Source: Irineochytrium annulatum (taxonomy: Eukaryota > Chytridiomycota > Chytridiomycetes > Chytridiales > Chytridiaceae). From it: 64,000 bases of DNA. Each line of letters starts with the position of its first letter. Position 1 is the first letter of the stretch. The stretch covers positions 123,487 to 187,486 of the forward strand of contig JADGJL010000008.1 in the NCBI GenBank assembly GCA_027600665.1. Reading direction: 5' to 3'. Shown here piece after piece: positions 1 to 64,000 of the stretch. The position numbers and the translations under genes are program-made. The notes under the pieces were generated by a model. The model was not told the origin of the DNA. It searched no databases and saw only the letters and a program-made list of their open reading frames with translations.

Positions 1-281
1 TTCTCACTATCTGTTTTGGTTGTTGCCTGATCGCCAGTCGAGGTTTTAGTTTCCTTGGCTTCAGAGGATGGAGTACTGATCGATTTGTTATTGCTCTCTG
101 TCTTCACTTCACGCTCTGCAATTGGCTGCTCTTGTTTTAACACCTCTACGGATTCTACGTTTGCCGTGTTTACTGACGTGGTGTCACCTTGCTGTGTTGA
201 TTGCGCATTCACAGAACCAACTGCAAATGCCTGAAAAACGGCTAAAGCGGTAAAAATGGATAATTTCTTCTTCATATTCAT
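1..281 (-). CDS. Secreted protein of unknown function, N-terminal part only
   Basis: An open frame runs off the left edge of the window. It begins at an ATG preceded by AAGGAG about 13 nt upstream. The first ~25 residues form a typical signal peptide: a lysine cluster, a hydrophobic core, and a likely cleavage site after VNA. The ~65 residues that follow are rich in S, T, Q, E and K and look like a disordered linker. No domain is visible before the edge, so function cannot be assigned; a cell-wall or extracellular protein is the reasonable guess. Confidence 0.7.
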   Translation of the reverse strand, partial: MNMKKKLSIFTALAVFQAFAVGSVNAQSTQQGDTTSVNTANVESVEVLKQEQPIAEREVKTESNNKSISTPSSEAKETKTSTGDQATTKTDSE

Positions 282-711
282 GCGTTGTCTTTGGCTCCTT
301 CTACTCTCTAGTTATTTATTTACAACCCCTCAAAAACTCATAGTATTAGACGCTAGATTCAGGGAAAAGTTTCTAAATCAATTGAAAATTATGGATTTTG
401 ACAACGATCTTTCAAACTTTGGTTATAAGTTCTTGAATAAAAAGCCTCTTTTGAATAATCATCTTGATTTTGCACAACATAATCCATGTCTTTCTAGCAA
501 ACTACTGAACTATCTCACGTATGAAGCGAATATCCAACAAATTAAAAGAAAACTTACGGTTAAGGTGGAACCTGATAGCGAAATTGATGTGAGTCTCCGT
601 CAACGCATAAAGTGCACCTCGTAGAATTTCATCGGATCAACCATGGGTTAACCAATGTCCATTCTAATGGGTGCACTTCAAATAGTTTCGGACCTTATGA
701 TCTACTGTTCT
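282..711. other. Gene-poor intergenic stretch
   Basis: 430 bases, AT-rich, between two minus-strand genes. A forward frame of 122 codons (256-624) overlaps the neighbouring signal-peptide gene, lacks a ribosome binding site and resembles no family, so it is not called. A 9-bp inverted repeat AAGTGCACC / GGTGCACTT lies at 610-618 and 670-678, far apart and without a T-run; its role is unclear. No terminator, RNA gene or other ORF is convincing. Confidence 0.5.
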
Positions 712-1191
712 TTAATTCCGTACTACAGGAATCCACATTTCACCATATACCAAACCGTTTTTCTCTCCCATTTCAACTGTTGTATTCGGACCGCCAACAT
801 AGGCATAATCCTTTTCTGCGGGAAGGGCTTGACCAAAGGCAATGCCAGTAAGCATATTACTGAGCGCATCAGCCGTCTCTGCTTCACCCTTCACAACAAG
901 GTATTTTCCCTTAGGAAATTGAATTACTCTCGTTGCTTCTGGCAGAGATTCTTCTGTCATGACCCCAGCATAATGCATCATCTTGTTATTGACTGCTTCG
1001 TTTACAGCGAAAATATAGTCATTAGTAGCTAGGGACTTTAATGTGTCCAGGCTTCCATCCTCTTTCACAGTGGACCAAAAATCCGCCTTCTCCTTGCTGA
1101 TACCAGCATAGTCTGTGTAGTCGCTTTTAAGTTCTGTTCCAATACCTAAAACGATAAAGCTGTCTTTTTCTTCGAAATGATAATTACTCAT
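712..1191 (-). CDS. GyrI-like effector-binding domain protein
   Basis: 159 residues that match a stand-alone GyrI-like/AraC effector-binding domain (the SOUL/GyrI fold of Rob and BmrR C-termini, often annotated 'integron-associated effector binding protein'). Visible hallmarks are the start FIVLGIGTELK, the central FPKGKYLVVKGEAE strand-turn and the terminal GEMWIPVV. These proteins bind small hydrophobic or cationic molecules; no DNA-binding domain is present. It is divergent from the WYL regulator at 1297, with a 105-bp shared promoter region, so that regulator probably controls it. GAGGA lies ~12 nt before the ATG. Confidence 0.8.
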   Translation of the reverse strand: MSNYHFEEKDSFIVLGIGTELKSDYTDYAGISKEKADFWSTVKEDGSLDTLKSLATNDYIFAVNEAVNNKMMHYAGVMTEESLPEATRVIQFPKGKYLVVKGEAETADALSNMLTGIAFGQALPAEKDYAYVGGPNTTVEMGEKNGLVYGEMWIPVVRN

Positions 1192-1296
1192 GGTTTACAC
1201 CGTCCTCTTTAAATTTTCAATTGATTTGTGTTTTCACTTGATAGGTTTATAATAACCTTAAATCATGTCAGAATATGATACTGTTTAGGGGGGCCA

Positions 1297-2271
1297 ATGA
1301 AGAAAGTTGAACGCATAAACATCATCACGCGGTATATCAATAACCGTGCACACTTTACCATCTCTGAAATCATGCGAGAATTTAATATTTCTCGTTCAAC
1401 AGCCATTCGAGATATCAGAGAAATTGAAGCCATGGGAATGCCACTTGTCGCTGAAGTTGGGCGGGACGGAGGTTATTTTGTCATGAACAACTCGCTCCTG
1501 CCCACGGTTCGTTTTACCGATAATGAAATCAAAGCGTTATTCATTGCCTTTATGGCGACAAGAAATCAACAGCTTCCTTATCTGAAGAGTCGTCAATCTT
1601 TGGCTGAAAAATTATTAGGCCTTATCTCAGAAAATCAGCAAGATGACCTTGTGCATTTGAATCAAATATTGCTTTTTGAAGGGACCAATCCCCATAATCC
1701 AGACTTGCTTGATCTGTCAGACCTGCCTCACCCTACCTTGGAAAAACTCATCCAAATTCTTCTTATAGAACGTTATTTGTTAGTTACTGTCCAAGAAGAG
1801 AAGAAAACAAAGTCCTATCCCATCGTGCTCTTACACCTTCATCATCAAAAAGGCCATTGGATCATTGAAGGTTTTGACTTGGAGGAAGAAAATAGACGCA
1901 TCATATCTGTCGACAACCTCATCCGTGTAGAAGCATACCCAACGAAAAACAGACGGAGTACGAAAAAGATTGTAGAACAACTAAAACGAAATGCGCAGGA
2001 AGAGGTCATCAACCTTGTTCTGGAACTTGGCCCAAAGGCGATTGCCCAATATAAAAAGTACCATCCTTTAAAGTTTTCAATTGCCTATACGAATCCGTAC
2101 CAAACTACAGCCCTTCTAAAGGCATTTACGAATGTTCATAACTTAGACGAATTAACTGAAATCACCAATTGGTTGCTTTTTCTAGGTGAAGATATCAAAG
2201 TCAAGGAAGTTCCGGAGGAAGTCCTGAACGCTGTACAAGAGAGATTAAACCTATACCAGTTGAAGCAGTGA
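1297..2271 (+). CDS. WYL-domain transcriptional regulator (YafY/DeoR-type HTH)
   Basis: 324 residues. Residues ~4-60 are an HTH_11/DeoR-type helix-turn-helix (FTISEIMREFNISRSTAIRDI) followed by the winged GYFVMNN segment. Residues ~140-230 carry the ligand-sensing WYL-like region and ~235-320 the C-terminal extension typical of YafY regulators. The family usually represses the adjacent gene and responds to a small ligand. The start follows an AGGGGGG ribosome binding site. It faces away from the GyrI-like gene at 712-1191, the standard layout for a regulator and its target. The operator was not identified. Confidence 0.85.
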   Translation: MKKVERINIITRYINNRAHFTISEIMREFNISRSTAIRDIREIEAMGMPLVAEVGRDGGYFVMNNSLLPTVRFTDNEIKALFIAFMATRNQQLPYLKSRQSLAEKLLGLISENQQDDLVHLNQILLFEGTNPHNPDLLDLSDLPHPTLEKLIQILLIERYLLVTVQEEKKTKSYPIVLLHLHHQKGHWIIEGFDLEEENRRIISVDNLIRVEAYPTKNRRSTKKIVEQLKRNAQEEVINLVLELGPKAIAQYKKYHPLKFSIAYTNPYQTTALLKAFTNVHNLDELTEITNWLLFLGEDIKVKEVPEEVLNAVQERLNLYQLKQ

Positions 2272-2295
2272 GCGCTCAGTACGAAAAACCAAAAA

Positions 2296-2316
2296 AAGCC
2301 GCTATGTTAGCGACTT
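2296..2316. terminator. Intrinsic terminator, convergent
   Basis: AAGCCGCTA and TAGCGACTT form a 9-bp stem (one G-T type mismatch) around TGT, with an A-run on the left that gives a T-run for minus-strand transcripts. It lies between the convergent WYL regulator and MFS gene and belongs to a hairpin family repeated elsewhere in this window (3715, 28976, 58285, 63638). Confidence 0.75.
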
Positions 2317-2382
2317 GTTATGGAATCATATTCATTATGCCTCACGCCTCACGCCAATCCTTGGCGAGTTGTTCCTTCTATA

Positions 2383-3612
2383 TTAAAAGTCAGCATTAGA
2401 CTGGGCATGATTAGGTGTATGCTGCGAGATTTTTTTAACGAGTAGAAAATAAGTAACAATGGCAATGACACTGGTCATTAACAAAGTGAGTCCTAACGGG
2501 ACGGCAGTGTCCTCACCTGCGATCCCGACCAGAGGAGCAACCAATGCACCCAGTAGAAAAGGAACAACGCCGAGCAGTGCTGCAGCACTGCCGGCCATCT
2601 TAGCTTGACTTTCCATAGCCAATGGGAATGCAGCTGTAGACGTAATACCGATTGAGCACACGAAGAAGAACAATGGAATGACCAAAGCGAAAAGTGGACC
2701 ATGAACCAAAGTTACCACCAAAGCCGCGACACTTGCTATTAAAGCAAGCCATAGCCCGGATAGTAGAAGCGTTTGCTCAGGGATACGTTTGGCCAATCGA
2801 CCCACAATTTGAGAACCGATGATCAAGCTGATTCCATTCGAAGCAAACAATATAGCAAATACTGTGGGCGTAACACCATATATATTTTGGTAAATAAAAG
2901 GTGTTCCTGCTACATAAGCAAAGACCCCTGCCGTCATAATTCCCTGTGCGAGCATATAGCCAACAAACGTGCGGTCACGCAGAAGCATTCTGTAATTACC
3001 CAATTGCTGTTTGAAGTCGGGAACCATACGTCTTTCGGCCGGGTGTGTTTCTTTTAAGCTCCACTTGGTCATGATCAATAAGAAAATCCCCAGGAATGAA
3101 AGCGAGATAAACACGCCAATCCATGTCGTGAAGGAAAGAATGCCACTTCCCGCAATCGGTGCTGCCAAAGGCCCCAAATTCCCTACAAGCAACAGCAAAG
3201 AGAAAAATTTAGTGAGCTCATGTCCACTATATAGATCTCTAGCTATCGCACGGGAAATGACAATTCCTGCTGATGCCGCAAATCCTTGCGTGAAACGAAA
3301 CAAAATCAATAGTCCGATATTCGGAGCAAACGCACATGCCAAGGAACAAATAATGTAGGCTGCCATGCAGATCAACAATGGTCTCCGTCTACCGTACGCA
3401 TCACTCAAAGGACCCATCACGAGTTGTCCTACACCTAGTCCTAACAAACAAGCAGTAAGACTAAATTGTACAAGTGATGCCGTTGTATTCATATTTTGTG
3501 CAATCTCCGGGAAAGCCGGTAAATACATATCAATCGTAAATGGACCTAATGTAGAAAATAAACCTAGCAGTATTGCGAGTCCAAAAACATTCCAATTCGT
3601 GCTCTTCGCCAT
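2383..3612 (-). CDS. MFS drug-resistance exporter, Bcr/CflA family
   Basis: Twelve predicted transmembrane segments. The first helix carries the Bcr/CflA signature GPFTIDMYLPAFPEIA, and the loop 2-3 motif GPLSDAYGRRRPLL is the MFS motif A. Family members export bicyclomycin, chloramphenicol, sulphonamides or small metabolites by proton antiport; substrate cannot be read from sequence. I chose the inner ATG at 3612 (MAKSTNW), because GGAG lies 12 nt before it and the longer frame adds a non-hydrophobic extension. Monocistronic, bounded by hairpin terminators on both sides. Confidence 0.87.
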   Translation of the reverse strand: MAKSTNWNVFGLAILLGLFSTLGPFTIDMYLPAFPEIAQNMNTTASLVQFSLTACLLGLGVGQLVMGPLSDAYGRRRPLLICMAAYIICSLACAFAPNIGLLILFRFTQGFAASAGIVISRAIARDLYSGHELTKFFSLLLLVGNLGPLAAPIAGSGILSFTTWIGVFISLSFLGIFLLIMTKWSLKETHPAERRMVPDFKQQLGNYRMLLRDRTFVGYMLAQGIMTAGVFAYVAGTPFIYQNIYGVTPTVFAILFASNGISLIIGSQIVGRLAKRIPEQTLLLSGLWLALIASVAALVVTLVHGPLFALVIPLFFFVCSIGITSTAAFPLAMESQAKMAGSAAALLGVVPFLLGALVAPLVGIAGEDTAVPLGLTLLMTSVIAIVTYFLLVKKISQHTPNHAQSNADF

Positions 3613-3714
3613 GATAAATAAAATCTCCAATTCCTCATATAATTTTGCAAGCCTAATCGGAGTATAAGACATAGAGTTAACTGTAGGTCAAGTCTTGAGG
3701 TTATTAAAACAAAA

Positions 3715-3737
3715 AAAGTCGCTAATTAAGCAACTTT
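3715..3737 (-). terminator. Intrinsic terminator downstream of the 77-residue ORF
   Basis: AAAGTCGCT-aatt-AAGCAACTTT hairpin with a seven-A run on the left, giving a T-run on the minus strand. It closes the transcription unit of 3808-4041. Imperfect copy of the hairpin family listed at 2296. Confidence 0.65.
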
Positions 3738-3807
3738 GGATGGAAGATTATTAAATTGTGTAACACTAATTAGAACCATTCGGAGGAATATTCCGGGATT
3801 GTTTGTT

Positions 3808-4041
3808 TCAGACACTATGTTTTTTTCGACAAACACTAATGATCGAAGGAGATAAAGGATTGAACGGTGTTTTATCCCAGTCCGAATATTGATGTTTGAT
3901 CCAATCACGGAACGTGACCCAGTGCATAATCTGGTGACTTGTATCATACGTCTGTGTACCTGATACCTTGACTGTAATTCCATCTTTATCAATAAACTCT
4001 CCCAGGTGCTTTCCTCTTCGTTGGATAAATCGGTCCTTCAT
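3808..4041 (-). CDS. Small protein of unknown function (77 residues)
   Basis: 77 codons with a basic start (MKDRFIQRRGKHLGEFIDKDG) and an aromatic-rich middle (HWVTFRDWIKHQYSDW). I recognise no family. No strong ribosome binding site precedes the ATG. Support for a real gene comes from its own downstream hairpin with a T-run and from the palindrome and divergent gene (VOC protein) immediately upstream. It may be co-regulated with the VOC gene. Only moderately sure that it is translated. Confidence 0.45.
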   Translation of the reverse strand: MKDRFIQRRGKHLGEFIDKDGITVKVSGTQTYDTSHQIMHWVTFRDWIKHQYSDWDKTPFNPLSPSIISVCRKKHSV

Positions 4042-4062
4042 TATACCGGTTATTTCTAACTC

Positions 4063-4092
4063 TTACATAATCGCATGTAACCGATTATGTAA
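4063..4092. promoter_or_regulatory. Perfect inverted repeat, likely operator
   Basis: TTACATAATCG and CGATTATGTAA are exact reverse complements (11 bp each) separated by 8 bases. The element sits in the 111-bp divergent intergenic region between 3808-4041 (minus) and the VOC gene (plus). It has no T-run and is centred between two starts, so an operator for a dimeric repressor (MarR/ArsR/TetR size) is more likely than a terminator. Confidence 0.6.
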
Positions 4093-4152
4093 TTTTGAAT
4101 TGAGGTAGAGTATAGTAAGAGTGTTCAAAATATACTCTAGGAGGCTGCAGCC

Positions 4153-4557
4153 ATGTCACAAAATATCTGGATGAACCTGCCGGTGAAAGACGTTGTGAAA
4201 TCCACGACCTTTTTCAATGAGATTGGATTCCATGGGAAGAATGTTGGTAACGAGAGAGCCCAGCTTGTCATTGGCCAAACAACGATCATGCTGTTTCCAG
4301 ATGCAGCGTTTGAGAAATTTACAGGTTCAAAAATCACAGATACTTCTCACAGCGCAGAAGTTATATTTTCCATTGGTGCTGACAGCAAAGAGGAAGTTGA
4401 TGCTTTTATTCGAAAAGTAGAGATTGCCGGAGGAACCATCTTTGGCAAGCCGGGTGAAACGGATGGCTGGATGTATGGCGCAGGATTTGCCGACCTGGAC
4501 GGTCACCGATGGAACCTGCTGTATATGGATGAGAGCAAAATGCCGAAGGGTAATTAA
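4153..4557 (+). CDS. VOC-superfamily protein (glyoxalase/bleomycin-resistance-like)
   Basis: 134 residues with two beta-alpha-beta-beta-beta modules of the vicinal oxygen chelate fold: NLPVKDVVKSTTFFNEIGF near the start and AGFADLDGHRWNLLYMD near the end. The final Glu/Asp-containing strand and the GHRW segment fit the metal-binding edge of the family. Members include glyoxalases, fosfomycin or bleomycin resistance proteins and isomerases; the exact substrate is unknown. AGGAGG lies 8 nt before the ATG. Monocistronic, ending at a strong bidirectional hairpin. Confidence 0.85.
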   Translation: MSQNIWMNLPVKDVVKSTTFFNEIGFHGKNVGNERAQLVIGQTTIMLFPDAAFEKFTGSKITDTSHSAEVIFSIGADSKEEVDAFIRKVEIAGGTIFGKPGETDGWMYGAGFADLDGHRWNLLYMDESKMPKGN

Positions 4558-4626
4558 ATTGTCGGTAACCTTTTTAAAATCACTGGCGTTGCAGCTTCCG
4601 ATAGAATCATCATCTTGATCCTCGAA

Positions 4627-4687
4627 CAACAAAGAATGATAACACCAACTAACCACTGTTTTAGCAGGTTGTTGTTATCATTCTTTG
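4627..4687. terminator. Bidirectional intrinsic terminator
   Basis: A 17-bp perfect stem (AACAAAGAATGATAACA and its reverse complement) between the convergent VOC and TetR genes. Confidence 0.85.
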
Positions 4688-4749
4688 TTATTTTACCTAT
4701 CTAATTACCACTCAGTAATCCTCGTTACTGTCTCCATTGCTTCACACAC

Positions 4750-5430
4750 CTACTTCTCCTGCTCCTTGACCACTTGTTCGATCCCCAACAATATAAGCTT
4801 CAAGCCGAACTCGAACGCTCCGTCAGTTCCCATCACCTCAAACATACCGCTCTTATACATCCTGCTGAATATTCCAGCTTCCTTCTCACTCATGGCGTCC
4901 AGAAGGTGAATCATCTCTTCACCCTGAAGTTCCTCGTTGTCCTTAACAACAGCAGAGATATTACGCTGATGCTGGTAATTGTCCAGAACGAAGTAAAACA
5001 CATAGTTCACAAGCGTGAGCACGGCCTGTAGTTTTTGTTCTTGCTCTAGTGGCGTCGATTCCATGCAGAGCAATATGCGGTTGGTGAACCGGATCATGTC
5101 CGGTTCGTGGGGTAGTGTCATCATCATGAGCTGGGTAGAACACGGGTATCGGCTGAGTACATTCCGTACAGTTATCGCAAGCCCTTCCATCTGTTCCTTC
5201 CAGTTCCCATCAGTCTGAAATTCATCCAAAATAATTTTGGATATCTGGTTGGCTAACCGTTGGTAAAGTGCCTGCTTGCTCTTGAAGTACCAATATAGAG
5301 ATGGAGCCTGAATGCCCAGCTTGTCTGCCAAACGCCTCATGCTGAATTTTTCAATGCCCTCTTCTCCCAAAAGCTCCCATGAGGTTTCCAAAATCTTATC
5401 TTCCGAAATCTGAGGCTGTTGTTTTTTCAT
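4750..5430 (-). CDS. TetR/AcrR-family repressor of the adjacent MATE pump
   Basis: 226 residues. Residues ~10-60 form a TetR HTH with the recognition segment SMRRLADKLGIQAPSLYWYFKSKQALYQ. The rest, including HEPDMIRFTNRILL, resembles the TetR_C tetracycline-repressor type ligand-binding domain. It is divergent from the MATE exporter at 5547, and three operator-like repeats lie between the two starts, so it most likely represses both genes and is released by a drug-like ligand. The ATG follows GGCGG, a weak ribosome binding site. Confidence 0.88.
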   Translation of the reverse strand: MKKQQPQISEDKILETSWELLGEEGIEKFSMRRLADKLGIQAPSLYWYFKSKQALYQRLANQISKIILDEFQTDGNWKEQMEGLAITVRNVLSRYPCSTQLMMMTLPHEPDMIRFTNRILLCMESTPLEQEQKLQAVLTLVNYVFYFVLDNYQHQRNISAVVKDNEELQGEEMIHLLDAMSEKEAGIFSRMYKSGMFEVMGTDGAFEFGLKLILLGIEQVVKEQEK

Positions 5431-5445
5431 CGTTATCCGCCCTTT

Positions 5446-5533
5446 AATCTAACAGTGTAAGTTTATGCTTTACAGGTTCATAAGTTCATGATAACATCTA
5501 ACACTGTAAGGTTCAATCTAACGGTGTTAGATT
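5446..5533. promoter_or_regulatory. Three TetR operator-like repeats
   Basis: AATCTAACAGTGTAAG (5446-5461), CATCTAACACTGTAAG (5495-5510) and the perfect palindrome AATCTAACGGTGTTAGATT (5515-5533) share the core TCTAACNNTGTWAG. They fill the divergent region between the TetR gene and the MATE gene. The last copy is 14 nt before the MATE frame and would cover its promoter. The match of repeat, symmetry and context is the evidence; binding is inferred. Confidence 0.75.
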
Positions 5534-5546
5534 AAATCAAAAATTA

Positions 5547-6920
5547 ATGATGAAAGTAGTGATCCACATGGATGCAGAAAACCTCCATTACTTTGAAAAA
5601 GCACCAATCGCCAAAGCTGTAGCTCACTTCGCTGTCCCAATGATGCTGGGCACGTCAATGAGTGTCATCTATTCCATCTTGAATGCCTATTTCCTTGGTA
5701 CATTGGGCAATACGGCCATGTTAACCGCGCTCGCCCTAACGTTGCCATTATTCGCAGTCATTATGGCGCTAGGCAACTTAATAGGCATAGGTAGCGGCAC
5801 ATTCATCTCTCGTTTGTTGGGTGAGAAAAAAGTGGATGATCTGAAGCATGTCTCTTCATTTGCCTTTTACAGCAGTTTAGTTCTTGGAATTATCGTACTA
5901 GCTGTTGGTCTCCCTTTGATCGGGCCTATTGTTCATGGGCTGGGGGCAACGCCCGACTCCTTCGGATTTACGAAAGAGTATGTCACAATCATGCTTATCG
6001 GTTCTCCATTTGTCATCTTGTTTTTCACGTTGGAGAATATCGTGCGCTCAGAAGGTTCAGCAATCACGTCAATGATCGGCATGATGCTCAGTGTTGTGGT
6101 GAATATTATTCTTGATGCGCTATTCATATTTGTGTTCCATTGGGGCGTGATTGGTGTCGCATCTGCAACAGTCATCTCCAACATGGTTGCAAGTGCATTC
6201 TACGCTTTCCACATCAGTTATAAGAGCCCGTTCTTAACTGTCTCCTTGAAATGGTTCAAGGTTACCAAGGAGATTGTGAGCAATGTGTTCAAAATCGGAG
6301 TTCCCGTCTTTGTAATGAGTGTTTTCTTGGGTGCCATGTCGCTTATTCTTAACCTTTTTCTTGTCGAATATGGGGATCAGGCCATTGCAGGGTATGGGAT
6401 TTCATCGCGTTTGTTGCAGTTTCCTGAGTTTATTCTGATGGGTCTGTGCGAGGGAGTCGTGCCGTTGATTGCCTTCTCATTTACAGCGAACAAATTACGC
6501 ATGAAACAAACCATTGGATTCACGATTAAAACGATTCTGGCCCTGGCTGTCCTGTTCGGCGTTATCGTTTATCTGATTTCTGACCACTTGATTGGTTTAT
6601 TTACGACTGATCCACAATTAATTGAAATGGGTAGCTATATTCTCCATGTGACCTTCTTATCCTTGTTTATTACAGGATTGACTTCGTTGTTTATTGGAAT
6701 TTTCCAAGCTACAGCCCAAGGAACTGCCGCTTTTGTGATGTCCATCATTCAAGGAATTACGCTGATTCCTGTATTGTATATCGCGAATCAACTGAATGGA
6801 TTTCATGGAGTGATCTGGTCACTTGTTATTGCGGATGCCGTCGCGTTTCTTGTAGGGGCCATCATGTTATATGCTTTGCGAACCAAATTACAGCCGGATA
6901 TGGCACAATTGGTTCAGTAA
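5547..6920 (+). CDS. MATE-family multidrug efflux transporter
   Basis: 457 residues with twelve predicted membrane helices arranged as two MatE repeats (N half from AKAVAHFAVPMMLGTSMS, C half from FKIGVPVFVMSVFLGAMS). The family exports cationic drugs and dyes in exchange for Na+ or H+. The first ATG (5547) and an in-frame ATG at 5568 (MDAENL) both lack a strong ribosome binding site, so the start is uncertain by seven codons. Divergent from and probably repressed by the TetR gene. Ends before a hairpin. Confidence 0.87.
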   Translation: MMKVVIHMDAENLHYFEKAPIAKAVAHFAVPMMLGTSMSVIYSILNAYFLGTLGNTAMLTALALTLPLFAVIMALGNLIGIGSGTFISRLLGEKKVDDLKHVSSFAFYSSLVLGIIVLAVGLPLIGPIVHGLGATPDSFGFTKEYVTIMLIGSPFVILFFTLENIVRSEGSAITSMIGMMLSVVVNIILDALFIFVFHWGVIGVASATVISNMVASAFYAFHISYKSPFLTVSLKWFKVTKEIVSNVFKIGVPVFVMSVFLGAMSLILNLFLVEYGDQAIAGYGISSRLLQFPEFILMGLCEGVVPLIAFSFTANKLRMKQTIGFTIKTILALAVLFGVIVYLISDHLIGLFTTDPQLIEMGSYILHVTFLSLFITGLTSLFIGIFQATAQGTAAFVMSIIQGITLIPVLYIANQLNGFHGVIWSLVIADAVAFLVGAIMLYALRTKLQPDMAQLVQ

Positions 6921-6934
6921 TTTTGCTGCTTGTA

Positions 6935-6976
6935 TCAGAAAAAACTACGGTACACATTTCGGTACCGCAGTTCAAC
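6935..6976. terminator. Bidirectional terminator hairpin
   Basis: ACTACGGTAC and GGTACCGCAGT pair (one mismatch) across a short loop, with an A-run on the left, between the convergent MATE and hydrolase genes. Confidence 0.65.
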
Positions 6977-6988
6977 AATGATCAATCT

Positions 6989-7972
6989 CTATTGGAGTTG
7001 TTTCATGTAAGATTTGAACTCTTCAGCGATCTCTTTATATTTCGTATGATGCAGGTAATGTGAACCTTCCATCGGGATCATCTTGCCCTGTGCAGACTGT
7101 TTCGCTTGCTCTTCGTGCAGCGGAATCCATTGTGGATTATGCTCGTTATTGGATTGAACGAATAGAAGCATTGGCATATCACGAGGGTAAGTGAGGTTTT
7201 CTCCATTTTTGAAATTGGAACCCAAGTGTTCCAGCTCATTGATCATTGTCGGATTAGTTGAGACTTGATTCGAGATCAACCTCATCTGTTCTCTGGTATG
7301 TTCGTCGTATGCAAGTGATGCATCTGAATCACCGCTTACTTTTGCAAGTACTCTCATCAGCCCTGATTGTTTAAGAAATTTCATTAAGTTCAAAGGTAAT
7401 TTAACATCCATCCCAGGTTGATTCGGAACACTGCTGTCGATCCCGACAAAAGCGGAAACTTCATCCGGATACGTGTTCACATACGTCGCTGCGTATAGTC
7501 CCGTGATGGAATGGCCCATCAAAATGTAGCGGTTAATCCCAAGCTGTTGTACAGCTTCATGAACTTCACTGACGATATTCTCCGTTGTTCTCTCCGAATC
7601 GGTTTGGTCACTTAATCCATAACCGAAAGGTTCGATTGCTACAACTCTGTAATCAGAAGTTAATTCATCGATTAACAATTTGAAGTCAATCACTGGTGAT
7701 GGGGTTCCTTGCCCAGGCAAAAGCACAATCGTTTGTTCACCGCTGCCTTGAATGGATACATTCATTTTTTTTCCATCGACATTAACATATTGGCCATATG
7801 ATTCAATTTTCTTTTTCTCAATCCCATTACTGATGGTATGAACAACAAACGTGATACCCATAAACAGCACCACTGCGCCGATAATACCACCCATTATTTT
7901 CAACCATAGCTTCCGTCTTTTACGCCCCTTAGTCCCCGTTATTGTTGTATCTTCTGTTTTTCCCACATCCAT
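6989..7972 (-). CDS. Membrane-anchored alpha/beta hydrolase
   Basis: 327 residues. A basic N-terminus (KGRKRRKLWLK) precedes one transmembrane helix (~residues 26-46), so the catalytic domain probably sits outside the membrane. The alpha/beta-hydrolase core shows the nucleophile elbow GHSITG (GxSxG), the oxyanion strand VLLPGQG and a late EGSHYLHH carrying the likely catalytic histidine. Esterase, lipase or peptidase substrates are all possible. A leader hairpin lies just upstream (7985-8021). AGGAG is only 3 nt before the ATG, so the start could be the GTG two codons in. Confidence 0.82.
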   Translation of the reverse strand: MDVGKTEDTTITGTKGRKRRKLWLKIMGGIIGAVVLFMGITFVVHTISNGIEKKKIESYGQYVNVDGKKMNVSIQGSGEQTIVLLPGQGTPSPVIDFKLLIDELTSDYRVVAIEPFGYGLSDQTDSERTTENIVSEVHEAVQQLGINRYILMGHSITGLYAATYVNTYPDEVSAFVGIDSSVPNQPGMDVKLPLNLMKFLKQSGLMRVLAKVSGDSDASLAYDEHTREQMRLISNQVSTNPTMINELEHLGSNFKNGENLTYPRDMPMLLFVQSNNEHNPQWIPLHEEQAKQSAQGKMIPMEGSHYLHHTKYKEIAEEFKSYMKQLQ

Positions 7973-7984
7973 CTTCTCCTGTCT

Positions 7985-8021
7985 CTATATCTGTAGAGCC
8001 GCTCTTGCGGCATAGATATAG
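7985..8021 (-). promoter_or_regulatory. Stem-loop in the leader of the hydrolase gene
   Basis: TATATCT ... AGATATA outer stem and GCCGC ... GCGGC inner stem around a 4-base loop end about 12 nt before the hydrolase start. No T-run follows, so it is not an obvious terminator. It could stabilise the mRNA 5' end or be a regulator site; function unknown. Confidence 0.4.
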
Positions 8022-8080
8022 TGTAACCATGTAAGATGTCCCCTTCGTGACGGGAATATGAACGGAATATGAACTGCAAA

Positions 8081-8113
8081 AAAAGAGAACTGCTTGTTAG
8101 AGCAGTTCTCTTT
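8081..8113 (-). terminator. Intrinsic terminator of the purine permease gene
   Basis: AAAGAGAACTGC and GCAGTTCTCTTT form a 12-bp stem with an 8-base loop; the seven-A run on the left is a T-run in the minus-strand transcript. Confidence 0.88.
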
Positions 8114-8129
8114 AGGGTTTAGACCATTT

Positions 8130-9428
8130 TTAGTGGTCCAGGAATACAAGCTGAATGAAGAACAATACTGCAAAGATATAGAAGATTGGATGAACATCTT
8201 TACCTTTGCCACGAAGCAACTTGAGTACTGGATAGAAGATAAAGCCTACGCCAATCCCTGTTGCAATACTATGCGTGAGCGGAGTAAGGATGATAATCAG
8301 GAAGGCAGGAAATGCTTCTTCGAGATCATCCCATTTGATTTTGCTGATAACGTTAATCATAAAGTAGCCAACAATGATCAGTGCCGGAGAAGTGATCGCC
8401 GGAATGCTTGAAATTACACTTACGATCGGTGTGAAGAACAACGTCAGAGCAAGAAGCACACTTACCGTTACCGCCGTCAGTCCCGTTCTTCCTCCTGCAG
8501 CCACCCCTGTGCTCGACTCGATGTAAGCTGAGGTTGGGCTTGTTCCGAGCAAAGCGCCACTGGTTGTTCCTACGGCATCTGCCAATAGTGCGCCACGCGA
8601 GCGTGGAAATTTACCTTCCTTAAGCAATCCTGCTTGTTCGGCAACGCCGAGCATCGTGCCCGTCGTATCAAACAGTGTGATCAGCAGGAACGTAAATATG
8701 ATTGTATACAAGCCATTCGAGAATACACCTGCCAGATCCAGTTGCAAAGCCGTTGACGAGAGGCCTTGCGGCATGGATACAATGGATTCCGGCATTTGGA
8801 ATAGTCCCATGATCCAGGAAAGTATCGCTGTAACCACCATGCCGATGAACAGGTAACCCTTCACTTTGTAAGCCATCAGCACAACGGTAATAATCAATCC
8901 GATAATAGTCAGATAAGCCATTGGCTCAGCCAGGTTGCCGATTGTAATCAAATTCGATTCCGAATCGGCAATAATGCCGGCATTTTGAAGACCTACCGTT
9001 GTAATAAACAATCCGATCCCTGCGGTTATGGCATGTTTTAAGCTTGCAGGAATGGCATCTAGCAACATGTAACGGAATGAAGTAAGTGATAAAATAATAA
9101 ACAAAATCCCTGCGATAAATACCGCTCCCAGTGCAACCTGCCAAGACACGCCATACCCGGCAACGACGCTATATGCAAAGAATGCGTTCAGTCCCATACC
9201 CGGCGCGATGACGATGGGATAATTGGACCATATGCCCATAATCAGGGTTCCGACAATACTTGCCAGTACCGTTGCTATGAATACTCCGTTAAAGTCCATG
9301 CCCGTGCTGCTAAGTATACCTGGGTTTACGATCACTATGTATACCATTGTAAAGAATGTTGTAATCCCCGCGATAATCTCTGTGGGAATGCTCGTACCTC
9401 TTTCTTTTAGTTTGAACCAATTGTCCAT
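8130..9428 (-). CDS. NCS2/AzgA-type purine permease
   Basis: About 432 residues, hydrophobic with 12-14 predicted helices. The start MDNWFKLKERGTSIPTEIIA and motifs such as GMGLNAFFAYSVV and GTSPTSAYIESSTGVAAGGRTG are hallmarks of the AzgA branch of NCS2 (B. subtilis PbuG/PbuO, guanine-hypoxanthine; related to adenine permeases). Proton-coupled import of purine bases is the expected role. The ATG at 9428 is preferred over an upstream TTG because GGAGG lies ~13 nt upstream of it. Expression is probably set in the leader (promoter near 9623-9651 and terminator hairpin near 9470-9495). Confidence 0.9.
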   Translation of the reverse strand: MDNWFKLKERGTSIPTEIIAGITTFFTMVYIVIVNPGILSSTGMDFNGVFIATVLASIVGTLIMGIWSNYPIVIAPGMGLNAFFAYSVVAGYGVSWQVALGAVFIAGILFIILSLTSFRYMLLDAIPASLKHAITAGIGLFITTVGLQNAGIIADSESNLITIGNLAEPMAYLTIIGLIITVVLMAYKVKGYLFIGMVVTAILSWIMGLFQMPESIVSMPQGLSSTALQLDLAGVFSNGLYTIIFTFLLITLFDTTGTMLGVAEQAGLLKEGKFPRSRGALLADAVGTTSGALLGTSPTSAYIESSTGVAAGGRTGLTAVTVSVLLALTLFFTPIVSVISSIPAITSPALIIVGYFMINVISKIKWDDLEEAFPAFLIIILTPLTHSIATGIGVGFIFYPVLKLLRGKGKDVHPIFYIFAVLFFIQLVFLDH

Positions 9429-9467
9429 GCTAAAGCCAGCCTCCAACTTTCAATTTATACTCCAAGC

Positions 9468-9498
9468 TAAAAACAAAAAATCCTAATCTTCATATAGG
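9468..9498 (-). terminator. Leader terminator (attenuator candidate) before the purine permease
   Basis: In the minus-strand transcript AATCCTA and TAGGATT form a 7-bp stem with a 9-base loop, followed directly by a T-run. It lies inside the leader, ~40 nt before the start codon. An earlier TTAATCCTAA copy at 9525-9536 could pair with the same TTAGGATT and disrupt it, the hallmark of an attenuator. Confidence 0.6.
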
Positions 9499-9622
9499 AT
9501 TGTATTATTAACGCTCCCATATTCGTCGTTAGGATTAAAGATTTAACAGCTATGCTCTATACGAAACATAAAAACGAAACATAAAGATACTCATCTCTGT
9601 TTTAACCTGAAGTCCATTTCGT

Positions 9623-9651
9623 ATTCTAATTAAAATAACATGCAATGTCAA
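9623..9651 (-). promoter_or_regulatory. Sigma-A promoter of the purine permease
   Basis: On the minus strand: TTGACA (9651-9646), a 17-bp spacer, then TAGAAT (9628-9623). It gives an untranslated leader of about 190 nt. Within the leader, ACGAAACATA occurs twice as a direct repeat (9561-9583), loosely like PurBox CGAAC sequences but not an exact match. Confidence 0.75.
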
Positions 9652-9766
9652 CGATTTGATGATTTGTTCACAGTTATTTACGAACTATATATATACTATA
9701 TCTTATGTTCATTCGTTTTTTAGGACATAGTGTATACACTTAGCGCTCCATGTTTACAACATATAA

Positions 9767-9800
9767 AAAGACTGCCAGCAATGTTCACCGGCAGTCTTTC
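9767..9800 (-). terminator. Intrinsic terminator of the small protein gene
   Basis: AAAGACTGCC and GGCAGTCTTT form a 10-bp stem; on the minus strand it is followed by TTTTTATATG. Confidence 0.85.
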
Positions 9801-9802
9801 GT

Positions 9803-9931
9803 TTAATTCGTAGTAGGTTTCTCTTCATACTCGCTGGATAATTCTTTTAGCGATTTGATTTTACCATGGGGATGCTGTTCTTGCTTTCGTGACTTCCAGG
9901 CAGCTTCTTTTCGTTTCTTCTGGTCAGCCAT
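9803..9931 (-). CDS. Small, highly charged protein (42 residues)
   Basis: A 43-codon frame beginning MADQKKRKEAAWKSRKQEQ and ending EEKPTTN. It has a strong ribosome binding site (GAGGAGG) ~10 nt before the ATG and its own terminator just downstream, which together make it a convincing short gene. It is lysine-, glutamate- and glutamine-rich with no hydrophobic segment, so probably a soluble, possibly helical protein. I recognise no family and propose no function. Confidence 0.7.
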   Translation of the reverse strand: MADQKKRKEAAWKSRKQEQHPHGKIKSLKELSSEYEEKPTTN

Positions 9932-10038
9932 AAAAGAGATCCTCCTCTGGAAACTGAGATGTGTACTACCTCTTTATGATGTCACTATAAGGCAACTTTA
10001 TTCTACGTTTTTAGCTACTAAGAGGATGAGAGTAGAAG

Positions 10039-13000
10039 CTAATTGGCAGGACCCAGATTAATCAAGCTGACATCGGACAAAGAGACAGTTGTGTTACCGT
10101 CTTCTGCGCCGTCGATGTTACCCAGATCAAATGAGATGCGAGTATTCGCATAGCTGGCTTCTGTTGCATCAAATGTAAACGTGAACTCCTGTTCTTCTGG
10201 AGTCAAATCAACTCGTGCCCCAAAGAATCCATGCCATTCATAGTTGGCAGCTGCGTCGACCCATCCAATTCCCAAACCCACTTTTCTGGACTTCTCTGCT
10301 TTGGCTTTAAACGTTAATTTGTATTTAAAACCTTGCTGTATGCCAAATCCTTCATTGATGACTTGACGATCCCAGGGGTTCTGTCCAGCATTACCAATCT
10401 TGGCAAGAAGCTGTTGATTGCTAACTTGCATCTCAAGATCAGCTGCATTACCATCCGCGTAGGTAAACCAACTGTCTTTACCTTTGGAGAAGTCTCCATT
10501 GGAAATAAGATTAACATGAGCTGGTTGCCCTCCTTGATCTGCATTCGGATTAACTTCATATAACTGAATGTTATGGATGTTAATCGAGTGTTCACCTGCA
10601 GGTAACGGATATCCTAGTCCGAATGCAAGTACGGCTCCCGAATCAGAAGTATCTCCCATGGTGACGGTATAACTATACGACTGTGGATCAGAAGTTAATT
10701 CCACTTCTTCTTCGAAATACTTCACAAAATCCCCTGCATTCTGAGAAAGGACCGCTTGCATAGATTTAGGACTGGAAGCAGATGCCTCGAAGGTAAGTCG
10801 ATATGATTTATTTGCATCCAGTTCGATCTCACCTTGTTGCAGCAATGCATCCCACCAATGTTCACTTGTACCAGGCAAGTTGATCGTTAATCCTTCGCCC
10901 TCTTTATGTGAAGCTGTCAGATCATTAGGAATTAGCTCCCAATGATTCAGATCTGTTGCAAGCTGGCTGTTTTGAACTTTGTTTAGTGAGATATCCACCC
11001 AACGGGTATTATAATTTGCTCCTTCAAAATTCACATAATAGGATTTGTCTGCTGCCAAGTTGAACCCTGGGAAATACACAGTTTTGTATGTTTGCCATCC
11101 CCCCGTGTCTCCGAGATTCACTTCGGACTGAGCAACGATTGTACCTTGTTCATCCTGAATGCTGAATCGTACTTCAGAATCACTTTTACCACTGGCCATT
11201 CGGGCAGAGAGTACATATTCCCCCTCTTGGGCCACATCAATTTTATATTGCAGCAGATCTCCCTGATCCATGTAACTGACATGTTTGCCGCCTTCTACGG
11301 AGTCCTCCAGTTGCAAGCCCTGCATTTCCCAGGCTTCGGTTGCAGGGATATGTGCGTAGCCATTCACGGACAGCGGTTTGCCTCGTTTGGTCAGACGCAC
11401 ATTGTCCACATATACCTTGCCGTTGGAACTTCCGAATAACAGTCTAAGTTCGGATTGTGCGATTGCTGGTCCATCTCCAACAATGATCTCTCCGGTATAC
11501 GTTTTCATTTCTTGGTTCAATGAGATTTTTTGTCCTTGATGAACCTGCACCGTATGCCCATTACTGCTGACAAGATCGATATCCATACTTCGTGGTGAAT
11601 CTGCCTTGGCATCAAAGGAAAATCCATACGTTGAATTGGCCTCCAGTTGCAACTCCGGTTGGTTCACCGAAACCTGTTGTGGTTCACCATTTGTCTGCGT
11701 AACATCCACAACCAGTTGGCGCTCCATAATCGGGAATTTCAAAAAGTTGTTTACACCGATCTGAGCCTTTGCACCTTCCTGAATGTTGCTTGACCAGAAT
11801 CCCAGACGCTCTTTACCTTGATCAAACGTTCCATTGTAAACGAAGTTGCCATCAGGTAACGCGTTGCGTTCAACAGTTAGCGGATCAGCATCACCCACTT
11901 CAATCAGTCGAACATTGGCAAGCCAAACGGTTTTATCATCCAATCCCAAATTAAATTCGAATCTGGCATTATTATCTGATCCATCCCGCATATTGAAGGT
12001 ATAGTCATAGGATTGCCAATCAGTCGTGAGTTCAAAGGTGTTCTCACCCGAATAATTCGTCCAACTCTTTTCGAATTGGTTCACTTTGGACATAATCATG
12101 CGGTTAGCAGAAGCCTTCGCATCAAACTGTATCTTGTACTTTTTGTTTTTCTTCATGTACATGGGCATCTGAGTAAGTTGAACCGAATAGTTCTCAGTCC
12201 CTGATGCATCAATACTAACTTGTGCTGCTTTGCCTTTCTGCTCATCCTCTACAACTTGCACACTTCCCGCTCCGTCAGCATTCGTAATAAATTTCCACTG
12301 TAGAGGCACTCCATTTTCTTCAGACCCTTCCGTAAAACGATCATTGTAGATTAGATTGCCATCGGCTTGTGGTTCACGCTGTTGTACAGGCTCGATGGGA
12401 TTGGTTGTTACATCAGGCCATGTGTTGAGATTTTTATAAGAGTACACACGTACAAAATCAACATTCATCGTTTCAGAAGTGAAGTCGCTCTCAGGGGAGC
12501 CCGGCCAGTCTCCGCCAACTGCCAGATTCAGAATCAGATAGAATGGACGATCGAATGGTGCAGGGAACGTATAATACTCAGGTTGGCCCGCGGCCTTGGT
12601 TTGCCAGTTAGTCACTTCATGATGCAGTTTACCGTCTACATAAAAGCGGATCATGCCCGGCAACCATTCCACCTGGAAATCATGATAATCGTCAGCAAAC
12701 GTTTCTCCCTCCGGAAGAGTAAGGCTTCCCTGATCATGTCCATGGGAACCATCAGGCTTCACACTATCATAGTGCAATGTGCTATATACCTTGTTATTAC
12801 TCTCATTGCCACCAATGAGCTCCATAATGTCGATCTCACCAGATGCCGGCCATCCGCCATAATGTGCTTCATCCGTAGGCATCATCCAGATGGCAGGCCA
12901 CATGCCTTTTTCAATAGGAAGCTTCGCACGTACTACCACTTTACCGTAGGTCCAGTCGCCTTTTCCCATAGAGATCAGTTTGCCAGAGCTGTAATCCTTA

Positions 13001-14493
13001 CCATTTTTCGGACCTTTTTTCGCTTCAATCTGTAATACGCTTCGGTTCTGATCTTTCGTAATACGAGTGTTATCCGGGCTGTAATACTGCATTTCATTAT
13101 TATAAACCAGACCTGTATCCTGCACGGTCCATTTGGAGGCATCAATCGCAGGCCCGTTGAACTCATCATTCCAGACCAGTTCCCATTGATCATGCGGAAT
13201 CGTTGTAGCAGGCACCGGTTTTTCACCCGCAGGATTGCTTGGTGTCGATGGGTTGGATGGTGTTTGCCCTCCTGGAGCAGATTGCGTTGGCGTGTTTGCC
13301 ACACTCGTAGAATCCCCAGGCTGTGACGATGCAGGTTGCTGAACTTCCCCTGCCATGGATGTACGCAAACCTTGTTTCACTTTCTCTCCATTAATAACAA
13401 CATCATTCGCATCAACACTTAATTGTTGAATCGTACCTTTGGTATCCACTCGGGTCTGAGTCGCTTCTGCATGAATATTCATAGAATTAATGAGGCTGTC
13501 TGAAGAGATTTCCAGAATGGATTTTTGCATGACATGCAGATCCTGAATGTTACTTTCTCCCGCAATGGCAACTCTGACGGGTTCACCCCGTTTGTCAACG
13601 ACCACTCGATTCAACTTGGAGTTGCTAATGTCGATGGAATGACTGCCTCCGCCTTTAATGATGACACTTCCTGTAACGGTTACGCCTTGGAGCACCACAG
13701 AACCCTCACCTATTCCTTCTGCCAGCAGAAGATTTCCATTGACGATCATATTTTTTAACGTGACATCCGTCGATTTAATAATCAAGTTGCCATCCACCCG
13801 GGACTCATATATACCAGGAGCACTTTTCAGATCGGTAATCATCGCCGACAACATGGCCGCTGTCTCTGCTCGTGTAATCGGAGATTTCGGATTTAATTTA
13901 CCTTGGAAGCCATTTAAAATATTTTCTTTCACTAGATAGGTAAGCGCTTTCTTTGCATAACTGGAAATATCATCTGCATCCTGAAATTCCAATCGTTCAT
14001 TATCTTCACCTGTAACCGTTGAAAGCTGAAACGCTCGATCTACCATAACCGCTGCATCTTGGCGGGTAATCGGTTTTTGCGGTGAGAGATGTTTACGGTC
14101 TGTGCCTTCGATGATGCCGGAACCATTCGCTCGTACCATTACATCATAGTACCAATCGTCTGAAGTCATATCCGCATACGAATCAATCGTCGCTTTACCC
14201 GTGAAACCAAAGGCCCGATCCAAAATCATAACGAATTCAGCTCGGCTAATTTCCTGATTAGGCTTGAATGTACCGTTCGTATAACCTTTCAATACATTCA
14301 ACTCTTGCAACCGTGTAACTGCAGATTGTGACCAATGCCCGGTGAGGTCTGTATAGGGAACAGAGGAGTGCAGGCTTTTCGCCTGCACATTTCCCACCTC
14401 CGCTTGACCTACAATTTCTGCTCCAGCAGTTGCTGGATAAACAAGTGAAGCCATTAAACTTGATGCGACCAACCATGCCAGTCCTCTTCTCAT
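10039..14493 (-). CDS. Cell-surface GH16 beta-glucanase with SLH and CBM modules
   Basis: 1484 residues. Order: signal peptide (1-25); three SLH domains (~46-90, 104-150, 169-215) that bind secondary cell-wall polymer; a repetitive beta-solenoid-like region (~225-375, repeats of the type VDGNLIIK); a Ser/Pro/Thr linker (~385-430); GH16 catalytic domain (~435-690) with GEIDIMELIG giving nucleophile E553 and acid/base E558; then CBM4/9-like modules (~711-865, 880-1035, 1178-1315, 1327-1482) and a CBM6-like module (~1045-1172). Laminarinase-type endo-1,3(4)-beta-glucanase displayed on the wall. It is the last gene of an operon with two ABC permeases (41 bp gap). GGGAGG precedes the ATG. Confidence 0.93.
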   Translation of the reverse strand: MRRGLAWLVASSLMASLVYPATAGAEIVGQAEVGNVQAKSLHSSVPYTDLTGHWSQSAVTRLQELNVLKGYTNGTFKPNQEISRAEFVMILDRAFGFTGKATIDSYADMTSDDWYYDVMVRANGSGIIEGTDRKHLSPQKPITRQDAAVMVDRAFQLSTVTGEDNERLEFQDADDISSYAKKALTYLVKENILNGFQGKLNPKSPITRAETAAMLSAMITDLKSAPGIYESRVDGNLIIKSTDVTLKNMIVNGNLLLAEGIGEGSVVLQGVTVTGSVIIKGGGSHSIDISNSKLNRVVVDKRGEPVRVAIAGESNIQDLHVMQKSILEISSDSLINSMNIHAEATQTRVDTKGTIQQLSVDANDVVINGEKVKQGLRTSMAGEVQQPASSQPGDSTSVANTPTQSAPGGQTPSNPSTPSNPAGEKPVPATTIPHDQWELVWNDEFNGPAIDASKWTVQDTGLVYNNEMQYYSPDNTRITKDQNRSVLQIEAKKGPKNGKDYSSGKLISMGKGDWTYGKVVVRAKLPIEKGMWPAIWMMPTDEAHYGGWPASGEIDIMELIGGNESNNKVYSTLHYDSVKPDGSHGHDQGSLTLPEGETFADDYHDFQVEWLPGMIRFYVDGKLHHEVTNWQTKAAGQPEYYTFPAPFDRPFYLILNLAVGGDWPGSPESDFTSETMNVDFVRVYSYKNLNTWPDVTTNPIEPVQQREPQADGNLIYNDRFTEGSEENGVPLQWKFITNADGAGSVQVVEDEQKGKAAQVSIDASGTENYSVQLTQMPMYMKKNKKYKIQFDAKASANRMIMSKVNQFEKSWTNYSGENTFELTTDWQSYDYTFNMRDGSDNNARFEFNLGLDDKTVWLANVRLIEVGDADPLTVERNALPDGNFVYNGTFDQGKERLGFWSSNIQEGAKAQIGVNNFLKFPIMERQLVVDVTQTNGEPQQVSVNQPELQLEANSTYGFSFDAKADSPRSMDIDLVSSNGHTVQVHQGQKISLNQEMKTYTGEIIVGDGPAIAQSELRLLFGSSNGKVYVDNVRLTKRGKPLSVNGYAHIPATEAWEMQGLQLEDSVEGGKHVSYMDQGDLLQYKIDVAQEGEYVLSARMASGKSDSEVRFSIQDEQGTIVAQSEVNLGDTGGWQTYKTVYFPGFNLAADKSYYVNFEGANYNTRWVDISLNKVQNSQLATDLNHWELIPNDLTASHKEGEGLTINLPGTSEHWWDALLQQGEIELDANKSYRLTFEASASSPKSMQAVLSQNAGDFVKYFEEEVELTSDPQSYSYTVTMGDTSDSGAVLAFGLGYPLPAGEHSINIHNIQLYEVNPNADQGGQPAHVNLISNGDFSKGKDSWFTYADGNAADLEMQVSNQQLLAKIGNAGQNPWDRQVINEGFGIQQGFKYKLTFKAKAEKSRKVGLGIGWVDAAANYEWHGFFGARVDLTPEEQEFTFTFDATEASYANTRISFDLGNIDGAEDGNTTVSLSDVSLINLGPAN

Positions 14494-14534
14494 CTTACTT
14501 CCTCCCTCAGCTCAGTTATCCTTGCATAGTCTAG

Positions 14535-15413
14535 CTATTCCTTAACTGCTCCAATAACAATTCCCTTTACGAAGAAACGTTGTAAAAACGGGTATACCAT
14601 CAGAATCGGAAGCGCACCGATAAAGATCTGTGCTGCGCGTACGGTCCGCTGCGAGATATTCTCCAACATGGAAGGATCCACGTTGATTTTGCTGAGATCT
14701 TGCTGAACAATAATAGTCTGTAACAGAGAAGCAAGCGGATAGTTTTTAATATCAGACATGTAGATCATTCCGTCGAACCAGGAGTTCCACTGATACACCA
14801 TTGTAAACAAAGACAAGGTTGCGATTGCCGGTAGCGACAGTGGGACGTAGACCAGAATCAACGTTTTGATATGACCTGCTCCATCCAGATAGGCTGCTTC
14901 TTCAAGTTCTTTCGGCAGACCACGGAAGAAGTTCATCATCAGAATGACGTTCCACACGGACAGCGCGCCGGGCAGAATAAGCGCCCAGATCGTATTCATC
15001 AGACCAAGCTTCTGAATCAGAATGTAACTTGGAATCAATCCGCCGCTGAACAAAATGGTGAACACAAAGAACCATGTATACAACGAGCGACCTTTAAAGC
15101 TGATATCTTCCTTCGACAACGGAAATGCGGTAATGAGCATGATGACCATACCGATGATCGTGGCAAGCACAGTCCGTTTAAGAGACACCAGAAGCGAGTT
15201 GATGAAATTTGAATTTCCGAAGGTTTTCACATAAGCGTCCGTTGTGAAACCAATGGGCCAGAAGCTGACCAGATTCGATGATGCCGGCGCCATACTGCTG
15301 AATGAAACAGCCAATATATGAATAATTGGTAAAATGCAGAGTAACGATAATATCCCAAGAAAAGTATAGTTAGCGATGCTAAATATGCGGTATCCTTTTG
15401 TTTTATAATACAA
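14535..15413 (-). CDS. Sugar ABC transporter permease, LplC/YtcP type
   Basis: 292 residues with six predicted helices. The inner-membrane EAA loop (EEAAYLDGAGHIKTLILVYVP) contacts the ATPase, and the C-terminus FFVKGIVIGAVKE is typical of CUT1-type partner permeases of the LplC group. Translation probably starts at a TTG 8 nt after GAGGAG, just past the stop of the upstream permease (15 nt gap). Forms the membrane channel with 15429-16394; substrate presumably beta-gluco-oligosaccharides released by the downstream GH16 enzyme. Confidence 0.92.
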   Translation of the reverse strand: MYYKTKGYRIFSIANYTFLGILSLLCILPIIHILAVSFSSMAPASSNLVSFWPIGFTTDAYVKTFGNSNFINSLLVSLKRTVLATIIGMVIMLITAFPLSKEDISFKGRSLYTWFFVFTILFSGGLIPSYILIQKLGLMNTIWALILPGALSVWNVILMMNFFRGLPKELEEAAYLDGAGHIKTLILVYVPLSLPAIATLSLFTMVYQWNSWFDGMIYMSDIKNYPLASLLQTIIVQQDLSKINVDPSMLENISQRTVRAAQIFIGALPILMVYPFLQRFFVKGIVIGAVKE

Positions 15414-15428
15414 GCCCTTTTCTCCTCT

Positions 15429-16394
15429 CTAGAAAACTCGATAATTAGCCAGTTTGTAAGCCATTCTGTACGATATAACAATCAAAATGGTAGCTACCAC
15501 TGATTTGAATAACCCCACTGCTGTGGCAAAACTCATCTTCCCGTTCAAGATCCCGAGTCGATATACAAAGGTGTCAATGATGTCGCCTTTGTCATACACA
15601 AGTGGATTGTACAAGTTGAACACCTGATCAAATCCGGCGTTCAGGATATTGCCGATAGAGAGCGTCATCAATACAATTGTGATTGGCATCAATGCTGGAA
15701 TTGTAATGTGCAGCGTCTGTTTGAAACGGTTGGCTCCATCCACCTCGGCAGCCTCGTAGAGCGCAGGATTGATTCCGGATAGAGAAGCCAGAAATACGAT
15801 CGTACCAAAACCAAATTCTTTCCATACATCGCTGACGATTAGCGTAATACGGAACCATGTACCATCTCCCAGGAAGAAAATTGGTTCTCCTCCAAAGGCT
15901 ACGACAAGCTGGTTCACCATGCCGCCCTGAGGAGACAGGATGTCGAGCAGAATCCCACCGAGAATAACCCATGATAGGAAATGCGGCAGATACACAAGCG
16001 TTTGACTCACTCTTTTGAATGCCGTCAAGCGAACTTCATTGAGCAAAATGGCAAACAAAAATGGGGCGAACAGTCCCGCGATGATTTTGAAAAATGCAAT
16101 GACTAGTGTATTCCAGATCACCTGACCTACATCCGGATATAAGAATAAATATCTAAAATTGTCCCAACCAACCCATTTGGATTCAGAAAATCCCAAGTAA
16201 GGCTTAAAATCCTGAAAAGCAATTACAATGCCGCCCATCGGTATGTACTGAAACACCAGTGCCAGCAATACGGCTGGTACGAGCATCATATGCAAGGTCC
16301 AATTCCGTTGCATATTCCAGCGCTGTTTGACCCTGGTGGAGCGCCGTTTATGCGGCGTTTCTAACGTATGTTCCTTCACTCCTGCATCCCCCAT
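15429..16394 (-). CDS. Sugar ABC transporter permease, LplB type
   Basis: 321 residues, six predicted helices after a basic cytoplasmic N-terminus (KRRSTRVKQRW). The EAA loop YEAAEVDGANRFKQTLHITIPA is clear. First gene of the minus-strand operon permease-permease-GH16. The ATG at 16394 has no clear ribosome binding site; a GTG five codons in lies behind GGGGGAT and may be the true start. No ATP-binding subunit is nearby, as usual for this class, which uses a shared MsmX-like ATPase. Its promoter carries the motif at 16473-16486. Confidence 0.92.
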   Translation of the reverse strand: MGDAGVKEHTLETPHKRRSTRVKQRWNMQRNWTLHMMLVPAVLLALVFQYIPMGGIVIAFQDFKPYLGFSESKWVGWDNFRYLFLYPDVGQVIWNTLVIAFFKIIAGLFAPFLFAILLNEVRLTAFKRVSQTLVYLPHFLSWVILGGILLDILSPQGGMVNQLVVAFGGEPIFFLGDGTWFRITLIVSDVWKEFGFGTIVFLASLSGINPALYEAAEVDGANRFKQTLHITIPALMPITIVLMTLSIGNILNAGFDQVFNLYNPLVYDKGDIIDTFVYRLGILNGKMSFATAVGLFKSVVATILIVISYRMAYKLANYRVF

Positions 16395-16441
16395 GTTCTA
16401 AAATTTATATTTTACAAGTCATCGTGAACTTGTATATTAAA

Positions 16442-16486
16442 ATTATAGCAATGGAAATTTGCGATCTATATCCTAATATTGCAACA
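16442..16486 (-). promoter_or_regulatory. Activated-type promoter with candidate YesN motif
   Basis: On the minus strand, TGTTGCAATATTAG (16486-16473) lies 25 bp upstream of a TATAAT -10 box (16447-16442) that has no good -35 (TATAGA). The same 14-mer occurs at the same distance from the -10 of the solute-binding gene (21807-21820). The layout fits an activator site for the adjacent YesN-like regulator; this is inferred. Confidence 0.6.
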
Positions 16487-16525
16487 ACGATATCACTATT
16501 TTAATGAGATTAAGGAGGTTGAACT

Positions 16526-18235
16526 TTGCTCACACGCATGAATGTCTTTACCAAAATTACATTGTTGTTTGTGATGCTGCTTATTTTGGTATTGTTTCTC
16601 TACACGTACTCGAACCGGGAAAGCGTACGAGTTATCGAACATGAGATCCAGAACAACACGATGAATCATCTTTCGACGTTTGCGGATTCAGTAGAATCCA
16701 ATATATACCAATTGTCATTATATGGAATGTCTATTGGACAAGATTCCAGTATTCAGGAATATCAACGTCCCGACTACAAGGACGTACCTTATGAACGTGT
16801 AAAAGTCGGAAGCGCCATTCTGGAGAAGATGAATCTGTATAACGCAGCGAGTAAATGGCACTCGACGATTACGCTGTACTTCCCCCGGATGAAGAAAGTG
16901 ATATCAACGGATTATTATGCCTATATTCCCTATAGGGATAACGAATTCACGGAGCCGCTGTCCCAGTCGTGGACCTATGCCGATCATCAGTTTATCTGGT
17001 ATACGACCGATCCAACGACAGCGATGGCGAAACCCGGCAAAGCTCGGTTAATTACCAAAATCAGTTTTCCGGATTACCATTTAACCGCACTGCTGAATCA
17101 AAACAAGTTAAACAACAAGGGTGATCCGTTTATGTTCCACCCGGATTATGGTTTAATCAGTAATAGCTCCGGAAAGGATACCTTGAAGGCCATCCTGCCT
17201 TCTCTGAAAGAAGCAGATCTGAAAACCAGTGGTGGATTCAGCACAACGTTGAACAAGACGGAATATTACGTCTCTTACATTCAATCTAAGAGCCTTGGCT
17301 GGTACTATGTTGACTATGTTCCCATGCAGCAAATTTTAAAACCGATTACGAGCAGCCGGAATCTCTTTTACGCTTCAATTGCGGTTCTGATCGTGATGAG
17401 CGTTGTTGTGCTGTATACACTCTATCGCAGTGTGCAACTTCCACTTCTACAGTTAGTGAAAGGAACGAATCGTTTATCCACCGGGGATTTTTCCGTTCGG
17501 TTGCATCATACGGCGAGGAATGAATTTAGTCTTTTATTTGCACGTTTCAACATCATGGCACAACGAATTCAAGAGTTAATCGAGAATGTATACGAGGAAA
17601 AATTGAGAAGTCGCGAAGCCACGCTTAAACAGCTTCAATCGCAGATTAATCCGCATTTTCTCTATAACTGTCTCTTCTATATCAAGAACATGGCCCGAAT
17701 GAAAAATGAGAAAGCTGTGGTAGCCATGGCACTTAATCTGGGAGAGTATTACCGATACATAACCAGGTCTGAAAAGGATCAAGCCACGCTTCGGGAAGAG
17801 TTGACGATGGTCAAAAATTATTTGGAAATTCAGTCACTGCGATTGGAACGAATGCATTTTACAATCGACGTCCCCCATGCTATTTTGGATAAAACAGTTC
17901 CCAGACTGACCCTTCAGCCTATTATTGAGAACGCTATTATTCATGGTTTGGAACCCAGATCCGAGAATGGTGAGATCAAAATTTATGCCGATTGCGAGAA
18001 TGATGTGTACACGATTACAGTGGAGGATAGCGGGCTTGGCATGTCTGATGAACAGCTTGAACAATTAAGGAATAATCTTACCAAACCGCTGGATGAGAAC
18101 ATGGGATGTGGCACATGGAATGTCCACCAACGCTTGTCTTTTCTCTATGGTGATGGATCAGGACTGGCCTATGATCATTCTGAATCAGGTGGGATCAAAG
18201 TTAACATCGTATGGCACGACAATACTAACAAGTAG
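16526..18235 (+). CDS. Sensor histidine kinase, YesM family
   Basis: 569 residues: TM helix (~10-28), extracellular sensor of ~250 residues, second TM (~282-302), HAMP (~305-355), then the His_kinase domain with LQSQINPHFLYN, where the histidine is the phosphorylation site, and an HATPase_c domain with N box (IIENAIIHG) and G box (DSGLGMS). Start is a TTG 7 nt after AAGGAGG. It senses an external carbohydrate signal and phosphorylates the response regulator 11 bp downstream. Divergent from the permease operon it probably controls. Confidence 0.94.
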   Translation: MLTRMNVFTKITLLFVMLLILVLFLYTYSNRESVRVIEHEIQNNTMNHLSTFADSVESNIYQLSLYGMSIGQDSSIQEYQRPDYKDVPYERVKVGSAILEKMNLYNAASKWHSTITLYFPRMKKVISTDYYAYIPYRDNEFTEPLSQSWTYADHQFIWYTTDPTTAMAKPGKARLITKISFPDYHLTALLNQNKLNNKGDPFMFHPDYGLISNSSGKDTLKAILPSLKEADLKTSGGFSTTLNKTEYYVSYIQSKSLGWYYVDYVPMQQILKPITSSRNLFYASIAVLIVMSVVVLYTLYRSVQLPLLQLVKGTNRLSTGDFSVRLHHTARNEFSLLFARFNIMAQRIQELIENVYEEKLRSREATLKQLQSQINPHFLYNCLFYIKNMARMKNEKAVVAMALNLGEYYRYITRSEKDQATLREELTMVKNYLEIQSLRLERMHFTIDVPHAILDKTVPRLTLQPIIENAIIHGLEPRSENGEIKIYADCENDVYTITVEDSGLGMSDEQLEQLRNNLTKPLDENMGCGTWNVHQRLSFLYGDGSGLAYDHSESGGIKVNIVWHDNTNK

Positions 18236-18246
18236 GTGAGCAACTC

Positions 18247-19887
18247 ATGCTGCAATTATTACTAGTGGACGATGAACGATCAGTCGTGGAAACGCTGGCC
18301 GAGACCATTCCGTGGGAAAGCTGCGGGATTGGCACAGTACATGAAGCCTTATCCGGTTCGGTAGCGTTGGAAATCATGGAAAACCACGACATTGACATTG
18401 TCATTACAGATATACGAATGCCCGAAATGTCAGGTATAGCGCTTATTACAGCGATTCATGAAAAATGGCCCCATGTACAGACGATTCTGTTATCAGGTCA
18501 TGCTGATTTTGAATATGCAAAACAGGCTATTGCCCAGGAAAGCTTTGATTACTTGCTAAAACCGGTTAGTGATGAAGATCTTATTGAAACGGTCCAACGC
18601 CTCGTTCATCGAATTAAAGAAAAGTGGGAAACGGCAGCCTCCCATCAACGAGCTTTACACGCCTTTCAGGATCACCTGCCCTTGCTTCAATCCACAATGC
18701 TGCATGAATTGCTGACTGGAAAAGTCTATGATCCGAAGACACTGGCAGACAAGCTTGATCTGCTGGAGCTTCCCTACTCCATAGGTGAAGACCTGGGTAT
18801 GCTGGTTATTCGCATGGAGAAACATCTATCTGAAATGGCACACGGTGACCTGGCCCTAATGGAATATGCGATATGTAATATCATTAGTGAAGTCATGCAT
18901 AATCATTTCCATATCTGGCACACACGAGACGTTCACGATTACATTGTTGTTCTGGTTAGCATGAAGCACTCCACAACGATGAGCTATAACAGGAATGAGA
19001 CACCTCAGACCCTGCTTGAGCAGTATGCTGCCCAGATTCAAACGAATGTTAAGTTATACTTGAAGGGTGCGATCTCGATTTCTGTCTCTAACTGGGGCAA
19101 GTTCCCTCACGAAATAGGGGAAATCTATGAGCGGGCCGTTATGTCCATGCGTAAACGGATGGGGCAAGTTCAAGGCTTGTTTGTCACAGCTTCCGATGAA
19201 ACGGACGCCAATCCGCTTCATACGATCAGGTCACTTTATCAGCCGCCAACGTTGATCAGTCTATTGGAAGCTGGGCGGTTTGAGGATGTGGAACAAAAAA
19301 TCAGGCATATTTTTGAGGAATTGCTGCATTCGAGTGAACATCATGATATTGTGGAGTCAACCATTGAGGTGTATTTTGCGCTTGCTGGTGCATTTGCGTA
19401 CATCATTCATAAAAATGGTAAACAAATATCATCATTGATTCCAGCGGAGTCCAATCGTTATTTTCATGCTCCCAGCTATTCTACTGCACAGCAGTTGCAG
19501 GACTGGTCCATACGTACGCTTTATTACATACGAGATGATGCCGAACAAGAGCTCAGAGACAATCACAGCACCATTGTACGCAGCGTCAAGAGTTTCGTAG
19601 ACCTTCATCTGGCCGGTGATGTATCGCTGCCTGCCATTGCTGACCATGTGCATCTGCATCCAGTATACTTGTCCAAGGTATATAAGGCGGAGACCGGTGA
19701 AGCACTTACTGCCTATGTATACCGATTAAGGATGGAGAAAGCAGCCTATCATTTGCGAACGTCAACTGCCAAGGTATTTGAAATTGCTGAACTTGTCGGT
19801 TACAACAATACCGCCTATTTCATACGAGTTTTCAAGAAATTTTATGATCTTACTCCTCAAGAATATCGGGAAAATCTGCCGGTTTAG
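18247..19887 (+). CDS. Response regulator with AraC output, YesN family
   Basis: 546 residues. Receiver domain (1-~120) with phosphoacceptor Asp in DIVITDIRMPEM and conserved lysine in YLLKPV; a ~300-residue linker region; two AraC helix-turn-helix motifs at ~440-540 (LPAIADHVHLHPVYLSKVYKAETG and VFEIAELVGYNNTAYFIRVFKKF). Partner of the YesM kinase upstream. Expected to activate the permease-GH16 operon and the solute-binding gene that flank it. Ends before a terminator at 19955. Confidence 0.94.
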   Translation: MLQLLLVDDERSVVETLAETIPWESCGIGTVHEALSGSVALEIMENHDIDIVITDIRMPEMSGIALITAIHEKWPHVQTILLSGHADFEYAKQAIAQESFDYLLKPVSDEDLIETVQRLVHRIKEKWETAASHQRALHAFQDHLPLLQSTMLHELLTGKVYDPKTLADKLDLLELPYSIGEDLGMLVIRMEKHLSEMAHGDLALMEYAICNIISEVMHNHFHIWHTRDVHDYIVVLVSMKHSTTMSYNRNETPQTLLEQYAAQIQTNVKLYLKGAISISVSNWGKFPHEIGEIYERAVMSMRKRMGQVQGLFVTASDETDANPLHTIRSLYQPPTLISLLEAGRFEDVEQKIRHIFEELLHSSEHHDIVESTIEVYFALAGAFAYIIHKNGKQISSLIPAESNRYFHAPSYSTAQQLQDWSIRTLYYIRDDAEQELRDNHSTIVRSVKSFVDLHLAGDVSLPAIADHVHLHPVYLSKVYKAETGEALTAYVYRLRMEKAAYHLRTSTAKVFEIAELVGYNNTAYFIRVFKKFYDLTPQEYRENLPV

Positions 19888-19954
19888 GCAATACTCCGAC
19901 CAGACTTTAACGTTTTGCCAGACTCACCGTTTTCCCCGTTTTCATAGTGCATAG

Positions 19955-19997
19955 CAAAAGGCATTGCCGGAGTTCATATCCAGCAATGCCTTTTGTC
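19955..19997. terminator. Bidirectional terminator
   Basis: GCAAAAGGCATTGC and GCAATGCCTTTTG form a long stem between the convergent YesN-like and solute-binding genes. Confidence 0.85.
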
Positions 19998-20049
19998 TGC
20001 TTATGTGAGCACGATGCATCGAAGTAATACTCGCGTCTCAGTCCTCGTA

Positions 20050-21735
20050 CTATTTTCCGCTTTTCACGGAATCATACCACTCGTTAACTTCTTTCGTAAT
20101 CTGATCTCCGCCGGAAGACTTCCATTTCTCAACAAATGAGTCGAACGCATCCACAGAGGTTTTGCCATATACAATTTGAGAGAAGGTATCTTTCTCCATC
20201 TTCGTCAAAATATCATTGTTCATCTGCATCGTCATGGAAGGTGCACCGGTAAACATCTGATTGAACACGATATCTTTTTGATCCAATACAATTTTGGCTG
20301 CATCAAGCATAGGTGTAGGTACACCTGATTTGATTTTTTTCTCAAAAGGTGTTGTTGGTTCTTCACCACTTGCCAGCTTCGCGAGTGTTGTCATGCTCAA
20401 ACTCGGAATACGCGCTCCATCAAAAGTTAACGTGTACTTCTCGGGAGCGTAACCGCCCGTTAGACTTGCATCAGTTGATGGTTTCCCATCGACCATAACC
20501 CAATCGTATCCTTCGGCAAATCCATGTTCGAACTCGTCGCCTTCTTTAGGATTTGCATAGTGATCAAAGAGATAGTTCTGATAGGTGAAAAAGGCTTCCG
20601 GATTTTTCATGTCTTTGTTAATCAGAACTACGCCGTTTCCATTCGACGTACCATGTCTCCCTGCCTGACCATTCGGACCGGAAGGAATCGGGTACGCTTT
20701 GTATTCAGCCTCAGGATTGTTTTTCTTCACATCCTCCAGTGGCCAGGATGGCATCCAGTGAGGACCTACCACAATACCTGCTTTTCCAGCAGTAAATTCT
20801 TCGGCTGCCTTTGTCTCGTCATACACACCGGCTTCTTCCGGGATATATCCTTTGCTCATCCAGCTTTGTAATTTGGCTAAAGCCTGTTTCGCACCGGGTG
20901 TCACGGAGCCGTATTCAAGTTTTCCATCTTCCGTCAGATTCCATTGGTTCGGCATGGTACCATAAGCGCCAAATACCCATCCGGCTTCTGACATCCAGGT
21001 GTTAAGCCAGTTCTTGAAGCCAATGGTCAATCCGTAGGTATCCTGCTTCCCATTGCCATCTGGATCTTGGTTCGTAAACGTTTCCATAATAACTTCAAGA
21101 TCATCTATGGTTTTAGGTGCTTCCAGATTGAATTTCTTCATCCAGTCTTCACGGATCCACATGACAGGATCGCCGTTATAGGCATAGTCCAGAATGGGAA
21201 TACCGATTCTTTTTCCATCTTGCATGTATGGATACCATACAGAAGGATCTTCGTTTACGGCTGCTTTCCATGTATCGCTTGCATATTGGTCAAACAACTC
21301 GCCAGCATCGACAAATTTTCCAGACTCAATCAATTCACGTACCAGATTGAACTCGCCGCGATACGAAATGATGTCAGGCATTTCAGCATTGGACGCCAGT
21401 GATAGGCGCAGCTTTGTCTCAAATGCATTATTGGTGGAAGGAGATATCCACTGGTTTTTCAGCTCAATACCGAGTTTCTCCTTGGCCCATTTGGTATGCA
21501 CGTTGTTATCCTGATCCTCACCCGGCTTAAACTTCACATCTGGACCCCATGGCCGTAAATATGTAATAGATACGGGTGGATCATATTTCCCATCTTTGAG
21601 CTCCAACGTTGTCGCCGGTGCACTCGTTTCTGTCTGTTTGTCGTTTCCGTTGCTGCATCCGCTCAAGGCTGCTGATAGGGCCAATACACCGATCATGACC
21701 AAGCTGCCTACGCGTCTCTTTTTACTTGTGTCCAA
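20050..21735 (-). CDS. ABC transporter solute-binding lipoprotein, LplA type
   Basis: 561 residues. Signal peptide with lipobox LSGC places it as a lipoprotein on the outer face of the membrane. The length (~560) and the motifs GKYDPPVSITYLRPWG and DPDGNGKQDTYGLTIGF are typical of the large LplA/YtcQ-type binding proteins. It delivers oligosaccharides to the two permeases at 14535-16394. Unusually, it lies apart from them on the other side of the kinase/regulator pair, but its promoter carries the same 14-bp motif. The C-terminal EVNEWYDSVKSGK is characteristic. Confidence 0.93.
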   Translation of the reverse strand: MDTSKKRRVGSLVMIGVLALSAALSGCSNGNDKQTETSAPATTLELKDGKYDPPVSITYLRPWGPDVKFKPGEDQDNNVHTKWAKEKLGIELKNQWISPSTNNAFETKLRLSLASNAEMPDIISYRGEFNLVRELIESGKFVDAGELFDQYASDTWKAAVNEDPSVWYPYMQDGKRIGIPILDYAYNGDPVMWIREDWMKKFNLEAPKTIDDLEVIMETFTNQDPDGNGKQDTYGLTIGFKNWLNTWMSEAGWVFGAYGTMPNQWNLTEDGKLEYGSVTPGAKQALAKLQSWMSKGYIPEEAGVYDETKAAEEFTAGKAGIVVGPHWMPSWPLEDVKKNNPEAEYKAYPIPSGPNGQAGRHGTSNGNGVVLINKDMKNPEAFFTYQNYLFDHYANPKEGDEFEHGFAEGYDWVMVDGKPSTDASLTGGYAPEKYTLTFDGARIPSLSMTTLAKLASGEEPTTPFEKKIKSGVPTPMLDAAKIVLDQKDIVFNQMFTGAPSMTMQMNNDILTKMEKDTFSQIVYGKTSVDAFDSFVEKWKSSGGDQITKEVNEWYDSVKSGK

Positions 21736-21774
21736 CTTCGTTCCCCCAGTCTATGTAATGTTGCTTACACGTTA

Positions 21775-21820
21775 ATCATAATGAATGAATGATATTTATG
21801 CCCATACTAATATTGCAACA
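21775..21820 (-). promoter_or_regulatory. Promoter with the same candidate YesN motif
   Basis: On the minus strand TGTTGCAATATTAG (21820-21807) lies 26 bp upstream of TATGAT (21780-21775). An ATGCAATAAATGTTGCAAT arrangement suggests a second half-repeat just upstream. Compare 16442-16486. Confidence 0.6.
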
Positions 21821-21892
21821 TTTATTGCATTAATTTAGGATATTGGATATTGAATATATAGATTGAATAATTACAATACCGTTCTATAGCGA

Positions 21893-21918
21893 AAAAAGCA
21901 GCCGCTAACGGCTGCTCT
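21893..21918 (-). terminator. Intrinsic terminator of the lichenase gene
   Basis: AGCAGCCG-ctaa-CGGCTGCT perfect 8-bp stem, with a six-A run on the left (T-run in the minus-strand transcript). Confidence 0.88.
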
Positions 21919-21925
21919 AGTCTAC

Positions 21926-22639
21926 TTAATTACTCGTATATTTGACCCAATCGTACTCTGCATACAGCGGATTGGCACCGTTGTAAGGACCGAGCCAGCT
22001 ATCTACACCCGTTCCATTCCAGAGATTCATCATAATTTTGCCCGGTGTTTTTGGAATATTACTGGTTGCCGTATGCTTCAGGACACCATCAACATACCAT
22101 TTGATATGTCCCGGCTGCCAATCGAATGCATACGTATGGAAACCTTGGGATGCATCAAAACCCAGATTGATAATCTGCTCATGATTGCCAACCCCATTGG
22201 TATAATAATTAAACTGCACTTTGGTGGTGTCCTTCCCTAAAAATTCGATATCAATTTCATCCCATTGGGTACCATGTGAGGGACCTGTGTATGTGAAAAA
22301 TGAGGAAACCACACCTGTGTTCTTCGCAGGTTTCATACTGACTTCATACAAGCCGTACCCATACGTATTCGTGGATCGGTACTCTCCGCAATCGAACTTG
22401 TTTTGTGCAGAACTGGTCAACCCAAGCTTAAGCTTTCCATCACTTGTGAAATTGACATTGTTAGCCCGCCAGGTACAGTTGAACATTCCCCCATTGGAAT
22501 ACCCATCCGCCTTTTGCCATGTGCTTGCGTTAAAATAGGTTAGTGGTTCCCAGAACACATAACCCGCGAAAGCGCTTACTGAAAAAAACAACGAAACAAT
22601 ACCTGTTACCGCCAAAGTATACCAAGACTTCCTCTTCAT
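21926..22639 (-). CDS. bglS: Secreted lichenase (GH16 endo-1,3-1,4-beta-glucanase)
   Basis: 237 residues from the ATG at 22639, which has GGAGG 6 nt upstream; the longer frame is rejected. Signal peptide 1-~25, then a compact GH16 domain of the usual Bacillus/Paenibacillus lichenase length. The active site [10 protein letters not shown] gives nucleophile E128 and acid/base E132 with D130 between. Cleaves beta-1,4 bonds next to beta-1,3 bonds in lichenan and cereal beta-glucan. Stands behind a candidate cre site (22729-22742). Its products probably feed the adjacent ABC importer. Confidence 0.94.
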
Positions 22640-22728
22640 CATACACCTCCATGAATGATTCCAACATGTAAAAGTTAATATTACTGAGTGCAGGTCAATA
22701 AGGTAAAGAGAACTGCACTGCAACTAAT

Positions 22729-22742
22729 AGATAGCGCTTACA
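22729..22742 (-). promoter_or_regulatory. Candidate cre (CcpA) site before the lichenase gene
   Basis: TGTAAGCGCTATCT on the minus strand, close to the TGWAANCGNTNWCA consensus, ~90 bp upstream of the start codon. Carbon catabolite repression is expected; the site was identified by eye. Confidence 0.6.
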
Positions 22743-22828
22743 TGGTTGGTATTTCCATTTTATCTGGAAGCAGAGTGGTACACTATAGAAAATTTCAAAG
22801 CAGAGATATTCATTTTTTAATATATTGA

Positions 22829-22864
22829 AGCGCCTGCCCCTCAGCATCGAAGGAAGCAGGCGCT
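22829..22864 (-). terminator. Terminator hairpin after the ankyrin gene
   Basis: AGCGCCTGC and GCAGGCGCT form a 9-bp GC-rich stem; the minus-strand downstream sequence is AT-rich but lacks a clean T-run. Confidence 0.6.
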
Positions 22865-22925
22865 CTATAAATACCATTTACATGTAGCTCAACATTTTGA
22901 TTTCTTTATTGACACTAGATCATTT

Positions 22926-23630
22926 CTATTGGGCTCCAGCCCGTACCAAAATGTCTTCTATTTCCTTAAAACCTCTCTTCTTTGCATGACTGAGCGGTGA
23001 CACACCATCACGATCTGTTATGTTTACGTCTGCTCCATGCTCAATAAGTAATTGAATGGTCTCCTGCTGTTGTGCATTGCCATCGTTTAATATGATCGCT
23101 TCCAGAAGCGCTGTCCATCCCAATTGATTCACATGGTCCACATTCACTGAAGTTTGGGTCAGGAGTTCCCGTACCACTTCCACATATCCATGCTCCGAAG
23201 CCGGAATAAGTGCCGTTCCTCCATATCGATTCGTTATCGCTGGGTCTGCTCCCACCTCGATCGTCAATTTCAAAATGTCCAAGTATCCTTCAGCGCCAGC
23301 ATACAGGAATGGGTTATTCTTCATATCATCTTGTACATTTACATCTGCACCAGCTTCAATCAATATTTTTGCTGAGGCCAGATCGTTGTTATAAGTTGCC
23401 ATCATGGCAGCCGTTCTTCCGTTCTGATCCTGAGCATTGATATGGGCGCCGGCTTGAATCCATTTTTTAATACTTTCGTTATCTCTATCCTCTACCGCCT
23501 TGAACAACTGTTCTTCCAGTGAAGTCATGTTCTTCTCCTCCACATTCGAGTCGTTTTTCACCTCAGGTACACAGCCCTGCAAGATGAACATACTGCTTAT
23601 TAGAATAACGATGATCAGCGACTTACTCAT
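22926..23630 (-). CDS. Ankyrin-repeat lipoprotein
   Basis: 234 residues. Signal peptide with lipobox LQGC, a short linker, then about five ankyrin repeats (~40-230) with typical lines such as INAQDQNGRTAAMMATYNND and VNITDRDGVSPLSHAKKRG. Ankyrin repeats bind partner proteins; here they would face the cell-envelope space. The gene starts 10 bp after the stop of the SLH protein gene, so the two are co-transcribed and may act together at the wall. Molecular partner unknown. Confidence 0.88.
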   Translation of the reverse strand: MSKSLIIVILISSMFILQGCVPEVKNDSNVEEKNMTSLEEQLFKAVEDRDNESIKKWIQAGAHINAQDQNGRTAAMMATYNNDLASAKILIEAGADVNVQDDMKNNPFLYAGAEGYLDILKLTIEVGADPAITNRYGGTALIPASEHGYVEVVRELLTQTSVNVDHVNQLGWTALLEAIILNDGNAQQQETIQLLIEHGADVNITDRDGVSPLSHAKKRGFKEIEDILVRAGAQ

Positions 23631-23640
23631 ACTGCCTCCT

Positions 23641-25149
23641 TTACTCCAGTGTCAGGGTAACCGAAGAAGAGACGCTCCAATCCCCAACTGGGTTTAATGT
23701 ATAGGTCGTACCTGGGGTCAGCTTTCCGTCATTCGTAATGTCGAATACACCTGTAGATCCTTTTCGACTTGAGTATTTATAGGTAGCTGTCAGAACTTCC
23801 CCGCTAGGTGCTGTTAACGTTACACTACGACCAGAGAACAGTTCATCTCCGGGATCTTGGGCAAGTGTAACTTCAATGGAGGTTTCACTCACAGCCTGAG
23901 CACTTGCAACCTCCAGCGCATCAAACGATTTTGCAGTGAATGAAGCATTTTCGAGGTTCGCCCAGTCTGAAGAAACGGTATATGTTACACCTGGTTTCAA
24001 CACTTGACCTTCAGGCAAACGGAACTTCGGTTCTTGTTTGCCGTCTGTCGATTGTGTGAACGGCACATATCTGGCAATGATGGGCTCGCCGCCTTCTGGC
24101 GTAATTACAACTTGCCTTGCCTGCATGGAAGAGATGATTTGAAACGTTTTGCCTCCGGCTTGTTCTTGATCATTCAGCACGAACGCATTCGCGCCTCGAC
24201 CACCGCTGTAAGCCGAGATAATGTAACCGTAATCCACGACTCCGTTCTCTTGCAGTGCTTCGATCTCGAATGTATCATTCATGACTTGACTAGCTGTGGT
24301 CATGTTTATTTTCGTGTCACTGCCTTCAAAGGAACCAGCATCTTGACCTTTGTAAGTAAGGCTGTACACTTCACCAGCATCTTGTACGGACGTCGGGACG
24401 ATGTAAGTGGCAATCGAACCTGTTTTCAAACGGGGCATATTGGTTAAGGTCAGTCCACCACTAAATGCAAAGTCCGCTTGTGCCTTGGCAAAAACTTCAT
24501 CCGTTGCTGTCAGTGGTTTGTCAAACGTGACGATTAACGTAATGGCATTAAGCGATCTAACGCTCTGGATTTGAGCTTGCTCCGAAGGAATGGCTCGGTG
24601 AGCTGTTTGCAATAGCACTGCTGCTTCGCCGCGTGTTGCTGAACCGTTCTCGGAGTAGAACTCGCTCATCCAATGCTGAACAGATTTTACGTCACGCTGC
24701 ATCGCTTTGGATACGACCTGTTCGAGTTCCGCATCTGTCACTTGAGCTTGTGGCTGGAATTGTCCATCGCGTGCCTCCATGATGCCGAGTTCAACAAGCT
24801 TTGAGGCATATGGCGAATACCATGCATTGGGATTAACATCTGTTAATTCTAAGGTTTCTCCTGTTTTGCTCTCCAAATGAAATGTTTTAAAAACCAATGA
24901 CGCTAACTCTGCACGGGTAATTGCTCGATGTTCACCCATGGATTGATTTGCGTACCCGTTCATGATCCCCAAACTATTCAGTTCTTTGACAGCAGCATCA
25001 ATCTGCTGTGGAGTAAGCTGTGCGGTTGTTGCCGCAATGGTATTAACGTATGTAGCTGCATGTACTTGATTCCCAGTTAGCGGGAATACTGCTGTACCTA
25101 ATGCAGTTATGGTTAGAAATGTAGCGATTTTGCGGGTTGTCGAATTCAT
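23641..25149 (-). CDS. SLH-domain surface protein
   Basis: 502 residues: signal peptide (1-~31, ending VHA), SLH-type repeats (~50-95, ~100-145, ~150-185, the last weak), then ~310 residues of beta-rich sequence with repeated segments such as VTFDKPLTATDEVF and LTPGTTYTLNPVGDW that resemble Ig-like/SbsA-type surface modules. No catalytic motif is seen, so a structural or binding role on the wall is likely. First gene of a pair with the ankyrin lipoprotein, 119 bp after the response regulator, which may control it. Confidence 0.85.
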   Translation of the reverse strand: MNSTTRKIATFLTITALGTAVFPLTGNQVHAATYVNTIAATTAQLTPQQIDAAVKELNSLGIMNGYANQSMGEHRAITRAELASLVFKTFHLESKTGETLELTDVNPNAWYSPYASKLVELGIMEARDGQFQPQAQVTDAELEQVVSKAMQRDVKSVQHWMSEFYSENGSATRGEAAVLLQTAHRAIPSEQAQIQSVRSLNAITLIVTFDKPLTATDEVFAKAQADFAFSGGLTLTNMPRLKTGSIATYIVPTSVQDAGEVYSLTYKGQDAGSFEGSDTKINMTTASQVMNDTFEIEALQENGVVDYGYIISAYSGGRGANAFVLNDQEQAGGKTFQIISSMQARQVVITPEGGEPIIARYVPFTQSTDGKQEPKFRLPEGQVLKPGVTYTVSSDWANLENASFTAKSFDALEVASAQAVSETSIEVTLAQDPGDELFSGRSVTLTAPSGEVLTATYKYSSRKGSTGVFDITNDGKLTPGTTYTLNPVGDWSVSSSVTLTLE

Positions 25150-25268
25150 GGTTGAATTCCTCCTCTATAGGTTGTAGTTGCCTGTATCTATAGAATAGAG
25201 GACAAAAAGAAACTCCTAAGGATAAAGTTATTAACAAAATATAAACTGGCTCTAAATTTTCAGGAAAC

Positions 25269-25961
25269 TTATGCAGTGAATCGGTAGCCTGCGCCCCAGA
25301 CGGTCTCAATATACTCTGGATTTTTGGGATCTGTCTCCAGCTTGCCACGCAGTTTGCGAATATGGACGGTTACCGTTGCAATATCTCCGGTGGAATCCAT
25401 GCCCCAGATACGCTCAAACAGATCAGATTTGCTGAATACCCGATTGGGATGACTCGCAAGAAATACAAGTAACTCGAACTCCTTGGTTGTAATCGCCACC
25501 TCTTCTCCATTAACGAAAACACGGCGTGATCCTTTGTCAATGTGAAGCCCCCGAATGTGGATTTCATCCTGCTCAGTTGGTTTGTTTTTGCCAAGCAGTC
25601 TCTCATATCGGGTTAAATGAGCCTTGGCTCGCGCAACCAATTCACTTGGGCTGAACGGTTTTGTAATAAAGTCATCCACGCCCAGATTAAATGTCCTGAT
25701 CTTGTCGATTTCTTCCTTTTTCGCGGAAACGACAAGGATGGGCACCTCCTTCACCTCGCGAATACGCCTGCAACATTCGAAGCCGTCGAGTCCCGGAAGC
25801 ATCAGATCAACAATGATCAGATTGTAGTCCCCCTCCAATGCCTGCTTCAGACCTTCATCTCCATTGTGGCAGAGATCCACGGAAAATCCATTAAGCTCAA
25901 AATAATCCCGTTCCAGTTCCGCAATCGTTGTTTCGTCCTCAATGATCAAAATGTTTGCCAT
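25269..25961 (-). CDS. OmpR/PhoB-family response regulator
   Basis: 230 residues. Receiver domain (1-~120) with acidic pair ED, phosphoacceptor Asp in IIVDLMLPGLDG, and K in FITKPFSP. Winged-helix DNA-binding domain (~135-228) with VTVHIRKLRGKLE and the terminal VWGAGYRF. Its ribosome binding site (GAGAGGGAC) lies in the last codons of the kinase gene upstream, so translation is coupled. Likely targets include the SLH/ankyrin genes directly downstream, but this is inferred from position. Confidence 0.94.
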   Translation of the reverse strand: MANILIIEDETTIAELERDYFELNGFSVDLCHNGDEGLKQALEGDYNLIIVDLMLPGLDGFECCRRIREVKEVPILVVSAKKEEIDKIRTFNLGVDDFITKPFSPSELVARAKAHLTRYERLLGKNKPTEQDEIHIRGLHIDKGSRRVFVNGEEVAITTKEFELLVFLASHPNRVFSKSDLFERIWGMDSTGDIATVTVHIRKLRGKLETDPKNPEYIETVWGAGYRFTA

Positions 25962-25967
25962 GACTCA

Positions 25968-27437
25968 TTAGTCCCTCTCTTCATTTAGCCGTTTCAGTTT
26001 GATATATATGCTCGTGCCATTATGAGGCTTGCTTTCTGCCCAGATGAAGCCCCCATGTCCATCAATAATTTGCCGGGCAATAGCTAGCCCAAGTCCACTG
26101 CCACCCGTTGACGAGTTGCGGGATTGTTCTGCCCGATAGAAACGTTCAAATATATAAGGCAGTGCCTCTTCGGCTATCCCCTTGCCATTGTCTTTAAACG
26201 CCATCGTAATCCATTTCTCATCAGCTTGAAGTGTAATCTCGAATCGTTTGTTGTCATTCTCCATGTATTTGAGTGCATTATCCACTACATTGACAACGGT
26301 ACGTTTTAACTTCTCCGGATCCACAGCAGACATAGCGGGACCAGACAACTGGTTATTCCAATGCAAGGCAACACCTTTGTCCTCCAGATCGTATCTCAAC
26401 TCTTCAATGCTGTCTTCCAGGAAATCAGCGAGATCAACTGTTTTGAACAGGAAAGGTTCCTGGTTCAGGTCGAGCTTCGAATATAAAAACAGTTCATCCA
26501 CCAGCTTATCCATACTAACTGCTTTGGAGTGAATGATATTAACGTAACTCTCCATTTTCTCAGGAGTATTGGCCACTCCGTCACGAATACCCTCAATATA
26601 ACCTTTAATATTGGTAATCGGCGTACGGAGATCATGCGAAATGTTCGAGATAAGCTCTTTTCGGTTCGCTTCGTCCTGCTGTCGTAACGCATAGGAGCGC
26701 TGCAATTGATTCCGCATACTCTCAAATGCTTCGCTGAGTTGCCCAACCTCGTCATTGGAATTCAGCTGAATCTCAAAGGATAGATTGCCATCTTTAATAT
26801 GTTCGGCTGAGCTTCGTAGTTGATTGAGCGGCTTAATAAAACTGCGCGTGATCCAGCGGAACAGTAGCAGATTGGTGATAATCAGGACACCGATTAGCAG
26901 AAGTGACATCACAGGCAGTAATTTGCGAGTAAGCTCCGCAAAGGGGCTTCGCTCCCGAATAACGAAGATACTTCCCCGTTCTCCATCCGAGTATTGAAAA
27001 TCAAATTTCGCATACGCGTAGAATCGCTCACCTATATTGAAGGTGCTTCGAATCTGATAGTTGTTAAGATCGTAGGCAGGTAGAGCTTGTCTCAGTTCCG
27101 GCTGGTTGAAGGTCAGCGATTCGAAGATCTGACTATTCTCCCGTCTGACGTAGAGCCCTGACTTCTCAGCTCTCAGCTTCATGTCATATTCACGCAGCAA
27201 AACCTTGTTCTGCAGGTCGTCAGGATCATTTTTAGCCAGAAACTTCATCTCTTGAAAGATCGATTCTCCCTGATCACTCAGTGGATTGATCTGATAATGT
27301 ACCTTGTATATATCACGAAAACTCTGCAGATCCCCTGTGGCCGCAATCGTGTACAGGCTTGCTGTTAGCAGGATGAACAACAGACTTATTACGAGCATAC
27401 TCGTGAAAGATAGCAGCATTTTAATTCGAATGGACAT
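25968..27437 (-). CDS. Sensor histidine kinase (HAMP, HisKA, HATPase)
   Basis: 489 residues: TM1 (~8-30), extracytoplasmic sensor (~31-175), TM2 (~176-198), HAMP (~199-250), HisKA with phosphorylated His in ISHDLRTPITNIKGY (~265), HATPase_c with N box VVDNALKYM, G1 DNGKGI and G2 GGSGLGLAIA. Resembles the BaeS/YycG-type kinases of Firmicutes. The kinase gene precedes the regulator gene, the reverse of the usual order for this family. Signal unknown; the neighbouring SLH and lipoprotein genes suggest an envelope signal. Confidence 0.94.
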   Translation of the reverse strand: MSIRIKMLLSFTSMLVISLLFILLTASLYTIAATGDLQSFRDIYKVHYQINPLSDQGESIFQEMKFLAKNDPDDLQNKVLLREYDMKLRAEKSGLYVRRENSQIFESLTFNQPELRQALPAYDLNNYQIRSTFNIGERFYAYAKFDFQYSDGERGSIFVIRERSPFAELTRKLLPVMSLLLIGVLIITNLLLFRWITRSFIKPLNQLRSSAEHIKDGNLSFEIQLNSNDEVGQLSEAFESMRNQLQRSYALRQQDEANRKELISNISHDLRTPITNIKGYIEGIRDGVANTPEKMESYVNIIHSKAVSMDKLVDELFLYSKLDLNQEPFLFKTVDLADFLEDSIEELRYDLEDKGVALHWNNQLSGPAMSAVDPEKLKRTVVNVVDNALKYMENDNKRFEITLQADEKWITMAFKDNGKGIAEEALPYIFERFYRAEQSRNSSTGGSGLGLAIARQIIDGHGGFIWAESKPHNGTSIYIKLKRLNEERD

Positions 27438-27567
27438 GGGTTCCCCTTCTCAAACAAACATTTGGATTAGTTAGTGCACATGTTAACACAAGATCGATTC
27501 AATTGCCCAGATGTAAAAAAGAGGTTTCGTACTCTCGTGATTCTTGAAAAGGTCTTTGTTTAATATG

Positions 27568-27596
27568 TTGACATTGATAATGATTATCAATAGTGT
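27568..27596 (+). promoter_or_regulatory. Fur box within a promoter spacer
   Basis: TTGACA (27568-27573) is followed by exactly 17 bp that form the perfect palindrome TTGATAATGATTATCAA (27574-27590), then TAGTGT as a weak -10. The palindrome matches the core Fur box. Iron-dependent repression of the AraC gene is expected. Confidence 0.8.
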
Positions 27597-27662
27597 TGTA
27601 GTAAGATCTACAGCCTTTTATCTCAACAGGACTGGCAACATTATTGAAACGAGGTACGGAAT

Positions 27663-28490
27663 GTGAAAGTAGACGTTAATCAGTTAGCAGCACATTTTGC
27701 ACACATTCCTTTTCAAGTAGAAGGAATATATCGATATGCTAGAAATCCAGGGGTTCCTCACGCTGACTATACCGATTCCTTCCCTGGATTCGTGTTCCCC
27801 CTTACAGGAAAAATACAATTTCAATTTGATGGGACGCCCTATATCTTTTCACCAGGAAAAGTTGTGCATGGGGGAGCAAAAATGAAACTGGATCAGACCG
27901 TGTTTAATAAAAATGACTGGGAGTATATCTTGGTTTTATACCGAATATGTAGTTCAGATCTGGAAGAGTCAAGCTTCTCCCATCAGCATTTTGAATTATC
28001 AACGGGCCAATCTCCTCGTCTGATCGAATTAATTATGCGTCTTTGGTATGTGTATAACCAGCATGGAGGTATTTCAAGGTTTCAGACAGAAATGCTGTTT
28101 CGCGATGTGCTGAATGAAACTTTGTTATGTGTTGACCATAGGCAAAAAAGTTGTGAATCAGTTGTTTTATTTGAACGGGTCTCTGCCTATATTCAAAAAT
28201 ACTATGATCAAAGTCTGACGATCGCATCGCTTGCAGAACAAAATAACGTTAATCGTAACCGGCTTTCCTATGTGTTTAGAAGACATGCAGGTATGGGGCC
28301 AGCAGAATATATATTGAAATATCGTATAAAGATAGCTGAACAAATGTTATTGGCAAATGACGCTTCTGTGCAACAGATTGCTGAAACGGTTGGCATTGCC
28401 GATCCCTATTATTTTAGTAGAGTGTTCAAGAAACAAAATGGTGTCTCTCCTACTGCGTATCGTCAGAGGTTCATCAATAATCCATCCTGA
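27663..28490 (+). CDS. AraC-family regulator, probably of iron uptake
   Basis: 275 residues starting at GTG with GAGG 8 nt upstream. N-terminal cupin-like sensor (~35-100, FPLTGKIQFQFDGTPYIFSPGK) and two C-terminal AraC HTH motifs (~180-270, IASLAEQNNVNRNRLSYVFRRHAG and VQQIAETVGIADPYYFSRVFKK). The Fur box in its promoter and the nearby siderophore-binding gene suggest a Btr-like activator that responds to a ferric siderophore. Followed 79 bp later by a cupin gene on the same strand. Confidence 0.85.
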   Translation: MKVDVNQLAAHFAHIPFQVEGIYRYARNPGVPHADYTDSFPGFVFPLTGKIQFQFDGTPYIFSPGKVVHGGAKMKLDQTVFNKNDWEYILVLYRICSSDLEESSFSHQHFELSTGQSPRLIELIMRLWYVYNQHGGISRFQTEMLFRDVLNETLLCVDHRQKSCESVVLFERVSAYIQKYYDQSLTIASLAEQNNVNRNRLSYVFRRHAGMGPAEYILKYRIKIAEQMLLANDASVQQIAETVGIADPYYFSRVFKKQNGVSPTAYRQRFINNPS

Positions 28491-28569
28491 TTTCAACAGG
28501 CATCCATGTTACGCCTAAATCTAAATCAGTATACTGAACTTAAACGAACATTACACAGGAGGAATTACG

Positions 28570-28908
28570 ATGCACTATCAAGCTATTAAATTGAATGAGG
28601 AATTTGCTAAAATCAACGATCAGTGGTCCCCGAAACTCATTGGAGAAATGAATAATCATCAATTTAAGATCGTAAAGATTGCTGGAGATTTTGAGTGGCA
28701 TGTTCATGAGGAAACCGATAAGTTGTTTTTTGTGCTCGAAGGGGAAATGATAATAGATTTTCGTGATGGGCAAGTGAAGATTTGTAAGGATGAGATGTAT
28801 ATCGTACCCAAGGGAGTCGAGATCAAGCCTTCCGCCGAAAAGGAATGTCATATCATGTTAATGGAGCCTGGAAGTGAAGTAAGCACTGGCGGAACTGCTT
28901 CAGTATAA
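28570..28908 (+). CDS. Small cupin-domain protein
   Basis: 112 residues forming one cupin barrel: FEWHVHEETDKLFFVLEGEM carries the HxH...E metal-binding set of motif 1, and the later PKGVEIKPSAEKECHIMLME is motif 2 with the final histidine. Typical of small sugar- or metal-binding cupins; reaction unknown. AGGAGG is 8 nt before the ATG. Could be co-transcribed with the AraC gene or have its own promoter in the 79-bp gap. Confidence 0.85.
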   Translation: MHYQAIKLNEEFAKINDQWSPKLIGEMNNHQFKIVKIAGDFEWHVHEETDKLFFVLEGEMIIDFRDGQVKICKDEMYIVPKGVEIKPSAEKECHIMLMEPGSEVSTGGTASV

Positions 28909-28919
28909 CCAGTAGTGCC

Positions 28920-28964
28920 AAGAACCAAGATCTTCTCCTCGGTTAGGACAGGATCTTGGTTCTT
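28920..28964 (+). terminator. Intrinsic terminator of the cupin gene
   Basis: AAGAACCAAGATC and GATCTTGGTTCTT form a perfect 13-bp stem, followed by TT. Confidence 0.88.
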
Positions 28965-28975
28965 TTATAACAAAA

Positions 28976-28998
28976 AAAGCCGCTAAAATAGCGGCTTT
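28976..28998. terminator. Terminator for the siderophore-binding gene
   Basis: AAAGCCGCTA-AAA-TAGCGGCTTT perfect hairpin with a flanking A-run (T-run on minus strand); another member of the recurrent hairpin family. Confidence 0.85.
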
Positions 28999-29066
28999 CA
29001 TTGGTACTATACACGTAGCTCATGAAACAACCTGTAGGCACGAATGTTCACTAGCTGAAATGGCCT

Positions 29067-30149
29067 TTACAACCCGATATCATCAGCGAGCCCTTCAACA
29101 CCTGTGAAGATGGAATCTCCGTAGCCCCAGAAGTTGTTGAAATCAATAATGTAGATTTTCTTGTTTTTAACTGCATTGATGTTCTGTACCTGCTTGTTGG
29201 ATAGCAGTTTTTCAATTGTCTGTTCAGGATCAATGCCACCAGCATACCTGGAAATAATCAGGGCATCCGGATTAATCTCGATTAGCTTCTCCAGACTGAG
29301 TGTGCCGGTTTCATTAATCAGCATATTATGCATATTGATTAATGACATTGCACTTTCAATAAACGTATCTCCATTTCCGTTGTAGATTCCAATCGTTCCA
29401 TCACCATTATCCGAAAAAGATGCATAGTTGATCGTTTCAGCGCTAGCTCGGGCCGACAACGCAGTCTCGCGTGCTTTTAGCGTCTCAATATATGCCGCTG
29501 CATTCGCTTGTACGTTGAATATCTCACCTAATTCAGTAATATCCTGATACAGGCTATCTAACGATGCATCAGGAACACTGGTGCTTTGTACATACGTTTT
29601 GATCCCCATATCATTCAAGCTGCTTACTGTACCAACACCCCAATCTGCATCCTCAAACAATCCACCACGCCCCACAACCAGGTCAGGCGAAGCCCCTATG
29701 GTCACTTCCTTGCCTACATAACCTTCAGCCAGCACAGGAATTTGTTTAAATTCATCAGCGATATCTTCAGGTACACTTCCAAACAGTGCAGCTACACCTA
29801 CAAGCTTGTCTGTCAAACCAAGGCGAATCATCAGTTCGGCTGCACCTTGGGTATTAGCAACTACTCGTTCAGGTGCCTTGTCAAACGTTTGCTCCTTCTT
29901 CACCCATGTGCCGTTCTCTGTTGTATAGTTTGAAACGGTTACCGGGTAAGTTGTTTCAGCAGGTGTTGAAGCGTCTGCGTCGGTTTGTTCCCCGTTTGTT
30001 GCTGCATTCGAGGCGCTGCTCTCCGCAGCTTGCTGTGAGCTGCCATTCGTATCTTCGCTGCCACCATTGTTGCTTGAGCACGCTGCGAGCACCAGAATCA
30101 TTGCAGTAATCAAACATAGAATCATCCCTTTTTTAACGGATACTAACAT
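29067..30149 (-). CDS. Iron-siderophore ABC transporter binding lipoprotein
   Basis: About 360 residues from the ATG at 30149 (MLVSVKKG), which follows AAGGGAGAG. Lipobox LAAC anchors it to the membrane. A serine/alanine/threonine linker (~20-65) precedes a periplasmic-binding-protein fold of the FecB/FhuD class (PERVVANTQGAAELMIRLGL near the start; the C-terminal VKNKKIYIIDFNNFWGYGDS). Binds ferric siderophores outside the cell. No permease or ATPase genes are adjacent. A Fur-box-like sequence lies ~100 bp upstream. Confidence 0.9.
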   Translation of the reverse strand: MLVSVKKGMILCLITAMILVLAACSSNNGGSEDTNGSSQQAAESSASNAATNGEQTDADASTPAETTYPVTVSNYTTENGTWVKKEQTFDKAPERVVANTQGAAELMIRLGLTDKLVGVAALFGSVPEDIADEFKQIPVLAEGYVGKEVTIGASPDLVVGRGGLFEDADWGVGTVSSLNDMGIKTYVQSTSVPDASLDSLYQDITELGEIFNVQANAAAYIETLKARETALSARASAETINYASFSDNGDGTIGIYNGNGDTFIESAMSLINMHNMLINETGTLSLEKLIEINPDALIISRYAGGIDPEQTIEKLLSNKQVQNINAVKNKKIYIIDFNNFWGYGDSIFTGVEGLADDIGL

Positions 30150-30250
30150 GTAAATAATCTCTCCCTTTTGAATTCTCTTTGATCTTTTTGACCAATATGT
30201 AAAATCATTATTGTTAGTATATAGTAAATGTCGAAGGTTGTAAATGAGAA

Positions 30251-30265
30251 CAATAATCAATATCA
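30251..30265 (-). promoter_or_regulatory. Fur-box-like site before the siderophore-binding gene
   Basis: TGATATTGATTATTG on the minus strand matches 12 of 15 positions of TGATAATGATTATCA, ~100 bp upstream of the start codon at 30149. Confidence 0.55.
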
Positions 30266-30331
30266 TTTACGTGATGAATACAAAGAGACCCCCATTAGGA
30301 GGTCTTCTCATATCAATCGATATTTATATCG

Positions 30332-32608
30332 TTATCTTTCACTTCGTGCCTGATTAACTTTGGTGATAAGTTCATGAATAATTTCGTCAGGTGAACGTTC
30401 ATTCATCCATTGTTGACCGAACATTTGGAATACTTTGATCATCGGGAAATCTGCCCAGAATCCCACAAACTCCTCATTAAGATATACCTTGTCTGTAACA
30501 TGCTTGTTCATTTCATTCAGACAATGTTCCAATTCCTTTTTCGCTGCCGGATCACACATCCACTCACTGAGCAGACTGAATTTGTGGAAAGTGATTTCTT
30601 CCTTACCAAAGTCACAATGCAAACGTTCCGTAATTCGGAGATCTTTGGACGAGCTGCCAAGTGAAATTTGGAAAAATCCGGTCTCTGCCACCCAACGATT
30701 GTACTTGGTGTTGTAGTATGAAAAGTCTCTCTCTTCCAGTTCAAAAGTAATCTTGCGTTTTTCACCCGGCTCGAGTTCAACTTTAGTGAACGCTTTTAAT
30801 TCTTTCTCTGGACGGGTCCATGTGCACTCTTCATCGTGAACATACAGTTGAACAACTTCTTTCCCCTTGCGCTTGCCGGTATTTTTCAATTGGAAAGACA
30901 CAGTCACACCGGTAAGGGTCTGTGCCACTTCCAGATCCGTATACAAAAACGATGTGTATGACAATCCGTGTCCAAACGGGAATTGAGGTGCCAGTTCTTT
31001 CCGGTCATAATATCGATAACCTACGAAAAGGCCTTCACGATAATACAGCTTGCCGTTCTCTCCGCGAATTCGCATATGTGAGGGGTTGTCCGACAGTTTG
31101 ACAGGGAAGGTCTCAGACAACTTGCCCGATGGATTCGTCTGTCCGAATAATACATCTGCAATCACTTTACCCATGCCTTGACCCGACAACCATGAATGAA
31201 TCACACCAGGAACATGCTGTACCCATGGACGCATTGCCAGTGCGGAGCCGCTGCTCGTCACAACAATGCATTTGGGCTGAACCGCCGCTACCGCGAGAAT
31301 TAATTTTACCTGATGCTCGGGTAGATCAATGCCTTGCAAATCATGCATCTCCGATTCGGCATATTCCGGTTGGCCCACAAACAATACAGCAACATCGGAA
31401 TTCATGGCTAATGAGACGCTTTCTTTAATTAGCTCATCATTGACAGAGTCATCCTCCGGGTACCCTTCTGCATATTTCATGGTCATGGCGTCCCCAGCCA
31501 GATTCTTTATCTCGTCCCATGGAATATCGACTTTTGTAGGTGTTACCTTCGCGCTGCCCGCTCCCTGAATTCTCGGTTTTTTGGCAAATCGTCCGATCAC
31601 GGCAATTGACCCAATGGACTCCTTCCCCAGGGGAAGAATCGAGTTTTCATTTTTCAAAAGCACGATACTCTCGGCCGCCGCTTTACGTGCAAGTGAATGA
31701 TAGTCGGAATCTGGAGATGATTCCAAATCTTTTTTGCCCGTTACCCGCTTAACCAGTTTCAAAATACGACTCACGCTTCGATCCAACTGTTCTACGGACA
31801 GGCTTCCGTTCTGGACCGCTTCAATGATCGCTTTGGCATTGTAATGGGCGGGACCCGGCATCTCCAGATCAAGCCCGGTCTTCAGACCACGTATGCGATC
31901 ATTGACAGCTGTCCAATCGGACAAGACAACACCTTCATATCCCCACTCTTCTCTCAAAATGTCATGCAGCAAATGTTCGTTCTCACTTGTATACGTTCCA
32001 TTCAATAAATTATAGGAACACATGACTGTCCATGGGTCGGATTTCTTAATAATCCGTTCAAAGGCGCTTAGGTAAATTTCGCGAAGCGTCCGCTCATCGA
32101 TTTCCGAACTGGTCACCATTTTCTCGAACTCCTGGTTATTGCCTGCAAAGTGTTTGACAGAAGCACCCACTCCTTCACTTTGGATCCCGTTTATAAACGC
32201 CGCACCAAGTTCCCCCGTCAAGTATGGGTCTTCCGAATAGTATTCGAAGTTTCTTCCACCAAGCGGCGTTCTTTTCATATTTACACCAGGTCCAAGCAGC
32301 AGCTCGACGTCCATCGTTTTCGATTCACGTCCCAGTGCCACACCGACTTCATGCAACAATTCCGTATTCCACGAAGAACCGATGGCTGAACCCGTAGGGT
32401 AACAGGTTGCGGGTACATTTTCCGTTGTAATACCCATTTCTTCATCGCTGTTCGTTTTACGGATGCCGTTTGTCCCATCATACATATGAACTGGCGGAAT
32501 GTTTAACCGCTCGATTCCTTTTGTCATCCACATATTCAATCCTGCGCAGAGTGAAGCTTTCTCTGCCAGAGTCAATGCTGACAATAATTCATTGATTGAT
32601 TTATCCAT
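30332..32608 (-). CDS. GH3 beta-glucosidase
   Basis: 758 residues from the ATG at 32608 (AGAAGGG 8 nt upstream). GH3 N-terminal barrel with KHFAGNNQE and the nucleophile aspartate in VVLSDWTAV (about residue 231); GH3_C domain (~320-510) and a C-terminal fibronectin-III-like domain (~570-640). No signal peptide, so cytoplasmic. Expected to split cellobiose or short beta-gluco-oligosaccharides, though some GH3 members are xylosidases. Second gene of an operon after the PTS permease (19-bp gap). Confidence 0.92.
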   Translation of the reverse strand: MDKSINELLSALTLAEKASLCAGLNMWMTKGIERLNIPPVHMYDGTNGIRKTNSDEEMGITTENVPATCYPTGSAIGSSWNTELLHEVGVALGRESKTMDVELLLGPGVNMKRTPLGGRNFEYYSEDPYLTGELGAAFINGIQSEGVGASVKHFAGNNQEFEKMVTSSEIDERTLREIYLSAFERIIKKSDPWTVMCSYNLLNGTYTSENEHLLHDILREEWGYEGVVLSDWTAVNDRIRGLKTGLDLEMPGPAHYNAKAIIEAVQNGSLSVEQLDRSVSRILKLVKRVTGKKDLESSPDSDYHSLARKAAAESIVLLKNENSILPLGKESIGSIAVIGRFAKKPRIQGAGSAKVTPTKVDIPWDEIKNLAGDAMTMKYAEGYPEDDSVNDELIKESVSLAMNSDVAVLFVGQPEYAESEMHDLQGIDLPEHQVKLILAVAAVQPKCIVVTSSGSALAMRPWVQHVPGVIHSWLSGQGMGKVIADVLFGQTNPSGKLSETFPVKLSDNPSHMRIRGENGKLYYREGLFVGYRYYDRKELAPQFPFGHGLSYTSFLYTDLEVAQTLTGVTVSFQLKNTGKRKGKEVVQLYVHDEECTWTRPEKELKAFTKVELEPGEKRKITFELEERDFSYYNTKYNRWVAETGFFQISLGSSSKDLRITERLHCDFGKEEITFHKFSLLSEWMCDPAAKKELEHCLNEMNKHVTDKVYLNEEFVGFWADFPMIKVFQMFGQQWMNERSPDEIIHELITKVNQARSER

Positions 32609-32627
32609 AGTATTCACCCTTCTGATA

Positions 32628-33860
32628 TTAATTTTCTTCCTGTTCTTTCTTCAGTTCCTGTGCATCATACAGTTTGAAAAACGGAAACCAGACAATAAAT
32701 ACAATCACCAGAACAACTGCTAGCAAGATGAGCCCATTGAATCCGGACATAATGTAGGTGGACAGGCCGATCGGTGTATACCATAGCTGGAAGATCTGGC
32801 TCGGAATTCGAACCCAACCCCAGTCGAGAGCCAAGTATACAATCACCGGTGTGATAAGTGAGTTTATCCACATCGGCACCATGAGTAATGGATTAAAGGC
32901 AATCGGTGCTCCGTACACGACGGGTTCATTGATGTTGAACAAGGATGGGATAATAGTTGCCTTGCCGACAGATTTCAGCTTTTTCGAACGTGCCATTAGG
33001 AACCAAACAACTAACGGCAAGGTCGCTCCCATTCCGCCAATACCCAGCCATCCGGAAAAAAAGGTTTCAAATGTGTTGATATTGACGGGAGCTTGTCCCG
33101 CTGCGACGAGTGCTGCATTTTCTTCAATTGCAGGTATCCAGATGGCGTACCAGATCGGTGTCATAACCCACGGGCTTACGCCAAAGGAATACAGTACTAC
33201 GCCGATAAAGTTGAACAATAAAAATCCGGTTAAACTTTGCCCCACAGCATTGATCGGCTCAAATACGTTCACGATCAGTCCAAAAATATCAAAATGAAGC
33301 TGATATACAAGCACCCATCCTGTTGTTAATACCAGAGCGATCGGGACGAGAAAATCGAACCAATCCATAATGAATTCGGGAAGTGAAGATCCCTTTTTGA
33401 AGAACGAAAATTTGTTGCACAAGATCATTACAAGCGCAACGAATACACCTACTAAGAGTGCTGTAATCATCCCCGAAGGTCCGAATCGTTCAAGAATGAA
33501 CTGAATGGTACCGTCTTCGTTTAGTGTTGGGTTAAGCAGCATGACAAACAGAGATATCCCCGTCATTCCCGCAAGCAACTTAATTTTGTGTCGTTCTCTT
33601 TTTTCCATCACGACATAAGGTGTCAAAAAAGCAATAAACAACCCCAGCAAACCAAAACTGAATGTTGTGATGGGTGTCAGGTCCGGCATTCCCGGAATGA
33701 AATCCTGCAAAATTGAAATCAATGTGATAATTGAACCGATGAAAATCATCGGAATGGCGACCATGATGGCTTCTTGAATCGAAGAAACCCAAATATTGTT
33801 CGTAAACGCCTCCAATCTTGGCGCAAACGAATCTGTCATCCATTTCATGAAACGCTTCAT
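32628..33860 (-). CDS. PTS EIIC permease, lactose/cellobiose family
   Basis: 410 residues, about ten membrane helices. Motifs FNINEPVVYGAPIAFNP and MKRFMKWMTDSFAPRLEAFT are typical of the lactose/cellobiose EIIC (CelB/LicC) family, which moves beta-glucosides while they are phosphorylated by EIIB. No EIIA or EIIB gene is in the window. GGGGGAG precedes the ATG and a candidate cre site lies upstream. Co-transcribed with the GH3 gene, so a beta-glucoside is the probable substrate. Confidence 0.92.
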   Translation of the reverse strand: MKRFMKWMTDSFAPRLEAFTNNIWVSSIQEAIMVAIPMIFIGSIITLISILQDFIPGMPDLTPITTFSFGLLGLFIAFLTPYVVMEKRERHKIKLLAGMTGISLFVMLLNPTLNEDGTIQFILERFGPSGMITALLVGVFVALVMILCNKFSFFKKGSSLPEFIMDWFDFLVPIALVLTTGWVLVYQLHFDIFGLIVNVFEPINAVGQSLTGFLLFNFIGVVLYSFGVSPWVMTPIWYAIWIPAIEENAALVAAGQAPVNINTFETFFSGWLGIGGMGATLPLVVWFLMARSKKLKSVGKATIIPSLFNINEPVVYGAPIAFNPLLMVPMWINSLITPVIVYLALDWGWVRIPSQIFQLWYTPIGLSTYIMSGFNGLILLAVVLVIVFIVWFPFFKLYDAQELKKEQEEN

Positions 33861-33914
33861 CCAAAACTCCCCCTGTCTTCCTCTATGCTGCTACAACCAT
33901 AGTATATCGATTTG

Positions 33915-33928
33915 TGTTAACGCTTTCT
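33915..33928 (-). promoter_or_regulatory. Candidate cre site before the PTS-GH3 operon
   Basis: AGAAAGCGTTAACA on the minus strand, one mismatch from TGAAARCGNTWNCA, 55 bp upstream of the EIIC start. Catabolite repression by CcpA is expected. Confidence 0.6.
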
Positions 33929-34018
33929 TGTTGGAACTTGCCACGTCATGGATCGTTTTTTGCCCAATTCATCGCTACAGTTCTAGCTTGCCAGCCTGCA
34001 AAAGAATTAAACAACAAA

Positions 34019-34050
34019 AAACATCCCTTCAATACTGAAAGGATGTCTTA
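34019..34050 (-). terminator. Terminator after the AraC-GH39 gene
   Basis: ACATCCCTTCA and TGAAAGGATGT pair (one mismatch) with a T-run on the minus strand. Confidence 0.8.
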
Positions 34051-34063
34051 AGAGCACTTTTTT

Positions 34064-36577
34064 CTAATATTGTCTGTCCAAAATGAGTAACATCACGCCA
34101 TGAGGAGGGAGCACCAATTCCTTGCGCCAACAATCAGCCCTTACCATCTCTGTCTCCATCACCGGGCCGCTCCTTCCGTTTAAATAGAGAATTTCTTCTT
34201 CCGTCAAGGAATAGGGTGATCCCATTCGGATCCACTCATCAAATACCGATCCATGCTCCCGGTCCAGTCGATAACTGGTGCATTTATAAGTTCCCTCGAG
34301 ATTACTCAGGGTAAGTTCATAAGCTTTGCTGCCTTTTTCCTCAAATACGTCATAACGGGTTGAGCAGGATAATTCCGACCAGTCTCCACTAGCAAACAGC
34401 CGGTCAACATGCACATAGTGATAGAACAAAAACTGTATGCTTCCATCACTTTTTCGGGTTGCGACATACCCGTCTCCCTTAACCAGTAGCTCATTCCCAA
34501 GCTTTTGCATAAGTTCAAATGCATAATAGCTGGGTTTCTTCAGCCCATCGCGGTTAATCAGGCCAAAACCTCCGTAGAAAGGAGAAGAGGGAACGATACT
34601 TTCTTCGAATACATCGGTAAAGGACCAGAAAGCCATCGCTTTCACGTCACCGAGCGTGTTCATGGTGTGGTACATGACAAACGGAGCCATGAACATGGTA
34701 TCGTGCAGCAAGTTTCGGTCATACAGCGAAAAGTTCCACTCCGTGACATGAAGTTCAACATGAGCGTACGATGACGCATTCATTTTTTGTCGCATAAGCT
34801 CAACACTCTCTTTATAAAAAGCAGGATGCATGATTTGGGTTAAACGATCATCTTCAACTTTGAGCTTGGGATACTCCGAATAGATGTGGAATGAAAAAAA
34901 GTCGAGAGCCACTTCCCGTTTACTGCAATAATCCAAAAAATCCTCAGCCCAGGTATCGTTCCAGAGAGATCCGTAACCCATAGCCGGCCCTCCTACCTTC
35001 AGTTCCGGCAAAATCGATTTGATGGCATGAACGGTCGATTCGTAAAACGCAAAGTATTCTTCCTTGCTTCCTGCCCAACAAACACCAGCCAGATCAGGTT
35101 CGTTCCAGACTTCGAAATACCACTGTCTCACTTCTTCCGCCCCATAACGATTTAAACAATGGCGAACGAACTCGGCAACAAGCGCCTGCCATTTGGCAGG
35201 GACGGATGGTGGGCTGATATTCCCCCTCCACCAAAACAGCGTTTCTTTGGATCTCGCCAGCTGGCTCGGCATAAAGCTTAATTCCACAAATGGCCGAACA
35301 CCCTGATCCAGCAGGAAATCATACAACTTGTCCACATAAGACCAGTTATAGAGGGACATGCCCTGCTCGTTCTCGCTGTACACCATCATCTCGTCATTGA
35401 AGATGCCGTGAAACCGAATATTTTGAAAAGGTATTTTTCCTTTCAGCTCGGAGAACTGCTTTCGCCAATCTTCACGCAAACCTTCAATGGCTCTCCCTGC
35501 CGTCATGGTCATATTCCAATGCTTTTCATAGACAGACGACGTCTGATCCGCACATATTTCAATGCTAGTTTGTTCTGACATATGTGTAGACCGTACAGGG
35601 AGTGTGTCATGATCGGCGTTTACCTTAGCATCCAGATATCGATACAGTGAGCTAATCGCATTTAACGTTTCCATCTCGTAATAATCTCCGCTTGAAGATT
35701 CCTCATACGTTTTGGGCTTGCGGTTCACATTCAACTGATGGGGTTCCGGTGTACGCGAAGATTCGCGATAGGAACCGGGCGTGCAGCCGTACTTTTCCTT
35801 GAAGTATTTGTTAAACAGCTTCACGTTCGCAAATCCGCAATCCAGCGCGATCTCCGAAATATTTTTATCGTTTGCTGCGAGTTGAGCCTGAGCCTTCTCC
35901 AAGCGAATGAGCGTCAAATACTTTTGGAAAGGTATCCCGATTTTGTCGGTAAAGAAGTGGGAGAAATAATGCAGACTTAAATGTTCGGAATCGGCCATAT
36001 CCTGCAGCGTAATCTTCTCATTGTAGTGTAAATCAATATATGTGAGGACTCTGTTCAGTCTTTTATAGTCATAATCCTTGCTGCCGTTTTCCAATGCAAA
36101 ATTTGTTCCACTGGAAAAATACCTCTGCAGGCAGCCGCATAACATCTGTAATCTGCCCATAGTGAAATTTTGATAACCCGGTGTTTTTTTGTTGATCTCC
36201 CATACCATCTGTGCAAGATATTGTTTAATGTTATGCAGCCAGGAAGCATCCTGCTCCACATTCAAGGCAGAGTTACAGGAGATAAACGCATTATTGTTCA
36301 TCAACTCAGGACCGAACTGCAGTGTCAATAACACGTTGTCCTGATTGGTGCGTTCGATCTTATGGACTGACATACTGTTAACCACGATCACATCATCTTC
36401 ATGCAGTGTATATTGCTGCTGGTCCGAATACATGATGATTGAACCATGAAGAACATATACAACTTCCACTTCCTTATGCCAATGAAAATCAATATGCTTC
36501 ACCGAGTTCACGAAGAGTTTCATAGGCAGATCGTCCTGATGTTGAATAAACTCATATAAATAGCGAATTGTCCGCAC
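34064..36577 (-). CDS. AraC regulator fused to a GH39 glycosidase domain
   Basis: 837 residues in one frame. Residues ~15-90 form an AraC cupin sensor (FHWHKEVEVVYVLHGSIIMY); ~170-272 hold two AraC HTH motifs (LQDMADSEHLSLHYFSHFF; ISEIALDCGFANVKLFNKYF); ~330-835 is a full GH39 beta-xylosidase-type domain with FEVWNEPDLAG (acid/base E493) and HVTEWNFS (nucleophile E613). No signal peptide, so cytoplasmic. Probably a sugar-responsive regulator whose glycosidase module binds or hydrolyses the inducer. Starts at GTG with a crowded GGAAG site; the leader is only ~11 nt. Likely controls the PTS-GH3 operon just downstream. Confidence 0.9.
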   Translation of the reverse strand: MRTIRYLYEFIQHQDDLPMKLFVNSVKHIDFHWHKEVEVVYVLHGSIIMYSDQQQYTLHEDDVIVVNSMSVHKIERTNQDNVLLTLQFGPELMNNNAFISCNSALNVEQDASWLHNIKQYLAQMVWEINKKTPGYQNFTMGRLQMLCGCLQRYFSSGTNFALENGSKDYDYKRLNRVLTYIDLHYNEKITLQDMADSEHLSLHYFSHFFTDKIGIPFQKYLTLIRLEKAQAQLAANDKNISEIALDCGFANVKLFNKYFKEKYGCTPGSYRESSRTPEPHQLNVNRKPKTYEESSSGDYYEMETLNAISSLYRYLDAKVNADHDTLPVRSTHMSEQTSIEICADQTSSVYEKHWNMTMTAGRAIEGLREDWRKQFSELKGKIPFQNIRFHGIFNDEMMVYSENEQGMSLYNWSYVDKLYDFLLDQGVRPFVELSFMPSQLARSKETLFWWRGNISPPSVPAKWQALVAEFVRHCLNRYGAEEVRQWYFEVWNEPDLAGVCWAGSKEEYFAFYESTVHAIKSILPELKVGGPAMGYGSLWNDTWAEDFLDYCSKREVALDFFSFHIYSEYPKLKVEDDRLTQIMHPAFYKESVELMRQKMNASSYAHVELHVTEWNFSLYDRNLLHDTMFMAPFVMYHTMNTLGDVKAMAFWSFTDVFEESIVPSSPFYGGFGLINRDGLKKPSYYAFELMQKLGNELLVKGDGYVATRKSDGSIQFLFYHYVHVDRLFASGDWSELSCSTRYDVFEEKGSKAYELTLSNLEGTYKCTSYRLDREHGSVFDEWIRMGSPYSLTEEEILYLNGRSGPVMETEMVRADCWRKELVLPPHGVMLLILDRQY

Positions 36578-36594
36578 CTTCCTTCATACCGCTT

Positions 36595-36624
36595 ATTATA
36601 GGCACAGCATTTTGAACATATCAA
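36595..36624 (-). promoter_or_regulatory. Promoter of the AraC-GH39 gene
   Basis: TTGATA (36624-36619), 18-bp spacer, TATAAT (36600-36595) on the minus strand. The predicted start of transcription is ~11 nt before the GTG codon, leaving little room for a ribosome binding site. Confidence 0.65.
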
Positions 36625-36642
36625 CAAACTAGACAGTAACAA

Positions 36643-36682
36643 CAAAAAAACCGATCAATTAAGTTCAATTGATCGGCTCTTC
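36643..36682 (-). terminator. Terminator after pdxS
   Basis: CCGATCAATT and AATTGATCGG form a 10-bp stem around AAGTTC; a seven-A run precedes it on the plus strand (T-run for minus transcripts). Confidence 0.88.
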
Positions 36683-36727
36683 TCTATAAAAGTTCAAACT
36701 ACCTATTCAACCAGATACCCTGCAATC

Positions 36728-37609
36728 TTACCAACCGCGGTTGGACATGCGCTCTTCTGGAGCCAATTTGGAAATTTCGATCCCTTTCATAGGGGCGCCC
36801 AAGTTTTTGGATACTTCGGCAATCAGTTTGTAATCCGTGTAATGTGTTGTAGCTTCAACGATGGCACGAGCGAATTTCTCAGGGTTATCTGATTTGAAAA
36901 TACCTGATCCTACAAACACACCATCTGCTCCAAGGTGCATCATTAGTGCTGCATCCGCCGGAGTAGCTACACCACCTGCTGCAAAGTTTACGACAGGAAG
37001 TTTGCCATTTTCATGAATTTCGCGGAGTAACTCATAAGCTACACCCAGGTTTTTGGCTTCAGCATACAGCTCGTCCTTGGACATGTTTTGCACTTTGCGA
37101 AGCTGGCTGTTAATTAGGCGCATATGACGAACTGCCTCTACAATGTTGCCCGTTCCTGGCTCGCCTTTTGTACGAATCATGGATGCTCCCTCGCCAATAC
37201 GGCGAAGAGCCTCTCCCAAATCTTTGGCTCCACATACAAATGGTACAGTGAACTCATGTTTATCAATATGGAACACTTCGTCTGCAGGAGTAAGAACTTC
37301 ACTTTCATCGAGATAGTCCACACCCAGTGATTCAAGCACTTTGGCTTCTATGTAATGACCGATACGTGCTTTGGCCATAACTGGAATAGACACAACTTTC
37401 ATAACTTCTTCAACGATCGTTGGATCTGCCATGCGAGCTACACCGCCGGCTGCGCGAATATCAGAAGGCACCCGCTCAAGAGCCATAACTGCTGTTGCCC
37501 CTGCCGCCTCAGCGATTTTAGCTTGCTCTGCGTTCATAACGTCCATGATGACGCCACCTTTTTGCATCTCAGCCATTCCTCTTTTTACACGATCTGTACC
37601 TGTTTGCAT
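36728..37609 (-). CDS. pdxS: Pyridoxal 5'-phosphate synthase subunit PdxS
   Basis: 293 residues, the normal length. Conserved features: start [20 protein letters not shown], ribose-5-phosphate binding lysine in [34 protein letters not shown], and the C-terminal phosphate-binding [12 protein letters not shown]. Makes PLP from ribose 5-phosphate, glyceraldehyde 3-phosphate and ammonia supplied by the glutaminase PdxT. Usually followed by pdxT; here a terminator follows directly. AGGAGG precedes the ATG. Divergent from a MocR/PdxR-type regulator. Confidence 0.96.
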
Positions 37610-37758
37610 AATTGTAGACCTCCTATTAACTTTTGGGTGATTTTCAATAAAGGCATCGCTCTAAACTATGATTTAGTATAAAATGAGAATGGTCATATAA
37701 AAAGATCCAATAATTTTGATTTTTATTGTACCACTTCAATGATAACTCTGGAGGGCAT

Positions 37759-39237
37759 ATGCAATTTCACGTAGCTTACAGTTCATATTTAAACCGAAAA
37801 TATACCAAGATGAAGGCTCTTTATCATGCGATTCGTGATGCTATTCATGAAGGCCATCTTATACATGGCGAGAAGTTACCATCTACTAGAGAGTTAGCAG
37901 CGACGTATCACATTTCCCGGGGAACCGTGAATCAAGTGTATGATACGTTGACTGCGCAAGGTTACATTCTTTCAGAGCATGGAAGAGGAACCTTTGTCGC
38001 GTATCAGTTGGATTTAAACAATGATGCGTCCACCGAGAAAACGTGTACCCATCACTTATCAGCCTGGGGGAATCGTATTCAGCAGTTGGGACAGCAGACG
38101 ATTCAAAGAAATGCATACACCAATAGTTCCAGTATGGAGCGCGACGAAGTGATCGACTTTAGCAAATACCAACCTGATTTCTCCAAGTTTCCTTACGATG
38201 AATGGAATAATCGATTGTATGCAGAGATAAGGCAGCGTGAGTATCACCTGGAAACAACCTCTGCTATGGTGAGTTCAACAGGTGAGCCTAGATTGAGAGA
38301 AGCCATTGCTGCCTATCTTCGGAGAATGCGGGGAATTCAAGTCGATCCGGATCATATCGCCGTAACTGCAGGTTCCATGCAAGCCATAGCTCTACTCACT
38401 CAGTTACTTGCAGATCCAGGGGATTATGTAGTAACAGAGAGTCCTTGTTATGTCGGGATATCTCAAGCTATTTGGGCTGCGGGTGCAAAGTTGATAGAAG
38501 CCAATCTTGATGGCCAGGGAGTTGTACCTCAAGACTGGGCAGCTCGCATGTTGTTTGTCACGCCGTCACGACAATTTCCTACTGGCGAGATGCTCAGCCT
38601 TGAGCGCAGACAAACCTTGCTGGACTGGGCACATCGGCATGATGCCATGATTGTCGAAGATGATTATGATAGTGAATTCCGATATCGCGGAATGCATGTT
38701 GAACCGCTAAAAACACTTGATAAAGCAGGTCGTGTTATCTACCTCGGCAGCTTCACAAAAACCTTGCCTTTAGAAGTACGACTTGGCTATGTGGTTCTTC
38801 CCCCTGCCTTGGCGGATACCTTTAGAAAGGCGCAGGCATTATACGAGCCACGACCCGTCAACCTGATTGAACAACGAGCATTAGCAGCATTTATGACGAG
38901 CGGTCAATATGAGCGGCATCTGCGCAGAATGAATCGTCTGTACAGTCGTAAATTCCATCTCTTACTCAAACTGTTGAACCAGCAGCTCTCGACATGGTTT
39001 GATTGGGTAGAGAATGAAGCAGGTCTGCACGTGTTTGGCTGGTGGCGAGGTAATGTGACCACTTATGAGGCCTTTCGGGCATCGGCTAGATTACAAGGTG
39101 TGGTATACTCAGAAGTCAACAGTTCAACGTCTGATGGTACGAAGTATGGGATCTATTTATCTTTTGCACATTTGTCAGATGAACAATTACAGGAAGGCGT
39201 ATCCAGATTAAAAAATGCCGTGAACACTCCATTGTGA
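37759..39237 (+). CDS. pdxR: MocR-type regulator (GntR HTH plus aminotransferase domain), PdxR-like
   Basis: 492 residues from the ATG at 37759 (GGAGG 6 nt upstream). Residues ~18-80 are a GntR winged HTH (KLPSTRELAATYHISRGTVNQVYDTL). Residues ~130-480 are a fold-type I aminotransferase domain with SFTKTLPLEVRLGYVVLP, where the lysine would bind PLP, and DDYDSEFRY. These proteins sense PLP or amino acids. Because it is divergent from pdxS, a PdxR role (control of PLP synthesis) is the best guess; GabR-like roles are possible. Symbol is tentative. Confidence 0.85.
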   Translation: MQFHVAYSSYLNRKYTKMKALYHAIRDAIHEGHLIHGEKLPSTRELAATYHISRGTVNQVYDTLTAQGYILSEHGRGTFVAYQLDLNNDASTEKTCTHHLSAWGNRIQQLGQQTIQRNAYTNSSSMERDEVIDFSKYQPDFSKFPYDEWNNRLYAEIRQREYHLETTSAMVSSTGEPRLREAIAAYLRRMRGIQVDPDHIAVTAGSMQAIALLTQLLADPGDYVVTESPCYVGISQAIWAAGAKLIEANLDGQGVVPQDWAARMLFVTPSRQFPTGEMLSLERRQTLLDWAHRHDAMIVEDDYDSEFRYRGMHVEPLKTLDKAGRVIYLGSFTKTLPLEVRLGYVVLPPALADTFRKAQALYEPRPVNLIEQRALAAFMTSGQYERHLRRMNRLYSRKFHLLLKLLNQQLSTWFDWVENEAGLHVFGWWRGNVTTYEAFRASARLQGVVYSEVNSSTSDGTKYGIYLSFAHLSDEQLQEGVSRLKNAVNTPL

Positions 39238-39297
39238 AGTAAATCGTCTCCAAAATGCAGTACAAGAAGATCATCATTCGGAAGGAGGGCGAGCGTT

Positions 39298-41319
39298 ATG
39301 AATTGGTTGAATGAACTCTATAAAAAAAATCAACGGGAACCGCAAAAGGAAATCGAACGTTCTATGGTTAACGCGATCTTCCGAATATATGACCGGTTCC
39401 CCCGAATCGGTCTTAGAGAGCGGAACGGACAGCAAGAAATGTCACTCGATATCGCCGATGCTTATATCCATGGACATCATGCCATGATTGAAGCTGGTGT
39501 TGGAATCGGCAAATCTTTTGCGTACCTGATACCAAGTCTGCTCACGAATCAAATGTCTCAGAAACCTGTCATTATAGCTACATCCTCCATTCAGCTTTCG
39601 GAACAGATACATAAAGATTTAAGGATCATTGGCAGTCGGTTGGGATTCTCAACGGTTCGTTCCGTTGTGGGGAAAGGCATGGGTCAGTACGCTTGCCGAA
39701 GCAGGGCTGCGGAATTAATCAGGTCTGATGATCCCAACCCGTCCGTGTCTCCTCTTGCCCAGCGCATATTAGATTATGAGATTGATGAGCGAGCTGATAT
39801 TAAAGCTGGAGTTAGTGATGCCGAATGGTCCCACGTTTCCGTGAATGATTGCAAATTTGAACGTTGCCAGCATAAAAATGCATGTTTGTTTTATGATATG
39901 AGAGCAAAATTGAATGCAAAAGCTCATGAGATTGATTTTATTATCGTGAACCAAGACCTGCTCATCCGGGATTTGATGAAGAAAAAAGAAGGAACCAAGC
40001 GTATTATCTCGGAACAGCCTGCTCTGATCGTCATTGATGAAGCGCATAATCTGGAAGCAAAAGTTCGAGACGCCAGAACACTGGAGTTCACTTACCGGGG
40101 AATCTGCCGCGTTCTGGATACCACGGTGCAGCTGCTCACGAAGCAGTCCGGGGATAAAGGGCTCTTTTCACAATCCAATTTTATTAAAAAATGTGTCCGG
40201 CATATATTCAAACAGGTAAATGTGGATCTGCTCCACCACGCCAAGCAGGATAACGACCGAATCAAAGTGTCGGAGATCAAAGGAATACCGTTGAACCAAG
40301 CGTTGAGTGATTTGAAAGATTTCAGTCTACGCCTTTCCATTTTGACCTCACGCCATGAGCGGGAGATCGATGACGCTTTTGAAGCCATCAACGGGCTTAT
40401 TGCCCTCATTCATGTCTTGATAGAAAAAGAAGATAACTATCTCTTATGGGCAAGCAGTCCTCTCGGTGCAGCCACGATCAGCATCTGTCCCAAAGATATC
40501 AGCCAGTTCCTGAAATACGCCTTATTTAATGACAAGGTGCCCGTCATCCTAACGTCGGCAACGCTGTGCCAAGGCGGAGATACACTGGAGGAACAATATG
40601 CTTATCTGGCACATTCCCTCGGGTATACGGGGGAGTTCATGGATCGCAAATCCTCCCCTTTTGACTACACCAATCATGCCATGATGTACATCTCGAACAA
40701 CGTTCCATATTACGACCATGACCAGCGCGAAAACTATCTTGAAGCAGCTTATAAGGAACTGGTTGAACTCTGTAATCTGACTCACGGTAGAACCATCGTC
40801 CTTTTCTCAGCAAAGGAGGACATGAAGTACATTCACCAAAAGTTGATTTCAAGGGGAAGTGAAAATACATGGGCAGTCCATGTTCAAAAAAAGGGATCTT
40901 CCCAGGACAGTGTTATCGCTGAGTTCAGGAAAAGCAAAGGTGTACTCCTGGGTACCGGAGTATTCTGGGAAGGTGTGAATATCGAGGGTTCTGACCTGTC
41001 ACAGATTATTATTTTCCGTCTGCCCTTCCCTGTTCCTTCCGACCCTGTTTATGAATATAAGGAATCTGTAACGAAGAATCCGTTCATGGAGGTGTTTGTA
41101 CCAGACATGCTTCTTCGGTTAAGGCAAGGAACGGGTCGCTTGATTCGTAGTGAAACCGACCTTGGCATACTCAGCATACTTGACTCCCGTCTCAGCGCAG
41201 CGGCAAAAAAGAGTTACCGGGAACAAGTGCTGGACACGTTGCCCTTCAAAAATGTGACTGAGTCTTTCGAGGTTTTGGAGAAATTTGTTCAGAAAAAAGG
41301 CATAGGACGTACAGATTAG
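39298..41319 (+). CDS. DinG/XPD-family Fe-S DNA helicase
   Basis: 673 residues. Helicase motif I EAGVGIGKS (Lys72), DEAH box VIDEAHNLE (~247-250), and late motifs GTGVFWEGVNIEG and LRQGTGRLIRSETD (motif VI). Four cysteines (C133, C185, C190, C196) between motifs I and II match the Fe-S cluster of DinG/XPD. Unlike B. subtilis DinG there is no N-terminal exonuclease domain, so it is closer to E. coli DinG/YoaA. Likely 5'-3' helicase acting on damaged or structured DNA. AAGGAGG lies upstream. Confidence 0.9.
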   Translation: MNWLNELYKKNQREPQKEIERSMVNAIFRIYDRFPRIGLRERNGQQEMSLDIADAYIHGHHAMIEAGVGIGKSFAYLIPSLLTNQMSQKPVIIATSSIQLSEQIHKDLRIIGSRLGFSTVRSVVGKGMGQYACRSRAAELIRSDDPNPSVSPLAQRILDYEIDERADIKAGVSDAEWSHVSVNDCKFERCQHKNACLFYDMRAKLNAKAHEIDFIIVNQDLLIRDLMKKKEGTKRIISEQPALIVIDEAHNLEAKVRDARTLEFTYRGICRVLDTTVQLLTKQSGDKGLFSQSNFIKKCVRHIFKQVNVDLLHHAKQDNDRIKVSEIKGIPLNQALSDLKDFSLRLSILTSRHEREIDDAFEAINGLIALIHVLIEKEDNYLLWASSPLGAATISICPKDISQFLKYALFNDKVPVILTSATLCQGGDTLEEQYAYLAHSLGYTGEFMDRKSSPFDYTNHAMMYISNNVPYYDHDQRENYLEAAYKELVELCNLTHGRTIVLFSAKEDMKYIHQKLISRGSENTWAVHVQKKGSSQDSVIAEFRKSKGVLLGTGVFWEGVNIEGSDLSQIIIFRLPFPVPSDPVYEYKESVTKNPFMEVFVPDMLLRLRQGTGRLIRSETDLGILSILDSRLSAAAKKSYREQVLDTLPFKNVTESFEVLEKFVQKKGIGRTD

Positions 41320-41464
41320 ACGTAGTCACCCCAACGACATATAATGTTCAAATCACATGAAACGGCCCTTCTGCCAATCAAGCGAATGGGCCTATCTTAA
41401 TGCTGGTAGCAAGATATATGCTACAATATATTCCATAGTTATGAATACCGAAGGAGGCATTACC

Positions 41465-41992
41465 ATGGTTGAACGACCTAACACAGATGAATATGGAGCT
41501 TTTTATGAAGGTTATATCCGGCTTGTGCCTGAAGGGAACATCATCGAACGCTTGGAACTGCAAGCCAATATCGTACCAACGTTGCTCTCTTCATTAACAG
41601 AGGAGCAAGCAAATTATCGTTACGACGAAGGCAAATGGAGCGTGAAGGAGGTCATCGGCCATCTTCTGGATAACGAACGCATTATGAGCAGCCGATTGCT
41701 TCGTATCGCCAGAGGTGACAAAACGAATCATCCCGGTTACGATCAGGACGTGCTTATGCAGAGCCATCCCTTCAATGCGTATACACTGGCCGATTTGAGT
41801 GAAGAATATGCCGTTACACGCCGCTCAACCATTCTAATGCTCCGTCGCCTCACGCCGGAAGCTTGGCTCTGTAGAGGACTCGTCAGTGAGAATCCTGCTT
41901 CAACTCGATCGATAGCATATGTTATGGCTGGACATGAGCTCCACCATTTATCCGTACTTCGCGATCGTTATTCGTTAGATTTGAAATTATAA
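41465..41992 (+). CDS. DinB-family metal-dependent protein
   Basis: 175 residues from the ATG at 41465, which has AAGGAGG 7 nt upstream; the longer frame is rejected. Four-helix DinB/DfsB fold with the metal-binding histidines visible in VIGHLLDNE and GHELHHLSVL. Includes the W-S-V-K-E pattern (GKWSVKEVIGHL) common to DinB_2 proteins. Family members are thiol-S-transferases or of unknown role. Monocistronic with a strong terminator. Confidence 0.88.
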   Translation: MVERPNTDEYGAFYEGYIRLVPEGNIIERLELQANIVPTLLSSLTEEQANYRYDEGKWSVKEVIGHLLDNERIMSSRLLRIARGDKTNHPGYDQDVLMQSHPFNAYTLADLSEEYAVTRRSTILMLRRLTPEAWLCRGLVSENPASTRSIAYVMAGHELHHLSVLRDRYSLDLKL

Positions 41993-42002
41993 AATTTGTG
42001 CA

Positions 42003-42046
42003 AAAAGACTTTGAACCTACATTTTTCGTAGGATCAAAGTCTTTTC
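42003..42046. terminator. Bidirectional terminator
   Basis: AAAAGACTTTGA and TCAAAGTCTTTT form a perfect stem with an inner CCTAC/GTAGG pair, between convergent genes. Confidence 0.9.
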
Positions 42047-42069
42047 TCATCAGTCGTTTTATCGTTAAA

Positions 42070-43008
42070 TTAGCGTTCAAAATGAATCAGATGTGCATCT
42101 TCTCGCAAAGATAACGTGGCATACTCCTTTAGAATGGGAATGTCCCCATTGAACTCAATGGGCAGTACCACATAGCTGGACTGAAAGTAGTCCGATCCGT
42201 TCCAGCGATCCGCAAAGTACAGGTACTCCTCTGATCGCTTCAGCACAAACGCTGGCTGCGTTCGATACGTCGTTTCATCCCCAAAGTCGCTGAGCATTCC
42301 CCATGGGCCATCCATCGTATCAGCTATCGCGAACTTCCCTTGATTGGGTTCCCAACCGGTGCAAAATGAACTCAGCATATAATACTTTCCATTCCGCTTG
42401 AATACGGCTGGCGCCTCCCGATACTCCCCCTGCCACAACGTTTCGACAAGACGTTCCACATTAAGATAATCCTCCTGTAGTCGATAGATATGAAGATCCG
42501 CATTGTCTCTTGCAGCTGAAATGAAATATGCCTTTCCGTCATCGTCCTGAAAGAGTGTGCAGTCACGCGACATATACCCATAGGGATTAAAGCTACCATG
42601 ATAAACAAAATGGCTATCCGGATAATCCGAGGTGGCGATGGCGCATGCGGCATCGTTATAATTATCACCATTCTCATAGTGAACCCAAAGTACGAACTTC
42701 TTGGTCACCGCGTTGAACAGCACTTTAGGTCGTTCGAGATTGACCTTTCCGCCTTTGTCACTCATTAATCTCAGATTCGTCCGAACTCGAATGGATGCCA
42801 CTGGAGTAGATATCGTAATGATATGGCTTCGAAACTCCCAGTTGAATAGATCCTTGGAACGATAACAACTCACATATATATCGTCTCTTCGATCTTCGCC
42901 ATACCAGTAATAATAATCGTCATGGAATAATATATGTCCACCATGGGCGTGGATCGGCTGACCGCTTGAATCATACCAGATGCCACCATTGGTTAATTGA
43001 TTATTCAC
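42070..43008 (-). CDS. Cytoplasmic GH43 glycosidase
   Basis: 312 residues, no signal peptide. Five-bladed propeller features of GH43: IHAHGGHILFHDDYYYWYGE near the start, SRDCTLFQDDDGKAYF and the acid glutamate in EYREAPAVFKRNGKYYML. The usual general-base aspartate is not evident; TYRTQPAFV offers a glutamine instead, as described for exo-beta-1,3-galactanases of subfamily 24. Galactan or arabinogalactan side-chain processing inside the cell is a reasonable guess. Last gene of the second ABC operon, 41 bp after the secreted GH43 gene. Confidence 0.8.
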   Translation of the reverse strand: MNNQLTNGGIWYDSSGQPIHAHGGHILFHDDYYYWYGEDRRDDIYVSCYRSKDLFNWEFRSHIITISTPVASIRVRTNLRLMSDKGGKVNLERPKVLFNAVTKKFVLWVHYENGDNYNDAACAIATSDYPDSHFVYHGSFNPYGYMSRDCTLFQDDDGKAYFISAARDNADLHIYRLQEDYLNVERLVETLWQGEYREAPAVFKRNGKYYMLSSFCTGWEPNQGKFAIADTMDGPWGMLSDFGDETTYRTQPAFVLKRSEEYLYFADRWNGSDYFQSSYVVLPIEFNGDIPILKEYATLSLREDAHLIHFER

Positions 43009-43049
43009 ACCGTTACCTCTCTTCTCTTCTTTTCTTTTAAAAACATCGT

Positions 43050-44765
43050 TTAATTAGTACCCAATCCAAATACCTTCACTTCCCATAACCTTGGGGTATA
43101 CCAGTTGTTAGGGTTATTATGGAGCGTCGCATTTAACATATTAATCCGTACATACCTAGCGGCAGTGTTCGATATAGAATCTGAGGTGAAGCCATAAGAT
43201 GTATTATTAGTTCGATCCAACGCCACGGTCCAGTTTACATTATCCGTGCTGGTTTCTATTTTATATTTGTAAAATCCTTCAGAGCCTTTTTGCATCCACC
43301 AGGAGATTTGTACATTACTCAATGGTTGAACGGAGCCAAGATCGACCTTCCACCAATGTGGCCAGGAACTGCCTGTGCCCACCCATTCGGTTTGATAGTT
43401 GCCGTCATTCGCATAACTTGCAGGGTTCGTTCCGGTAGCCGTTTGCGCTGTTGCCGGTTTACCTTGTGACAGGAGTTTTCCATTTTGGACTGGAACTAGC
43501 GTATCATCGCTTGTGTTGTACAGGACTTGATCAAAATAATCATAAAATGCATAACCATCGGAGAACCACACGGGAAGCAATCGTTCCTCTGTTGTTCCAT
43601 TTTGTGTACCTGCCCAACCGAACATCCAGCGATACGCAACCATAACCACGTTGTCACCCGTGTTTGGCTTCACCCGCATAACGGAACCCGACTGCGCCGA
43701 GAAGGTTGATGTGTTGCCAATGGTCCGTAATTCAGACCAATCTCCGTCTATGCTTGCTGCGGAAGAATACAAAGGAATACTCGGATACCATCCTGCTGCT
43801 TGGGAAGAGAACAAATAATAAATGCCATCCTTTTTGATCATTTTAGGTAGTTCCCTGTGTTGATTTTCATATATAACAGATACTTGATGATCCACATCCA
43901 GCCAATCAGAGGTTAACTTATACAGAATCGTGTCCGAATTATTATTGGCGGTAGAGATCAGATAAGCTGAGTCATCGTCATCTTTGAAAATGGAGATATC
44001 TCTGGATTCGTTCCCTTCCGGCCGAAAGCTTTTGTGAAATGTAAAGTCTTCTCCAGGCGTTGCTGAAGCCACAGATACTCTGGCAAGCGTGTAGTCTGTA
44101 CTGTTTTCATAGTGAGCCCAAAAAACAAATTTGTTCGTAGGCGCATGGTACAGGATGTTAATCCCTTCAAACTTGGAATTCGCCAGATCGGGGTGATCCG
44201 TGTAGGAAAGGACCACTTTGTCGTTACCGTATGTGATATCATCTGTTGACGTCTGTTGAATCATTTCGCCAAAACCGCCTGATGACTTTTGTACAAAGTT
44301 AAACCTATAGTAGGTATCCCCCACTTTAAGTTCATTCGGGAGCATCAGAGTGGATTGCGTTGTGTTATCAAAAGTTGTGAGGTTATCTGGAAGACTGTAA
44401 GGGGTGTATTCTGGCGAGATCGCAGAGGTTAACAAGGAAGTCCCACCGTATGCCTTCACTTGGTATTTATACGTGTTACCCACGTTGAGCTCGTAATCAT
44501 CCGTCGTTATACCTGTTAAGGTCTGTATTAACGTATATGGCGCATTGTTCTCGGATCTGTACAACTCGTATGCAGTCGCCCCCGATACAGGTGCCCAATG
44601 GATTTTGGCATTGGATACGTCAGATTCATTTTTCAACACAAACAGTGTTGCAGCTATCTTGGTCTCTTCACCAGCCGCATGAACGGTTTGTGCTGAGGAC
44701 GTTAAATGAACAGTTAACAACATCAATGCAATGACGACAGCCATCCACGATTTACCTTTGATCAT
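43050..44765 (-). CDS. Secreted GH43 enzyme with Fn3 and F5/8-type C modules
   Basis: 571 residues. Signal peptide (1-31, VHAA), fibronectin-III-like domain (~35-125), GH43 propeller (~130-425; WAHYENS, SRDISIFKDDDDSAYL, HRELPKMIKKDGIYYLF with the acid glutamate; TFSAQSG with glutamine at the possible base position), and a C-terminal discoidin/CBM32 module (~435-571; WWKVDLGSVQPLSNVQISWW). Paralog of the downstream intracellular GH43. Likely releases galactose-type units outside the cell for uptake by the adjacent ABC system. Substrate inferred from subfamily features. Confidence 0.83.
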   Translation of the reverse strand: MIKGKSWMAVVIALMLLTVHLTSSAQTVHAAGEETKIAATLFVLKNESDVSNAKIHWAPVSGATAYELYRSENNAPYTLIQTLTGITTDDYELNVGNTYKYQVKAYGGTSLLTSAISPEYTPYSLPDNLTTFDNTTQSTLMLPNELKVGDTYYRFNFVQKSSGGFGEMIQQTSTDDITYGNDKVVLSYTDHPDLANSKFEGINILYHAPTNKFVFWAHYENSTDYTLARVSVASATPGEDFTFHKSFRPEGNESRDISIFKDDDDSAYLISTANNNSDTILYKLTSDWLDVDHQVSVIYENQHRELPKMIKKDGIYYLFSSQAAGWYPSIPLYSSAASIDGDWSELRTIGNTSTFSAQSGSVMRVKPNTGDNVVMVAYRWMFGWAGTQNGTTEERLLPVWFSDGYAFYDYFDQVLYNTSDDTLVPVQNGKLLSQGKPATAQTATGTNPASYANDGNYQTEWVGTGSSWPHWWKVDLGSVQPLSNVQISWWMQKGSEGFYKYKIETSTDNVNWTVALDRTNNTSYGFTSDSISNTAARYVRINMLNATLHNNPNNWYTPRLWEVKVFGLGTN

Positions 44766-44789
44766 GTCTCATCATCTCCTTTTTTAGGA

Positions 44790-44821
44790 AACCAACCTCC
44801 CTGTTGTTGGAAGGCTGGTTC
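44790..44821 (-). promoter_or_regulatory. Intercistronic hairpin after the solute-binding gene
   Basis: AACCAACCT and AGGCTGGTT pair with one mismatch, without a strong T-run, in the 71-bp gap between the binding-protein and GH43 genes. May act as partial terminator or mRNA-stabilising hairpin that raises binding-protein levels over the enzymes. Confidence 0.45.
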
Positions 44822-44836
44822 AGGTGAAAATTGACT

Positions 44837-46522
44837 TTATTTCAAATTCATCAGTGTCATAACATCCGTCTCGCTGGCTTGGTTGTACCATTCGTTAACT
44901 TCTTCGATAACCGTGTCTCCGCCTTTTTCGTGCCACTGTGTGACAAAGGTATCAAATGCCTCAAGCGGCTCATTGCCATATATAATTTTGGTGAAAGTTT
45001 CTTGTTCCATGGTGGTCAACTGTTCCCATACATTTTGCATCGTTGGTGTTGGTGGACCATTAAACGCATTGGGCAGCAAAACATCCTTGTTTTCATATGA
45101 AATCCGGTATCCGTCCTGGGTCGTTTGGTCCTTTGAAGCGCTTTGAATGAGGACGCCCGTGTCGGCTTTAACACCATTCGCCAGATCATAGTACGATTGG
45201 CCGGGACCATCAACACTCGGTGTGTTTTTGGTGAATGCCATCTTCCCAACGCCTTGTATAGCCTCTAATGGCTTATTAAATTTCGTTGGATCAAAAGTCA
45301 CTTCTTCGTTGACGATATCGTAATCGTATCCCTGAGCGTAGCCGTATTTGAAATCTCCCGTGCTGAACGCTGCGTCGTACATTTTGTCGTAGTATAGGAA
45401 GAAGGCTTCCATGTTCTGAAAGTCCTTATTAAACATGAACACACCATCGTTCAATTGGGCGGACTGATAGGTCTTATCACCGTTCACGCCTTGAATGGTC
45501 GGATAAGCACTAATTTTTGCACCCTCTACGTTCTTCTCTACGTCCTTCACACTGTCGTAAAGCCAAGGACGACCAATGATGATGCCAGCTTTCCCCTCCG
45601 TAAAATCGGACAGTGCGTCCCAAGCCCCTTGGGTGGCCAATTCTTTGTTCAAGTACCCTTTTGCATACCAATCGCGTAACTTGGCAAGTGCCTCTTTGTT
45701 GCCAGCAGCGACAGATCCATAGGTGAGTTTGCCGTTGTCATTATGCCATTGCCTTGGAAGATGTTTACCCGTGTATGCGCTGAAAATCATGACCGGATCG
45801 CTGACCCAGCCTGTGTTGTAGGAATCTTTACCCGAGAATGTAAAGCCGTATGTGTCTTTCTTGCCGTTCCCATCCGGGTCCTCATTGCTGAACGCAGCGA
45901 TGACTTGCTCAAACTCCTCAATCGTTGTTGGCGCTTTCAAATTCAATTGGTCCAACCAGTCCTGGCGGATCAACATGACTTCGCCTTCCGTCAGATTGGG
46001 CGCGATGGCCATCCCGTACACCTTGCCATCCCTAACCACTGGATTGAAAGTGGTCGGATATTGTTTGTATATTTCTTTAAGCCGGTCAGGCATGTAAGTG
46101 GAGATGTCTTCCGTAATCTCCTTGACCTGCCCCGACTCGATCAGATCATTGACCAGCATGGTATCATAGACAGGCAGAACGTCTGGCAGTTTTTCCGAAC
46201 CCGTCAACGCCAGCCGCAGCTTGGTATTATACTGGGAGGCATCTCCGCCCAGCAGGGTGGTTTGGATCTTGATGCCCAGATTTTGTTCACCCCAACGGGT
46301 CAAGACATTGTCATTCAAGGTCTCCCCATTGATATACTTTCCCGCATTTTCATCCTGCTGTTTGGCGATGGTGATCGTCATTGGCGGATCATATTTTCCG
46401 TCTTTGAGTACCGATGCCGGTGCGGTCTCGGAAGCACTCTCCCCTTTGCTACAGCCAGCCACAAGCATGGCCGACAGTATGACCAGACTTACCGTTTTCC
46501 ACAAATCATTTCTTTTTTTCAT
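44837..46522 (-). CDS. ABC transporter solute-binding lipoprotein, LplA type
   Basis: 561 residues, the same length as the binding protein at 20050-21735 and clearly paralogous (shared GKYDPPMTITIAKQ, DPDGNGKKDTYGFTFSG, EEVNEWYNQA). Lipobox LVAGC. It lies 24 bp after its permease gene, so here the binding protein is in the same operon. Delivers oligosaccharides, probably galactan-derived, to the permeases at 46547-48385. Confidence 0.93.
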   Translation of the reverse strand: MKKRNDLWKTVSLVILSAMLVAGCSKGESASETAPASVLKDGKYDPPMTITIAKQQDENAGKYINGETLNDNVLTRWGEQNLGIKIQTTLLGGDASQYNTKLRLALTGSEKLPDVLPVYDTMLVNDLIESGQVKEITEDISTYMPDRLKEIYKQYPTTFNPVVRDGKVYGMAIAPNLTEGEVMLIRQDWLDQLNLKAPTTIEEFEQVIAAFSNEDPDGNGKKDTYGFTFSGKDSYNTGWVSDPVMIFSAYTGKHLPRQWHNDNGKLTYGSVAAGNKEALAKLRDWYAKGYLNKELATQGAWDALSDFTEGKAGIIIGRPWLYDSVKDVEKNVEGAKISAYPTIQGVNGDKTYQSAQLNDGVFMFNKDFQNMEAFFLYYDKMYDAAFSTGDFKYGYAQGYDYDIVNEEVTFDPTKFNKPLEAIQGVGKMAFTKNTPSVDGPGQSYYDLANGVKADTGVLIQSASKDQTTQDGYRISYENKDVLLPNAFNGPPTPTMQNVWEQLTTMEQETFTKIIYGNEPLEAFDTFVTQWHEKGGDTVIEEVNEWYNQASETDVMTLMNLK

Positions 46523-46546
46523 GAATTCATGTCCCCTTTACTCTAA

Positions 46547-47416
46547 CTATTCTTTGACGGCTCCCAGTACGATTCCCTTCACGAAATAACGCTGCAAAAA
46601 TGGATAAACCAAAATGATCGGTAGCGTGCTGACAAAAATTTGAGCTGCCTTGATACTTTGCTCCGACATGGCTGCCACCTCGGACTGGCTCATCGCCATG
46701 TTCTGCATGTTGCTCTGTACAACAACGGTTTGCAGGAATGAAGCCAGCGGATACTTGCTGGCATCCGACATATACAAAATTCCGTCAAACCAGGAGTTCC
46801 AGTGCCCCACCATAATGAACAGGGATACGGTCGCTATGCCAGGCAGAGATAATGGTAAATATATTTTGCTGAGGATGACGAAGAAGGACGCTCCATCAAT
46901 GAAAGCTGCTTCTTCCAAGGCTTTTGGAATCGTTTTGAAAAAATTGACGAGAAGAATCAGGTTATAAGCACCGAAAGCACCCGGCAGCACAAGAGCCCAT
47001 ATCGTGTCTTTTAATCCAAGGGCTGTGATCAATATGTAAGAAGGTATCAAGCCCCCCGAGAAGAGCATGGTGAAGATAAAAAACCACATGAGCACGTTGC
47101 GTCCCCGGAATTCTTTGGACAGGGCATATCCGGCACAGATTAGGATAAACATGCTGATGGTTGTACCCAACACGGTTCGAGTAATGGATGTCAGCATGGC
47201 ACCGTTAAAATTGGAATTGTTGAACGTTTTGACATAGGCGTCCACGTTGAATCCGACCGGCCAAAATGACACCATATTCCCACTAATGGCCGCTTTGCTG
47301 CTGAGCGATTGTGCCAATAGATGAAGCAGTGGCAGAAAACACGCCAGACCAGCCAGTATCATAAACGCGTAATTAAAATATGAGAATACTCTATAGCCTG
47401 TCGTCTTATGGTACAT
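46547..47416 (-). CDS. Sugar ABC transporter permease, LplC/YtcP type
   Basis: 289 residues, six helices, EAA loop EEAAFIDGASFFVILSKIYLP, C-terminus YFVKGIVLGAVKE. Close paralog of 14535-15413. ATG start with GGAGGGAGAGG upstream and 18 bp after the LplB-type permease gene. Confidence 0.93.
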   Translation of the reverse strand: MYHKTTGYRVFSYFNYAFMILAGLACFLPLLHLLAQSLSSKAAISGNMVSFWPVGFNVDAYVKTFNNSNFNGAMLTSITRTVLGTTISMFILICAGYALSKEFRGRNVLMWFFIFTMLFSGGLIPSYILITALGLKDTIWALVLPGAFGAYNLILLVNFFKTIPKALEEAAFIDGASFFVILSKIYLPLSLPGIATVSLFIMVGHWNSWFDGILYMSDASKYPLASFLQTVVVQSNMQNMAMSQSEVAAMSEQSIKAAQIFVSTLPIILVYPFLQRYFVKGIVLGAVKE

Positions 47417-47434
47417 GATCCCTCTCCCTCCTTG

Positions 47435-48385
47435 TTAGAATATTTTGTAATTGGCATATTTATAGGCCAGCCTGTAGGAGACAACGATCAAAATCAAGCT
47501 GATTCCCGATTTGAACAGTCCAACAGCGGTCCCGAACCCGTATTGCCCGTTTAACAAGGATGAACGGTAGACATAGGTGTCAATGATATCTCCTGTACTG
47601 TAGACAAGCGGATTGTACAGATTGAATACTTGATCAAAGCCTGCGTCCAGAATATTGCCTAGACTCAGGGTAGAAATGACGATAATCATGGGCAACATGC
47701 TAGGCAAAGTGACGTATCGAATTTGCTGCCGGCGTGTGGCCCCGTCGATCTCTGCCGCTTCGTAATACGAAGGATTGATCCCGGCAATGGTAGCCAGATA
47801 AACAATCATGCCGAAGCCAAAGCTCTTCCACACGTCGCTGATGACAACCGTGAATCGAAACAGATCAGGATCACCCAAGAAGTAAATGGGATCGGTTCCG
47901 AAAATCCGGGTCAAGATGTGATTGATGCCTCCGTCTAATCCGAGAATGTCGATCATTAATCCTGCCACAGTAACCCAAGACAAGAAATGCGGCAGATACA
48001 CTAGTGTCTGCACACTTTTCTTAATGCCCATATTTCGGATCTCACTCAGCAAAATAGCCATGACGATTGGAACGATAATGCCGACGATAATTTTGGAAAC
48101 GGCGATAATCAGCGTATTCACGATTGCTTGTGTGGCTTCTTTGTACTGGAAAATTCGTTCGAAATTAGCTAACCCGATCCATCGTGAACCTGTGATGCCA
48201 AGCCATGGTTTGTAGTCCTGAAATGCCATGAGCAATCCTACCATCGGGCCATAGGAAAAGATGCAGACAAACACAAAAGCGGGAATACACAGTACGTACA
48301 AAGGCCAGCTTTTCTTAAGTTCCTTTTTCAATGAAGATCGCTGGGGAATCTTTGTTTTTGTTTTTTTCGGGGATCTGGCGGGCAC
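47435..48385 (-). CDS. Sugar ABC transporter permease, LplB type
   Basis: 316 residues, six helices after a lysine-rich N-terminus (SPKKTKTKIPQRSSLKKELKK); EAA loop YEAAEIDGATRRQQIRYVTLP. First gene of an operon of two permeases, binding protein and two GH43 enzymes. The GTG at 48385 has no ribosome binding site at normal distance: GAGGAGG lies ~20 nt upstream. An in-frame ATT (48397) at proper spacing, or a 3-codon leader ORF (ATG CAA CAT TAA), are the alternatives. Two cre-like sites precede it. Confidence 0.9.
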   Translation of the reverse strand: MPARSPKKTKTKIPQRSSLKKELKKSWPLYVLCIPAFVFVCIFSYGPMVGLLMAFQDYKPWLGITGSRWIGLANFERIFQYKEATQAIVNTLIIAVSKIIVGIIVPIVMAILLSEIRNMGIKKSVQTLVYLPHFLSWVTVAGLMIDILGLDGGINHILTRIFGTDPIYFLGDPDLFRFTVVISDVWKSFGFGMIVYLATIAGINPSYYEAAEIDGATRRQQIRYVTLPSMLPMIIVISTLSLGNILDAGFDQVFNLYNPLVYSTGDIIDTYVYRSSLLNGQYGFGTAVGLFKSGISLILIVVSYRLAYKYANYKIF

Positions 48386-48453
48386 AGTTTCGTTAATGTT
48401 GCATACCTCCTCTATGATGGCTCTTCAAAAGCGATCCTTGAAGATAAGCTTAA

Positions 48454-48467
48454 CAAAAGCGCTTTCA
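48454..48467 (-). promoter_or_regulatory. Candidate cre site 1 of the second ABC operon
   Basis: TGAAAGCGCTTTTG on the minus strand, close to the cre consensus, ~70 bp upstream of the operon. Confidence 0.6.
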
Positions 48468-48515
48468 TTCCAAAATGCCAAAATTTCAAGATCATCACCC
48501 CAACCTGAAGCAATT

Positions 48516-48529
48516 TAAAACCGCTTTCA
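48516..48529 (-). promoter_or_regulatory. Candidate cre site 2 of the second ABC operon
   Basis: TGAAAGCGGTTTTA on the minus strand, a near copy of the site 62 bp away; weaker at its right half. Confidence 0.45.
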
Positions 48530-48636
48530 TGTATTGCCTATGCTGCCCTTCCGCTTTTCGAAGGTTTGGCTTATATTAAGGATAATCCGATCTGGAGTTT
48601 GCACTTCTACGTTTGGCGTTATGAAAGGAACCACAT

Positions 48637-50346
48637 ATGATCAGAAAAATGTATATGAAACGATTCATTTATTTTTTTGTTTTTTTTCTGTTGTTAACGT
48701 TGAGTTTGTTTTTCGTAATGAATCAATTGAGTTCCAAGACACTGGAAGAAAATCTGATCGGCGCTTCCAAAAACCAACTTGATTATGTGAAAGGCATTCT
48801 TGATGGAGTGATGTACGAGGCAAATATGTACGGGGTTCAGTATGCAGCTGACAGTGATGTCCGGTTTTATCAGAGGCATGTGATCGAGCTGAGCAATTAC
48901 GATTCGCAAATGAAGAAAAACGATATCGTTGATCGCTTGCGGCAAACGCTTCTATCCAGTCGCTCCATCGAATCCATTGGCATCTACTGGAAGTCTGAAG
49001 AAACATTTCTGTCCACGAACAATACGCCAGAGGCGCGAATCCCTTTCAAGGATGTTCATCAACGGGGTTGGCAAATCGTCGGCAATAGCTTGTATTACTT
49101 TGCCCTCTATCCTTACATCCAAAAATCCGGACAAAATGAACCGACTCAGTACGTTGTTGGGGTAAAGCTGAATACCGATTATTTGAAAAATCTGCTGAAA
49201 AAGGCTGTAAACAATGACAGCTCAAACGCTCTATTTCTGTTTAACACTGATCAGTTATGGAGTGAAAAAGAAGTCGATAACGAACTATTGAAAGCGGTTA
49301 CCGATATGGTTTCTCCACAGCCGGAGGTCACTTTAAAATATGATTATCACACCAATTCGGACGATTACTATGTTCTTTCCCGATATATTGAATCCATCGA
49401 TGCCTATCTGATTACATATACACAGACGAATGATTTCCTGCAGCCGCTTGACCGCAATCGCAAGGTTTTTTTTGCCAGTATTTTAGCCGTTTTTACGCTT
49501 GGGCTGGTTGTGATCTTTACGTTTTACCGGAACTATTACCGTAATATTCGTTTGTTGGAGCGAAAGTTTTCACAGGTTGAACAAGGCAATCACAACACGC
49601 GTATTACCGAAAATACGGATAGAGAATTCTACAGCCTGTTTAAAAGTTTTAATCATATGGTTACCGAGATCCAGGATCTGTTCGTATCCTTGAAGACCGA
49701 AACGGAGCTCAGGCGAAGTGCGGAACTTCAACAACTCCAGGCTCAGATCAACCCTCATTTTTTGTACAATAGTTTGTTTTTCATCATGTCGGTGGCCCAG
49801 TTTTCACCTGATTCGGTCATGCGCATGAGCAAACATCTAGCTGAATATTATCGTTATTTAACCAAATTGGATCAGCATGAGGTCACGCTGGAAAGCGAGC
49901 TTCAGTTTGCAGAACATTTCCTGATTATTATGGCGCTTAGCAAAAAAATGGAGTACAGCATTGATCTTCCGCCGGAGCTGGCCTCCCTTTCTCTCACGCC
50001 GCTGATCATCCAGCCCGTAGTTGAAAATGCGATTCAACATGGGATTGAAGGACAACAAGGTGCCCATCGAGTAACTATTGATGTAAAACAGACGGAGGAT
50101 GCGATAACGATCAAGGTCTCTGATGACGGGAAGGGTCTTTCACTGGACGATATCCGCAACCTGGAGACTCGGCTTGAGAGCGATTCCCCGCCTGAAGGAA
50201 TCAAAGGTGTAGGGCTCTGGAATGTAAATCGACGTCTGAAAAATACGTACGGCGAACGTAGTGGGTTACATTTTACTACCAATGATTGGGGCGGCTTGTC
50301 CGTCCTGCTGCTCATCCGTATTCCCGAGATGAAAGGAGATAGCTGA
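48637..50346 (+). CDS. Sensor histidine kinase, YesM family
   Basis: 569 residues, same length and layout as the kinase at 16526: TM1 (~8-28), extracellular sensor, TM2 (~278-298), HAMP, then LQAQINPHFLYNSLFF with the phosphorylated histidine, N box VVENAIQHG and G box DDGKGLS. AAAGGA is 8 nt before the ATG. Translationally coupled to the response regulator (1-bp gap). Divergent from the permease/GH43 operon it presumably regulates. Confidence 0.94.
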   Translation: MIRKMYMKRFIYFFVFFLLLTLSLFFVMNQLSSKTLEENLIGASKNQLDYVKGILDGVMYEANMYGVQYAADSDVRFYQRHVIELSNYDSQMKKNDIVDRLRQTLLSSRSIESIGIYWKSEETFLSTNNTPEARIPFKDVHQRGWQIVGNSLYYFALYPYIQKSGQNEPTQYVVGVKLNTDYLKNLLKKAVNNDSSNALFLFNTDQLWSEKEVDNELLKAVTDMVSPQPEVTLKYDYHTNSDDYYVLSRYIESIDAYLITYTQTNDFLQPLDRNRKVFFASILAVFTLGLVVIFTFYRNYYRNIRLLERKFSQVEQGNHNTRITENTDREFYSLFKSFNHMVTEIQDLFVSLKTETELRRSAELQQLQAQINPHFLYNSLFFIMSVAQFSPDSVMRMSKHLAEYYRYLTKLDQHEVTLESELQFAEHFLIIMALSKKMEYSIDLPPELASLSLTPLIIQPVVENAIQHGIEGQQGAHRVTIDVKQTEDAITIKVSDDGKGLSLDDIRNLETRLESDSPPEGIKGVGLWNVNRRLKNTYGERSGLHFTTNDWGGLSVLLLIRIPEMKGDS

Positions 50347-50347
50347 T

Positions 50348-51697
50348 ATGCGTTTATTAATTGTGGATGACGGACATTACGTCGTGGAGTACATGAAGCA
50401 TTTGCTCGATTGGAACACTTTCGGCATTGACCAGATCGAGACGATGACCAATTCGATTGAAGCAAGGGACATGCTGACTCAAAATCACATCGACATTCTG
50501 ATTACTGACATCCGAATGCCCGAAGTCTCTGGTATCGATCTGCTTCAACATATCCACCAACATGGCTTGTCAACCAAAGTTATCATCCTCTCCGGTTACT
50601 CCGAGTTCGAATATGCGCAACAGGGAATTCGTCTGGGTGCACTCGACTATCTGCTCAAACCTGTCGATAAAGATGACGTGGAGAAAGCCATGTCCAAAGC
50701 CATTAACAATATTGCAAAGACAAGGCCCGCCCAATCTATTGTATGGGAAAACTTCGATGGATTGGCGTTTCTGCTCTCGCTGCTGGGTCATAACGGGACA
50801 TTAAGTAAGGAGTATGAGGCTTATACTACATTTCTAGGGGAACGCCATTTTTGCTGTCTCAAGCTGGAAGGTTTCACACAAGAACAGGAGAGTATTATAA
50901 AATATGCTGTCGGAGACAAATTGGATCGTCTCGTATGGGCTACCGGAACCCGACTGACTGCTTTTATTCCTGAAGAAGCTGCTGGAGAACTGACTATCAA
51001 ACTGGAGCAATCGGTCGTGTCTCCTCCATTTTTGTTAACTGATCGAAACATGACCCGACAGATATTCTACAGGTTCTTCCTTAATGAAGATGTACACTCA
51101 GAAGACTTCATAGCCATATTCAACCATTCTCCATCATGTGGTGATGGGGAGTCAGCCGGACACATTATTAAAAAATATGATCATATCCGTTCCCGAAAGC
51201 AAAAAGTAATCTTTCTCATGGAGATCATTCGATATGCGTATCTGACGGACAAGGATCGTGATACCACCGAGACCGTGGATTGGATATTCAACCAGTTACA
51301 GTATCCTGATGAACTATCGTCAACTCTCATGGAACGGGTCAGTCGCATCACAAACAACAAACATATGTCCATTCAAACCATCATCGACAAAGTACAAACG
51401 TATATCGAAGAGCACCTGTCACATGGCCTTAGCTTGGATGAACTAGGCAAAGTTGCACATCTGCATCCGGTCTACTTTTCCAAACTGTTTAAACAGGAGA
51501 CGGGCGAAAATGTGTCAAACTACATTTCCAGGAAGAGGCTGGAGAAAGCTTCTCAATTGCTTCAAGATTCGGAACTACGGGTCCACGATATCGCGCAAAT
51601 GGTCGGTTACAAAAAAAATCAATATTTTATCCAGCTGTTCAAGTTGGAATACGGAGTTACGCCTTATCAGTACCGAAGAAATATGATCCATCAATGA
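50348..51697 (+). CDS. Response regulator with AraC output, YesN family
   Basis: 449 residues, ~100 shorter than the paralog at 18247, mainly in the linker. Receiver (1-~118) with Asp in DILITDIRMPEV and YLLKPVDK; AraC HTH pair at ~345-445 (LDELGKVAHLHPVYFSKLFKQETG; VHDIAQMVGYKKNQYFIQLFK). Note DDGHY instead of the more usual DDE at the acidic pocket start (VDDGHYVVE), so one acidic residue beside the two aspartates is replaced. Expected activator of the second ABC/GH43 operon. Confidence 0.93.
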   Translation: MRLLIVDDGHYVVEYMKHLLDWNTFGIDQIETMTNSIEARDMLTQNHIDILITDIRMPEVSGIDLLQHIHQHGLSTKVIILSGYSEFEYAQQGIRLGALDYLLKPVDKDDVEKAMSKAINNIAKTRPAQSIVWENFDGLAFLLSLLGHNGTLSKEYEAYTTFLGERHFCCLKLEGFTQEQESIIKYAVGDKLDRLVWATGTRLTAFIPEEAAGELTIKLEQSVVSPPFLLTDRNMTRQIFYRFFLNEDVHSEDFIAIFNHSPSCGDGESAGHIIKKYDHIRSRKQKVIFLMEIIRYAYLTDKDRDTTETVDWIFNQLQYPDELSSTLMERVSRITNNKHMSIQTIIDKVQTYIEEHLSHGLSLDELGKVAHLHPVYFSKLFKQETGENVSNYISRKRLEKASQLLQDSELRVHDIAQMVGYKKNQYFIQLFKLEYGVTPYQYRRNMIHQ

Positions 51698-51746
51698 CTT
51701 CGTATGTATAGGTTGTTTTAATAATATGTGTAATGCAGTACGGAAA

Positions 51747-51792
51747 AAGCCCAACATCCTACTCTTGTGATTACAGAGTGAGTTGGGCCTAT
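51747..51792. terminator. Bidirectional terminator
   Basis: GCCCAAC ... GTTGGGC with inner ACTCT/AGAGT pairing, A-run on the left, between convergent genes. Confidence 0.85.
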
Positions 51793-51802
51793 TTAGTGCC
51801 GT

Positions 51803-52252
51803 TTAACCTTGAGTTAGGTCGATCATCTTATCGAAGCAATATGAATCTCTGTCATAGCCGTTATGTTCATAAAAAGCATGGGCTTCGATTCGCTTAACTC
51901 CGCTACATAATATAATACTTGCTATTCCCCGTTCTTGGGCATAATTTTCAGTCTGTCTTAGTAATTTTGTTCCGATTCCCCTGTGTTGAACATTTCTTTT
52001 AACCGCAAGACCTTGAATATGTAGATAACCAATTGGAACGCCAACAGATAAAGCTTGAACAATAGTTACAAATCCGACCACTTCATTTTCTATTAATGCG
52101 ACAAATGTTTTATAATTCCCTTCCCTATTCATCTCTTCCATAGTCTCTCGAAAGTTTGCAATATTAACATTGCTCATTCCAAGCACATCGTTCCATAAAA
52201 AAACAACCTCAGCATAATCAGCTGATATTATTTCTCGTATTTTAATATCCAT
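51803..52252 (-). CDS. GNAT-family N-acetyltransferase
   Basis: 149 residues from the ATG at 52252 (GAGGGGG 6 nt upstream). The acetyl-CoA binding motif A is LAVKRNVQHRGIGTKLLRQ, with the R/Q-x-x-G-x-G pattern; beta-strands and YEHNGY near the C-terminus complete the GNAT fold. Acetyl acceptor unknown. Stands alone between a terminator and the broken AraC gene. Confidence 0.87.
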   Translation of the reverse strand: MDIKIREIISADYAEVVFLWNDVLGMSNVNIANFRETMEEMNREGNYKTFVALIENEVVGFVTIVQALSVGVPIGYLHIQGLAVKRNVQHRGIGTKLLRQTENYAQERGIASIILCSGVKRIEAHAFYEHNGYDRDSYCFDKMIDLTQG

Positions 52253-52421
52253 ATCTAACCCCCTCAAGAAAAATAATCAAACAATCTTCCCTTTCCCTCT
52301 AATGGCGCTGTCTGTAACGGCAAGTTATAGGGCCATCCTTTGTGGGGATGACCCATACTATACGCTGAATTTATTCCGTTGTCTTCTTCGTTAATGCCTG
52401 CATTTCGCAAACATCAGTGCG

Positions 52422-53139
52422 TTATTTTTTCTTCACCGGTATCCAGATTTCTCCTGAAACATTTCCATGCCGTGCCATTCCATAATACATTTCGAAAGTA
52501 GGGCCCTCAACCTGTTCGTATTCAGATGTCGGAAACCACTCAGAATAGATTCGTACCCATAGTTTTTGCATATCACTTTGCGGCTCGGGGAAAACCGCCC
52601 ACGTTAATGCTGGGACAGCAAGTTTTGTGAATCTCTCTGGAATCTCAAGTCCTTTAGGTGCATGATAACAGATCATGTATTTGAAAGATTCTTTCGTGTG
52701 ATCATAGAGGGCGGCATGCAACATGGTATCACCAAAACGTCCCAGTAAGTCATTCATATGATCAACGCTGCCATCATCATCACATTTTATACGGAATTGA
52801 GGTACTTCAGCGAATGCTGTTTTTTGATCTGCATTGATAATCCCATATACTCCAAACATCTCAAACGAATCTCTTTGCTCAATACGGTAATTCATTTCGA
52901 CATCCCCTTTGATTGAAATGTGAAAGGACATTCGAGGATAGGCTTTTAGAGAGTTGCCTGTATTGCGTGCAAATGTAGGCATAATACCATGAAGATTCTT
53001 AAAGGCTCGTGCAAACGCCTCCGGCGAATCATATCCATATTTCATAGGCTCTCTGTGCTATTTCATCAATTGAAATAATGTCCGCTAGATTTGATTCGAT
53101 ATATTCCATGGCACCATTCATCCTGTCCAACCAATCCAT
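52422..53139 (-). pseudogene. AraC-GyrI regulator broken by an internal deletion
   Basis: A frame starts at 53139 (MDWLDRMNGAMEYIESNLAD, with AAGGAGG 9 nt upstream), reads the first AraC helices to EIAQRA, and stops at 53029. The rest continues in a different frame from 53045 with KYGYDSPEAFARAFKNLHG, the second HTH, and an intact GyrI-like domain to 52422. About 45-50 residues between the two HTH helices are missing at ~53048. A normal YdeE-type AraC/effector-binding regulator has them. The GyrI part could still be translated alone from an ATG at 52895 behind AAAGGGG. Confidence 0.8.
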
Positions 53140-53408
53140 CGTAGTAGTCCCTCCTTTCAAGGTAAGCTTATGGGAAATACATAATGAATACCTTGCAATT
53201 TATGCACGAAAAAGTCAGTTGAAGGCTTGCCCCACTTATGATTCGGTTCAGAGCAATCTGTGGTAAAGCAACGGGAATAGAAGTATAATCGAAGAAATCG
53301 TAAAGGTATAGCTTTTCCGCCCAAGTAATAAAATCTCATTATGTAACTCACTGTTAAGGTATTCACCCACTCTAGCGGCGATAATTAAAGACAGGTAAAT
53401 GCATATTC
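53140..53408. other. Intergenic stretch without a gene
   Basis: AT-rich; a 69-codon minus-strand frame has no ribosome binding site or recognisable domain. Nothing else supported. Confidence 0.5.
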
Positions 53409-54182
53409 TCATGGTTTTGTAAGTGCTATTCTAAAGCCAAGGTCATCTATCTTGAAATCAGGCATACTTTTCCTTCTAGTTGTTGATCCACAATTATTTT
53501 CAACTTCAGCCCAACTGCCTCCACGGAAGACTCTATAGTCCCCATATCGTTCAGCATCATACAAATCCCAGCACCACTCCCAAACGTTTCCTATCATATC
53601 GTAAAGCCCCCATGGATTAGGAAGCAGTTTTCCGACTTGTTGAACTGATCCATTAGCGTTTTCTTGATACCATGCAATCTTATCGATACTTTCATATCGA
53701 TATCCCTTGGTCCCCGCTTTACACGCATACTGCCATTCTGCGTCTGATAATAATCGAAAGCCATTCGCTTGTTGATCATAAATAGTGTTCTGTCTTTCAC
53801 CTGTGATTAAATAGCATTCAGTTCTGCCATGTATTCTGGACAATTCGTTACAAAAGATAAGCGAATCTACCCAAGAAACTCCTGTAATTGGCAGACTATA
53901 CGTATACGGATCTACCTCCTCTTCATGATGCGCGACAAAATGATACAACTGGTGTGTTACCGGATACTTCATTACATAGAAAGGTTCAATCGTTTCAGTC
54001 CAAGTAATAACCGTTCTTTGACTTTCTCTTCCAGGGTTTGATAATGTGTAATTAGAACTCAGCCATTTATTCATATTAATATAATCGCGTAATTCAACGA
54101 TCCCACCTTCTATTGGTACCATCAAATTCATTAAATCATTTATAAATCGTTCTCTGTTATTTCCGTACTTTTCGATTGTCAT
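53409..54182 (-). CDS. Formylglycine-generating-enzyme (SUMF1)-like protein
   Basis: 257 residues with the FGE-sulfatase fold: EPFYVMKYPVTHQLYHFV, PITGVSWVDSLIFCNELS, GFRLLSDAEWQYACKAG, GNVWEWCWDLYD and RGGSWAEVENNC...GFRI. In true FGEs two cysteines bind copper after RGGSW; here the first position is occupied by E/A and only one cysteine remains (ENNC). It is therefore more likely a SUMF1-like member with another role (binding, or EgtB/DGR-like). No sulfatase gene nearby. GGGGG precedes the ATG. Monocistronic. Confidence 0.85.
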   Translation of the reverse strand: MTIEKYGNNRERFINDLMNLMVPIEGGIVELRDYINMNKWLSSNYTLSNPGRESQRTVITWTETIEPFYVMKYPVTHQLYHFVAHHEEEVDPYTYSLPITGVSWVDSLIFCNELSRIHGRTECYLITGERQNTIYDQQANGFRLLSDAEWQYACKAGTKGYRYESIDKIAWYQENANGSVQQVGKLLPNPWGLYDMIGNVWEWCWDLYDAERYGDYRVFRGGSWAEVENNCGSTTRRKSMPDFKIDDLGFRIALTKP

Positions 54183-54322
54183 ATGAAGTCCCCCTGTTCA
54201 CTCCATTATTTTCTCCATTGTCCACATCCACCACTCTGCATCTCCAATGCGTAAGTTTCTCTTAGCAGCGATGCTGCGAAAATTATTTCTATTCTCCGCT
54301 TTATCACTATTTGTGATACGGT

Positions 54323-55456
54323 TCAGCGGCTCATCACTGGAGTAATCAAGAACAAACTAGACATGAACGAATCTTCTGGAAGTACAACGATGGGACTGGT
54401 TTTCCCTGCGTATCTTATTCGTACACTCGCGCAATCCATGTTGCGAAGTATATCGAAAAAGAACTTCCCATTAAGGGATATCATAAATTCTTCCCCACAC
54501 ATCTCTAATATTGGAATTTCATTCTGAATATCTCCAACATCGGCTGTTTTGGACAATAGTTTTAATGTGTCTGCATTAGCTACTAGTCTGATCACATGTG
54601 CACTAGCCATGACAGTTACACATTCAACCGCTTTCAACAAACCTGCTTTATCAACTGAGATTTCACACATATACGATTGAGGAATTACTTTCTTTATGGA
54701 TGGGAACATTCCTTCAATAAGAGCCGACTCCACTTTAAGTCCATTTGTCATGAAATTAACTCGATTGTTACTCACTTCAATTTCAGTCGTTTCATCTGTT
54801 TTGTTTAACATTTTCGACAATTCATAGAGGTTTTTCGCTGGAATAATAACGTTCACACTGTTGTTGGTAGAATTATCTAAATGTAAAGCTCGGTATGCAA
54901 GCCTCACTCCGTCTGTAGCAATTAGGTTTAGACAATCATTACGGCATTCCAACGAAACTCCTGTTAATATGGGGCTGGTCTCAGACGTTGATGCTACGAT
55001 CGCTAGCTGTTTAATAGTCGAACGAAATAAGGCAGTATTTATGCGCATTTTAAAAAGAGGGAATGTCTCTCCATGATCCTTGGAAGGCAACTCTGACGGG
55101 TCCATTCCGCATAAACGTAATTGAGAATGACCTGATACAATCGTAAGAATCAATGGGTCTTTAATTTCAAGTATAATCTTGTCATCATTAAATTTACGAA
55201 GAATATCGTAAAAATAACGCGATGGTATAACGATAGCCCCGGTTCTATGTACAATCACAGATATACCATCTTGAGTAACCAAATACTGTATCGTCATACT
55301 TGTATTACTTGCCCTAAAAGCAACGCCATCTGCACTTGCTTGAATATGTATTCCTTGAAGAATAGGTATCGAACTATTGGCTGCTACTGCCTTTATCACA
55401 TATTGTATGGCATTCATAAGAGAATCTTTTGTTATCTCTACCAGCAAAGACCTCAC
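54323..55456 (-). CDS. DNA polymerase III beta subunit (sliding clamp) paralog
   Basis: 377 residues, full length for DnaN. Three clamp domains are recognisable: NAIQYVIKAVAANSSIPILQGI (domain I), STSETSPILTGVSLEC and ATDGVRLAYRA (domain II), and the C-terminal LFLITPVMSR, which corresponds to the usual LPVRTY end. It diverges from a housekeeping clamp and is far from any dnaA-type context, so it is a second copy. Start is GTG 55456 or TTG 55447 (family alignment favours MLVEITKDSL). Second gene of an operon after the ribbon-helix-helix-like gene, 17-bp gap. Confidence 0.9.
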   Translation of the reverse strand: MRSLLVEITKDSLMNAIQYVIKAVAANSSIPILQGIHIQASADGVAFRASNTSMTIQYLVTQDGISVIVHRTGAIVIPSRYFYDILRKFNDDKIILEIKDPLILTIVSGHSQLRLCGMDPSELPSKDHGETFPLFKMRINTALFRSTIKQLAIVASTSETSPILTGVSLECRNDCLNLIATDGVRLAYRALHLDNSTNNSVNVIIPAKNLYELSKMLNKTDETTEIEVSNNRVNFMTNGLKVESALIEGMFPSIKKVIPQSYMCEISVDKAGLLKAVECVTVMASAHVIRLVANADTLKLLSKTADVGDIQNEIPILEMCGEEFMISLNGKFFFDILRNMDCASVRIRYAGKTSPIVVLPEDSFMSSLFLITPVMSR

Positions 55457-55473
55457 CTACCTCAAATAAAAAA

Positions 55474-55707
55474 TTATTTTGAATAGAAGGACTCAATCAT
55501 GTTACGTATAGCTTCCGAACGAGAAAGTTTATGCTCTGTGCAATGGTTTTCGATTTTTCCCCACATGTCCTCTGTTAGAGTTAAAGATATTTTTTTGGTC
55601 ACACCTATACTCTTTCTCCCGGAACCTTCTCGCAGACCACCTCTCGAAAAGACAAAACCTAACTGGCCTTCTTTATTAGCGACACCAACTTTAAGCCTGT
55701 TGTTCAA
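55474..55707 (-). CDS. Ribbon-helix-helix-like DNA-binding protein
   Basis: 77 residues from a TTG start with AAGGAG 10 nt upstream. The N-terminus has a basic GGLREGSGRKSIGVTKK stretch, then KISLTLTEDMWGKIENHCTEHKLSRSEAIRNMI, the beta-strand-helix-helix pattern of CopG/Arc/MetJ-type regulators. It precedes the clamp paralog in an operon and probably regulates it, or forms a DNA-binding partner. Could also be the antitoxin-like half of an unknown pair; no toxin was seen. Confidence 0.75.
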   Translation of the reverse strand: MNNRLKVGVANKEGQLGFVFSRGGLREGSGRKSIGVTKKISLTLTEDMWGKIENHCTEHKLSRSEAIRNMIESFYSK

Positions 55708-55931
55708 TACATTAATGCTCCTTCGCTTTGATTTAGGTAACCTTATTCAAAAACATCTCTTCTCATCGTATCATAACTCAATATAGATTTACAATATTTT
55801 CAAACCGATCACTGGCCGCTATCTACTGTAATTTATAATCTGTATCAGTAAATGGAAATTCTTTTTTTCAGGGTAACCTCAAATTTATTATTCATTTTTC
55901 ATTTTATTTTTAGATTCATGTATTCCCTGTG

Positions 55932-55974
55932 AAAAAAAAAAGAAGCCACTCCGAGAAAGGAGTGGTTTCCTTAG
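55932..55974 (-). terminator. Terminator of the methyltransferase pseudogene
   Basis: GAAGCCACTCC and GGAGTGGTTTC form a strong stem with an A10-plus run on the left (T-run on minus strand). Confidence 0.88.
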
Positions 55975-55991
55975 AGATACAACCTTAAAAT

Positions 55992-56754
55992 TTATTTATT
56001 AGCCTCAATTGTAAATTCCCATGGGATGTTTTCATTTTTCCAACCACGATGCTCATCAAATTTTTTTATTCTGAAGCCAGATGTAATTACGGAATTTATT
56101 ATTTCACTTAGGGTGTACAACCTGATCGAAACATCTGGAAAGTCTTGTTGTTCATATTGATCGAAATATTGTTTATACGCGACATCCCCAAGATGTAATT
56201 CTTGGTCAAAGTAATTTGGTTGGATTGAATATTCGATTGGAGAATCAGAGGAAACGAGACATCTCCTTAAAGGATGAAAGTCACTTAGAACCATTACACC
56301 ATCATCTTTGAGTAGTGAGAACAGAATAGACATAAACTTTTCAATGTCATTAAAATAGTGTAAAATTCCACCTTCCAAATATAACATGTCAAATTGATCA
56401 CTATACTTTTCTAAATCTATATCATAAATATCAGTAACAACATATTGTATGGAAACGTCGGTAGCATCCGCTAGTTCTAGTGCATACTTTTTATTTTCTT
56501 CAGATATGTCAAATACGGTTACATCTGCCCCTAACAGTGCAATAGGAACTGCTTTTCTTCCATTAGAACCACACAGGTTAGCAATTTTCTTTCCTGTAAT
56601 CTGTTCAAAGTACTGCTTATGTTTTTTTTAGCTGTGCCAGAGGATTATCTATTATTTGTTTTGCTTTTTCCTGAGGGGAACCATCTCTTCTGTTCCAAAA
56701 TTCATATGCCCGATGTTCCCATGCTGCCTTATTTTTAGTACTTTGTTCATTCAT
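55992..56754 (-). pseudogene. SAM-dependent methyltransferase, frameshifted at an A8 run
   Basis: The frame begins at 56754 (MNEQSTKNKAAWEHRAYEFW) behind GAAGGGAGA and stops after 45 codons at 56617. A run of eight A on the coding strand (56622-56629) shifts it; with one base fewer the frame would continue through LCGSNGRKAVPIALLGADVT (SAM-binding motif I) and YLEGGILHYF to 55992, giving ~253 residues. Class I methyltransferase of the SmtA/UbiE group, substrate unknown. The defect may be a real mutation, reversible slippage or a sequencing error. Confidence 0.8.
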
Positions 56755-56852
56755 ACGTGGTCAAATCTCCCTTCTATAATCTAATCTGAAACCGCATACA
56801 ATTATATGGAGTACATATGAGATTAAGCCCCATCATATATAATCAATTCTAC

Positions 56853-57734
56853 TCAATAACCCACAGAATTCCTTAAAATAAGAATATTCTCCTGAAGGAA
56901 CGTACGATTTTTTTCAATTCCTCTATTTTTACACCAAACAACTGCGCTGAAAGCATCGTACAGATCGTAAAATGGCAGCACTCTTTCCAGATCCAACATA
57001 GGTCGAATTGATTCATAGCCTTTAATATACGGGATCTTAGTTCTCGGATTGACTTTCCAAATATATCGATTCACTTTTGTGAAATCTATTTCCGAGGAAC
57101 CGCTACGAGCGCTCTCGAAATCAATAATACCAGCAACCTCGTTACCATTCACCAATATATTACCTGGTCTAAAATCCATGTGAACAATGCATGGTCCGTC
57201 AGGATGCGGTAAAGCAGAGAAAACACCATCAAAGTGATGAATACATCTCTCATACAATTCAGAGTCGAGAATTTCTTTACAGGGCTCTTTCCACTTTTCA
57301 AAGTTACTTTTGATATATAATCTCCAATTATTTTGATCAAGTAACATAAAACCATCAGTTCCATGGTAACCATACCCAGAAGTTTTAACCTCATGGAGCA
57401 TAGCATGATACATGCCAATCTGATAAGAAAGACGCTCATCCATCTCTCCTGTAAAAGGCATACCTTGAAGTGCTGAAAGGAGCAACGCTCCAACAGCACT
57501 TTCATCCCCGTACCAAATGTCCAATACCTTAGGAACAGGTATTACACCCTTTAATCGTTCGAGGATCTGAAATTCACGGTATAGTTTATCCTTATTAAAT
57601 GGGATTTTCACAAATACATTTTCTCCACTGACAAGAGTAAGTTTGTATACATCAGAACTATATGACTCTGGAACATCTTCAATATGTAAGACCTTCAACT
57701 TTAGCTTTTCTATAACTTTCAGAATGGTATTCAT
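56853..57734 (-). CDS. APH/choline kinase family phosphotransferase
   Basis: 293 residues with a protein-kinase-like fold: VFVKIPFN (ATP lysine), the catalytic loop IVHMDFRPGNILVNG (Brenner motif HxDxxPGN) and IIDFESA (Mg-binding aspartate). Family members phosphorylate aminoglycosides, macrolides, choline or homoserine; this one does not clearly belong to a known resistance class. AGGAGG precedes the ATG. Followed on the same strand by nothing for ~100 bp to the methyltransferase remnant. Confidence 0.85.
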   Translation of the reverse strand: MNTILKVIEKLKLKVLHIEDVPESYSSDVYKLTLVSGENVFVKIPFNKDKLYREFQILERLKGVIPVPKVLDIWYGDESAVGALLLSALQGMPFTGEMDERLSYQIGMYHAMLHEVKTSGYGYHGTDGFMLLDQNNWRLYIKSNFEKWKEPCKEILDSELYERCIHHFDGVFSALPHPDGPCIVHMDFRPGNILVNGNEVAGIIDFESARSGSSEIDFTKVNRYIWKVNPRTKIPYIKGYESIRPMLDLERVLPFYDLYDAFSAVVWCKNRGIEKNRTFLQENILILRNSVGY

Positions 57735-57792
57735 ATGTCGCCTCCTGTTTTGGAGAATACATGCTTAAAAGGCTGATTATTTTTACTCATAC

Positions 57793-58005
57793 TTACTGTT
57801 CTTTTCGTTTGAAAAACATCTTGCCAACCATAAGTCCCATAGCAGATGAAATGATCAGATATCCAAAGAACAAGAAAAGTAAATAAACACCATGAAGGTC
57901 TGCAGGAATCTGTTTTACACCTTCAAACCAAACCAAACGAAAAGGATAAAAAATGACTACCCAAATGATTAGCAAGAAGAGAAGAAAATTAATTATTTTT
58001 AGCAC
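57793..58005 (-). CDS. Small two-helix membrane protein
   Basis: 70 residues from a GTG at 58005, which follows AAAGGAT; the longer 85-residue frame lacks a ribosome binding site. Two hydrophobic segments (LKIINFLLFLLIIWVVIFY and VYLLFLFFGYLIISSAMGLM), C-terminus basic (KMFFKRKEQ). Probably an integral membrane protein of unknown function. Confidence 0.65.
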   Translation of the reverse strand: MLKIINFLLFLLIIWVVIFYPFRLVWFEGVKQIPADLHGVYLLFLFFGYLIISSAMGLMVGKMFFKRKEQ

Positions 58006-58322
58006 AATTACGATCCTTTCAAGTCTGAGTGGAAAAAGTTGAATGTACATGCTTCATTTTTCATTTCGCATTACCTCACCACTGCCCGCACTATAATAGT
58101 AAACATATGTATTGGAGTTGCTATGTTGAATCTATAAAACTACAAAATTATAACAGGAAACATTAGTGATATTTTTTATTTTTCATCAGATCCTAAATAT
58201 ACGTTAAATCCTTCCATAATTTCAACATAAATTAATAAGCAAACGTAAATATTACGATATGCTATAACGTACAAGAAAACAAAAAAAGTCGCTAAATTTA
58301 GCGACTTTCAGTTTGCAGAAAT
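58006..58322. other. Intergenic stretch with one terminator
   Basis: About 317 AT-rich bases. Contains the terminator at 58285-58308 and a possible TATAAT at 58089-58096 (CACTATAATAG); no ORF or RNA gene is supported. Confidence 0.5.
58285..58308. terminator. Intrinsic terminator after map
   Basis: AAAGTCGCTAAA followed at once by its exact reverse complement, with a flanking A7 run. The cleanest copy of the recurrent hairpin family. Confidence 0.85.
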
Positions 58323-59395
<1,073 letters not shown>

Positions 59396-61336
59396 TTAAA
59401 AACGGAGCCATACGCTCATCTCACCAACCTTGCGATTCCCCCACAAATAATAGGGAATGGCCTTAAAACGTACAGCCTTTCTCTGATTAATATAAGAACG
59501 GTACGGCATCCCGTCTAACCATAAATTGCTGTCATCAGGCACTAGACCATCGCCTTCTATGATGACACAACCACCTAGTAGATCTGGATCAGCATACTCC
59601 GTTAATTGTGGCTCCGCAGCCAACGCGATTGTAGTGAGCGGGGCTCCATTGTCTGCTTCTTCGATGCAATACACGAGCGGGCCGCGTTGAATGGCTACTT
59701 TGCCAGCATCTGCCCGAATGGATGGGTGTGCAGCAATTAATTTTGGCTTAACCGGAAGCAACCACTCTACTATATTGCCATCTGACCAACTTCTCTTTAT
59801 TTTTGCGTACCCATTCTCAATATGAAAATCTTGCCTTTCTCCATTCACCTTCAACACGGGCTGTTCCTCCTGGAACCAATTCGGTATACGTAGCGCAAGT
59901 TCAAATTCGACAGATTCGCTATCCTTGGGAAGCTGAACCGAGAATTCAACATGACCGTTCCAAGGCAGATTAGAACGTTGATGCAATGTGATTGTACTGT
60001 CGGCAAGTTGAAAGGAAACTTTGCTTCCAATATACAGATGAGTATAGATCGATCTCTCTTCTTCTGATATATCGTATATATAATCGTCCAATGAACTTAG
60101 CAAGCGTGAGACATTTGGAGGACAGCAGGAGCAACCGAACCATTTTTGTCGGACGGGCTTGACGTGATGTTTATCCGGATTTTTCAGACTTGCTTCTGGC
60201 CATACCTCAAGTGGATTGACATAGAAGAAATGCTTCCCATCCCTAGACATGCTACCGAGAACATTGTTGTACAGCGCTCGCTCCATAACATCTGCATATT
60301 CACTCTTCGCTTCCAATTGAAGCATGCGGCGCGCCCAGAAAATCAAACCAATGGAAGCACAGGTCTCTGCGTATACGGAATCATTCGGAAGATCGTAATC
60401 AAACGTAAAAGCTTCCCCGAGATGTGTCGAACCAATGCCGCCGGTAATGTACATTTGTTTGCCTGTTGTGTTCGACCAGAGTCGTTCACAGGCCTCCTTC
60501 AGTCCGTCGTCACCTGTTAATCTCGCAAGATCAGCCATCGCTGTGTACATGTAAACTGCCCGAACAGAGTGCCCAACCGCTACTTTTTGCTCACGAACAG
60601 GAAGGTGAGATTGATACATTTCCAGATTAGGCGTTCCATGGGACCAGATGTTTGTCCGGTTACCACCTTCCCACTCCTTGATAAAATAATTAGGCTGTTT
60701 ACCACGTTCATCTATGAAGAACCGACTAAGATTCAGATATCGCTCTTCACCTGTAATGGTATGAAGCTTGACCAATGCTAACTCAATTTCCTGATGCCCG
60801 CAGTAAGCTCTTATCTGTCCGGGCTTGGGTCCGAACATACGATCAATCAGATCAGCGAATCGGCAAGAGATGTCCAGTAATCTACGCTTGCCTGTCGCCT
60901 GATAATACGCAACTGCGGCTTCAATTAGATGACCTGCACAATACAGCTCATGCGCTTCATAAAGATTGGTCCATTGTCTCCCAGGTTCCTGGATTGTGAA
61001 ATAGGTATTCAGATAACCATTGTCATGTTGAGCTTGAGCGATCAATTCAATCGAATCATCGGCGATCTGCTCCAACCTCGGATCGGGATGGTGACGGAGC
61101 GAATAAGCAACGGCCTCCAACCATTTGTAGAGATCACTATCCTGAAATACCCAACCACCAAAATCGCCTTGCTCCAAGCCAGCAGCAATACGGAAATTTC
61201 GAATGGCATGACTAGGTTCAGCGTCCTCCACCCTGTCGTTCAGAGCTTCCCATTGATAGGGAATGACTGTTTCTCGTACAAGATCAGAATATGTATTCCA
61301 AAATTGGTCTTGAATTTCAATTTGCTTTTGTCCCAT
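59396..61336 (-). CDS. GH127 beta-L-arabinofuranosidase
   Basis: 646 residues from the ATG at 61336 (GAGGTG 6 nt upstream; an upstream GTG is rejected). An (alpha/alpha)6 barrel typical of former DUF1680. The Zn/cysteine centre is visible: YAETCASIG (glutamate 324 and Cys326) and WFGCSCCPPN (Cys404 and Cys405, the second being the likely nucleophile by comparison with HypBA1). No signal peptide, so intracellular. Releases beta-L-arabinofuranose from arabino-oligosaccharides. Divergent from an AraC regulator 128 bp away. Confidence 0.92.
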   Translation of the reverse strand: MGQKQIEIQDQFWNTYSDLVRETVIPYQWEALNDRVEDAEPSHAIRNFRIAAGLEQGDFGGWVFQDSDLYKWLEAVAYSLRHHPDPRLEQIADDSIELIAQAQHDNGYLNTYFTIQEPGRQWTNLYEAHELYCAGHLIEAAVAYYQATGKRRLLDISCRFADLIDRMFGPKPGQIRAYCGHQEIELALVKLHTITGEERYLNLSRFFIDERGKQPNYFIKEWEGGNRTNIWSHGTPNLEMYQSHLPVREQKVAVGHSVRAVYMYTAMADLARLTGDDGLKEACERLWSNTTGKQMYITGGIGSTHLGEAFTFDYDLPNDSVYAETCASIGLIFWARRMLQLEAKSEYADVMERALYNNVLGSMSRDGKHFFYVNPLEVWPEASLKNPDKHHVKPVRQKWFGCSCCPPNVSRLLSSLDDYIYDISEEERSIYTHLYIGSKVSFQLADSTITLHQRSNLPWNGHVEFSVQLPKDSESVEFELALRIPNWFQEEQPVLKVNGERQDFHIENGYAKIKRSWSDGNIVEWLLPVKPKLIAAHPSIRADAGKVAIQRGPLVYCIEEADNGAPLTTIALAAEPQLTEYADPDLLGGCVIIEGDGLVPDDSNLWLDGMPYRSYINQRKAVRFKAIPYYLWGNRKVGEMSVWLRF

Positions 61337-61464
61337 TACACACACCTCGAATTTATAAAATTTGACTCTTTACAACGTCGAGTATATGCTTTTTCGTAAA
61401 GCGATAATAGTAATGGAATGAGCTTTTTTCTATACAAAATGACACTGAAAATGAGGTTAATTCA

Positions 61465-62316
61465 TTGGACAAAGAATTCATTGTTGCGTTACAAACCCCA
61501 CCCCTTCCATATTACTGGGAATCTGGTCGTTCAACGTTTCGTGCAGGAGACCGTCATCCGAATCGAAGAAATTTCGGCCTGTTTGATGTGCTGCTCGTGG
61601 TCAATGGAGAACTACATATCGGTGAGAACGGGACGGAATGGACACTTGCTACAGGTGATGCACTAGTATTACTGCCGGAAGGTGAGCATTACTCGTTCAG
61701 GCCCTGCGAACAGGAAGCAACGTTTTACTGGGTTCATTTTGAGCATGTGGACTGGCATCAAGGTCCCTTAATAGAAGAGTCGGAAGCAGCAATTCCGCTA
61801 TCGCCATTTGATAAGCCTAAGTCCATACGAATTCCTAAGAAAACCACATTGCTAAACCCCCAGCTCGCATTTGATATGATGCACCAGCTTGTACTATTGC
61901 CCGTGGGAGAATCCTTCTGGGAGAAGCAACAGCTGCTATTCCGTTTTTTGGCTATACTCGAAAATGGCACCTCAGATATGGCCAAGACACCTGCTTCACG
62001 CCTTGCTGAGAGCGTAGCCTTATTTCTGCAACAGAACTACCAAGAGGAAATCACCAATGAAACTCTCTCGTCAGCATTGCACTTCCACCCTAGCTACATC
62101 GTTCGTTGCATGAAAATGAAGTACGGTGTGACACCTGTTCAATATTTACATCAATTCAGGATAGAGCGTGCCAAACAGCTTCTGGTTTCGACGGAATGGT
62201 CGATAGATCGTATTGCGACTGAAATAGGATTTCAATATTCTCCCTACTTTTCTACCTGTTTCAAGCGAAATGTTGGAATATCTCCCCTTCTGTTTCGCAA
62301 GAAATATCTGAACTAG
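61465..62316 (+). CDS. AraC-family regulator of the GH127 gene
   Basis: 283 residues from a TTG with GAGG 8 nt upstream. N-terminal cupin sensor (~35-105; LVVNGELHIGENGTEWTLA and LLPEGEHYSFRP) and two AraC HTH motifs (~190-280; ETLSSALHFHPSYIVRCMKMKYG and IDRIATEIGFQYSPYFSTCFKR). Divergent from the arabinofuranosidase gene, so it likely activates that gene in response to an arabinose-containing sugar. Confidence 0.88.
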   Translation: MDKEFIVALQTPPLPYYWESGRSTFRAGDRHPNRRNFGLFDVLLVVNGELHIGENGTEWTLATGDALVLLPEGEHYSFRPCEQEATFYWVHFEHVDWHQGPLIEESEAAIPLSPFDKPKSIRIPKKTTLLNPQLAFDMMHQLVLLPVGESFWEKQQLLFRFLAILENGTSDMAKTPASRLAESVALFLQQNYQEEITNETLSSALHFHPSYIVRCMKMKYGVTPVQYLHQFRIERAKQLLVSTEWSIDRIATEIGFQYSPYFSTCFKRNVGISPLLFRKKYLN

Positions 62317-62466
62317 TGAGACAAATTCATGAACTTATTAGGATACTGTGTGTAATTACGAACAGACCGAAAACAACCTGCACTTTTTTTCTATTTATTT
62401 TAAATAACATAAAATAACTTCATTGGGTAACACTACAAACAAATTTCCCAGTTTGGAGTGAAGCCT

Positions 62467-63591
62467 GTGAGGACATCCGCAACAACAATCAGTACCTCTG
62501 AAGTAATAATTGTAGTTATTAACTCCATCCTTGGTGCAGGAATACTAACGCTTCCTCGTACGATTGGCAAGGCGGTAAAAACACCAGATGTATGGATCTC
62601 CGTCATTCTGGCTGGTTTGATCGTAACGACAATCAGCCTTCTTCTTGTAACGTTATGTCGCAGATTCCCCGGTAAAACGGTGTTCGAGTTTATTCCTGAA
62701 ATCACGGGAAAATGGATTTCTTATCTGTTAGGAATTCTAATTATCGTATATTTTATTGTTCTATGTTCATTCGAAGTCAGAGTCATGGCTGAAATTACAA
62801 GTATGTACATCCTTGAGCGTACCCCTAGCTGGGTCACCATTATGGTTAGTTTGTGGATTGGTATTTACATGCTAACGGGTGGTCTTATGGTCATCATTCG
62901 TGTCTTTTCAATCGTTCTGCCCGTTACGCTAGCATTGCTCGCACTGGTGTTCCTTTTGAGTACGAAAATGTTTGATATCAATAATCTCAGACCCATGCTA
63001 GGTGAGGGGATTATGCCTGTATTGAAGGGACTTAAGCCTTCTTGTCTCTCCTATTCCGGATATGAAGTTTTGCTCATCGTCACAGCTTATATGACAGACG
63101 TGAAGGCAAGTAATAAGACGGCTATTTTCAGTATACTTATATGTACAATTATATATATGGTAACAATTGTTACAGTCGTGGGGAATTTATCTCTGTCGGG
63201 TGTTGAGACACGGATGTGGCCAACGTTTGATATGGTTCGGAGTTTTGAAATTGAAGGATTTTTATTTGAGCGCTATGAATCGCTTTTCATCGTATTTTGG
63301 CTAATGCAAATTTTTGCAACCTATGCCTTCAAGCACTATTTTGCATCCATTGGTATACGAGATTTGTTTCGTCTCAAAAATATTACCGGAATACAATTTG
63401 CGATGTTACCCGTGCTCTATTTGATTGCTTATTTACCCAAAAACCTGGAGGAAACGCTAGCTTTGGGCGATTTTCTTGGTAATATGTCCATTTTTTTATT
63501 TGGTTTGTTACCACTGCTGCTGCTGATTCTTAGCTTTGTTCGTAAGAAAGGCGGGAAGCAAGCTGCTAGTGGAAACCTTAAGGTAAGTTAA
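62467..63591 (+). CDS. Spore germination permease, GerB/GerAB family
   Basis: 374 residues from a GTG at 62467 (GGAG 8 nt upstream); a GTG three codons earlier overlaps that site. Ten to eleven membrane helices; the Spore_permease start STSEVIIVVINSILGAGILTLPR and the PSCLSYSGYEVLLIV centre match the GerAB/GerKB family of the APC superfamily. GerB subunits bind nutrient germinants with GerA and GerC partners in the spore inner membrane. No GerA or GerC genes are nearby, so it is an orphan or works with another operon. Confidence 0.88.
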   Translation: MRTSATTISTSEVIIVVINSILGAGILTLPRTIGKAVKTPDVWISVILAGLIVTTISLLLVTLCRRFPGKTVFEFIPEITGKWISYLLGILIIVYFIVLCSFEVRVMAEITSMYILERTPSWVTIMVSLWIGIYMLTGGLMVIIRVFSIVLPVTLALLALVFLLSTKMFDINNLRPMLGEGIMPVLKGLKPSCLSYSGYEVLLIVTAYMTDVKASNKTAIFSILICTIIYMVTIVTVVGNLSLSGVETRMWPTFDMVRSFEIEGFLFERYESLFIVFWLMQIFATYAFKHYFASIGIRDLFRLKNITGIQFAMLPVLYLIAYLPKNLEETLALGDFLGNMSIFLFGLLPLLLLILSFVRKKGGKQAASGNLKVS

Positions 63592-63637
63592 ATGTTGGGT
63601 TGTATAATGCATGGTGTGATTCGTACAAAAAAGAAAA

Positions 63638-63660
63638 AAAGCCGCTAAAATAGCGACTTT
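63638..63660. terminator. Bidirectional terminator, convergent
   Basis: AAAGCCGCTA-AAA-TAGCGACTTT with an A7 run on the left (T-run on minus strand); between germination permease and codA. Confidence 0.82.
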
Positions 63661-63674
63661 CAAGGAAAGCGTGA

Positions 63675-64000
63675 TTATTTATTGAAAGTAACTTTCTCTG
63701 AACTGCCTTCAAAAATGATTGAAGTGTCCCTCGGTTTCGACTCCGCAATTTTACGACCGCCTCTGAAGGAATACAGTACACCGGCTTGTTTGCGAACAGC
63801 CTCATACTCGTTCTCTGCTTCAAGTACGATAAAGTTAGCGGGTTTGCCTTCTTCAATACCGTATACATCTTCAATGTGTAACGTTCTTGCGCTGTTTTTG
63901 GTAATGAGATCAAGCGAATTCACGATCTGGTCGTAACCAAGCAACTGCGACGCATGAATCCCCATGTGCAGCACTTGTAACATGTTGCCCGTACCCAGGG
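63675..64000 (-). CDS. codA: Cytosine deaminase, C-terminal part
   Basis: The frame continues past the right edge. The visible ~108 residues (LGTGNMLQVLHMG near the start, LITKNSARTLHIEDVYGI, and YSFRGGRKIAESKP) match the C-terminal part of CodA-type amidohydrolases, which turn cytosine into uracil and ammonia. The catalytic metal ligands lie outside the window. Salvage enzyme; a permease or purine gene may follow beyond the edge. Confidence 0.87.
   Translation of the reverse strand, partial: LGTGNMLQVLHMGIHASQLLGYDQIVNSLDLITKNSARTLHIEDVYGIEEGKPANFIVLEAENEYEAVRKQAGVLYSFRGGRKIAESKPRDTSIIFEGSSEKVTFNK

Follow-up and report, generated by a model that had tools for sequence, protein, structure and literature searches.

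The minus strand of the window (the whole stretch of 64,000 nucleotides analyzed here) carries the gene of an AraC–GH39 fusion protein, followed by genes for an orphan EIIC and a GH3 glycosidase (Table 1). The fusion gene is a single unbroken frame of 837 aa. Its cupin is matched by Pfam AraC_binding/Cupin_2, and HTH_18 is matched with 71.3 bits at a cut-off of 33.6, which identifies an AraC/XylS DNA-binding domain. The HTH_18 model covers both AraC helix–turn–helix motifs, and PF00165, a model of one motif, matches the second alone (residues 235–271). Glyco_hydro_39 (PF01229) is matched with 323.1 bits at a cut-off of 26, along positions 3 to 462 of a 472-position profile, which places the C-terminal part in GH39. 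The first-pass annotation, which had described a cupin, two AraC helix–turn–helix motifs, and a complete GH39 domain in one chain, is thus confirmed by frame and Pfam. The arrangement of cupin and HTH_18 is that of AraC/XylS regulators with an N-terminal cupin, and a further likeness is the direct repeats, spaced by about two helical turns, at the candidate promoter of the EIIC–GH3 operon; in contrast to these regulators, the fusion protein has about 500 extra glycosidase residues after the DNA-binding domain.

Table 1 Features of the fusion gene, the downstream operon, and the region between them (window positions; residues in the GTG reading)
Feature	Position	Strand	Basis
AraC–GH39 fusion gene	34064..36577	-	837 codons in the GTG reading; open frame, domains, and homologues
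Probable ATT start, at codon 4 in the GTG reading	36566..36568	-	inference from relatives and ribosome-binding site
AraC-type cupin, residues 30–124, with H32, H34, E38, H72	36206..36490	-	Pfam and alignments
AraC DNA-binding domain HTH_18, residues 194–272	35762..35998	-	Pfam
Complete GH39 domain, residues 339–810	34148..35563	-	Pfam, PDB alignment, predicted fold
E493, acid/base glutamate by homology	35099..35101	-	alignment
E613, nucleophile glutamate by homology	34739..34741	-	alignment
Intrinsic terminator immediately 3' of the fusion gene	34018..34049	-	terminator scan; similar stem and T-run in 12 aligned genomes by eye
Distal copy of direct repeat, candidate AraC half-site	33956..33964	-	alignment and repeat analysis
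Proximal copy of direct repeat, 22 bp on	33934..33942	-	alignment and repeat analysis
cre-like (CcpA) site	33915..33928	-	conserved block
TATACT, candidate -10 box of the EIIC–GH3 operon	33901..33906	-	alignment; no recognizable -35
Orphan EIIC, lactose/cellobiose type	32628..33860	-	Pfam/NCBIfam and genome searches
GH3 glycosidase, closest among solved structures to one named thermostable beta-glucosidase B	30332..32617	-	Pfam and structure-relative search

The fusion gene likely starts at the ATT and not at the GTG at 36577, since ATG stands at this codon in distant homologues and, in several close relatives, ATG, GTG, TTG, and CTG are all absent from the 12 codons before it. ATT is a rare start codon. 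Among 20 close relatives (L001, L095, L091, and L094 being merged into their duplicates), the codon reads ATT in 12, ATC in two (together 14 of the 20), and ATG in six. A ribosome-binding site lies approximately 6 to 8 nt 5' of the ATT/ATC codon in close relatives and at a matching distance in the window; the GTG at 36577 abuts it directly. L002 (the same as L095), L096, L097, and L098 contain no ATG, GTG, TTG, or CTG within the 12 codons before this position and have an in-frame stop six codons 5' of it, and L003 and L004 likewise lack all four codons over these 12. Against the ATT stand the GTG three codons earlier, hard by the ribosome-binding site, which occurs in the window and five relatives, and other upstream start candidates in L006, L007, and L101. 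Several database versions of the protein comprise 819 aa, as a start at Met19 would yield; relatives with an ATG start conserve the residues preceding Met19.

Both glutamates reported for the GH39 module by the first-pass annotation (E493 in WNEP, E613 in TEWN) were borne out by alignment to GH39 beta-xylosidases. They align with the glutamates of WNEP and TEYN in solved structures, e.g., 1w91 and 2bs9, whereby 2bfg reads WNAP at the first glutamate in the same alignment. These glutamates are the established GH39 catalytic pair, as PMC6887791 documents in part. Among the homologues listed, E493 is kept in 119 of 120 and E613 in all 120, and the 62 nearest homologues have both. The GH39 module of the window retains 58 of 59 positions that are near-invariant in stand-alone GH39 proteins, the sole change being F500C, and it is hence probably an active enzyme. 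An AlphaFold2 model of the fusion protein has a mean pLDDT of 83.9, with low confidence for residues 1–14 and parts of 277–331. With this predicted model, Foldseek fills its first 12 ranks with GH39 entries, led by 2bs9 (510 columns, TM 0.89 on the target), and the barrel and accessory domains of GH39 xylosidases are recovered. Whole fold and catalytic residues are accordingly common to the GH39 beta-xylosidases Geobacillus XynB1 (2bs9) and Thermoanaerobacterium XynB (1px8). These are enzymes of about 500 residues, whereas GH39 forms the C-terminal part of a regulator in the fusion protein.

The architecture is widespread. A protein search with the fusion protein scored 7994 candidates, of which 2876 reach E 0.001 or better, and 119 of the 120 matches listed contain both the AraC helix–turn–helix and GH39 Pfam domains, the exception being P0091. 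The fusion recurs in Paenibacillus, Bacillus, and Clostridia; a sequencing error joining two genes is ruled out because the same frame is found in many independent genomes. Frame breaks do occur in relatives, the fusion being split over two frames in L007, L019, and L142 and the EIIC likewise in L002. Genome samples were counted by family-HMM matches of at least 80 bits, which leaves out, e.g., L108, L109, L115, L152, L154–L156, L160, L161, and L163. In a Bacilli sample of 250 genomes (the class of Lederbergia galactosidilytica, G003, its center; G003 and G001 were known in advance to carry the fusion), 19 have GH39 above the cut-off. The clear GH39 genes comprise 15 AraC-fused and four unfused ones, L108 and L109 being omitted as weak matches above the cut-off. 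In a Clostridia sample of 341 genomes, 94 have GH39 above the cut-off, and the genes fetched are mostly stand-alone. These stem from the listed loci and 37 chosen regions, with most matches below 100 bits left out; the regions include short forms picked for matching the C-terminal half only, and one (L181) gave no match. A genome scan, whose patterns include FEVWNEP and therefore favor intact E493 but not E613, yielded a fused gene in 34 of its best 80 loci. In the clostridial loci L129 and L134, an AraC gene adjoins a stand-alone GH39 gene, i.e., the unfused version of the pair. One match, P0022, is publicly named "transposon Tn10 TetD protein [Actinobacillus pleuropneumoniae]" and is probably a mislabelled contaminant. 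The fusion protein itself is nearest to Paenibacillus proteins. The assembly of the window (G000; 26.9 Mb, 1082 contigs) gave no bacterial SSU rRNA match; possibly the contig is a contaminant or the assembly is mixed.

The first-pass annotation placed the fusion gene directly upstream of a PTS–GH3 operon that it may control. Position and gene order stand: EIIC and GH3 genes follow on the same strand in all 11 nearest loci (L002–L012), with their order swapped in L010 and L011. The label PTS is doubtful, since the lactose/cellobiose EIIA (PF02255) and EIIB (TIGR00853) were not found in nine of ten relative genomes with the locus (G001, G256, G257, G002, G258, G259, G260, G003, and G004; the genome of L007 was left out), nor in G000, in a search for these two types only. 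The tenth genome, G261, has one EIIA and EIIB-like matches below the cut-off. The EIIC is matched by PF02378 with 100.6 bits, which assigns an EIIC domain, and by TIGR00410 with 162.6 bits, below the cut-off of 236. It may be a porter without phosphorylation. Its replacement by symporters in other fused loci fits such a porter, and the missing EIIA and EIIB agree with it. Among the 34 fused loci of the best 80, an MFS_2-type transporter is present in eight by cluster (five confirmed by Pfam), MFS_1 is found in L022, and GH3 lies downstream in 22. Seven of the 12 loci without GH3 have no same-strand gene within 500 bases in the stretch examined. Some neighbors are unlike a sugar operon: L080, whose catalytic residues have changed, lies before genes for an FAD enzyme and a histidine kinase, and L013 lies before the gene of an HDOD/EAL protein. 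Among solved structures, the GH3 is closest to the beta-glucosidase 7ms2 (755.8 bits), and its best NCBIfam model is alpha-L-arabinopyranosidase (765 bits, below the cut-off of 1300). Elsewhere in the window, two genes that look glycosidase-like and a probable solute-binding lipoprotein lie in succession on the minus strand at 42070–46522, maybe another sugar locus.

The gap between fusion gene and operon was aligned in 12 genomes. By eye, it contains a terminator, a conserved block, and TATACT in this order, the last part aligning poorly in L010 and L011. Within the block, a nine-base repeat recurs at 22 bp with a mean self-match of 6.0 of 9 in the 12 sequences and 5 of 9 in the window. The shifts 32 (5.83) and 29 (4.58) are conspicuous as well; the former would fit two contacts per monomer. 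A 45-column matrix derived from 11 relatives scores 50.9 at 33920–33964, the next best match in the 64 kb being 6.5. Together with the gene order of the 11 nearest loci, this conserved candidate operator supports the earlier link between regulator and downstream operon. The cre-like site matches the cre consensus at 13 of 14 positions by eye, and at fewer in some relatives. A promoter scan called no sigma-70-type promoter for the operon, which fits a weak, activator-dependent one. An autoregulatory repeat copy 5' of the fusion gene was considered and rejected, as the alignment has no conserved block there and the window contains no second strong matrix match.

Catalytic residues are not kept throughout the family. 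The GH39 alignment comprises 220 rows, of which 174 are fused (167 distinct) and 46 stand-alone (44 distinct, including the truncated P0091). Both glutamates are kept in all 46 stand-alone rows; of the 174 fused rows, 163 retain E493 and 165 retain E613. On a 78-row tree, made by a quick method and containing some long branches, at least four changes of catalytic state are needed, and every changed row is fused: an AryK-like group; L080 with L112 and L113; P0072; and L024/L031/L032/L034. L112 is herein counted as having lost E493 according to one alignment, and hmmalign had it intact. In the genome samples, loss of one or both glutamates affects 3 of 15 fused genes in Bacilli and 10 of 18 in Clostridia, together 13 of 33, and none of 61 clear stand-alone genes, these counts referring to related genes and not to independent cases. 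The latter number leaves out L114 (the same gene as L107) and L172_559 (a piece of a fused gene); L191, with an unclear nucleophile column, and L201, with a split frame, are named apart. In the E613R group, a rewritten site is common to members across Paenibacillus and Halanaerobium. GH3 and MFS_2 genes follow L024 and L034, and MFS_2, GH2, and GH3 genes follow L031 and L032, the neighbors of L032 and of the second gene of L034 being assigned by cluster only. Eight clostridial AraC proteins among those fetched (L173–L180; 662–761 aa) contain a shortened GH39 remnant without the NEP region and are, judging from sequence, catalytically dead. The first-pass annotation had argued from the two retained glutamates against a mere structural fossil. 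This holds for the clade of the window, but elsewhere the architecture persists without them, namely in AryK-like proteins, the short clostridial forms, and the E613R group. Catalysis is thus not required for the persistence of the regulator, which favors a receptor role, with catalysis probably still present in the window's clade.

Staphylococcal AryK is, by profile and fold, an AraC protein with a decayed GH39 domain. As in the fusion protein, an AraC part is followed by a GH39-derived domain; the difference is that AryK has lost the catalytic residues and the HHEH set of the cupin (H32, H34, E38, and H72), both present in the fusion protein. Against the AryK model NF047455, the fusion protein scores 159.6 bits over residues 24–434, below the curated score of 850; it is a relative of AryK and not a member of NF047455. 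Precomputed Pfam domains of AryK proteins comprise the helix–turn–helix only, and the GH39 link gives a structural idea for their C-terminal half. AryK is reported to affect toxin expression and central metabolism (PMC3922988). For S. aureus AraC regulators except HptR, a C-terminal region that is divergent, seemingly for signal recognition, was described in 2020 (PMC7241556). Rsp-type staphylococcal regulators (L202–L205 and L207) score 75.7 against GH39 in hhalign, with 30 shuffles reaching at most 0.4, and a direct HMM search with the GH39 part gave no Rsp match at E 1 or better. That Rsp is a further GH39-derived regulator is only suggestive.

The AraC–GH39 architecture is present in public databases and is already mentioned in one paper, where the AraC part was removed before alignment. 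The proteins in that paper have the same architecture as the fusion protein, and its available text contains no regulatory role. Literature searches aimed at the architecture, with most subscription journals outside their coverage, found no description of the function of such a regulator. A GH39-assigned protein of 192 aa resembling a Klebsiella AraC regulator formed inclusion bodies and had no activity when expressed, as reported in PMC4730625 and its sequel PMC5457731. The decay series, the link to AryK, the conserved operator, and the orphan EIIC appear to be new, as far as literature searches aimed at the architecture go. Such a natural series from enzyme to gene-regulatory receptor would make active-looking and dead forms directly comparable.

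Relatives that range from intact to dead enzymes, including a Staphylococcus regulator, suggest the conversion of an enzyme into a sensor in this family. The fused GH39 module is best read as a ligand receptor that is probably still catalytic in the window's clade. This agrees with an alternative of the first-pass annotation, a sugar receptor, of which the fit to the family stands and sugar binding itself is presumed; it is the reading that suits the family best, given that fused proteins lost catalytic residues repeatedly and that one such group keeps its transporter–GH3 operon. As a whole, we consider it moderately probable that the fusion protein is a local sugar-responsive regulator of the EIIC–GH3 operon with GH39 as the recognizer. 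We infer a one-component regulator, probably an activator, of the operon just downstream, which would take up and hydrolyze a beta-glucoside or beta-xyloside. The imported, unphosphorylated sugar would be recognized by the GH39 module, and its binding in the pocket, in the window's clade probably followed by cleavage, would alter the hold of the AraC part on the repeats at 33934–33964, beside a promoter without a good -35. The cre-like site would add glucose repression. Against an operon regulator speak the 12 of 34 fused loci without GH3 after the fusion, seven of them with no near same-strand gene in the stretch examined, and the neighbors of L080; the glutamates intact across the window's clade speak against a pure receptor, which would not need them, and suggest that catalysis matters. 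The self-limiting sensor that the first-pass annotation had also proposed is a tentative possibility. In it, an active GH39 would bind the inducer, signal, and then destroy it, and signaling would stop once the sugar is gone. The same 62 of 62 nearest homologues and 58 of 59 enzyme-typical positions point to it, but the GH3 of the operon may already break these sugars down, and relatives with E613R retain the link to the operon.

The cupin offers a second candidate for the sensor, which counts against the GH39 receptor. Of 160 fused rows that retain both GH39 glutamates, 157 have the complete HHEH set, versus four (L024, L034, L080, and P0072) of 15 rows with a lost one, these 15 representing 14 genes (L087 and L110 lie at the same place) of about four lineages; cupin set and glutamates hence tend to be kept together, with few independent cases among the 15. 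GH39 might accordingly cleave or transglycosylate the imported sugar to a product that the metal-type cupin in the same protein senses. This is rather doubtful, given the small number of lineages, the four glutamate-lost proteins that keep HHEH, and the fact that such cupin motifs are common in AraC regulators. Alternatively, the cupin alone would sense, and GH39 would be a working cytoplasmic beta-xylosidase/glucosidase merely co-made with the regulator, for which the intact pocket and the adjoining AraC and stand-alone GH39 genes of some Clostridia (L129, L134) can be adduced. It is unlikely, as the fusion persists in several lineages that lost the catalytic residues. A scaffold or oligomerization module would explain the persistence of dead GH39 forms, but is highly improbable with catalytic glutamates conserved beyond the fold positions in the window's clade and a changed site whose new residues are common to the E613R group.

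Beyond the receptor reading of the single protein, these proteins could conceivably form a class of AraC regulators with a captured GH39 as receptor, in which all stages from enzyme over rewritten pocket to dead domain exist, and in which competent forms could join cleavage, product sensing by the cupin, and activation in one chain. AryK and perhaps Rsp would be late members of this tentatively proposed class, and their signals may then be carbohydrates or carbohydrate remnants.
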